Both the position numbers and the translations under genes were made by a program. A DNA stretch of 33,172 nt from Phycisphaerae bacterium (GTDB lineage: Bacteria; Planctomycetota; Phycisphaerae; Phycisphaerales; SM1A02). Each line of letters starts with the position of its first letter. The stretch's first letter is position 1. The stretch lies in assembly GCA_002862305.1 (NCBI GenBank), contig PKCS01000018.1, positions 1-33,172 on the forward strand, given 5' to 3'. Of the stretch, positions 1 to 33,172 are shown piece after piece. The notes beneath the pieces were generated by a model. It saw only the letters and a program-made list of their open reading frames with translations, did no database searches and was not told where the DNA came from.

Positions 1-1641
1 CAGGGTGAAGGTGCCGTCGATCAGGGACATGAAGCCGAAGATCATCAGGGCGTTCATGCAGAGGGCGATGTCGGCGATGAGCCCGGCGACGAAGTAGTAG
101 GCGACCATCAGGATCGCCACCACGATGACCGCGAGCAGCACCGACTTCAGGCCCTTGAGCAGGTTGTCGGCCCCGATCGAGGGCCCGAGGATGCTGGTGG
201 AGATCGGCTCGGGGGACAGCCTGGCCTCGAGGGCGCCGGCGGCCAGCACCCGGACCAGGTAGTCGATCTCCGACTGCGAGAAGTTGCCGGTGATCGAGCC
301 GCGATCGGCGATCATGCTGTTGAGGTTCGGGGCGGTGTAGACCTGGTCGTCGAGCAGGATCGCCATCGGCTCCCCGACGTTGGGACCGGTCATCTGGCCC
401 ATCAGGCGCCCGCCGTTGACGTCGAGGTTGAACCCGACCGCGTCCCGGCCCAGGCGGTCGATGGTCCGGAAGGCCTGGCGCATCGACCACCGGTCGCCGG
501 CGCCGTGGGTCATGGCGAGGTCCGGGGTGGTGTAGAGCAGCAGGTAGACGGTGCCGTCCCGCTCCGCGGCGACCAGGCCGCGCGGAAGGAAGTAGCCGGC
601 GGCGTTGGAGAGCAGGGAGGTCATCTGCTCCGGGGTGTCCGCCCACTGGTCGAGGTCGTTGATCGGGTACCACGAGGCCACCGGGGAGTCGGTGTTCCGG
701 GCGCCGCGGGCGATCAGCTGCTCGCGCATGTCCTCGGGGTTGACCCCCCGCGGGGCCTCGGGGGAGACCGCGATGCGGAAGTCGAGCACCCCGGCCCCGC
801 TGAGCAGGCGCTTGAGGTCCTCGGGGTCGTCCAGGCCGGTCCGGACCGCCTCGTAGTCGGCGTAGGTCGTGGAAAGCTGCGCGAGCTGCTTCGCGAGGTA
901 CGGGAACTCGGTCTCGAGTTCGGCGAGCTGGACCTCGCGCTCGGAGGGTTCGGTGCGCTCGGTGCCGTCGGCGGCGCGAACGACCCGGGGGCGGCCCGAC
1001 AGCGACAGCACCGAGAGGATCCGCGCCTCCGAGAGGCGGGACCCGAGGATGGTGCCGACGAGCTCGTCGGTGCGAAGCTCCGAGCGGGCGATGCGGTTCT
1101 GGAGCTCCTCGATCACGGCGGGGTCCGGCTCGGCCTCCGCCTGGGCCGCCTCGAGCTGGGTGCGAGCGGTGCGGGCGGTGTTGAACTCCCGCTGCATGGT
1201 GGCCAGTTGCGCGCGTCGATTGGCGTCGGTGCCCCCGAAGAGATCGACCACCTGGTCGCCCTCGAGGGCCGCCTCCAGTCGGGACCGGCTGATCGCGGAT
1301 TCCCGGGAGAGCGTCGCCAGCTCATCCTGGAAGACCCGCTGGAGGGCCCGGACCTTGGGGCTCGGAAGCGGCATCACCACCTCCATGCGGTTCGCGCCCT
1401 GCGGCTGGAAGGTGATGTCGAGCACCCCCTGGGGGTTCACGCGCTGCTTCAGCACCTCGATGACCTGGGAGATCACCTGCTCGGAGTTCGCGTCCTCGGG
1501 GACGCTGACCGCGTAGACGAGGCTGACGCCGCCGCGGAGGTCCTTGCCGAGTCGGATCTTCTGGTCGGGGGGAATCACCGAGTACACGCACAGGAGCGCG
1601 ATCGCGACGATCAGAACGGGTTTCCAGATTGCGCCCTTCAT
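1..1641 (-). CDS. secD: Protein translocase subunit SecD (C-terminus cut by window edge)
   Basis: SecD is an inner-membrane partner of SecYEG that uses the proton gradient to pull secreted proteins out on the periplasmic side. About 547 residues are visible, starting at ATG 1641. Residues 5-23 form the first membrane segment, followed by the hallmark GKDLRGG near residues 32-38. The frame then gives the periplasmic domain, including RQAFRTIDRLG, GFNLDVNGGRLM and the conserved ILGPSIGADNLLKGL before a hydrophobic stretch that runs off the window. Between about residues 100 and 280 there is a long, charged, helix-rich insert absent from proteobacterial SecD. Upstream are yajC and tgt, the classic tgt-yajC-secD order. 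The start lies 72 bp after the yajC stop with no close Shine-Dalgarno. Whether SecF is fused at the C-terminus cannot be seen. The family call is secure. Confidence 0.95.
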   Translation of the reverse strand, partial: MKGAIWKPVLIVAIALLCVYSVIPPDQKIRLGKDLRGGVSLVYAVSVPEDANSEQVISQVIEVLKQRVNPQGVLDITFQPQGANRMEVVMPLPSPKVRALQRVFQDELATLSRESAISRSRLEAALEGDQVVDLFGGTDANRRAQLATMQREFNTARTARTQLEAAQAEAEPDPAVIEELQNRIARSELRTDELVGTILGSRLSEARILSVLSLSGRPRVVRAADGTERTEPSEREVQLAELETEFPYLAKQLAQLSTTYADYEAVRTGLDDPEDLKRLLSGAGVLDFRIAVSPEAPRGVNPEDMREQLIARGARNTDSPVASWYPINDLDQWADTPEQMTSLLSNAAGYFLPRGLVAAERDGTVYLLLYTTPDLAMTHGAGDRWSMRQAFRTIDRLGRDAVGFNLDVNGGRLMGQMTGPNVGEPMAILLDDQVYTAPNLNSMIADRGSITGNFSQSEIDYLVRVLAAGALEARLSPEPISTSILGPSIGADNLLKGLKSVLLAVIVVAILMVAYYFVAGLIADIALCMNALMIFGFMSLIDGTFTL

Positions 1642-1690
1642 GGTGACTCGACTCGGCCCTTCTTCTAGGGGTGGGATGCAGGTTCGGGAA

Positions 1691-1706
1691 CCGGGGTGCG
1701 CCCCGG
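1691..1706 (-). other. Short GC hairpin in the yajC-secD spacer
   Basis: CCGGGG, a TGCG loop and CCCCGG form a perfect 6-bp stem in the 72-bp gap between yajC and secD. There is no T run, so it is not a clear intrinsic terminator. It could be a pause, a processing site or chance in GC-rich DNA. Confidence 0.3.
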
Positions 1707-1713
1707 GGCGGGC

Positions 1714-2100
1714 TCAGTCCTCGCTCTTGGTCGATGATTCGAGCACGGTATCGATGTATTGTCGGTCAAGCGTGATCCTGGTGTCCCGACTTTCGTCGAC
1801 CTTGATCACGATGACGTCCTCCTTGGAGTCCACGACGGAGCCGATGATGCCCCCCCGGGTCCGGATCCGGTCGTGCTTGCCGACCTTGGCGAGCTCCTGG
1901 CGGCGCTTCTTCTCCTTGCGGCCCCCCATGAGGGTCATGAAGATCAGGAAGATCGCCGCGATCATCAGGATCGGCAGCAGGTCGAATCCCGGGCCCACGG
2001 GCGCGGCGGCGCCGTCGGCGGTGCCGGGAGCGCCCTGGCCGGCCTGGGTCCCGCCCTGCCCGGAGAGGACGGGGACTTCGATGAGTTCGTTCTGGGTCAT
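1714..2100 (-). CDS. yajC: Preprotein translocase accessory subunit YajC
   Basis: YajC is a small membrane protein that joins SecD and SecF in the translocase accessory complex. The 128-residue product has a Gly/Ala-rich N-terminus of about 38 residues, then one membrane segment near residues 41-58 (LLPILMIAAIFLIFMTLMGG). A basic RKEKKRRQEL stretch follows, then the family core KHDRIRTRGGIIGSVVDSKE and a beta-strand tail. The frame is open up to 2208, but that would overlap tgt. ATG 2100 leaves a 74-bp gap after tgt and gives the normal family length. It lies between tgt and secD as in many bacteria, and is probably co-transcribed with them. No strong Shine-Dalgarno is seen. Confidence 0.92.
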   Translation of the reverse strand: MTQNELIEVPVLSGQGGTQAGQGAPGTADGAAAPVGPGFDLLPILMIAAIFLIFMTLMGGRKEKKRRQELAKVGKHDRIRTRGGIIGSVVDSKEDVIVIKVDESRDTRITLDRQYIDTVLESSTKSED

Positions 2101-2174
2101 GCGGGGTTGGCTCTCGCTGGACTGGGGTGCGGATGGGACGGGGAGGAGACGGGACACCGGACCCCGGGACGGGA

Positions 2175-3347
2175 TCAGGCCCCGCTGGCGGGCCCCACCA
2201 CCGGCCACGCCTCCTCGAGGGAAGACCAGGAATCATCCCGTATCGACCGCCGGATGTCCAGCAGGAGGGCCTGGTAGTGCCAGAGGTTGTGCTGGCTCAC
2301 CAGGGTCTGCCCCAGCCACTCGTCGGCCATGAACAGGTGCCTCAAGTACGCCCTCGAGAAGCCCTTCGAGCACGTCGGACAGCCGCATCCGGGCTCGATC
2401 GGCCGCTCATCCTCGGCAAAGCGGGCGTTCTTGAGCTTGAGGGGCCCGTTCCGGGTGAACGCGTAGGCCTTCCGGCCGTTGCGGGTGGGGAGGACGCAGT
2501 CGAACATGTCCACCCCGGCCGCCACCGCCCGGACGATGTCCCGTTCGTAGCCCACCCCCATGAGGTAGCGGGGACGGTCCGCGGGCAGGAGCTCGGCGGT
2601 GAACCGGACGGTCCGGTGGATCTGCTCCGGCCCCTCCCCCACCGCCACCCCGCCGATCGCGTAGCCGGGCAGGTCGTGGGCGCAGACCTGCTCGACGCTG
2701 CGACGACGAAGCGCCTCGCTGGTCCCGCCCTGGACGATCCCGAAGAGGGCCTGGTCCCCGGGACGGGCGTGGGCCCGGATGCAGCGCTCCAGCCAGCGTG
2801 CGGTGCGGTCGTTGGAGTCCCGGAGTCGCTGTTCGTGGGTGGTGCCGGCCAGTCGCACCCGCTTCTCGGGGTTGACGCAGTCCTCCTCGCGACTGGGAGG
2901 GCAGTCGTCGAAGGCCATGATGATGTCGGCGCCGATCTGGTTCTGGACCTCGATCGAGCGTTCGGGGGTCAGTTCGATCCTGGACCCGTCGACGAAGCTT
3001 CGGAAGGTGACTCCCGACTCGCCGACCGAGTTGATGTCGCTCATGGAGAACGCCTGGTAGCCCCCGGAATCGGTCAGGATCGGACCGTCCCAGCGCATGA
3101 AGCGGTGGGTCCCGCCGAGCCGCGCGATCCGCTCCGAACCCGGACGAAGCATCAGGTGGTAGGCGTTGTTGAGGATGATCTGGGACCCGGAGGCCTGGAC
3201 CTGCTCGACGGTGAGGCACTTCATCGCGGCCGCGGTGGCCACCGGCATGAAGGCGGGGGTGTCGAAGCCCCCGTGCGGGGTCTCGACGCGGCCGAGCCTC
3301 GCCGAGTTCCCGGGGCAGGTCGCCGTGATGGTGAACTGGAGGGCCAT
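2175..3347 (-). CDS. tgt: tRNA-guanine transglycosylase (queuine tRNA-ribosyltransferase)
   Basis: This enzyme swaps guanine-34 of GUN-anticodon tRNAs for the queuine precursor preQ1. The 390-residue length is normal for the bacterial form. Visible motifs are LTDSGGYQAFS (residues 91-101, substrate-pocket Asp93), MAFDDCPPS (144-152), GIVQGG (203-208) and GVDMFDCVLPTRNGR (278-292), which carries the catalytic Asp. The C-terminal zinc site is CGCPTC (321-326) with a His near 353. A GGGA lies about 6 nt before ATG 3347, and the rhomboid gene ends only 12 bp upstream, so the two are probably co-transcribed. The tgt-yajC-secD order is widely conserved. All catalytic motifs look intact. Confidence 0.97.
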   Translation of the reverse strand: MALQFTITATCPGNSARLGRVETPHGGFDTPAFMPVATAAAMKCLTVEQVQASGSQIILNNAYHLMLRPGSERIARLGGTHRFMRWDGPILTDSGGYQAFSMSDINSVGESGVTFRSFVDGSRIELTPERSIEVQNQIGADIIMAFDDCPPSREEDCVNPEKRVRLAGTTHEQRLRDSNDRTARWLERCIRAHARPGDQALFGIVQGGTSEALRRRSVEQVCAHDLPGYAIGGVAVGEGPEQIHRTVRFTAELLPADRPRYLMGVGYERDIVRAVAAGVDMFDCVLPTRNGRKAYAFTRNGPLKLKNARFAEDERPIEPGCGCPTCSKGFSRAYLRHLFMADEWLGQTLVSQHNLWHYQALLLDIRRSIRDDSWSSLEEAWPVVGPASGA

Positions 3348-3359
3348 CGTGGATCCCGG

Positions 3360-4520
3360 CTAGCGCTTGGAGCACTCGCGAAGGAGCTTCTTCTCCTTGG
3401 CATTGAGGCTGTGGAGCCCCTTCTTGTGGATCTTCGCGAGGATGCGGTCGATCTCCGCGTCGTCGACCGCTCGATTCCGTCGCGAGCCGACCCGGCGGAC
3501 CTTGGCGGAAGTGCTGGTGGGGTCCACCCGTCCCAGGAGATTGAAGAAGCCGTGGAGGTGGTGCGGGTGCCGGATGAAGTAGAACCCCGCCAGGGCCCCC
3601 CCGAGGTGGGCGGCCTCCCCGCCGGCGTTGGCGTTGGGGTTGTCGTTCTGGAACAGCAGCACGAACACCGAGAAGCCGATCAGCCCCCAGCAGAGGGTGG
3701 CCAGTCTCATCGGGATCAGGAAGAACAGCAGCACCGTGCTGTTGGGCGCGAGGTACGCCCCGGCCAGGAGCACCCCGAAGACGCCGGCGCTGGCGCCGAT
3801 CAGCGGGCGGTGGGCGTTGTTCACCAGCAGGAAGGGGACGGTGTCCAGGCCGAAGATCGCCAGCGCGGCGCCGGCGGCGTTCAGCAACAGGTAGAACAGC
3901 GCGCCGAAGATCCCGCAGAGCAGGTAGAAGGCGAGGTAGCGCTTGCCCCCGAGGTAGCGCTCGACCATCGGCCCGAAGATCCACAGTCCGAACATGTTCA
4001 CCAGGAGGTGGGTGAAGTCGCCGTGGAGGAACTGGAAGCTGATGAACCGCCAGAACTGCCCCCCCACCAGGTCGCCCTCGGCGTTCGAGCCGATCAGGGC
4101 GTTGGACGTCGAGAAGTACCCCAGGCGCTTGATGGGCGCCATGTTCATGTACTCGGCCTCGCCCACCTTCGAGTCGCCGGAGAAGATCTCCCGGACCGCG
4201 AGGTAGCCCCCCCCCGTGAAGGGGCCCGCGACCACCCGGGGGGCCTGGTTCGGCGGGGGATCGACTCGGAGGCTTCCCCCGAGTCGCTGGCTGTGCTCGA
4301 GGCTCACCAGGGTCCAGCTGGAGGGATTCTTCAGCTGCTCGCCCGCGGGGCGGGCGAAGCCCTCCACGAAGTAGATCAGGGCGCAGGCGATGATGAGCCA
4401 GTGGGTGACCGACAGGGAACGCAGACCCTGGCCGGGGACCCGGCCCCCCGTGGGGAACCCGCCACCGGTCCCGCGGGATCCGCCCCTGTTCTGTACCCAG
4501 TCCCGGTCGTAGATGCCCAT
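3360..4520 (-). CDS. Rhomboid family intramembrane serine protease with C-terminal DUF6576-like tail
   Basis: Rhomboids cut substrate proteins inside the membrane. From ATG 4520 the product has 386 residues. It shows HGDFTHLLVNMF (about residues 166-177, the HxxxxHxxxN element), GASAGVFG with the nucleophile near Ser244, and AHLGGALAGF with the partner near His305, so the Ser-His dyad is intact. Several hydrophobic segments surround these. A loop of about 85 residues lies between the first membrane segment and the core. The last 30 residues (DRILAKIHKKGLHSL to the end) form a small helical motif that I match from memory to DUF6576 of rhomboids; the neighbouring site-2 protease ends in a similar motif. 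The frame extends to 4580, but that start would overlap the upstream gene, so 4520 is preferred, leaving a 31-bp gap. The substrate is unknown. Confidence 0.93.
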   Translation of the reverse strand: MGIYDRDWVQNRGGSRGTGGGFPTGGRVPGQGLRSLSVTHWLIIACALIYFVEGFARPAGEQLKNPSSWTLVSLEHSQRLGGSLRVDPPPNQAPRVVAGPFTGGGYLAVREIFSGDSKVGEAEYMNMAPIKRLGYFSTSNALIGSNAEGDLVGGQFWRFISFQFLHGDFTHLLVNMFGLWIFGPMVERYLGGKRYLAFYLLCGIFGALFYLLLNAAGAALAIFGLDTVPFLLVNNAHRPLIGASAGVFGVLLAGAYLAPNSTVLLFFLIPMRLATLCWGLIGFSVFVLLFQNDNPNANAGGEAAHLGGALAGFYFIRHPHHLHGFFNLLGRVDPTSTSAKVRRVGSRRNRAVDDAEIDRILAKIHKKGLHSLNAKEKKLLRECSKR

Positions 4521-4551
4521 GGGTGGTGGTTCTTTCAGAAGCGGATGGAAG

Positions 4552-5652
4552 TCACGGGCGACGGCGACGCTTGGAGGCACGCTTGAGGAGCCGACGTTCG
4601 GCCCGGGAGAGGCTCTTCATCCCTCCTGATCGGATCTTATCGAGAATTCGGTCCACCGCGGCGCTTTCCTCCGCCGTCCCGTCCGGGTGGACGCCCCCTC
4701 CCGGTGCATTGATGCGCCCGACCACCCCCTCCTCGCGGTCCTCGGGTGCCCAGGTCCCGAGCTCCTCGTGGTCCAGGACCTCCAGCTCGGACTCGGTGAA
4801 TCGCATCCGGTTCAGCTCGCGCTGGCAGCAGAAGCCGCAGAAGAACGCGAGGGCGACCAGGTAGCCGGCGTAGATCCCCTCGGTGGTGAGCAGGGCGGTG
4901 ACGCCCAGCAGGATCGCGACCAGGAACCCGACGCGGGCGGTCCAGGTCAGCGCACGGGTGTAGCCCAGTCGGCGCCAGAGCAGGGCGTGCAGCGCCCGCG
5001 CGCCGTCGAGGGGGTAGCTGGGCAGGGAGCTGAAGACCAGCACCAGTCCGTTGACCCAGTGGATGATGAACAGCGTGGTGAGGACGTTGCTGGAACTGGT
5101 CACCACGATCCCCTCGGTCAGTCCCCCGGTCGAGAAGACCGAGGGGAAGACGCAGGCGAAATCACCGGTCTGCAGGTAGAGGACCACGCCGAGCACCAGG
5201 AAGATCGCCACGTTGACCAGCGGCCCGGCGATCGCCACCAGCAGGCTCGGCCACCAGCCGGCCGGGGCCCGCGCGGTGGCGAGTCCGCCCAGCGGCCACA
5301 TCAGCACCTCGTCGGCGCGCCCTCCCAGCCAGGACGCCATCGCCACGTGCCCCAGCTCGTGGGCGAGCACGATCCACCAGAGGAAGATCAGCGAGGCCGC
5401 GGTCCAGAAGAATCCCAGGGGCATCGAGATCCCGGGGTCGCCCTCGGAGATCAGGGCCCGGACCAGTTCCACCAGGGAGAACAGCAGGAAGAAGACGTGG
5501 ACGCGGATCTCGGTCCGACCCAGCCGGGAGAGGGGGATCGACCAGGACATCGGGTCCTCGGACCGCGGGGGCCGCCCCCCCCAGTCCGCGCCGGAACCAT
5601 CCCCCGGGGAGCCGGGGCCCTGCACCCCCGGGGATCGGGAGGTCGGGCTCAT
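4552..5652 (-). CDS. Site-2 protease family (M50) membrane metalloprotease
   Basis: The 366-residue protein has the zinc motif AHELGHVAMASWLGG (HELGH at residues 98-102) in a hydrophobic segment and the second ligand motif SLPSYPLDGARAL (Asp217), both typical of peptidase M50. GPLVNV (143-148) is also typical. About six membrane segments are visible up to residue 285. The cytosolic tail ends with DRILDKIRSGGMKSL and a very basic end, a motif shared with the adjacent rhomboid. The ATG overlaps the NUDIX stop as ATGA, suggesting translational coupling. A second possible start at 5550 (MSWSIPLSRLG) would remove a Pro/Gly-rich leader of 34 residues and is close to the usual family start. S2P proteins often release membrane-held regulators, but no such partner is adjacent, so its role is open. 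Confidence 0.92.
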   Translation of the reverse strand: MSPTSRSPGVQGPGSPGDGSGADWGGRPPRSEDPMSWSIPLSRLGRTEIRVHVFFLLFSLVELVRALISEGDPGISMPLGFFWTAASLIFLWWIVLAHELGHVAMASWLGGRADEVLMWPLGGLATARAPAGWWPSLLVAIAGPLVNVAIFLVLGVVLYLQTGDFACVFPSVFSTGGLTEGIVVTSSSNVLTTLFIIHWVNGLVLVFSSLPSYPLDGARALHALLWRRLGYTRALTWTARVGFLVAILLGVTALLTTEGIYAGYLVALAFFCGFCCQRELNRMRFTESELEVLDHEELGTWAPEDREEGVVGRINAPGGGVHPDGTAEESAAVDRILDKIRSGGMKSLSRAERRLLKRASKRRRRP

Positions 5653-6194
5653 GAGGCGTCCCCCGACTGGAGGTGCTCGAGGAACAGGTGGAAGGCGGCC
5701 AGCGACTTGCCGTCCTCGAGTTCGCCGCGACGGACGATCTCCCGGAGTTCCTCGACGTCCATGACCACCACCTCGATCTCCTCGCCCGCCTCCAGGCGAC
5801 GCGCCACCGGGGCCAGTCCCTCGGCGAGGAAGACGTGCATCAGCTCGTCCGCGAAGCCCGGCGAGGTATAGAACCGCCCCAGGGGGGTGATGGATGCGGC
5901 GGACCGACCGGTTTCCTCCTCGAGTTCCCGGACCGCGCTCAGAGCGGGCGCCTCGCCGGGTTCCAGCTTGCCCGCACAGAACTCCAGCAGGGGACGCCCC
6001 ACCGCCACCCGGTGGTTCCGGATCATCACCAGGCGGCCGTCGTCCTCGCGGGCGACCACGGTGACCGCCCCGGGGTGGCGGACCACGTCCTTGACCACCG
6101 GTCCGTCGGTATGATCGAAGATCATCCGGTCCACCGAGAAGACTGGACCGTCGTGGAGCCTGGTCACTTGCGCTGGCTGCTTCATCGCCGTCAT
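5649..6194 (-). CDS. NUDIX hydrolase, ADP-ribose pyrophosphatase type
   Basis: It probably hydrolyses a nucleoside diphosphate linked to another group, ADP-ribose being the usual substrate of close relatives. The 181-residue product carries a full NUDIX box, GKLEPGE followed by RELEEETG, matching GX5EX7REUXEEXGU, with the usual preceding LEFCAG and a following FYTSPGFADE typical of the ADP-ribose group. The substrate is inference. ATG 6194 is the longest start, but ATG 6185 (MKQPAQV) is as likely because a TATCAT box lies exactly 7 nt before it and neither start has a Shine-Dalgarno. It would be the first gene of the operon leading to secD and is divergent from mlaF at 12 bp. Confidence 0.88.
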   Translation of the reverse strand: MTAMKQPAQVTRLHDGPVFSVDRMIFDHTDGPVVKDVVRHPGAVTVVAREDDGRLVMIRNHRVAVGRPLLEFCAGKLEPGEAPALSAVRELEEETGRSAASITPLGRFYTSPGFADELMHVFLAEGLAPVARRLEAGEEIEVVVMDVEELREIVRRGELEDGKSLAAFHLFLEHLQSGDAS

Positions 6195-6198
6195 GATA
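6193..6198 (-). promoter_or_regulatory. Putative -10 box (TATCAT) of a leaderless NUDIX-led operon
   Basis: On the minus strand TATCAT is followed by GACGGCG and then ATG at 6185. The 7-nt spacing would place the transcript start on or next to the start codon. The box overlaps the other candidate ATG (6194). No clear -35 is visible. Confidence 0.4.
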
Positions 6199-6206
6199 GG
6201 ACCAGA

Positions 6207-7028
6207 ATGCCCACCGAAGCCAACATCCCGGGATCCCCCAAGGCGCTGGTGGAGGTGCGGGAGCTCCGCAAGTCCTTCGACGGCAACCAGGTCCTCAAGG
6301 GGATCTCCGTGGGATTCCGGGAACGGCAGACCACGGTGGTCCTGGGCCCCTCGGGGTGCGGGAAGTCGGTGCTCCTGAAGCACCTCATCGGCCTGCTCCG
6401 GCCGGACTCCGGGGAGGTGTTCTTCGACGGCGAGCGGGTGGACACCATTCCCGAGAAGCACATGACCCCGCTGCGCCGGCAGTTCGGGTTCCTCTTCCAG
6501 ATGGGCGCCCTCTTCGACTCCTTCGACGTGCGCGGCAACATCGAGTTCCCCCTGCGCGAGGCGGGCATCGAGGATCCGGCCGAACGGGAGCGACGCGTCG
6601 AGGAGGTCCTGGCGATGGTGGGCCTGGAGTCGACGATCTCCATGATGCCCGCGGACCTCTCCGGCGGGCAGCGCAAGCGCATCGCCCTCGCTCGATCGAT
6701 CGTGCTGCGGCCGCGGGTGATCCTCTACGACGAGCCGACCACCGGGCTGGACCCGATCCGCTCGGACGTCATCAACGAACTCATCCTCAAGCTGCAGCAG
6801 CAGCTGTCCGCCACCAGCATCGTGGTCACCCACGACCTCACCAGCGCCTTCAAGGTCGCGGACCACATGATCCTCCTGCTGGGAGGACGCGTGGTCATGG
6901 AGGGACCGCCCGAGGCGTTCCGCGATCCGGAGGAACCCGAGATCCGGCGCTTCATGGAAGGCCGGGCCTCGGAGGAGGAGCTTCGGGCGATTCGAACCAG
7001 CAACCCCCCCATCGAGGTGCACACGTGA
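6207..7028 (+). CDS. mlaF: Mla-type phospholipid ABC transporter, ATP-binding protein MlaF
   Basis: This is the ATPase that powers lipid movement between the membranes, working with MlaE and MlaD. The 273-residue product has Walker A GPSGCGKS (47-54), Q-loop FLFQMGALFDS (96-105), signature LSGGQRKR (151-158), Walker B VILYDEP (171-177) and the H-loop His209 in VVTHD. The Q-loop sequence and the MEGPPEAF near the C-terminus are typical of the MlaF/Ttg2A branch. AGGA lies 5 nt before ATG 6207. The stop overlaps the GTG start of mlaD, so the two are coupled. mlaE is not here but 22.7 kb downstream in the same direction. The start is 12 bp from the divergent NUDIX gene. Confidence 0.94.
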   Translation: MPTEANIPGSPKALVEVRELRKSFDGNQVLKGISVGFRERQTTVVLGPSGCGKSVLLKHLIGLLRPDSGEVFFDGERVDTIPEKHMTPLRRQFGFLFQMGALFDSFDVRGNIEFPLREAGIEDPAERERRVEEVLAMVGLESTISMMPADLSGGQRKRIALARSIVLRPRVILYDEPTTGLDPIRSDVINELILKLQQQLSATSIVVTHDLTSAFKVADHMILLLGGRVVMEGPPEAFRDPEEPEIRRFMEGRASEEELRAIRTSNPPIEVHT

Positions 7029-8035
7029 AGAATTCAAGCCGGGATTTCACCATCGGACTGGTCGCGATCGTCGCCCTTGGCTGCCTCAGCCTGCTGCTGC
7101 TCCAGTTCGGCGAGCTGGACGGGATGATCAACCCCACCTACCGGGTGCAGGTCAAGCTGAACGCCGCCGGGACCGCCCGCATCGGCAGCGCGGTCACCCT
7201 CAACGGGGTCCGGGTGGGCACGGTGGACGAGGTCGAGCTGGTCGAGGACCGCACCTTCCCGGTGCGCATCAGCGCCTCGGTCGAACGTCGCTACCCGCTG
7301 CCGATGGGGACCACCGTCACCGTGAGCGATGCCCTGATCGGCTCCGGCGGACGACTGGACCTGCAGCTGCCGGACCCGCAGGCGATCGACGGACGCACCT
7401 ACCCGATGGACGGGACCGCGGAGCTCGAGGGGGCCTGGACCTCCATGACCGACACCATCACCGCGGGGCTCGAACGGCAGATGCAACCGCTGATGGGCTC
7501 CCTGGACTCCTTCAACACCCTCGCCGCCAGCTGGTCGGGGGTGGGGGACCGGGTGAACTCGATGCTGGATCCCGCCAACCGGGACGAGCCCGGCTCGGTG
7601 GTCTCGACCATCGAGGACTTCGAGACCACCCTCGCGGACGCACGAAGCGCGATCGCGCTCGCGCGCGGCTGGCTCGGCGACGAGCAGCTGCAGGCGGACG
7701 TCAACGCGGCGATCTGGAAGGCCAACGAGCTCTTCGAGGTCGCCACCCTCGCCACCAGCAACGTGGGCACCCTCGCGGACCAGCTGCAGGTGGACAGCCG
7801 GCGACTGGTGGAGCGCGCACTGCCGGTGGCCGAGGAGATGGCGAAGTCGCTCGACCGCCTGTCGATGCTGATGGCCCAGGCCGGTTCCGGCGAGGGCACC
7901 ATCGGGCAGTTGATGACCAACCCCGACCTCTACCGCAGCATGGAGGACGCCGCCCGACGACTCGAGCGGACCCTGGCCGAGCTGGAGCTGCTCCTGCAGA
8001 AGATCCGGGACGAGGGGCTCGCGGTCGGGTTCTGA
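7025..8035 (+). CDS. mlaD: MlaD family (MCE domain) lipid-binding protein
   Basis: MlaD proteins are anchored in the inner membrane and form a ring through which lipids pass. The 336-residue product starts at GTG 7025, overlapping the mlaF stop. A membrane anchor spans about residues 9-27. The MCE domain runs about 38-115 and includes GSAVTLNGVRVGTVDEV and the SDALIGSGGRLDLQL end strand. From about 130 to the end it is long, charged and helical, with heptad-like Leu spacing after residue 250; this is longer than in E. coli MlaD (about 180 residues) and closer to the MCE proteins with helical tails that may bridge the periplasm. The bridging idea is inference. The gene ends convergently with the OmpA lipoprotein gene. 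Confidence 0.92.
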   Translation: MKNSSRDFTIGLVAIVALGCLSLLLLQFGELDGMINPTYRVQVKLNAAGTARIGSAVTLNGVRVGTVDEVELVEDRTFPVRISASVERRYPLPMGTTVTVSDALIGSGGRLDLQLPDPQAIDGRTYPMDGTAELEGAWTSMTDTITAGLERQMQPLMGSLDSFNTLAASWSGVGDRVNSMLDPANRDEPGSVVSTIEDFETTLADARSAIALARGWLGDEQLQADVNAAIWKANELFEVATLATSNVGTLADQLQVDSRRLVERALPVAEEMAKSLDRLSMLMAQAGSGEGTIGQLMTNPDLYRSMEDAARRLERTLAELELLLQKIRDEGLAVGF

Positions 8036-8042
8036 ACGCGGG

Positions 8043-8060
8043 CCCGCGGGGCCCCGCGGG
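8043..8060. terminator. 18-bp perfect palindrome between convergent genes
   Basis: CCCGCGGGG is followed directly by CCCCGCGGG, in the 31 bp between the mlaD stop and the stop of the OmpA lipoprotein gene. There is no T tract, so termination would have to be Rho-assisted or the palindrome may only protect mRNA ends. Its place between convergent stops suggests a shared two-way transcript end. Confidence 0.4.
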
Positions 8061-8066
8061 TACGGA

Positions 8067-8717
8067 CTACTCGACCAGCACCACCAGCTCGACGCGACGA
8101 CTCTGCGACTTGGAGCCCTTGGGAGCGTGGGGACCGTAGCTCGCGTAGGAGATCAGCTCCGCCGGGATCCCCTTGCCCTGGAGGTACTCGCCGACCGAAT
8201 ACGCACGCTCGAACCCGAGGTGGTGGTTGGTCTCGTAGCGGTCCTTGGACTTCTTGATGGGATCGGTGTCGGTGAAGCCGATGAGGCGGATCTTGTGGTT
8301 GGGGTAGTTGCGCTCGAGCTCGGTGGCCACCTTGTTGAGGGAGGTCTTCGCCGCGGGCTTGAGGGTGTCGCGACCGGAGTCGAACATCACGTCGCTCGGG
8401 AGGTTCACCACGACCTCGCCGTCGCGGACCTTCACGTCGAATCCCGCGAGGGTGCTCGGGGCGGGCTCCGCCTTGGCAGGGGTCTCCCCCATCATGTCCG
8501 ACTCGAGCTGCTGGTTGCGCAGGGTGAGCTTCTGGTTCTCGGCGGCGAGGTCCTGGTTCCTCGTCTTCTGCTTGTCGAGTTCCATGCGCAGGGTGCTCGC
8601 CTCCTCGGCCAGCAACGCCTCGCGGTCCTTCGAGTTCTGATCACAACCACCCAGCATCAGGAGTCCGAGGGCTCCGAGGCAGGTCACTGAGGTCCACAGG
8701 GTTCGACGGTGGGTCAT
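8067..8717 (-). CDS. OmpA/Pal-family lipoprotein with N-terminal coiled coil
   Basis: A 216-residue secreted lipoprotein. Residues 1-23 are a lipoprotein signal ending in the lipobox LGGC, giving Cys23 as the lipidated residue. Residues 30-75 are heptad-rich (LAEEASTLRMELDKQ, LAAENQKLTLRNQQLES), a likely coiled coil. The rest is an OmpA-C domain with GFTDTDP and GFERAYSV, keeping the Asp and Arg that bind diaminopimelate in peptidoglycan. It probably tethers the outer membrane to the wall or links to a partner through the coil. The frame is open up to 8837, but ATG 8717 gives a proper signal peptide, with GGAAAGGA about 12 nt upstream. It resembles the protein at 25245-26105. It lies downstream of the prepilin peptidase gene but may be independent. 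Confidence 0.88.
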   Translation of the reverse strand: MTHRRTLWTSVTCLGALGLLMLGGCDQNSKDREALLAEEASTLRMELDKQKTRNQDLAAENQKLTLRNQQLESDMMGETPAKAEPAPSTLAGFDVKVRDGEVVVNLPSDVMFDSGRDTLKPAAKTSLNKVATELERNYPNHKIRLIGFTDTDPIKKSKDRYETNHHLGFERAYSVGEYLQGKGIPAELISYASYGPHAPKGSKSQSRRVELVVLVE

Positions 8718-8762
8718 TTCGTCACGGCATCCTTTCCGGTAAACGCGGCGCTCGGCCTGCGA

Positions 8763-8779
8763 GGCGGCCATGCGCCGCC
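8763..8779 (-). other. GGCGGC/GCCGCC hairpin between prepilin peptidase and OmpA lipoprotein genes
   Basis: A 6-bp GC stem with a 5-nt loop lies in the 94-bp gap. It has no T run. It may be a weak terminator or attenuator after the prepilin peptidase gene, or chance. Confidence 0.25.
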
Positions 8780-8811
8780 AACCTGCGTCATCCTCGACGC
8801 TTGTGGGTATT

Positions 8812-10065
8812 TCACTCGGTCGGCGCGATTTCCGCAAGCCGCAACGTGGAGGCAGATTGAATTCCCGGCAGGATCCACTGGCCGGCCTCGATGACCACCG
8901 GCTTGAGGAAGACCACCAGGAAGAGCGCCACCGCGAGGTGCGGGCCGTAGGGAAGCTCCTGCCCGAGGCCCTTGAGGACCCGTCCCCCGGTCAGCCCGGC
9001 CAGCACCCAGGCCAGTCCGAGGAAGGGCGCGATGAAGAACGCCACCACGGGATCGATCCAGCCGAACGCGGCGCCCATCGCGGCCATGAGGTGCACGTCC
9101 CCCATCCCCATCGCCTCCCGCCCGAAGGCCAGGGTCCCGAGGATGCGCACCACCCAGACCACCGCCCCCGCGATCAACCAGCCGCCGATCGAGCCCCCCA
9201 GGACCGCCAGAAACGGCCCGGGACGCCCCTCGAGGCCGGAGCCGAGGAACCAGCCGAGGGCCAGCCCGCACATGCAGGGGATGAGGAACAGGACTTCCAG
9301 CCCCATCTCCCGACGGGCGTGGGGGTAGTCCGCGAGCACGGCCCCCTCCTCGAGGAAGTCCTCGTAGTCGCTGAAGCTGTAGCGCAGCAGGCCGGACCTC
9401 AGCAGCGCGACCCCGAGCAGCACTCCGCCGAGCCCCGCGAAGGCGGCGAGGGTCCCGCTCCACCCGAAGGAGGGGATCGGCAGGAACCCGGTGAGCAGCG
9501 GGACCTCCGGCAGGAGCCCCTGGACCCCCCAGAAGACGAAGCACACCAGCGTGATGCAGGTGGGGATCTGGATCGGGATCAGGAAGGTCCGGGCGTCGAT
9601 GATCAGCATCGCCAGCAGGCCCAGCAGCGCGAAGGCCCAGCAGATGAACGCCGGCCAGCTCCCGCTGAATCCCTGGCCGAGCCACCACTCACCCCCCACC
9701 GCACTCCAGAAGCCACCGGGGGGGACGAGGTAGAGCAGGGCCGCGAGCCCCGCGAGCAGCAGTCCCCCGAACACCTCGATCATCGGGTACTGCGGGGAGA
9801 TCCCGGTCCGGCAGGCCGCGCATCGCCCTCGCAGGAGGCACCAGCTCACCACCGGGAGGTTCTGGTGCCAGCGCAGCCGCCACGCGCACCGCGGGCAGCG
9901 GCTGGGCGGGTTGACCACGCTCATGTCCCGGGGCAGTCGGAAGATCACCACGTTGAGGAAGGAGCCCGCGCAGGCCCCGAAGGCGAAGAAGAAGCACAGC
10001 GCCAGCACCCACTTGAGCCACTGCCAGGTCTCCCAGTCCGGGAATTGGAGGAGGATCGGACTCAC
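8812..10065 (-). CDS. Prepilin peptidase (A24 family aspartic protease/methyltransferase)
   Basis: It cleaves the leader of type IV pilin-like or pseudopilin precursors and methylates the new N-terminus. The N-terminal cytosolic domain has the zinc Cys pairs CPRC (57-60) and CAAC (82-85) after GACAGSFLNVVIFRLP. The catalytic aspartates are Asp157 (IIDARTFLIP) and Asp323 in the GMGDVHLMAA motif. At 417 residues it is longer than the usual 250-300. The extra length lies between the two aspartates, about residues 185-300, with a soluble stretch RYSFSDYEDFLEEG. Start GTG 10065 has AGGAG 4 nt upstream and is 10 bp after xseB, so it is probably in the xseAB operon. No pilin or secretion gene is in the window. 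Confidence 0.92.
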   Translation of the reverse strand: MSPILLQFPDWETWQWLKWVLALCFFFAFGACAGSFLNVVIFRLPRDMSVVNPPSRCPRCAWRLRWHQNLPVVSWCLLRGRCAACRTGISPQYPMIEVFGGLLLAGLAALLYLVPPGGFWSAVGGEWWLGQGFSGSWPAFICWAFALLGLLAMLIIDARTFLIPIQIPTCITLVCFVFWGVQGLLPEVPLLTGFLPIPSFGWSGTLAAFAGLGGVLLGVALLRSGLLRYSFSDYEDFLEEGAVLADYPHARREMGLEVLFLIPCMCGLALGWFLGSGLEGRPGPFLAVLGGSIGGWLIAGAVVWVVRILGTLAFGREAMGMGDVHLMAAMGAAFGWIDPVVAFFIAPFLGLAWVLAGLTGGRVLKGLGQELPYGPHLAVALFLVVFLKPVVIEAGQWILPGIQSASTLRLAEIAPTE

Positions 10066-10075
10066 GTGGCTCCTC

Positions 10076-10342
10076 TCAGGAGCGCTCCGGCTCGCTCGGA
10101 TCCGGAGGCAGGTCGTCGAGTCGGATCGTCTCGATCCGCTGTTCGGCCTCGAAGAGCAGTTCGCGGCACCGGCGGATCAGCTGCTCCCCCTGCTGGTAGG
10201 CGGCGAGGGAGCCCTCGAGGCTGGTCTCCCCGGACTCGATTCGCTGGATGATCCGCTCGAGGGCGTCCAGGGAGTCCTCGAAGGACATCGCTTCGAGATC
10301 GGCGGGCTGGTCGGATTCGGGATCGGGCGTGGGCATGGTCAT
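10076..10342 (-). CDS. xseB: Exodeoxyribonuclease VII small subunit
   Basis: XseB helices bind along the XseA large subunit to form exonuclease VII, which degrades single-stranded DNA to oligonucleotides. The 88-residue product carries the full family core: SFEDSLDALERIIQRIESGE, then SLEGSLAAYQQGEQLIRRC and EAEQRI, followed by an acidic tail. ATG 10342 lies 4 bp after the xseA stop, with a second in-frame ATG at 10336 (MPTPDPE). The frame opens further upstream inside xseA, but the family core needs only these starts. It is co-transcribed with xseA, and the prepilin peptidase gene follows after 10 bp. Confidence 0.95.
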   Translation of the reverse strand: MTMPTPDPESDQPADLEAMSFEDSLDALERIIQRIESGETSLEGSLAAYQQGEQLIRRCRELLFEAEQRIETIRLDDLPPDPSEPERS

Positions 10343-10346
10343 GACT

Positions 10347-11735
10347 CTACTCGTCGGGAGGGGAAGCGTCCAAGTCGTCGTCGGGCCCGATCGCCTCCAC
10401 CCGACTGCGAAGGCGACCGTCCTCGAAGACGGTGGTGATCCGGTCCCCGGGACGTGCATCCTCCGCGGCGCGGAGCACCCGGCCGGACTCGTCGAGCGTG
10501 CAGGTGAACCCGCGGGCGAGGACCGAACGCGGGCCCACCGCCCCCAGGCGACCGGAGCCGGCCTCCACCCGGGCGCGGGCGGCCTGCACCCGGGTCTCCA
10601 GGGCGGTCCGCAAACGACGGGACTGCGCCTCGAGGCGGGCGCCCACGCGTGCCAGCCGGTCGCTGGGACGAAGTGCCTTCAGCCGGGTGTCCAGCTCCGC
10701 CACCCGGGTGCGGCCGCGATCCAGGCGGGAGCCCATCAGCTGGCGAAGCTCCCGGGGCACGCGCGAGACTCGTTCGACGGCGAGTTCCGCCCGGCGGCGG
10801 AGCACCGCCCCCAGCCGTTCCCGCTGGTACTCCAGCTGCCCGACCAGCTCGCCACGATCCGGCACCAGGTGCATCGCGGCCTGGGTCGGGGTGGAGGACC
10901 GCTGGTCCGCGATGAGCTCGATGACCGAGGTGTCGACCTCGTGCCCGATCGCGGCCACCAGCGGGGTCCGGCAGGCGAAGGCGGCCTCCGCGACCACCCG
11001 TTCGTTGAACGCCCACAGGTCCTCCCGCGATCCACCGCCCCGGGTGACCAGGATCGCGTCGATGCCCAGCCGGTCGGCCGATCGATCAAGGCGACGGATC
11101 GCCTCCGCCACCTGGCCCGCGGCGTCCTCGCCCTGGACCCGGACGTCGACCACCAGGAGGTCCACCGAGGGAAGCCGGGTGGCCGCGGTGCGGCGCACGT
11201 CCTCGATCGCCGCCCCGGTGGCGGAGGTGACCACCGCGATCCGGCGCGGGAAGCTGGGGAGCCTCTGCTTGCGTTCGGGATCGAAGTACCCGAGTTCCTT
11301 GAGCTCGCGGCACAGGGCCTGGAATCGCTCCTCGAGGGTGCCGAGCCCCTGCGCGCGGATCGAGGTGACGTAGAACTGCGTGCGTCCTCCCGGCACCCAG
11401 TGGGAGACCCGGCCGGTGGCGATCACCTGGTCTCCGTCGCGGGGGTCCAGGTCGACCCGTGCGGCGTCGGACCGCCACATCACGCAGGAGACCACCGAGG
11501 TCTCGTCCTTGAGGGCGAAGTACCAGTGGCCCTGCCGTCGCAGGTTGCTCAGCTCCCCCACCACCTCGACCGACCCGGCGAGGTGGCGCTCCAGGAGCTC
11601 CTTCACGCTGGTGTTGAGCGCGGTCGGGGTCAGCGGGGCCGGGGCCGGCGCGGGCTCCGGAGGATCCGTCCCGGAGGCGGGCGGGTCGAACAGCCCGCCC
11701 AGCGCGTCGTCGGGATTGAATGATCGGCGAGGCAC
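10347..11735 (-). CDS. xseA: Exodeoxyribonuclease VII large subunit
   Basis: This is the catalytic subunit of exonuclease VII, used in mismatch repair and in trimming single-stranded DNA. The 462-residue length is normal. After a Pro-rich lead of 36 residues there is an OB-fold DNA-binding domain (about 40-135, with VVGELSNLRRQGHWYFALKD). The catalytic core has VVTSATGAAIEDV, RGGGSREDLWAFN (232-244), IGHEVDTS (263-270) and ADQRSSTPTQAAM. A long Arg-rich coiled coil follows, about 300-400, then a C-terminal beta region with SVLARGFTCT. The start is GTG 11735. No Shine-Dalgarno precedes it; instead TATCTT lies exactly 6 nt before the GTG, suggesting a leaderless mRNA. It is divergent from recG with only 23 bp between starts. 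Confidence 0.96.
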   Translation of the reverse strand: MPRRSFNPDDALGGLFDPPASGTDPPEPAPAPAPLTPTALNTSVKELLERHLAGSVEVVGELSNLRRQGHWYFALKDETSVVSCVMWRSDAARVDLDPRDGDQVIATGRVSHWVPGGRTQFYVTSIRAQGLGTLEERFQALCRELKELGYFDPERKQRLPSFPRRIAVVTSATGAAIEDVRRTAATRLPSVDLLVVDVRVQGEDAAGQVAEAIRRLDRSADRLGIDAILVTRGGGSREDLWAFNERVVAEAAFACRTPLVAAIGHEVDTSVIELIADQRSSTPTQAAMHLVPDRGELVGQLEYQRERLGAVLRRRAELAVERVSRVPRELRQLMGSRLDRGRTRVAELDTRLKALRPSDRLARVGARLEAQSRRLRTALETRVQAARARVEAGSGRLGAVGPRSVLARGFTCTLDESGRVLRAAEDARPGDRITTVFEDGRLRSRVEAIGPDDDLDASPPDE

Positions 11736-11740
11736 AGGGG

Positions 11741-11751
11741 TAAGATAGGGT
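11741..11751. promoter_or_regulatory. Overlapping divergent -10 boxes for xseA and recG
   Basis: In the 23-bp gap between the two GTG starts, the minus strand reads TATCTT (11747 to 11742) followed by 6 nt and the xseA GTG. The plus strand reads TAGGGT (11746-11751) followed by 7 nt and the recG GTG; TAAGAT at 11741-11746 is an alternative. The two boxes share bases, so the promoters should compete. The AGGG could also act as a recG Shine-Dalgarno. Confidence 0.5.
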
Positions 11752-11758
11752 CCACGCC

Positions 11759-13870
11759 GTGAGCAGTCTCGATTCCATCAAGCTCAACACGCCACTTCCC
11801 GAGATTCCCGGGATCGGCGATCGATCGGTCGGGGCCTGGCGTCGGCTGGGACTGGAGACCGCGGGCGACCTGCTCGGGCACATCCCCCTTCGCTACGAAC
11901 AGGAGCTCGCGGAGCAGACCATCGCCCGGGCCCACGAGGCGGTCGCCTCGGGCGAGACCGGGCACCTGGCCCTGCGGGGGACGATCGAGGTCGTTCGTCA
12001 CCACCGGGGGCGCCGACCACGCACCGAAGCGACCCTGCAGGACGAAAGCGGGACCGCCCGACTGGTGTGGTTCAACGCCGGCTGGCTGGCGGGACGACTG
12101 CACCCGGGCATGGAGGTCCTGATGAACGGGCGGGGAAGCCTCTACAAGGGGCACCTCCAGATGACCAACCCCCGGTTCACCCTGCTCGGGGAGGCCGAAC
12201 CGGTCGAGGTGTCCGAGGAGGACGGCCTTCGACCGATCTACCCCGGCAGCGAGGAGCTGAACTCCAACCGCATCCGGCGAGTGATCGCCCCCCTGCTCGA
12301 ACCCCTGTGCCAGCAGGTGGAGGATCCCCTGCCCGAAGCCTACCGACGGGAGCGTGGGTTGCCGACGCTCGCGGAGGCCTACCGCGCGATCCACGCCCCC
12401 GGCTGCGAGGAGGACTGGGTGGAGGGACGACGACGACTGGCCTTCGAGGAGCTGCTGCTCATGCAGCTGGCGGTCATGATGCGACGGCACCAGCTCCGTG
12501 ATCGCCTGAAGGCTCCGGCCCTGCGGTGGGACGACGCGGTGGACGGCCGGATCCGGGATCGGTTCCCCTTCCCGCTGACCGCCGCCCAGCTGGGCGTGAT
12601 CCGCGAGATCGCCGCGGACCTCTCGAACCCCACCCCGATGAACCGCCTGCTGCAGGGGGACGTCGGGGCGGGCAAGACCGCGGTCGCGGTCTACGGCATG
12701 CTGACCGCGGTGGCCAGCGGCCACCAGGCGGCGCTGATGGCCCCGACCGAGCTGCTCGCGGAACAGCACCTGGCCTCGATCCGGGGCCTGCTCGAGGGCA
12801 GCGACGTGCGCATCGAGCTGCTGACCGGGGCCCGCCCGGAGGCGGAGCGCCGGGCGATCATGGAACGACTCGCCGCGGGTGAGATCGACATCCTGGTCGG
12901 CACCCACGCCCTGCTCACGCATTCGGTCAACTTCCGCAGCCTGGCCCTGGCGGTCATCGACGAGCAGCATCGATTCGGGGTCACCCAGCGGGCGCAGCTT
13001 CGCGGCAAGGGCGACGATCCGGGCAGCGTCCCCCACGTGCTGGTGATGACCGCGACCCCGATCCCGCGAACCCTCTCCCTGACCCTTTTCGGGGACCTCG
13101 ACGTCTCGGTGATCGACGAACGACTGCCGGGCCGCACGCCCCCGGTCACCCGGGTGGTCCAGCCACCGAAGCGGGCGGACGTCTACGGCTACGTGGCGGA
13201 CCGACTGCGGGCCGGGGAGCAGGCCTACGTGGTGGTGCCCGCGATCGAGGAGTCGGACCTCGGCCTGGCGGACGTCCAGTCCCACCTGCGATTCCTCGAG
13301 GAGGGCCCGCTGGCGGGCTGTCGCCTGGAGGCGATGCACGGCCGGCTCGACGCCGCCACCCGGGACGGGGTGATGGAACGCTTCCGCGCCGGGGAGACCC
13401 AGTGCCTGGTCGCCACGGTGGTGATCGAGGTCGGGGTCGACGTGCCCAACGCGACCCTGATGGTGATCGAACACGCCGAACGCTTCGGGCTCGCCCAACT
13501 GCACCAGCTCCGGGGCCGGATCGGGCGAGGCACCGGCCGCTCGGTGTGCGCCCTGATCGGCGAACCCCGGACCCCGGAGGCCGAACGACGGCTGGAGGCG
13601 ATCGGCTCCACCACCGACGGCTTCGCGATCTCGGAACTCGACCTGGAGATCCGCGGTCCCGGCGAGCTGTTCGGGGCCCGGCAGTCGGGGATGCCCCCCC
13701 TCCGGGTCGCGGACCTGATGCGCGACGCCGAGCTGCTCGCCATCGCCCGCACCGACGCCCGGGCCTGGATCGACCGCTCCCCGGAGCTGGCCGACCCCGA
13801 CGAGCGAGCGATGCGATCCCTGGTGCTCCGTCGCTACGGGGCCGCCCTCGGACTCGCGGACGTCGGCTAG
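11759..13870 (+). CDS. recG: ATP-dependent DNA helicase RecG
   Basis: RecG regresses stalled replication forks and moves Holliday junctions. The 703-residue length matches the family (E. coli about 693). The N-terminal wedge/OB domain spans about 65-150, with a PGIGDRSVGAWRRLGLETAGDLL helix-hairpin region at 17-39. The helicase core has Walker A GDVGAGKTAVA (300-310), MAPTELLAEQH (327-337), the RecG-type DEQHRFGV box (401-408), VMTATPIPRTLS (429-440), VATVVIEVGVDVPNA and QLHQLRGRIGRG. The start is GTG 11759. The gene ends in TAG 9 bp before polX and its stop forms part of the polX -10-like box. All motifs look intact. Confidence 0.97.
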   Translation: MSSLDSIKLNTPLPEIPGIGDRSVGAWRRLGLETAGDLLGHIPLRYEQELAEQTIARAHEAVASGETGHLALRGTIEVVRHHRGRRPRTEATLQDESGTARLVWFNAGWLAGRLHPGMEVLMNGRGSLYKGHLQMTNPRFTLLGEAEPVEVSEEDGLRPIYPGSEELNSNRIRRVIAPLLEPLCQQVEDPLPEAYRRERGLPTLAEAYRAIHAPGCEEDWVEGRRRLAFEELLLMQLAVMMRRHQLRDRLKAPALRWDDAVDGRIRDRFPFPLTAAQLGVIREIAADLSNPTPMNRLLQGDVGAGKTAVAVYGMLTAVASGHQAALMAPTELLAEQHLASIRGLLEGSDVRIELLTGARPEAERRAIMERLAAGEIDILVGTHALLTHSVNFRSLALAVIDEQHRFGVTQRAQLRGKGDDPGSVPHVLVMTATPIPRTLSLTLFGDLDVSVIDERLPGRTPPVTRVVQPPKRADVYGYVADRLRAGEQAYVVVPAIEESDLGLADVQSHLRFLEEGPLAGCRLEAMHGRLDAATRDGVMERFRAGETQCLVATVVIEVGVDVPNATLMVIEHAERFGLAQLHQLRGRIGRGTGRSVCALIGEPRTPEAERRLEAIGSTTDGFAISELDLEIRGPGELFGARQSGMPPLRVADLMRDAELLAIARTDARAWIDRSPELADPDERAMRSLVLRRYGAALGLADVG

Positions 13871-13873
13871 ACT
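13868..13873 (+). promoter_or_regulatory. Putative leaderless -10 box (TAGACT) of polX
   Basis: TAGACT is followed by 6 nt (TCCATC) and the polX ATG. Its first three bases are the recG stop codon. No Shine-Dalgarno is visible before polX, so a start of transcription at or beside the ATG is plausible. Confidence 0.4.
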
Positions 13874-13879
13874 TCCATC

Positions 13880-15628
13880 ATGGGCAGCAATCGATCACTG
13901 GCAGGACGCTTCCACCAGGCCGCCGCGATCCTCGAGATCACCGGCGCCAACGCCTTCCGCATCAACGCGGTGGCCCGGGTCGCGGGGATCCTCGAGGACC
14001 TGCCCGCGGACCTCGACGCGGAGAGCGCGGAGGTCGCGCGGCTGGTGAAGATCGACGGGATCGGGAAGTCCAGCGCGGAGAAGATCCACGAGTTCGTCAC
14101 CACCGGGACCATCGCCGAGTTCGACGCGCTCCGGGACGGGATCCCCGCGGGGCTCATCGACGTGCTGGCCCTGCCCGGCCTGGGTCCCAAGACGGTGCGC
14201 GCCCTCTGGGAGCAGGGCGGGGTGACCGACCTGGCCTCCCTGGAATCGAAGATCGATGCCGGCGAGCTGGCGTCGATCCCCCGCATGGGGCCCAAGACCC
14301 TCTCCAACATCAAGGAGGCGATCGAGTTCTCCCGTCGCAGCGCGGGCCGCATCCGGATCGGGAAGGCCCTGCCCCTGGCGGAGTCGATCGTGGAACGGCT
14401 CGCGGACACCCCGGGCACCACCCGCATCGCCTACGCCGGCAGCCTCCGCCGCGGCCAGGAGACGATCGGCGACATCGACGTCCTGGTCGCCTCCGGGGAC
14501 CCCGGCCCCGCCACCGAGTCCCTCACGAGCCATCCCGGGGTGGAGAAGGTCCTTCTCTCCGGCCGCACCAAGACCAGCGTCCGATTGAAGGAAGGCGTGC
14601 AGGTCGACCTGCGCGTGGTCCCCGAGGAGCAGTTCGGCGCGGCACTGCTCTACTTCACCGGCAGCAAGCAGCACAACGTCCGACTGCGGGAACTGGCGAT
14701 CAGCCGCTCGATGCGCCTCAACGAGTACGGGCTCTTCCCCGACGACGGCTCGCCGGAACCGCCGCAGGAGCGCGGGGTGAAGCCGGTGGCCTCGCGCACC
14801 GAGGAGGAGATCTACGAGGCGCTCGGACTCCGGCTGCTCCCCCCCGAACTCCGCGAGGAGGCGGCCACCGGGGCCTGGACGAACGTGGATGAACTGGTCA
14901 CCGCTCCCGCGATCCGGGCCGAGCTCCATGCCCACACCACCGAGAGCGACGGGTCGATGAGCCTCGAGGAACTGATCGAACAGGCCCGGTCCCGGGGCTT
15001 CCACACCCTCGCGGTCACCGATCACTCCAAGTCCAGCGTCCAGGCCAACGGCCTCTCGGTCGAGCGGCTGCTGGCGCACGCGGCGCGGGTCCGCGAGGCC
15101 AACGCCCGGCACCCGGACATCACGGTGCTGGCCGGGAGCGAGGTCGACATCATGGCCGACGGCACCCTCGACTACGAGGACGAGGTCCTCGCCCAGCTCG
15201 ACTGGGTGATCGCGAGCCCCCACTCCAGCCTCCGGCAGGACCCCGCCACCGCCACCCGCCGACTGCTCAAGGCGATCACCCACCCGCTGGTGCACGCGAT
15301 CGGGCACCCCACCGGTCGCATCATCAACGGCCGGGAGGGCCTCAACCCGGACCTGGGCGAGCTCTGCGCGGCGGCCCGCGAGCACCGGACCGCGCTCGAA
15401 CTCAACGCCAACCCCGCGCGGCTGGACCTGCGCGACGCGCACGTCCGGCTCGCGATGGAGCACGAGGTGCTGGTCACCGTGGACACCGACGCGCACCAGC
15501 CCGGGGACTTCGACCTCCTGCGATACGGGATCGGCACCGCGCGTCGCGGCGGGCTCACCCGGTCCGCGTGCCCCAACTGCTGGGAGGCCGCGGACCTGAT
15601 GGACTGGATCGGCTCCAAGCGGGGCTGA
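13880..15628 (+). CDS. polX: DNA polymerase/3'-5' exonuclease PolX with C-terminal PHP domain
   Basis: PolX fills short gaps in base-excision repair, and the PHP domain supplies a metal-dependent 3'-5' exonuclease. The 582-residue product has helix-hairpin-helix elements at about 57-66 (KIDGIGKSSA), 98-104 (LPGLGPK) and 133-140. The nucleotidyltransferase motif GSLRRGQETIGDIDVLV has Asp198 and Asp200, with the third Asp at 243 (VQVDLRVV). The PHP domain from about 345 shows ELHAHTTESDGS, AVTDHSKS, GSEVDI, ASPHSSL, IGHPTGR, ELNANPARLDL and VDTDAHQP, so all metal ligands appear kept. ATG 13880 is 9 bp after recG, and the two are likely expressed together or by the box at 13868. It ends 12 bp from the convergent lpoB-like gene. 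Confidence 0.95.
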   Translation: MGSNRSLAGRFHQAAAILEITGANAFRINAVARVAGILEDLPADLDAESAEVARLVKIDGIGKSSAEKIHEFVTTGTIAEFDALRDGIPAGLIDVLALPGLGPKTVRALWEQGGVTDLASLESKIDAGELASIPRMGPKTLSNIKEAIEFSRRSAGRIRIGKALPLAESIVERLADTPGTTRIAYAGSLRRGQETIGDIDVLVASGDPGPATESLTSHPGVEKVLLSGRTKTSVRLKEGVQVDLRVVPEEQFGAALLYFTGSKQHNVRLRELAISRSMRLNEYGLFPDDGSPEPPQERGVKPVASRTEEEIYEALGLRLLPPELREEAATGAWTNVDELVTAPAIRAELHAHTTESDGSMSLEELIEQARSRGFHTLAVTDHSKSSVQANGLSVERLLAHAARVREANARHPDITVLAGSEVDIMADGTLDYEDEVLAQLDWVIASPHSSLRQDPATATRRLLKAITHPLVHAIGHPTGRIINGREGLNPDLGELCAAAREHRTALELNANPARLDLRDAHVRLAMEHEVLVTVDTDAHQPGDFDLLRYGIGTARRGGLTRSACPNCWEAADLMDWIGSKRG

Positions 15629-15640
15629 GCGAGGGGCGAG

Positions 15641-16237
15641 TCAGAACCCGACGGTCGCCTTCTGACCCTGCTTGGTGACGTCCGCGACCTTGGTCCAGAC
15701 CTCGAGGCCGGTGTTGGGATCGGTGAGGGTGAGCCGGAAGGTGAAGGTCGCCTGCCGGGTGGATCCCGCGGATCGCCGCAGCTCGGTGATCTTGCCGCTC
15801 AGGGTGTAGTCGGGCTCCACGTCCGGCTGGGTGCCGGACTCGAAGGACCGCCGACGCAGCTCCTCGAGGGCGGCGGGATCCTCCGTGTACTTGCCGTAGG
15901 CGGTGATGACCTGGGCCTGTCCGGAGTTCACCAGCTGCTCGCGCATGCGATAGGTGAGCTCGCCGACGTCGAACTGGGAGCCGGTGTCGTTGACGATGGG
16001 GTTGATGAGGAGCCGCGCGGGCTGGGTCGGCGACCGCCTGAGCACCCCGGTCTGGAGCATCGACTGGAGCAGCTCGCTGGAGGCCATCTGGATGTCCTGG
16101 ATGTCGACCTGGCTGACGGTGACCACCGACTGGGTGCCCCCGGTCTCGACGTACTTGGCGCCGCTCTTGCAGGCGGCGAGGCCGGTCGCGACCAGCAGCA
16201 GGGTGCCGAGGACGAGGCCGTTCGGGAGGTTGATCAT
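15641..16237 (-). CDS. LpoB-like lipoprotein (penicillin-binding protein activator family)
   Basis: The 198-residue product has a lipoprotein signal ending in the lipobox LAAC (about residues 20-23). It has the LpoB-family features: SVVTVSQVDIQDIQMASSEL, RLLINPIVNDTG, FDVGELTYRMREQLVNSG, PDYTLSGKITEL and FRLTLTDPNTGLEVWTKVADVTKQG. In E. coli LpoB reaches from the outer membrane to activate PBP1b; here that function is only inferred and may not hold if the organism lacks such enzymes. ATG 16237 has AAGGAG about 7 nt upstream; the frame opens to 16303, but that would lose the signal. It is the last gene of a four-gene operon, and the YcfL-like gene stops 28 bp upstream, as next to lpoB in E. 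coli. Confidence 0.85.
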   Translation of the reverse strand: MINLPNGLVLGTLLLVATGLAACKSGAKYVETGGTQSVVTVSQVDIQDIQMASSELLQSMLQTGVLRRSPTQPARLLINPIVNDTGSQFDVGELTYRMREQLVNSGQAQVITAYGKYTEDPAALEELRRRSFESGTQPDVEPDYTLSGKITELRRSAGSTRQATFTFRLTLTDPNTGLEVWTKVADVTKQGQKATVGF

Positions 16238-16265
16238 GAAGGGGCTCCTTCGATTGGGGTCGGGC

Positions 16266-16673
16266 TCAGTTGCTCCGACGGGTCTGAAGCTGGAAGGTTT
16301 CACAGGTGTCGTTCGGCGCGACGGAGGAGATCACCACGGTCCCGCCGGAGGCGATCGTCGCGGTCTGCCAGGTCGATCCCGAGGGGACCTGCATGCCGTT
16401 GGCGTCCAGCCACTCGAACTGGTAGGCGAACCGGCGGTACCGGAAGTCGTCGTTGGCCACCGTGACCTGGACCTGGTAGGGACCGCCGGGGGTGCGCGCG
16501 AACCGCACCGCCTCGGCCTTGAGGAAGATGCTGGTCAGGGCGTCGTTGATCTGTTCCTGGTACCGGGTCTTGCCGGGTTCGTCGCCGGCGGTCGCCCGGT
16601 AGGTGTTCACCGACCCGCAGGCGGACAGGAGCATGGCCGGGACCAGGAGTGCGCTCAGGAGGATTCGGGTCAT
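16266..16673 (-). CDS. YcfL-like (DUF1425 family) lipoprotein
   Basis: A 135-residue lipoprotein. The signal MTRILLSALLVPAMLLSAC has a lipobox LSAC at 16-19. The mature part is a beta-rich domain with the family features VQVTVANDDFRYRRFAYQFEW, DANGMQVPSG and TIASGGTVVISSVAPND. Cys126 near the end may be unpaired. YcfL is of unknown function but is encoded beside lpoB in E. coli, and the same pairing here supports both calls. The ATG overlaps the upstream COG3014 stop as ATGA, and AAAGGAA lies 8-9 nt before it, so translation is probably coupled. Confidence 0.83.
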   Translation of the reverse strand: MTRILLSALLVPAMLLSACGSVNTYRATAGDEPGKTRYQEQINDALTSIFLKAEAVRFARTPGGPYQVQVTVANDDFRYRRFAYQFEWLDANGMQVPSGSTWQTATIASGGTVVISSVAPNDTCETFQLQTRRSN

Positions 16674-18148
16674 TCCGCGGGGTTCCTTTCGCTCGGGGAG
16701 GGGACGGTGGACCCGGGGTCCACCTCGGGGGGTAGTGGCGGCGAGGGCTCGCCGGGGGCGAGGCGGATCGACTCGATCCCGGCCTGGGGGGCGGCCGGCC
16801 CGGGCAGGGTCGCGACCACGAGGTTGTGTTCCGACGGCTGGACCCGGACGGTGCCCAGCAACCGATCGTCTGAGGTTCGTACCGAGATCGTACCGGATGG
16901 TGGCGTGGAGGTCCGGGCGGCGTAGATGAACTTGGGCAGAGTTCGCCAGGTTCTGAGGTCCGCGGCGGTGGTGACCGCCTGGTAGATGATCCCCGCGAGG
17001 TTGACCAGTCCACCCGAGTCGCCGGCGGCCTGGGACGCGGCCCAGGTCCCGACCGTCTTGATCGCGGCGCTGAGCACCTCCTGCATGACGATCACCGGGA
17101 GGCGCCGGGAGTAGTCCGCGGCGATCATCGCATCGACGTCGGCGAGCAGCACCCCCTCCACCACCTGGTCCCCGACCACGAGGCGGAGTCCCGCGGGGGC
17201 GTCGGGGACCGGCTCCAGCACCGGGAACGCCGCGGCGACGTAGTTCACGTCCCCCACCGGGATGGGGATGTCCAACCGGAACTCCTCCAGGCGGGGCGCC
17301 AACCCGCTCATGAAGACCACCCAGGTGCTGGGGGTGAACCGGTTGAGTTCCAGGGACTCGAGGTCGGGGTCCACCAGCGGACTCGCGTCGGGGTTCATCG
17401 CGACCACCTCGCGGAGGTCGAACCGGGCGTTGCCCAGGTCGCCGACGTCGCTGGCGTTGGCGATCAGGAAGATCCCCCGCAGCCAGCTGGTGAACGGGTT
17501 GCGCCAGTCCGCGTAGGCCTCGAGGTCCCCCAGTCCGGAATAGGCGTCACGCAGGGCCGCGGGGACCTCCAGGCTCTCCTCGGGGACCCCCTCGTCCTCC
17601 GCCTTCTCCGAGAGTGCGCGTTCGGAGCGCTCGATCTCCTCCTGCGCCTTCTCGACCGCGTCCTGCTGCCAGGCGCGGGCCCGGTTGAGCTCGATGCGCG
17701 CTTGGTCGGGCTGGCCGAGCCGCAGCCGGTTGATCGCCTGGAGGGTGTTGAGCATGATCCGGTCGGTGACCGTGCCCCGGTATTCGGAGACGGTCTGGTT
17801 GACCAGGGTGGTGGTGATCGCCTCGGTGACCCTCGCCTCGGGTTCGGTGTCGAGGTACGGGAGGACCGCCTCGAAGGCGGTGTCGTAGTAGCGCGTGCTG
17901 TCCTCGATGCGCCCCGCGATCTGGGCGGTGCGTCCCGCCTCCAGCAGGTAGATCACCCGGCTGACCGAATCGGTGCCCGCGGCCGCGAGTGCCTTCGCGG
18001 CGGTGTCCGCCGCCTCCGGATACTCGCCGGCCAGCTCCTGGCTGGCCACCAGCGCCGAGGAGGACCGGTAGTCGCTCTGGCAGCCGCCGAGCCCGGCGAG
18101 GGCCACGGCGACCGCGACCACGGTGCGGGAGAGTCCAGTCGGCCCCAT
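16670..18148 (-). CDS. COG3014-like lipoprotein with TPR-like N-terminal half
   Basis: A 492-residue protein of unknown function. It starts with a lipoprotein signal ending in LGGC (about 20-23). Residues 35-200 contain helical pairs that look like TPR repeats (EYPEAADTAAKAL, AGRIEDSTRYYDTAFEA, LRLGQPDQARIELNRARAW), then a charged coiled stretch EKAQEEIERSERALSEKAE. The C-terminal half includes LPVIVMQEVLSAAIKT and LRTWRTLPKFIYAART, which I recognise as the COG3014 pattern, a family often encoded with YcfL- and LpoB-like lipoproteins. The final 40 residues are Pro/Ser-rich. It lies 7 bp after the CsgG-like gene, with GGGGAG about 10 nt before ATG 18148. It is likely a periplasmic scaffold of the same complex, by inference from the operon. 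Confidence 0.75.
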   Translation of the reverse strand: MGPTGLSRTVVAVAVALAGLGGCQSDYRSSSALVASQELAGEYPEAADTAAKALAAAGTDSVSRVIYLLEAGRTAQIAGRIEDSTRYYDTAFEAVLPYLDTEPEARVTEAITTTLVNQTVSEYRGTVTDRIMLNTLQAINRLRLGQPDQARIELNRARAWQQDAVEKAQEEIERSERALSEKAEDEGVPEESLEVPAALRDAYSGLGDLEAYADWRNPFTSWLRGIFLIANASDVGDLGNARFDLREVVAMNPDASPLVDPDLESLELNRFTPSTWVVFMSGLAPRLEEFRLDIPIPVGDVNYVAAAFPVLEPVPDAPAGLRLVVGDQVVEGVLLADVDAMIAADYSRRLPVIVMQEVLSAAIKTVGTWAASQAAGDSGGLVNLAGIIYQAVTTAADLRTWRTLPKFIYAARTSTPPSGTISVRTSDDRLLGTVRVQPSEHNLVVATLPGPAAPQAGIESIRLAPGEPSPPLPPEVDPGSTVPSPSERNPAE

Positions 18149-18155
18149 CAGCGGA

Positions 18156-20303
18156 TCACTCCCCGAGCAGCTGGGCCCAGATGCTTCGACCGCCCACGTT
18201 CAGGTTCCGCACCTGGGAGGTGTCGATGCGTACGTTGCTGTTGCGCAGGAACTCCGCGAAGGCCCGGACCGCGGTCAGCTGGGACTCGCGAAGCACCTCC
18301 CCGTCCTTGAGCGCCTCGAGGACCTCGATGTTCTGGACCCATTGGCGTCGACCCGACTCCGAGAGGTTCATCGCGAACCGGAGCTGCTGCCCGTCGAGGC
18401 CCGGGCGGACGTTGACCACCTGCTGGAGGGGCGTGAAGAGCGGGTGCTCGATGGTCAGGCGATGCAGTCCGGAGCTGATGCCCAGGTTCCCGGGAGCGGT
18501 GCCCGCGAGCACGCCGTCGACCAGCACCCGGGCACCGACCAGCGAGATCGGCAGGCGGGCGGAGGCGACGGTGAACCGACCGTCGGGGTCCGCGACGATG
18601 TCGGGGACCTCGAGTCCGCTGGCGACCAGGGCGATCGAGACCTCGACGTCGCCCGCGTCGACCACGGTCGGGGCGGGCAGTGCGCGAATCGCGTCGCCGG
18701 AACGGCGACAGACGTTGCGGGAGGCCTCCTGCAGCAGGTCGTCGATCGGATCCACGTCCTGGGTGAGTTCCGAGGTCCGCCGGATCGACTCGGAGGCGTC
18801 GGCCGAACCGCCGTAGATCGAACCGCCGGTCGCGCCGTCCACCACCCGCAGGGTGACCCCGAGGGTGTAGGTACGGACGTTCGACCGGACGCCCAGCGAC
18901 GGGTCGTCGAAGGCCCGGTCGTCGATGGTGTAGTTGGTGATCGAGGCGACGAGGATCGTGTCGGCCCCCAGCAGCTCCGCGAGCCGGACCGCGGACGCCT
19001 GCTCGGAGAGGGCCTGCTCCACGACCTGGGACTGGGACTCGGGTGATCCGGTGTTGGGCCCGTCACCGGCGAACCGGGCGACCCCGTTGATCAGGTCCGC
19101 GCGGGACACCACCGAGACGCCCTGCCCGCTCAGGCAGGCGGTGATCTCCTCCTCCAGGCGGGCGGTGCTCGACGCGGGGAGGTCCGAGGCCAGCAGGCGG
19201 GTGAAGATCGCGAAGGTGCGCGCGGAGCGGCCGGGCGCCTGGGTCGGAGCCGGGGAAGCGGTCTTCGCCCCCCCCGACTCCCCGGACGCGGCCCCTCCGG
19301 GACCCCCCGAGGATGCGGGGGCGGTGGTGGCGGCGCCGGATCGGTCGGACCCCCCGGCGGTCCCGGCGGGGTCGATGCCGGCGGGCAGTCCCTGCGGGCG
19401 GAAGCGCATCAGGGACCCCTTCTGGATCCCGTTGTCCACGATCGCCTGGGCCTTGGAGAAGCGTTCCCCGGCCTCGGTCACGCGCGCCCAGCCCACGGGG
19501 ACCTCCTCGCTGCCGAGTTCCGCCCCGGTGTCCGGGTCGACCAGGGCGGGACCGGCGTGCATGACCTCCCAGATCTGCCCCGCCTCGACGCCGGAGGCCG
19601 CGGTCCGGTTGAAGCTGACCTGCCCGAAGCTGTAGGCGAGCACCTTGGCGGGGAACACCGCGCTGGTGATCGCCTCCGCGGACTCCGAGGCGAGGCTGGC
19701 GGCGACGGTGGCGAGGACCGCCTGGGTCGTGTTCCCGGTGCGCTCGACCCCGGGGATGACTTCCTCGAGTTCGCTGCGGTCGATCCGCAGCGGGGCCGAG
19801 CTGAGCAGGCGGCCGCTGGTGGTGTCGTAGACCCGCACCACCCCGGAGAGCTGGATCATCCGACGTTCCGCCTCGGTGGCCCCCAGCTGCTTCTGGAGCA
19901 CGGTACGGTCGGTGATGTCCTGGAAACCGTCGACGGTGAGGATCGTGACGTACTTGGCGCCCGCGAGCTGGAAGCCCCGCGCGGACGCGGGATCGAGCCG
20001 GTCCACCAGTCCGCTGGCCGCGAGGTCCTGTTCACCGAGGATGGTGCTCAAATCGCCGCGCGCCACGATGTCGAACTTCTGCGTGCGCTGGAGCTGGGCC
20101 TCCATCTGCCCCTCCGCGCCCTGCACGATCTGCTCGAGGGCGTTGAGGGTCCCGGCGGCCTCCGCGGCGGCCTGCACCGCGGGCGTGGCCTCGAACCCGC
20201 GGATCGCCATCGTCGCCTTCTGGGCCAGCGCCGGGGCGGCGAGGAACAGGGCCAGGAGGGCGCCGAGGCCGGGCGCACGAAGGGAAGGGCGGTTGATTTG
20301 CAT
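18156..20303 (-). CDS. Secreted two-domain CsgG/LpoB-like protein with PEGA-like domain
   Basis: A 715-residue exported protein. Residues 1-27 are a signal peptide with an ALA cleavage site and no lipobox Cys. Residues about 28-225 resemble a CsgG/FlgT-type domain (TMAIRGFEATP, FDIVARGDLSTILGEQDLAASGLVD, GAKYVTILTVDGF, GVVRVYDTTSGRLL). A Gly/Ser/Ala/Pro linker covers about 309-356. A second CsgG-like domain follows (FAIFTRLLASDL, VSVVSRADLINGV, LLGADTILVASITNY, VTLRVVDGATGGSIYGG). Residues about 555-645 look like a PEGA domain (ARVLVDGVLAGTAPG, SGLHRLTIEH). ATG 20303 has GGAGCGAG upstream; the same frame is open far into ffh, but that part is antisense. It is the first gene of the COG3014-YcfL-LpoB operon. 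The function is unknown; it is probably an envelope scaffold. Confidence 0.8.
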   Translation of the reverse strand: MQINRPSLRAPGLGALLALFLAAPALAQKATMAIRGFEATPAVQAAAEAAGTLNALEQIVQGAEGQMEAQLQRTQKFDIVARGDLSTILGEQDLAASGLVDRLDPASARGFQLAGAKYVTILTVDGFQDITDRTVLQKQLGATEAERRMIQLSGVVRVYDTTSGRLLSSAPLRIDRSELEEVIPGVERTGNTTQAVLATVAASLASESAEAITSAVFPAKVLAYSFGQVSFNRTAASGVEAGQIWEVMHAGPALVDPDTGAELGSEEVPVGWARVTEAGERFSKAQAIVDNGIQKGSLMRFRPQGLPAGIDPAGTAGGSDRSGAATTAPASSGGPGGAASGESGGAKTASPAPTQAPGRSARTFAIFTRLLASDLPASSTARLEEEITACLSGQGVSVVSRADLINGVARFAGDGPNTGSPESQSQVVEQALSEQASAVRLAELLGADTILVASITNYTIDDRAFDDPSLGVRSNVRTYTLGVTLRVVDGATGGSIYGGSADASESIRRTSELTQDVDPIDDLLQEASRNVCRRSGDAIRALPAPTVVDAGDVEVSIALVASGLEVPDIVADPDGRFTVASARLPISLVGARVLVDGVLAGTAPGNLGISSGLHRLTIEHPLFTPLQQVVNVRPGLDGQQLRFAMNLSESGRRQWVQNIEVLEALKDGEVLRESQLTAVRAFAEFLRNSNVRIDTSQVRNLNVGGRSIWAQLLGE

Positions 20304-20336
20304 GGGTCTCGCTCCAGTTTTTCCGTGAAGAGTGGG

Positions 20337-20342
20337 TAGAAT
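20337..20342 (+). promoter_or_regulatory. Putative -10 box (TAGAAT) of ffh
   Basis: TAGAAT matches TATAAT at 5 of 6 positions and lies 58 nt before the ffh ATG, in the 97-bp divergent gap with the CsgG-like gene. No convincing -35 is seen. AGGGA about 10 nt before ATG 20401 serves as Shine-Dalgarno. Confidence 0.4.
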
Positions 20343-20400
20343 CGAGCGGTCGTGCGCGGGGGCTTCACCCGCCAGCCAGCAGCCACAGGGATCCGAACAG

Positions 20401-21888
20401 ATGTTCGAAACGCTCACTGAACGCTTCAACCATACCTTCAAGCAGCTCGCAGGTCGCGGTCGGATCTCGGAAGAGAACGTCCGGGAGGCGATGAAGGAGG
20501 TCCGTCGCAGCCTCCTGGAGGCGGACGTCAACCTCGAGGTGGTCGGGGAATTCTGCGACGAGGTCACCCGGGAGGCCCTGGGCTCGGAAGTCCTCAAGAG
20601 CCTGCAGCCCGAGGAACAGATGGTCGGCATCGTCCACCAGAAGCTCGTGGAGCTGATGGGGCCGGTCGACAGCCACCTGATGATGGTCGATCCCGGCCCC
20701 ACGGTGGTGATGCTCTGCGGCCTCCAGGGCACCGGCAAGACCACGACTTGCGGCAAGCTCGCCGCGTTCCTGAAGAAGCGGGGCCGGCGGGTCCTGGTCG
20801 CGGGGGCGGACCTCCAGCGACCGGCGGCGGTGGAACAGCTCCGGCAGGTGGTCGAGGACTCGGTGGCGTCCGCGCCCGGTGACGGGCACGTGGCCTTCCA
20901 CGGCGAGCCGGAGAAGTGCGCGGAGTACGGCCAGGCGACCGGGGTGGCGGTGGGCGTCTGCCAGCGCGCGCTCGCCCGGGCGCGGAGCGAACGCTTCGAC
21001 GTGCTGATCCTCGACACCGCGGGACGACTGCACGTCGACGAGGACCTGATGAACGAGCTCGGCGCGATCGACCGCGTGGTGCAGCCGCACCAGCGGTTCC
21101 TGGTGGTCGACGCGATGACCGGCCAGGACGCGGTGTCCTCCGCCCGCGAGTTCAACCAACGACTCGCGGTGGACGGGATCATCCTGTCCAAGTTCGACTC
21201 CGACACCCGGGGCGGGGCCGCACTGAGCGTGAAGAAGGTGACCGGGGCGCCGATCAAGTTCGTGGGGACCGGGGAGCGGATCACCGCACTCGAGGAGTTC
21301 CACCCCGAGCGCATGGCGGGCCGCATCCTGGGCATGGGCGACGTGGTGAGCCTGGTCGAGAAGGCCCACGAGGAGGTCGAGGAGGCGGAGGCGGAGCGGC
21401 TTGCGGACAAGATGGCCAAGGGCCAGCTCACCCTCAACGACTTCACCAAGCAACTGCGCATGATGCGCCGGATGGGCCCCCTCAAGCAGCTGATGGGGAT
21501 GCTCCCCGGGGTCGGTGGCGCGCTGAAGGACCTCGACGTCAACGACAAGCAGCTGGATCGGCTCGAGGGGATCGTCAACTCGATGACCCGCCGGGAACGG
21601 GAGGACACCGGGGTCCTGAACAAGAGCCGCACCAAGCGGGTCGCCCAGGGGGCCGGGGTCCCCACCACCGAGGTCAACCGACTGGTGAAGCAGTTCGGCG
21701 CCATGCAGAAGATGACCAAGCAGATGGCCGGGCTCGGGGCGATGGGCAAGATGAAGGCCATGAAGCAGATGCAGGCGGCCGGGGCGGGCGCGATGGGCCC
21801 GGGGGGCGGGCTGCCCGGCATGGGCGGGCGCGGTTCGACCAGGACCAAGAGCGTGAAATCGGGGTTCAAGCGCCGGAAGCGACGCTGA
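20401..21888 (+). CDS. ffh: Signal recognition particle GTPase Ffh (SRP54)
   Basis: Ffh binds signal sequences of emerging membrane proteins and, with SRP RNA and FtsY, brings ribosomes to SecYEG. The 495-residue product has an N domain (1-95), then the G domain with P-loop GLQGTGKTTTCGKLA (107-121), AGADLQRPAAVEQL, LILDTAGRLHVDEDLM (202-217), LSKFDSDTRGGAALS (262-276) and GAPIKFVGTGE. The M domain follows and is very rich in Met and Gly at the end (QMAGLGAMGKMKAM). Two common G-domain residues differ: GTGKT rather than GSGKT, and DSD rather than DGD. Both are conservative. ATG 20401 gives the normal N domain; the frame opens to 20332. It is convergent with the permease gene, 18 bp away. Confidence 0.97.
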   Translation: MFETLTERFNHTFKQLAGRGRISEENVREAMKEVRRSLLEADVNLEVVGEFCDEVTREALGSEVLKSLQPEEQMVGIVHQKLVELMGPVDSHLMMVDPGPTVVMLCGLQGTGKTTTCGKLAAFLKKRGRRVLVAGADLQRPAAVEQLRQVVEDSVASAPGDGHVAFHGEPEKCAEYGQATGVAVGVCQRALARARSERFDVLILDTAGRLHVDEDLMNELGAIDRVVQPHQRFLVVDAMTGQDAVSSAREFNQRLAVDGIILSKFDSDTRGGAALSVKKVTGAPIKFVGTGERITALEEFHPERMAGRILGMGDVVSLVEKAHEEVEEAEAERLADKMAKGQLTLNDFTKQLRMMRRMGPLKQLMGMLPGVGGALKDLDVNDKQLDRLEGIVNSMTRREREDTGVLNKSRTKRVAQGAGVPTTEVNRLVKQFGAMQKMTKQMAGLGAMGKMKAMKQMQAAGAGAMGPGGGLPGMGGRGSTRTKSVKSGFKRRKRR

Positions 21889-21906
21889 CCCGCCCCCGCG
21901 AGCCGG

Positions 21907-23310
21907 TCACTCGTCGATCGGCAGCGGGTCGTCGACCCGCCCGTCGATCCAGTCGCGGATGCGCGGCATGAACACCTCCTGGATCAGGATCTTGATGCAG
22001 GCCGCGACCGGGATCGCGATCAGCATGCCGTAGAGCCCGGCCAGGGTGCCGCCGGCGAGGATGGCGACCACGATCGAGACCGGGTCGAGGTTGGTGGCCT
22101 TGCCGGCGATCAGCGGGGTGAGGCAGTAGTCGTCGGCGAACTGGCAGATCATGTAGACCAGCCCGGGCCAGAGGATGATCCCCCACCAGGCCATCTGCTG
22201 CTCGGCCGGCAGCGAGAACTGGTCCGCCGCCATCAATCCGATCGAGAGGGGCAGGCCGACCCCCCCGAGGTAGGGGATGAGGGAGAAGGTGCCGATGATG
22301 ATGCCGAGCGGGATCGCGTACGGCACCCCCACGATCGTCCAGCCGACGGAGTACATCACCGCGAGGATGACCGCGATCACGATGCGGCCGCGCACGAACC
22401 CGCTGACCGCCTTGTCCATCTCGGCGACCAGGCGCAGGGTGTGCTCGCGGTGGTCCTTCAGGATCATGCCGCTGCCGAAGGAGGTGATCTTCGGCCAGAT
22501 GATCGTGAAGTAGAAGAAGTAGAACGGGATCAGGAACACCAGGATGCCGAGCTGGAGCACCCCCAGCGCGAAGGTGACCACCCGCCGGGCCCCGGACCCG
22601 AGCACCCCGAACCAGTCCAGCTTGCCGCCGGTGCCGGCGGACCCGCCCGAGGCGTCCGCGGAGAGCCGTTCTTCGATCTGCCGGTCCACCAGCGCCCGGA
22701 TGCGCGCCTCGTCCAGCGTGTCGGCCTGCTTCGGAGCGGTCCCGCCGCGTGGGGTCGCCTCGGCCCGGGCATCCGCGCCGGCGGGCGCCCTGGAAGCCGG
22801 GGGCGTGGAGCCCTCGGCGGACGGGGCGGGGGGCTCGGAGCCGGCGGCGACCGCACCGGCGGACACCCCGATCCACTGCTGGGCCCGGTCCACGAACTGC
22901 TCGATCTGGGGCTGGATCGAGTCCGGGGCGTAGTCGATCACGTGGTCGATCGCGCCGTCGTACTTGCCCTTGCGGACCGCGTCGAGGAAGGACATCGTCT
23001 GGCTCACCGCAAGGGGGACCGTCAGCACTCCCACCAGGAGCACCGTCACCCCCCCCACCGCGAGGATCGTCGCGGCGGAGAGCGAGCGGGGGAAGCGCAG
23101 CCTGCGCTCCAGCAGGGAGACCACCGGGGCGAACAGGTAGGCGAGGAGGACCGCGACCAGCAGGGGCACGGTGATCGCCCGCATCTCGTAGCCGAGCCAG
23201 ATGAACAGCAGCACCAGGAAGATCCACGCGAAGTCCCGGATGGGCTGGATCTGCCACAGGTGGCGGTCGGCGGCTCGAGGGGTGTCAGAGACCTGCTTCT
23301 GGGACTTCAT
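21907..23310 (-). CDS. AI-2E family transporter (PerM/TqsA-like membrane protein)
   Basis: A 467-residue polytopic membrane protein of PF01594. Visible features are two N-terminal membrane segments (FAWIFLVLLFIWLGYEM; AITVPLLVAVLLAYLFAPVV), YFFYFTIIWPKI, the family region GVPYAIPLGIIIGTFSLIPY with PYLGGVGLPLSIG, and a C-terminal LIAGKATNLDPVSIVVAILAGG. Family members export autoinducer-2 or act as ion antiporters; which applies here cannot be told. Length exceeds the usual 350 because of a soluble Ala/Pro/Gly-rich insert at about residues 150-230. ATG 23310 is the first Met. No strong Shine-Dalgarno is seen. The gene lies 29 bp downstream of the Minf_1886-type gene, so the two may be one operon. 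Confidence 0.88.
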   Translation of the reverse strand: MKSQKQVSDTPRAADRHLWQIQPIRDFAWIFLVLLFIWLGYEMRAITVPLLVAVLLAYLFAPVVSLLERRLRFPRSLSAATILAVGGVTVLLVGVLTVPLAVSQTMSFLDAVRKGKYDGAIDHVIDYAPDSIQPQIEQFVDRAQQWIGVSAGAVAAGSEPPAPSAEGSTPPASRAPAGADARAEATPRGGTAPKQADTLDEARIRALVDRQIEERLSADASGGSAGTGGKLDWFGVLGSGARRVVTFALGVLQLGILVFLIPFYFFYFTIIWPKITSFGSGMILKDHREHTLRLVAEMDKAVSGFVRGRIVIAVILAVMYSVGWTIVGVPYAIPLGIIIGTFSLIPYLGGVGLPLSIGLMAADQFSLPAEQQMAWWGIILWPGLVYMICQFADDYCLTPLIAGKATNLDPVSIVVAILAGGTLAGLYGMLIAIPVAACIKILIQEVFMPRIRDWIDGRVDDPLPIDE

Positions 23311-23339
23311 GCGTTCTCAACATTCGCGGAGGCGAGAAC

Positions 23340-23756
23340 TCAACCGTCCTGGAACTTGACCTGGCGACCATCCGCGCACTCGTCATCCCCGAATGCCTCG
23401 AGCAGGTCGTAGACCCCGCGGAAGTCGGCGAGCGAGTCGTCGTCGGTCTTGGAAAGCGTGCCTTCGTTGACCAGAACGAACACGATTCGTCCGAAGTCCT
23501 CGGTGCGGTGGATCTGCCAGTGCCGCAGCACGGCGGGGGCCATGATCCCCCATCGCTCGATGGCGAAGTCGCGAAGCCCCATGCAGAGTTCCTGGCCCTT
23601 CATGTGCCGGGGCTGGTTGGGGTGGTGCTGCCCCGCCTCCTCCAGCCGGCACTCGGTGTAGCCGAGTCCCTCGCGCACGAAGTCGTAGGCCTCCTCCGGA
23701 TAGGGCAGGCTGGTTCGGGCGAGTTCGGACTCGAAGTCGTGCTGGGTGGTGTCCAT
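23340..23756 (-). CDS. Minf_1886-type protein (Planctomycetes/Verrucomicrobia-restricted family)
   Basis: A 138-residue soluble protein of unknown function. The core YPEEAYDFVREGLGYTE, GQELCMGLRDFAIERWG, APAVLRHWQIHRTEDFGRIV and FRGVYDLLEAFG matches, from memory, the Minf_1886 or 'Verruc_Plancto-restricted' family (TIGR04138). No signal peptide or membrane segment is visible. GGAG lies 4 nt before ATG 23756. A TAGAAT box lies about 32 nt upstream. Its restricted distribution supports the taxonomic guess. It stands upstream of the permease gene with a 29-bp gap. Confidence 0.85.
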   Translation of the reverse strand: MDTTQHDFESELARTSLPYPEEAYDFVREGLGYTECRLEEAGQHHPNQPRHMKGQELCMGLRDFAIERWGIMAPAVLRHWQIHRTEDFGRIVFVLVNEGTLSKTDDDSLADFRGVYDLLEAFGDDECADGRQVKFQDG

Positions 23757-23788
23757 GGGGCTCCGCCTGGGTGGATGGTGATGTCCTG

Positions 23789-23819
23789 ATTCTACGCAGA
23801 CATCCGACCCACGTGCCAA
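23789..23819 (-). promoter_or_regulatory. Putative promoter of the Minf_1886-type gene
   Basis: The minus strand reads TTGGCA, a 19-nt spacer, then TAGAAT (5 of 6 to consensus). The spacer is longer than the ideal 17. The box is followed by about 32 nt and then the GGAG-led ATG at 23756. It is the clearest sigma-70-like promoter noticed here, but untested. Confidence 0.45.
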
Positions 23820-23869
23820 CCCTTTCATCGGCAGAACCGGCCAGATTCCACCACCGGCCGGGGAATCGC

Positions 23870-25132
23870 TCAGGCGCCGGGCCCGAGCAGGGTCAGGACG
23901 TCGTGGCCTGGACGGATCCTGACCGGATTGGAGGACTCCAGTGGCAGGGCGATCAGGCCGGTCGTGACCCCCGGTTCGATCAGCACCTGCTCGAGCGGGA
24001 CGCCGAGGGCCGCGGCGCCGTGCACCGTCGCCATCGGAAGCCACTGCTCGAGGGTGGCGCCGTCCTCCTGGAGGAGCAGGACCTCGTCCGCGATCGACAG
24101 TCGGTTCGCCGCCGGCCCGGATGCCGGCAGGCAGGGCCGGCCGTCGGTCCCCAGGGCGACCGGGACCCCCGCCCGGAGCATCGCCGCCCAGGGGTGAGCG
24201 GTGGCGCCGTCCTGCGGGTGACCGAAGTATCGGTAGGCTCGCGGGCAGTAGACCACGGTGGCGCCGTGCTCCGCGAGCGCCTCGAGGTGCCGGGGTTCGC
24301 AGTAGTTCGCGTGGGCGACCACCGTCCGGGGCGAGGGCTCCAGCCGAGGCAGGTACGCCTCGAGGGGATGCGCGCCGGGTGGAGGCACCTCCTCGGGGGC
24401 GTACCCCATCGCGGCCAGCCGGGTCCCGAACGGTCCCCCGCCGTCGCGGCACCACGCCAGTTCCTCCTGGGATTCCGCGAGGTGGGTGGAGACCGGCAGC
24501 CCGGAGGCCTGCGCGGCGGTGTAGACCCCGACCGCGGTCGAATACGGCGCGTGGGGCGAGCAGCCGGGGACCAGCCCGTGCCTCGATGGAGCGAGTTCGC
24601 CGATCGCGTCCACCAGCGCCCGGGCCGCATCGATCCGGGAGCCGTGCCCGAGGACCTCGACGAACCCGACCCCCCCCAGGACGCTGGCGGCCAGCGCCCG
24701 GTAGGCGCGAATCGAGCCGCACACGTCCCCCACGAACGGGCATCCGCCGCGAAGGGAGGCGGCCACCCCCTGCTCGACGGCGGCCTCCACCGCCCCCGGG
24801 GCCTGCTGCGCGCGCCGGTGCCTGATGATCGCCCCGATCCAGCCGTCGAAGTCCCCCGCCTCCGGGAGGGGCGGGAGGTCGGAGAGGTCCAGGTGGACGT
24901 GGGCGTTGACCATGGGCGGGGCGACCAGGTGTCCTGGGTGGGAATCGACCACCACGTCCGGCCCGGGGGTGCCCACCACCTCCGGCGCCCCGGAGGCCAG
25001 GACCCGCCCGTCCTCGACCAGCACCACCCCGGGTGCGTGCACCGACCGGGCGTCCGCGACCACCGAGGCTTGAATCATCCGGCGGGAATTCGAATTCACG
25101 GTCTCACCCTGTGCATCATGACGGTTGGGCAC
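23870..25132 (-). CDS. Amidohydrolase family deaminase, possibly aminodeoxyfutalosine deaminase (MqnX-like)
   Basis: A 420-residue cytosolic metal-dependent hydrolase. The metal ligands are VNAHVHLDLSDL (His78, His80), STHLAESQEE (His217, Glu220), AHANYCEPRHLEAL (His274) and LGTDGRP (Asp330), with CSPHAPYST in between. The WIGAIIRHRRAQQ segment after the HxH and the YCPRAYRYFGH motif resemble the SsnA/MqnX deaminases, which act in futalosine-route menaquinone synthesis. The substrate is a guess, since no other mqn gene is near. The first possible start is GTG 25132, with GAGGGG 6 nt upstream; GTG 25099 and ATG 25078 are alternatives. It is divergent from the OmpA lipoprotein gene with 112 bp between starts. 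Confidence 0.75.
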   Translation of the reverse strand: MPNRHDAQGETVNSNSRRMIQASVVADARSVHAPGVVLVEDGRVLASGAPEVVGTPGPDVVVDSHPGHLVAPPMVNAHVHLDLSDLPPLPEAGDFDGWIGAIIRHRRAQQAPGAVEAAVEQGVAASLRGGCPFVGDVCGSIRAYRALAASVLGGVGFVEVLGHGSRIDAARALVDAIGELAPSRHGLVPGCSPHAPYSTAVGVYTAAQASGLPVSTHLAESQEELAWCRDGGGPFGTRLAAMGYAPEEVPPPGAHPLEAYLPRLEPSPRTVVAHANYCEPRHLEALAEHGATVVYCPRAYRYFGHPQDGATAHPWAAMLRAGVPVALGTDGRPCLPASGPAANRLSIADEVLLLQEDGATLEQWLPMATVHGAAALGVPLEQVLIEPGVTTGLIALPLESSNPVRIRPGHDVLTLLGPGA

Positions 25133-25244
25133 ATGAAACCCCTCTCAGGACATACACTTTACGCCAGATCGAGCCCACGCGGATGCCTGAACGGTGAAGG
25201 CACGCGGGCTCCACGGAATCTCACCCTCCAGCAGGAGCTCACGG

Positions 25245-26105
25245 ATGCGCACTACCCTCCTGACCGTCTTCGGGTCATCACTCGCCCTGTCCCTCGTCGC
25301 CGGCTGCGTCCCCCAGCAGAAGTACGACGAGCTCACCACCGCCTACCGCACCAAGGAACAGCAGACCATCAAGCTGCAGGAGGAGCTCGATGCGTCCAAG
25401 GCGAACCAGAAGATGCTGCGGACCCAGCTCACGGATGCGCGGGCCTACCTCGACCAGCTGGAGACGATGACCACCGAGCAGGCCAGGGAGCTCTCGCGCA
25501 TGGAGGGGGACTTCCAGTCGCTCTCCCAGCGGGTGACCTCCCTCCGGGTCGCGGCGCTGCCGCCGGAGCTCAACGCGAAGCTCACCATGCTCCACGACCG
25601 CTACCCCGACATGCTGTCCTTCGACGAGGCCACCGGCATGCTGGAGTTCAGCGCGGACATGAGCTTCGGGCTCGGCTCGACGGAACTGTCCTCGCAGGCC
25701 AGGACCGCGATCGCCACCCTCGCGCAGATCCTCAACACCACCGAGGGCCGCGACTTCGACCTGGACATCATCGGGCACACCGACAACGTGCCGGTCAACC
25801 GCCCCGAGACCAAGAAGCGCTTCCCCGACAACATGCACCTCAGCGTGGGCCGGGCGATGGCGGTCCGCTCGCAGCTGGTGAACGACGCGATCACCCCGCA
25901 GCGCGTGAAGGTGGGTGGCTGGGGCGAGCACCGTCCCGTGAAGGCCAACCCCAACCGCGGCGGGGAGGCGGCCAACCGCCGGGTGGAGATCATGCTGGTC
26001 CCCCGGAGCACCCCGGCCCTCGCCGGCGCCCCGGGTGCCGGCATGGACGCCAACCGTGCCGTCGGGGGCGCCTCCGACGACCAGATGGACTTCCCCCCCA
26101 AGTGA
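25245..26105 (+). CDS. OmpA/MotB-domain lipoprotein with long coiled coil
   Basis: A 286-residue secreted lipoprotein. The signal ends in the lipobox VAGC (about residues 18-21). Residues 25-105 are heptad-rich (TIKLQEELDASKANQKML, YLDQLETMTTEQARELSRM) and should form a long coiled coil. The OmpA-C domain, about 130-260, has DIIGHTDNVPVN, HLSVGRAMAVRSQLV, VGGWGEHRPV and ANRRVEIMLVP, with the peptidoglycan-binding Asp and Arg kept. A Gly/Ala tail follows. ATG 25245 has GGAG 7 nt upstream and begins a proper signal; the frame opens to 25194. A strong terminator lies 80-110 bp downstream. The layout (lipid anchor, coil, wall-binding domain) repeats that of the gene at 8067-8717. Confidence 0.9.
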   Translation: MRTTLLTVFGSSLALSLVAGCVPQQKYDELTTAYRTKEQQTIKLQEELDASKANQKMLRTQLTDARAYLDQLETMTTEQARELSRMEGDFQSLSQRVTSLRVAALPPELNAKLTMLHDRYPDMLSFDEATGMLEFSADMSFGLGSTELSSQARTAIATLAQILNTTEGRDFDLDIIGHTDNVPVNRPETKKRFPDNMHLSVGRAMAVRSQLVNDAITPQRVKVGGWGEHRPVKANPNRGGEAANRRVEIMLVPRSTPALAGAPGAGMDANRAVGGASDDQMDFPPK

Positions 26106-26187
26106 AGCCCGGGGCCCGGGCCTTCCGTCCGGGAATCCGGGCCCGATCCGGACCCGATCCGGTCCGACCCGAGGGGCGGGCCACCGA

Positions 26188-26217
26188 GGAGGGGGGCTGC
26201 CTAAGTGCCCCCCTTTT
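26188..26217 (+). terminator. Intrinsic terminator after the OmpA lipoprotein gene
   Basis: GGGGGGC (26191-26197), a 9-nt loop and GCCCCCC (26207-26213) are followed by TTTT. The stem can extend by an A-T and G-T pairs. It ends the transcript of the gene at 25245 and insulates the next gene. Confidence 0.85.
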
Positions 26218-26481
26218 CGCAAAATGGGGAAAGAATTAACTGGATCCAGACCCCGAACCGGTAGCCTAGGGACGAGTTAGAGAGAGCTTCCGGATGTCCC
26301 TCGTCCGGACCAACGAACCCAACCGGATCCCCCGCTGTGAATGGAGGCGGCGCGGGCTCCACCAGGATCCCACCGCGCGGCCTCGATGCCGGTGGACCGC
26401 GTCCCGGGCCCCGGGCGATCGAACCTGGCTTCACGTCACGACCACCACCGCAAGACACCAGAGATGAAGGATCGAACCACC
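26218..26481 (+). other. Leader region of the secreted repeat protein gene
   Basis: This is most of the only gene-free stretch above 300 bases (26106-26481). It opens with an AT-richer patch (26221-26240, AAAATGGGGAAAGAATTAAC) that may hold a promoter; TAGCCT at 26262-26267 is a weak -10 candidate. GGACGAG (26270-26276) and CTCGTCC (26300-26306) form a 7-bp inverted repeat with a smaller CCGGA/TCCGG stem inside the same area. The frame of the next gene is open back to ATG 26341, but that part is Arg/Pro-rich and not signal-like. I see no RNA gene or known riboswitch. Confidence 0.4.
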
Positions 26482-29400
26482 ATGACCAGCAGCAGCATCC
26501 ACCTCGGACTCGCCGGCGCCACCGCCCTGATGGGACTGACCGTCGCGAACCCCGCGATCGCCGGCACCCAGGGAGTCACGATCGAGATCAACGAGATACG
26601 CATCGAGCAGACCGGCGCCGACCTCGACCACTACGTCGAGCTGAAGGGCACCCCCGGCGCGCCCCTCGACGGCCTGGCCTACGTGGTGGTGGGCGACCAG
26701 TCGAGCGTGTTCCCGCCGCAGCAGAACGGCTACGTCGAGGAATTCGTGGCCCTCGACGGGTTCGCGATCGGCGCGGACGGCTTCTTCGTGATCGCGGAGA
26801 GCTCCTTCTCGCTCTGCGTCCCGGACCTCGTCGCCCCGTTGAACTTCGAGGGCAACGACAACGTGACCCACCTGCTGATCGAGAACTGCGGCGTCGGCCT
26901 GGGCAGCACCCTGGACACCGACGCGGACGGGGTGGCCGAGGGCCTCGCCGGCTGCACGGTGGTGGACTCCGTGGCCCTGATGCAGTCCCTCAACCCCGAC
27001 GGGATCGCCGACGACCTCGTCTACTCGAGCACCCTGGTGGGGCCCGACGGGGGCCAGGTCCCCGCCCAGGCCTATCGGTGCGCCGACACCGGCGCCTGGG
27101 GCTTTGGAGGGGCCGACCTCGGCGAGTTCGACACTCCCTGCGCCGAGAACCTCGCCTGCAGCGGCGGGTCCGGCGGAGGCTCGGTGCTGATCAACGAGAT
27201 CCGCATCGACGATACCAGTACCGACGACAACGAGTACTTCGAGCTGAAGGGCGAGCCGGGCACGACGCTTGACGGGCTGGCCTACATCGTGATCGGCGAC
27301 GGATCCGGCGGCAGCGGGGTCCTCGAGCGGATCATCCGGCTCGACGGACTCGCGATCAACGGCGACGGACTCTTCCTCGCGGTGGCCGACACCTTCAACC
27401 TCGTGGGCACCCCGGACCTGATCGCGGGCGGGAACAACCTCTTCGAGAACAGCGACAACGTGACCCACCTGGTGGTGCGCGACCTCGCCCCCACCGCGGC
27501 CACCCAGGACGACCTCGACACCAACGACGACGGCGTCCTCGACTTGATCCCCTGGTTCGAGGTCGTGGACTCCATCAGCCTCATCGAGTCCGTCGGGTCC
27601 GGCGACCTGACCTACAGCGAGAACACCGTGGGACCGGACGGGAACTTCGTCCCGGGCCACTCCTACCGGTGCTCGCCCGACGACGTGTGGACGATCGGCT
27701 CGTTCTTCGAGTCCGACGGCACCGACACCCCGGGCGCCGAGAACCTCCCCTGCCCCGGCGAGGGCGGCTGCGGCGGCCCGGACCCCGTGAGCTGCTTCGC
27801 GCCCAACGCCAGCGGCGGCTGCTCGGACGCCGCCTGCTGCACGCTCGTGACCAACGTCGACCCGGGCTGCGCGACGGACTGGGACGCGGACTGCGTCGCC
27901 CTGGCCCAGAGCCTCTGCGTCAGCTCCGGCCCCGCCCCCGAGGTCCGGCTCTCCGAGCTCCGGACCAAGCAGGGCGGCAACGACCTCGACGAGTTCGTCG
28001 AGCTGAGCGGCGCCCCGGGCACCAGTCTCGACGGCGTCAGCCTGGTGATCGTCGGCGGCGAGGGCACCGACACCAACGGCGTCATCGAGGGCACGGTGAA
28101 CTTCTCCGGCCAGACCATCGGGAAGAGCGGACTCCACGTGGTGGCGGAGGACTCCTTCGCGCTCGGTGTGGCCGACGCGATCCAGGAGCTGCCCTTCAAC
28201 GACTTCAACAACAAGACCTACCTCCTGGTCTTCAACTTCACCGGCGCGGTCAACGCGGACCTCGACTCCGGCGACCAGTGCGTGCTCGACAGCCAGCCCT
28301 GGGATGCCCTGCTCGACGAGGTCGCGGCGGTCGGCCCCGCCGACAAGGCCGGCTCGATCGGCAACTGCATCTACTCCGCGGTCACCGTGGGCCCCGAGGG
28401 CAACTTCCCCCCCGCCCACATCTTCCGCTGCACCAACACGACGGGGGCGTGGTCCTTCGGCACCTTCAACCCGACCGACCCCCTCGCGGTGGACACCCCG
28501 GGGGCCCCGAACCCCTCCGACTGCTCCACCGACCCGGTCACCGTGTGCGGTGACGGGTCCTGCGACGTGGGCGAGGACGAGGTGAGCTGCCCCGAGGACT
28601 GCAGCACCGGAAGCGGCTGCCCCGCGTTCGATGAGCGCGGCATCGTCGCGCCCTGCACCACGATCTTCGAGACCCTGGACCCGAGCTGCTGCACGACCTG
28701 GAGCGACGCCTGTCAGTCGATCTACGACAGCTACTGCAACTTCCAGTCCGCGCCGCCGGCCCCGGTGAAGATCAGCGAGATCCGCCGCGACCAGTTCGGC
28801 ACCGACGACGACGAGTACGTCGAGTTCAGCGGGGAGCCGGGCTCCTCGATCGACGGGCACACCCTGCTGGTGATCGGTGACGGTTCCGGCGCCTCCGGCG
28901 TCATCGAGCAGGCGCTCCCCCTCGCGGGCACCTTCGACGACTCGGGGCTGCTGGTCCTCGCGCGACCGTTCGTGGCCGGCGAGGTCGAGGGCGAGGGCAG
29001 CGGCTTCAACCCCGCCCTCGGCACCCCGGACATCGTGTGGCCCGAGAACTGGAGCTTCGAGAACAGCGACAACCTCACCTTCATCCTGGTCTACGGCTAC
29101 CAGGGCGTGGGAGGCGACCTCGGCCGCAACGAGGACCTCGACGCCACCGACGACGGGACCCTCGATTCCGCACCCTGGCTCGCGGAGGTGGACTGCCTCG
29201 CGCTGATCGAGACCGATCCCGCGATCGAGGGCGAGCTGGTGTACTGCACCGAGCAGGTCGGTCCCAACGGGACCTTCGCACCCGGGCACGTCTACTTCGA
29301 CTGCGCGCTGGAGTCATGGCAGATCGGGCTCATCGACCCGGTCGGCGCCAAGGGCACGGACACCCCCGGCGCGGCCAACCCCGGCTGCGACCAGGTGGCC

Positions 29401-29574
29401 CCGCCCTGCCCCGGCGACTTCGACGGCAGCGGTGACATCAACGGCGCGGACCTCACGTTCCTGCTCGGGGTCTGGGGCACCGAGAACCTCGAGTTCGACC
29501 TCACCGGTGACGGCCTCATCAGCGGCGCGGACCTGACCATCCTCCTCGGCGGATGGGGCTTCTGCCCCGAGTGA
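26482..29574 (+). CDS. Large secreted protein with four lamin-tail-like repeats, Cys-rich inserts and C-terminal dockerin
   Basis: A 1030-residue exported protein. The signal MTSSSIHLGLAGATALMGL ends at about residue 28 (AIA). Four repeats of about 190-205 residues follow, each opening with INEIRIxxxxxDxDEYVELxGxPG and closing with VGPDGNFxPGHxYRC and DTPGAxNxxC. These resemble lamin-tail (LTD) domains. Two Cys-rich modules sit after repeats 2 and 3, each with a DPxC...W...C pattern. The end (29412-29571) is a dockerin-like pair, GDFDGSGDINGADLTFLLG and LTGDGLISGADLTILLGGWG, with calcium-loop Asp residues, ending FCPE. ATG 26482 has AAGGA 10 nt upstream; ATG 26464 adds six residues. The function is unknown; it is probably a cell-surface or released adhesion or structural protein, and no enzyme domain is visible. 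Strongly acidic. Confidence 0.85.
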   Translation: MTSSSIHLGLAGATALMGLTVANPAIAGTQGVTIEINEIRIEQTGADLDHYVELKGTPGAPLDGLAYVVVGDQSSVFPPQQNGYVEEFVALDGFAIGADGFFVIAESSFSLCVPDLVAPLNFEGNDNVTHLLIENCGVGLGSTLDTDADGVAEGLAGCTVVDSVALMQSLNPDGIADDLVYSSTLVGPDGGQVPAQAYRCADTGAWGFGGADLGEFDTPCAENLACSGGSGGGSVLINEIRIDDTSTDDNEYFELKGEPGTTLDGLAYIVIGDGSGGSGVLERIIRLDGLAINGDGLFLAVADTFNLVGTPDLIAGGNNLFENSDNVTHLVVRDLAPTAATQDDLDTNDDGVLDLIPWFEVVDSISLIESVGSGDLTYSENTVGPDGNFVPGHSYRCSPDDVWTIGSFFESDGTDTPGAENLPCPGEGGCGGPDPVSCFAPNASGGCSDAACCTLVTNVDPGCATDWDADCVALAQSLCVSSGPAPEVRLSELRTKQGGNDLDEFVELSGAPGTSLDGVSLVIVGGEGTDTNGVIEGTVNFSGQTIGKSGLHVVAEDSFALGVADAIQELPFNDFNNKTYLLVFNFTGAVNADLDSGDQCVLDSQPWDALLDEVAAVGPADKAGSIGNCIYSAVTVGPEGNFPPAHIFRCTNTTGAWSFGTFNPTDPLAVDTPGAPNPSDCSTDPVTVCGDGSCDVGEDEVSCPEDCSTGSGCPAFDERGIVAPCTTIFETLDPSCCTTWSDACQSIYDSYCNFQSAPPAPVKISEIRRDQFGTDDDEYVEFSGEPGSSIDGHTLLVIGDGSGASGVIEQALPLAGTFDDSGLLVLARPFVAGEVEGEGSGFNPALGTPDIVWPENWSFENSDNLTFILVYGYQGVGGDLGRNEDLDATDDGTLDSAPWLAEVDCLALIETDPAIEGELVYCTEQVGPNGTFAPGHVYFDCALESWQIGLIDPVGAKGTDTPGAANPGCDQVAPPCPGDFDGSGDINGADLTFLLGVWGTENLEFDLTGDGLISGADLTILLGGWGFCPE
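26581..29390 (+). repeat. Four diverged in-frame repeat units of about 570-625 bp
   Basis: The units run about 26581-27160, 27184-27753, 27940-28530 and 28765-29390. Shared protein marks are the opening (I/L)(N/S)E(I/L)R, ELKG/ELSG/EFSG-x-PG, (L/I)DG near residue 30, FENSDN or similar in units 2 and 4, and the closing VGPxGxFxPxH plus DTPGA. Units 2 and 4 look closest. Spacers hold the Cys-rich modules (27754-27939 and 28531-28764). Confidence 0.85.
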
Positions 29575-29618
29575 TCCGCCTCGCCTCCGGCCCGGGCGCC
29601 GGACGGCCGACGATCCAC

Positions 29619-29650
29619 GGCGCCCCCGACTCCGGTCGGGGGCGCCTTTT
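29619..29650 (+). terminator. Strong intrinsic terminator after the repeat protein gene
   Basis: A perfect 12-bp stem, GGCGCCCCCGAC and GTCGGGGGCGCC, with a TCCG tetraloop, followed by TTTT. It lies 45 bp after the stop codon. Confidence 0.92.
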
Positions 29651-29716
29651 CACTGGTGGGCCCGGGTTTCTGAGGGTTTCGGGTCCGCGGCCGGTCGCGG
29701 GCGTCCGGTTCGAGGC

Positions 29717-29722
29717 TATGCT
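29717..29722 (+). promoter_or_regulatory. Putative leaderless -10 box (TATGCT) of mlaE
   Basis: TATGCT is followed by 7 nt (CGGCACG) and ATG 29730. No Shine-Dalgarno at a usable distance precedes either ATG 29730 or the upstream in-frame ATG 29718, which itself lies inside the box. Confidence 0.45.
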
Positions 29723-29729
29723 CGGCACG

Positions 29730-30563
29730 ATGAACGTCATCGTGTCCCCCATCTCGAAGCTGGGCGAGCTGGTCAACCGCTCCGTGGGGGGATTCGGACG
29801 CTTCACCGGGTTCGCCGGGACCACCGCCTACTGGATCGTGACCCAGCCCAGCTCCTGGACGAGGTGGCGGATCCTCGCCCCGCAGATCTACGCGGTCGGG
29901 GTGTTGAGCATCCCGGTGGTCGCCCTGACCGGGATGTTCATCGGCATGATCCTCGCCCTGGAGGGATTCGCCCAGTTCGCGGCGATCGGCCAGGAGGACC
30001 GGATCGGTGGGGTGATCAACGCCTCGGTGACCAAGCAGATCGGCCCGGTCCTCGCCGCGGTGATGGTCGCGGGCCGGGTGGGCGGGGCGCTCGCCGCGGA
30101 GCTCGGGACCATGAAGGTCACCGAACAGCTGGAGGCGCTCAAGGCGATGGGCAGCGACCCCATCCGGGTGCTGGTGGTCCCGCGACTCGTCGCCTGCATC
30201 ATCATGACCCCCATCCTCACCATCTACAGCGACATCCTCGGGGCCTGGGGCGCGTGGTTCGTGGTGGTCGAGATCTTCGGGGTCCCGGGCGCCGACTACT
30301 GGTACCACAGTGCCGCCTTCGTGACCTGGTGGGAACCGGTCGGCGGGCTCTCCAAGAGCCTCTTCTTCGGGGCGGCCATCGGGCTCGCCGCCTGCTACAA
30401 GGGCTTCTTCTGTCGTCCCGGGGCCGCCGGGGTGGGCAACGCGGCCACCGCCGCCTTCGTCTCGAGCTTCATCGCGATCATCATGATCAACCTGGTCCTC
30501 GCCAAGTTCCTCAACGAGTTCCGCAACCTGGTCGACCCCCTCGAGGCGTCGTTCTTCTTCTAG
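29730..30563 (+). CDS. mlaE: Mla-type phospholipid ABC transporter permease MlaE
   Basis: MlaE is the membrane-spanning subunit that MlaF drives. The 277-residue product shows the family features: IPVVALTGMFIGMILALEGF, VTKQIGPVLAAVMVAGRVGGALAAELGTMKVTEQLEALKAMGSDP (the conserved coupling region, about residues 95-139), RLVACIIMTPILT, and GAAIGLAACYKGFFCRPGAAGVGNAAT near 215-240. About five membrane segments are visible. ATG 29730 is chosen because of the TATGCT box 7 nt upstream; ATG 29718 adds four residues. The likely partners mlaF and mlaD are at 6207-8035. It is followed after 23 bp by the transglutaminase-like gene, probably in one transcript. Confidence 0.93.
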   Translation: MNVIVSPISKLGELVNRSVGGFGRFTGFAGTTAYWIVTQPSSWTRWRILAPQIYAVGVLSIPVVALTGMFIGMILALEGFAQFAAIGQEDRIGGVINASVTKQIGPVLAAVMVAGRVGGALAAELGTMKVTEQLEALKAMGSDPIRVLVVPRLVACIIMTPILTIYSDILGAWGAWFVVVEIFGVPGADYWYHSAAFVTWWEPVGGLSKSLFFGAAIGLAACYKGFFCRPGAAGVGNAATAAFVSSFIAIIMINLVLAKFLNEFRNLVDPLEASFFF

Positions 30564-30586
30564 CCCCGCCCCATCGCGGAGTCCGA

Positions 30587-31822
30587 ATGCCGCATCGAAC
30601 CACGACCATCACGACCATGCTCCTGCTGGGCGCCATGCTCACCGGCGGGTCCACCACTCCCGGGCCGACCGGCGCCGGCGTCCAGGAGTCCCCGACCCCC
30701 CCGCTGGGCCGGGGCCGCGAACGGGTCTACGACTACACCGTCCGGGTCACGGTCGGGGACCCCACCCACGTGAACGGGTTCAACAACCTCGCCACCCGGG
30801 CCATGACCTGCGAGGCGACCCGGCTGGTGTTCCCGATGGTCCTCCGTGGGAACTACGCCCTGGTGGATCCCGAGCGCATCCGGGTCGCGGGGATGATCGG
30901 GGGGCGCTGGACCACCGAGGGCGTGTCGTGGACCCTTCGCCCCCCCGGTCCCGACGGGACCGCCGTGGTCGAACTGACCTTCCCCCCCCTCAGCACCGCC
31001 TACCTGGGCATGGAGGTGCGCTGGCGAGTCAGGACCTGGGAGCCGACGATCGACGAGGCGGGGGCGGCGGGCATCGGTTGGCCGGAACAGTGGCCTCCCG
31101 AGGTGACCCCCTTCCTGCAGCCGAGCCGTTTCATCGACTCCGAGTCATCGCGCGTCCGGGCGTTCGTGGAATCGGTGACCAACGACCGACAGCGGGAGGT
31201 CCCGATCTACCTCGCCGCGAAGGAGCTGACCCGGCAGGTGGTGAAGCACTTCCGGAACGTCGACGGGGGGAGGACGAACGTCGACGCCGTGAGCAGCTGC
31301 GAGCAGAGCCTCGAGCTCGGCCGGGGGAGCCGGGCGGACATGACCTGCCTCGCGGTCGCCTGCCTGCGGGCCGCGGGGATTCCCGCCCGTCCGGTGATGG
31401 GCCTGGGGACCTACCTCTCGAAGAACCTCGGGAAGCAGGTCCAGACCTGGCTGCCGTGGTGCGAGTTCTACCTGCCCGGCGCGGGCTGGGTCGCCTTCGA
31501 CCCCTTCGAGATGCGGGGCAAGGGCATTGAGTTCAAGTCGCTGGACGCACCCTGGCCGTGGTTCGGCAGCGAGCGTGCGTTCTCCGAACGGGCCGCGCAG
31601 TCGTATGAGCTGTTCGTCCCCGGAAGCACCCAGCCGTTCGAGTGTCGGTTCGAGCTCACCAACGGCGCGGACCCCGGACTGCGGGGCGGGGCCTTCGCGA
31701 CCAGGTTCCGTCGCTTCCGTCCCTGGGGCTGGATGGCGGCCACCTGCACCTACGAGGCCTGCCCGGTCTTCCTCGAGAGCATCACCCGCAACAACCGGAC
31801 CGGATCACTCCTCGATCGCTGA
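30587..31822 (+). CDS. Secreted transglutaminase-like protein lacking the expected catalytic His
   Basis: A 411-residue protein with an N-terminal export signal (MPHRTTTITTMLLLGAMLTG). Residues about 245-310 carry a transglutaminase-like core: ADMTCLAVACLRAAGIPARPV with the Cys at 254, WLPWCEFYLPGAGWVAFDPFE with the Asp at 305. In the standard motif HAWxExYLPGxGW a His stands where this protein has Leu289; the spacing to Asp305 (16) is normal, so the His seems truly replaced. Activity is therefore doubtful; it may be a binding or structural domain. The N-terminal third is beta-rich and resembles domains that often precede such cores. GGAG lies 5 nt before ATG 30587, 23 bp after mlaE. The 3' end overlaps the convergent gene by 18 bp. 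Confidence 0.78.
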   Translation: MPHRTTTITTMLLLGAMLTGGSTTPGPTGAGVQESPTPPLGRGRERVYDYTVRVTVGDPTHVNGFNNLATRAMTCEATRLVFPMVLRGNYALVDPERIRVAGMIGGRWTTEGVSWTLRPPGPDGTAVVELTFPPLSTAYLGMEVRWRVRTWEPTIDEAGAAGIGWPEQWPPEVTPFLQPSRFIDSESSRVRAFVESVTNDRQREVPIYLAAKELTRQVVKHFRNVDGGRTNVDAVSSCEQSLELGRGSRADMTCLAVACLRAAGIPARPVMGLGTYLSKNLGKQVQTWLPWCEFYLPGAGWVAFDPFEMRGKGIEFKSLDAPWPWFGSERAFSERAAQSYELFVPGSTQPFECRFELTNGADPGLRGGAFATRFRRFRPWGWMAATCTYEACPVFLESITRNNRTGSLLDR

Positions 31823-32704
31823 CCCGGTCCCCGGCGCCTCGAGTCCGGGACGGATGCCGCGCACCACCGCTGCGGGCTTGTTGGGGCGGGCGCCGCCACG
31901 CGATCGATTCCCCCGACCGGCGACGGTGATCGAGACCCGCTCCTCGCTCCGGGGGACGAGGCCCGGGACGGCCTCGGCGGTCCGAACACGGTGGACGAAG
32001 TCCGACGGGTCCCCCAGCATCCGGAGGCGCCCGGTGAAGACCCCGGTGGCACCGGATTCGACGCGGGCGCAGGCACGCCACGCAAGGTGGTGCAGGCACT
32101 CTGGCACGACCAGCGGCTCGGATGGATCCTCCGGCGAACCGATCGACCAGCTGCGGGGCGGGGCGGCGCCGGGAGCGGCGCGCGCGACCACCAGTGGCCC
32201 GGGCCCGAAGCGAGCCCGCACCCGACCGTCCACCAGCAGCGTGAGCGCCTGCTCCCCCCGGGGCACCGAGACCACCACTCCGGCGCGGTCGGTCCGCCCC
32301 CGGAGCGAGCCGTCGCACTGGAGCACGACCGGCCCGCGCACGTAGGGATCGACCGGCATCTCGAGGCGCACCGCCCCCTCGAACGGACCCTCGAGCTCGA
32401 GCCGGACCTCGAAGGTGGCCCCTCCGCTGGGATTGGGGTCGCACAACACCGTCCAGCGGATCCCCCGACCCGTTGCGTCCCCGGCCTCGAGGGCACCCAC
32501 GTGGCGGAGGCGGCCGTCGCCCCGGATCCGTTCGCCGTTCGTGCGGAAGGACTGCGGGGCCGCGTCCCGGGCGAGCACCTCGATCAGCAGGTGAGGAGGT
32601 CCGGACAGCGGATCCGATGCCGGCGGATCGGCCACCGACCCGCCACCGAGGACACCGGCCACGAGCGCGACCAGGCCGCGGGCTGCCAAGGAGGAGTGGT
32701 GCAT
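31805..32704 (-). CDS. Secreted protein of unknown function
   Basis: I do not recognise this family. The 299-residue product from ATG 32704 starts with a plausible signal peptide (MHHSSLAARGLVALVAGVLG, possible cleavage after SVA near residue 25). The rest is rich in short beta-like segments (GATFEVRLELEGPFEG, GVVVSVPRGEQALTLLVDGRVRARFG) with few Lys and many Arg, Pro and Gly. Two Cys pairs are possible. GGAG lies about 9 nt before ATG 32704; the frame opens to 32803, but that part is Arg-rich and would mask the signal. Its last codons overlap the end of the transglutaminase-like gene on the other strand. The coding call rests on frame length, codon style, signal and Shine-Dalgarno. Confidence 0.65.
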   Translation of the reverse strand: MHHSSLAARGLVALVAGVLGGGSVADPPASDPLSGPPHLLIEVLARDAAPQSFRTNGERIRGDGRLRHVGALEAGDATGRGIRWTVLCDPNPSGGATFEVRLELEGPFEGAVRLEMPVDPYVRGPVVLQCDGSLRGRTDRAGVVVSVPRGEQALTLLVDGRVRARFGPGPLVVARAAPGAAPPRSWSIGSPEDPSEPLVVPECLHHLAWRACARVESGATGVFTGRLRMLGDPSDFVHRVRTAEAVPGLVPRSEERVSITVAGRGNRSRGGARPNKPAAVVRGIRPGLEAPGTGSAIEE

Positions 32705-32815
32705 GCTCGCGATCTCCACCGGGTTCCATCGGCCCCATCGCGCGACGACCTGAGTGGCACCATTCGAGCGGCGGCGAAGCCGGTCGCGAGCATCGGGTCG
32801 CACCAGCGAGGGGAC

Positions 32816-33172
32816 TTACCGGACGGGTCCGGGCCGGGCGGCGATCACTTCGGCGACGAGGTCCCCCTCGCGAGGGAGGTTATGCTTCCCGTAGTCGTCC
32901 CGGGGCGGGATCACCCGGACCCCGATCGACTCCAGGAGGCGGCAGTTCTCGACCAGGATCGAGTTGTGCATGGAGCCGTGCATGGCGGGCGCCACCAGGA
33001 CCGAGGCCTCCCCGCGCTCCATGCGGCCGAGGGCGGACGCCAGGGTGGCGGTCAGCACCGTGTCCGCGATCCCCCGGGCGAGCTTACCGATGGTGTTGTA
33101 GCTGGCGGGGGCCAGCAGGTACACGTCGAAGGGGTTGGCGTCGGAGAGGTGCTCGGCGTCGGAACCCAGCCG
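32816..33172 (-). CDS. coaC: Flavoprotein, CoaC-type phosphopantothenoylcysteine decarboxylase (N-terminus cut by window edge)
   Basis: CoaC decarboxylates phosphopantothenoylcysteine in coenzyme A synthesis, using bound FMN. The last 118 residues are visible. DVYLLAPASYNTIGKLARGIADTVL matches the flavin-binding region (PAxxNTIxKxAxGIADxLL), and VLVAPAMHGSMHNS corresponds to the substrate-binding PxMNxxMW clamp, here with His for Asn and for Trp. ENCRLLESIGVRVIPP is also typical. The protein stops soon after this domain, so no CoaB synthetase domain is fused, unlike the usual CoaBC. The clamp changes leave room for another flavoprotein decarboxylase of the same fold. The start is beyond the window. 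Confidence 0.75.
   Translation of the reverse strand, partial: RLGSDAEHLSDANPFDVYLLAPASYNTIGKLARGIADTVLTATLASALGRMERGEASVLVAPAMHGSMHNSILVENCRLLESIGVRVIPPRDDYGKHNLPREGDLVAEVIAARPGPVR

Follow-up and report, generated by a model that had tools for sequence, protein, structure and literature searches.

The stretch of DNA analysed here (the window) comprises 33,172 nucleotides of a Phycisphaerae bacterium genome (GenBank assembly GCA_002862305.1, contig PKCS01000018.1). Between positions 20303 and 15641 it carries four minus-strand genes, all of them coding for exported products. Gene 1 (18156-20303) encodes a 715-aa exported protein that combines a CsgG/FlgT-like domain, a second CsgG/PelC-like domain and a PEGA domain. 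It is followed, after a gap of 7 bp, by gene 2 (16670-18148), coding for a 492-aa lipoprotein with a TPR-like N-terminal part and an alpha/beta C-terminal domain. Gene 2 shares a 4-bp overlap with gene 3 (16266-16673), which codes for a 135-aa lipoprotein of the DUF1425/YcfL family. A further 28 bp separate gene 3 from gene 4 (15641-16237), the product of which is a 198-aa lipoprotein with an LpoB domain on a short tether (Cys23 to Asp48). Lipobox cysteines are located behind the signal peptides of genes 2 (C23), 3 (C19) and 4 (C23) and are invariant in the family alignments (26, 23 and 29 rows, respectively). The signal of gene 1 is of the cleavable type, cut between ALA and Q, and its region contains no lipobox cysteine. 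The tight order of four exported proteins, three of them lipoproteins, which had been proposed in the initial annotation, is thus confirmed by reading frames, spacing, signal peptides and lipoboxes. Promoter and terminator scans found no candidates, nor did a tRNA scan of the window.

The families CsgG, PEGA, DUF1425/YcfL and LpoB, named in the same annotation, all exceed their Pfam cut-offs. CsgG (PF03783) covers residues 24-170 of gene 1 (E=2.2e-7, 30.9 bits against a cut-off of 20.8). The first ABD-type domain (19647-20222, minus strand; residues 28-219) has the fold of FlgT, the N-domain of TolB and LpoB. A small beta domain (19401-19649, minus strand; residues ~219-301) occupies the FlgT_C position, within the region 29-308 matched to FlgT. 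The second ABD-type domain (18672-19226, minus strand; residues ~360-544) is identified by fold matches: it has no Pfam match, and structurally it matches CsgG (6lqh, Z 13.0), PelC (9h80, Z 12.1) and GNA1162 (4hrv, Z 11.7). The claim of two CsgG-like domains in the first protein is thus supported, for the second one by predicted fold. The PEGA domain (18399-18536, minus strand; residues 590-635) matches PF08308 with E=6.8e-6. Long hairpins are present in the model of gene 1, and by a crude measure their strands lack the clear hydrophobic alternation expected of barrels.

The top structural match of gene 1 in the PDB is FlgT (3w1e, Foldseek 1.9e-13), followed by an LPHT-ring entry (8z5n, 2.2e-13) and GNA1162 (4hrv, 8.5e-8). 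The alignment with FlgT extends over residues 29-308 (216 residues, Z 13.1), and its rmsd of 12.0 indicates that the domains of gene 1 are placed differently. The AlphaFold2 model itself (pLDDT 78, pTM 0.45) is good per domain only. None of the FlgT Pfam models scored over cut-off in any protein scanned, and the FlgT_C matches seen in CsgG-like neighbours of other genomes were all below cut-off. Searched against PDB sequences, gene 1 gave two weak Tic22 rows only (E 0.18-0.20), which we take as chance. In Geobacteraceae/Desulfuromonadaceae and in Brocadiaceae the halves of gene 1 are encoded by separate adjoining genes, the second ABD-type domain together with PEGA. Gene 1 of the window therefore looks as if two operon partners had fused.

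The product of gene 2, provisionally labelled COG3014, has a TPR-like part at residues 24-270 and an alpha/beta domain at 274-462 with the motif ADLRTWRTLP. No Pfam or NCBIfam model matched it over cut-off, and no paper on COG3014 was found in the open-access literature. Its model (pLDDT 89, pTM 0.88) is composed of the TPR part and the alpha/beta domain and contains no beta-barrel; the structural matches in the PDB are all occupied by the TPR part, not by the C-terminal domain. Gene 3 matches DUF1425 (PF07233, E=1.4e-15, 57.4 bits against a cut-off of 28.3), and its profile finds the solved structures 3o0l (E=1.1e-15) and 4gio (2.8e-8). Gene 4 matches LpoB (PF13036, E=2.6e-18, 66.7 bits against 22.3) and remains below the cut-off of the NCBIfam equivalog TIGR02722 (73.4 against 110.55 bits). 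Searched alone against PDB sequences, gene 4 gave no match; its profile matches E. coli LpoB (2mii, 4.7e-10) and, weakly, PelC (5t11, 0.0037; 5t10, 0.0066). The tether of the window LpoB, counted from the cysteine to the aspartate of the domain, is 25 residues long, compared with 59 in E. coli LpoB. Among 123 distinct operon sequences, all have tethers of 19-32 residues and 119 have tethers of 22-26.

For 80 loci of gene 2 from named genomes, the neighbours within 6.5 kb were recorded. LpoB is present on the same strand in 79 of them, and the sole exception, L165, ends at a contig edge. The triad of gene 2, LpoB and DUF1425 was found at 68 of the 80 loci, and all four families, with a CsgG-like gene added, at 36. 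The set extends over at least six phyla. As the same families adjoin in distant genomes, it is a genuine set rather than a product of chance, and the LpoB-YcfL pair, earlier regarded as proteobacterial, belongs to a cross-phylum operon. Clustering of the neighbours (at most 25 largest clusters) revealed, among the clusters listed, no client gene common to all phyla; the one exception to recur across phyla are transporter-type families, which were followed in Brocadiaceae. These largest clusters also include antisense shadows of the operon, lineage-local genes, a MutS-like gene in 14 loci (assigned by eye) and an Lcl_C protein in 20 (Pfam of one example). Synteny with E. coli hinT/thiK/nagZ was rejected: tblastn against the 80 named loci matched ycfL and lpoB only, the hinT query being a fragment. 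A literature search, confined mostly to open-access papers, found no description of the operon.

In E. coli, LpoB is known to serve a single enzyme as its dedicated partner. That the operon would encode an ordinary E. coli-type activator of PBP1b is suggested by the LpoB and DUF1425 matches over Pfam cut-offs, and by a UB2H domain of near full length (75 or more of its 85 positions) in 14 of the 16 gammaproteobacterial operon genomes tested. Outside Gammaproteobacteria, however, such a domain was found in none of 28 operon genomes; four of these have weak partial UB2H rows, all in frames of more than 1100 residues (in G203 over cut-off when joined), which are presumably Mfd. The class A PBP glycosyltransferase PF00912 has no match in the genome of the window, which is 96.6% complete, so that the missing ~3% could hide one (the control matched in 10/14 genomes). 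No class A PBP carrying a docking domain for LpoB, which would have spoken against the initial annotation, was thus found. Together with a tether under half the E. coli length and the missed equivalog cut-off, this makes the PBP1b reading very improbable. The activator's enzyme was not found in the genome, and the gene set therefore probably serves another job than PBP1b activation.

The operon does not look like a replacement for class A PBPs either. Of the 65 sampled Planctomycetota carrying the gene 2-LpoB pair, 59 gave no PF00912 match, but its presence in the six others compares with 15/84 of genomes without the pair, and the depletion is not significant (p = 0.16). Moreover, PF00912 is present in all 37 non-planctomycete operon genomes tested. 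The proposed tie between the operon and missing class A PBPs is thus not supported, and the operon looks independent of these enzymes, not a substitute for them. Another reading would make the operon a regulator of a SEDS/class B PBP pair: from its place at the outer membrane, LpoB would sense the wall and switch on synthases of the RodA/FtsW type. This reading draws on the LpoB homology of gene 4 and on the presence in the genome of two SEDS proteins and two proteins with the PF00905 transpeptidase domain, alongside the lack of a PF00912 match. SEDS genes occur in 147/149 Planctomycetota; being near-universal, their presence is uninformative. The tether also argues against this reading, since the published model of E. 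coli LpoB (PMC7267771, PMC9593243) includes a long disordered N-terminus and passage through wall pores. We regard a SEDS/class B regulator as unlikely.

The resemblance of gene 1 to FlgT, its top fold match, and the FlgI matches in the same genome raise the question of a flagellar accessory, that is, an H-ring of planctomycete flagella. Presence of the operon is nevertheless unrelated to that of FlgI: among 149 Planctomycetota, FlgI was found in 37/65 genomes with the gene 2-LpoB pair and in 46/84 without it (p = 0.87), and 28 pair-bearing genomes have no FlgI match. No flagellar family was recognised in the nine window neighbours scanned; FlgO (PF17680) has no match in the genome, its control being likewise without a match anywhere. 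A flagellar role is thus largely refuted and has only a slim chance of being correct.

The strongest fold matches of gene 1 include CsgG and PelC, which brings in a further reading: a pore exporting a polymer or amyloid, or a component of an efflux machine. In this case gene 1 would form a CsgG-type channel or gene 4 a PelC-type collar, and gene 2 would be the PelB-like TPR partner. The weak PelC matches of the LpoB profile fit this picture, as do the MacA-, ABC- and MacB-type genes close to the operon in Brocadiaceae: among the clusters listed, 14 loci have a HlyD-type protein and 10 a MacB-type permease, largely in that family (Pfam of nine examples), and 34 have ABC-type ATPases, which are ubiquitous. 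On the other hand, gene 1 lacks a lipid anchor, its long strands show no clear barrel-like alternation by the crude measure mentioned, gene 2 is modelled without a beta-barrel, and the largest recurring neighbour clusters listed contain nothing that we recognised as a polymerase or substrate gene. An export pore appears slightly more doubtful than the SEDS/class B regulator, and an envelope structural or assembly platform seems to us more likely.

We propose, with a probability of about one half, that the four genes specify a FlgT/CsgG/PelC-like ring or scaffold in the periplasm, anchored to the outer membrane and tied neither to flagella nor to class A PBPs. In favour of this reading are the conservation of the set, the FlgT-like fold of gene 1, the short and near-constant tether, the lack of a PF00912 match and the missing link to FlgI. 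The lipoproteins would be anchored in the outer membrane, on its inner leaflet, and the tether of roughly 25 residues would hold the LpoB domain just below the membrane. By analogy, this domain and both of its relatives in gene 1 could form a ring through contacts of the FlgT/CsgG/PelC type. The TPR arm of gene 2 may recruit a client or connect to the wall, and the YcfL and PEGA domains may brace the assembly. Against a ring count the presence of CsgG-like genes beside the triad in only 37 of the 80 loci, the lack of a recurrent client gene across phyla other than the transporter-type families, the unanchored gene 1 with its per-domain model, and the occurrence of ABD-type domains in TolB and LptE among the structural matches. 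The ABD-type proteins TolB, LptE and LpoB are monomers or parts of other machines, and the fold alone is therefore no proof of a ring, which is here a candidate suggested by analogy. Of the initial interpretation, the lack of a detected PF00912 is supported and an assembly unlike that of E. coli fits this anatomy; the proteobacterial pair and the tie to class A PBP absence are not supported.

The E. coli LpoB-YcfL pair may then be a specialised remnant. A more speculative extension, which we offer tentatively and consider rather unlikely as a whole, is an ancient flagellum-independent outer-membrane ring machine of at least six phyla, of which YcfL and LpoB alone would survive in E. coli; its LpoB would have lost the ring partners, gained a long tether and become the PBP1b activator. 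In an LpoB tree built from 60 of 130 rows, the branch leading to E. coli LpoB is very long (6.98 changes per column) and no placement was obtained for it, and descent from the operon is thus unsupported by the tree. The association of the LpoB family with a FlgT/CsgG-like protein in planctomycetes without a detected class A PBP suggests an older job elsewhere, and the four-gene set presents a concrete starting point for seeking it. If the scaffold is real, it would be an unstudied outer-membrane assembly in a group with many members whose walls are made without class A PBPs.

Several known systems share traits with the operon. The H-ring of the Vibrio polar flagellum, as far as the consulted portion of one account goes (PMC7990780), likewise combines one periplasmic protein, FlgT, to which residues 29-308 of gene 1 correspond, with outer-membrane lipoproteins (FlgO, FlgP). 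Unlike it, the operon has no flagellar link, its gene 1 adds a second domain and PEGA, and it includes a TPR lipoprotein and YcfL, neither of which is mentioned in that portion. The YcfL-LpoB pair of E. coli K-12 consists of the same two adjacent families with a matching LpoB domain, but differs in the longer tether and in the company of a class A PBP; the annotation of the 6.5 kb around E. coli lpoB shows no relative of gene 1 or gene 2. With the CsgG curli channel, gene 1 has Pfam domain and fold in common; it differs in lacking a lipid anchor, in carrying two such domains per chain and, by the crude measure, in having no evident barrel strands. In the PelC/PelB exporter, too, an ABD-type lipoprotein adjoins a TPR protein, and both gene 4 (weakly, by profile) and the second domain of gene 1 (by fold) resemble PelC, whereas the gene 2 model has no counterpart of a beta-barrel. 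GNA1162 of Neisseria, the third Foldseek row of gene 1, is encoded next to a CsgG-type gene and a small lipoprotein gene, and these partners probably belong to families other than those of the operon.

Re-reading of the positions bore out four frames on the minus strand (20303-15641), separated by the gaps that the initial annotation had given. Gene 1 (20303-18156, minus strand) is exported with an ordinary signal. Genes 2, 3 and 4 each have a lipobox, and its cysteine does not vary in the family alignments (26, 23 and 29 rows, respectively). Pfam models for CsgG and PEGA (gene 1), DUF1425 (gene 3) and LpoB (gene 4) matched over cut-off; no curated model did so for gene 2, which we take to be the family labelled COG3014. 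The ffh gene (SRP54) is divergent from the operon, with about 100 bp between them, and a sigma-70 scan of this interval (20304-20400) found nothing promoter-like. Long reading frames lacking a Pfam match at 1e-6 are located at 23340-24743 and 26341-29574.

The gene set is conserved far outside its own genome, that of a planctomycete. Among 149 sampled Planctomycetota genomes, a profile of gene 2 has matches in 92, the weakest ones being doubtful, DUF1425 is present in 36 and LpoB in 90 (87 over cut-off; some are CsgG-like proteins). Gene 2 and LpoB lie on one strand, at most 5 kb apart, in 65 of the 149. A GTDB scan with one genome per species yielded 300 relatives of gene 2, the best 80 of which were retained; individual loci are cited below by L-number. 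When neighbours on the same strand within 6.5 kb of gene 2 were counted at these best 80 of 300, LpoB was found at 79 loci, DUF1425 together with LpoB at 68, and both of these with at least one CsgG-like gene at 36. The 80 loci come from Planctomycetota, Verrucomicrobiota, Thermodesulfobacteriota (Geobacteraceae, Desulfuromonadaceae), Myxococcota, Nitrospirota and Pseudomonadota (Hylemonella, Shewanella, Alcanivorax, Moraxellaceae and others). Two tandem DUF1425 genes separate gene 2 from LpoB at L159, L169, L182, L193, L209 and L216. A cluster from 20 loci, assigned to the Lcl_C domain by Pfam in the one example scanned (L147, 12922-13485), has its member after LpoB in the loci listed from these 20.

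In a tree of LpoB, the proteins of L093, L142 and L149 (Brocadia group) join gammaproteobacterial rows with support 98/88, apart from those of other Brocadiaceae (L096, L097, L199); transfer between phyla is possible. Genes of MacA (HlyD), ABC and MacB/FtsX type lie near the operon in Brocadiaceae (L093, 11701-14876; L097, 3634-6862) and form the same clusters in other Brocadia-type loci. They stand beside the planctomycete-type LpoB of L097 and the gammaproteobacteria-like LpoB of L093 alike, and either a functional link or a replacement in place is possible.

LpoB is known as an activator of PBP1b, whose UB2H domain is its docking site. The genome under study has no match to the PF00912 glycosyltransferase domain of class A PBPs, and gene 4 is probably not a PBP1b activator there; a planctomycete without class A PBPs is on record in PMC8406291. 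Two SEDS proteins and two PF00905 transpeptidase proteins are encoded, and regulation of a SEDS/class B PBP pair is a possible rival explanation of the operon. Operon and PF00912 were not significantly associated: the domain was not found in 59/65 pair-bearing versus 69/84 remaining Planctomycetota genomes (p = 0.16), and operon presence therefore looks independent of class A PBPs. In 44 of the genomes behind the 80 loci, PF00912 is present in all 37 non-planctomycetes and in none of the 7 planctomycetes. Nearly full-length UB2H occurs in 14 of the 44, all among the 16 gammaproteobacteria (0/28 others); weak partial matches appear in five further genomes, one gammaproteobacterial and four others. 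Since operon and UB2H occur together in gammaproteobacteria, a PBP1b role may hold there. UB2H is also described as the docking site for LpoP in PMC7267771.

Two adjoining genes of one operon encode the halves of gene 1 separately in Brocadiaceae and Geobacteraceae/Desulfuromonadaceae, the N-terminal one CsgG-like and the C-terminal one comprising the second ABD-type domain and PEGA; gene 1 itself appears to be a fusion. Several other planctomycetes have two CsgG-like genes, some with extra Ig-like domains (L099, L103, L108). The AF2 model (pLDDT 78, pTM 0.45) is good by domain, and its top Foldseek matches are FlgT (3w1e, 1.9e-13) and the cryo-EM LPHT ring (8z5n, 2.2e-13), followed by GNA1162 and CsgG. 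In VIA-align, where Z differences of at most 1 are ties, residues 29-308 match FlgT (Z 13.1) and residues from about 360 to 544 match CsgG (13.0), PelC (12.1) and GNA1162 (11.7); TolB, LptE and LpoB score just below. All FlgT Pfam models stay below cut-off against gene 1 relatives (best FlgT_M, 28.7 bits versus 31.2). At L110 (3528-7169; L140 is from the same record), a 1214-aa frame adjoining the triad of gene 2, DUF1425 and LpoB has a CsgG/FlgT_C-type domain at its C-terminus and two protein kinase stretches; it is possibly a signalling version.

In the AF2 model of gene 2 (pLDDT 89, pTM 0.88), residues 24-270 form a helical part of TPR type and residues 274-462 an alpha/beta domain that includes a 37-residue helix. 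D397, R399 and W401 do not vary across a 44-row alignment. Structural matches in the PDB cover the TPR part, among them LpoP's C-terminal domain (6w5q, Z 14.9, 104 residues), likewise a TPR domain, so that this match of helical repeats means little.

An outer-membrane-anchored assembly uniting domains of the same fold is favoured by the evidence, in which the set of genes, their anchors, the folds and the tether are observed or predicted. By analogy with the rings of FlgT, CsgG and PelC, LpoB and both ABD-type domains of gene 1 would meet, and the TPR lipoprotein would serve as recruiting arm; the ring and its client we infer. An export or efflux part is the other possible rival to this assembly. 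The listings from searches of an open-access library contained no paper on the operon, nor any account of how these genes combine, how widely the set is spread, or that it is independent of class A PBPs and flagella. The domain families are already known.

In Vibrio, FlgT forms the H-ring together with two lipoproteins, FlgO and FlgP (PMC7990780, PMC6375700), and the likeness of the operon to this ring is suggestive. A flagellar part as such is rejected, presence being unrelated to FlgI (37/65 pair-bearing versus 46/84 pair-less genomes of the 149 Planctomycetota, p = 0.87).

Counted from the cysteine of the lipobox up to the domain's first conserved aspartate, the tether of LpoB measures 19-32 residues (median 23) where gene 2 is at the locus, 22-26 in 119 of 123 distinct sequences, and 25 in gene 4. 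That of E. coli LpoB measures 59 (Cys20 to Asp79), and according to PMC7267771 both activators, LpoB and LpoP, share a long disordered N-terminus. The E. coli branch is very long (6.98 in a 60-row tree) and its placement is not possible. In a rather unlikely reading, the YcfL-LpoB pair of E. coli would be what is left, in specialised form, of this older gene set. The adjacency of ycfL and lpoB in E. coli fits this, as do the long tether and fast evolution of LpoB there, but the LpoB tree does not demonstrate it.
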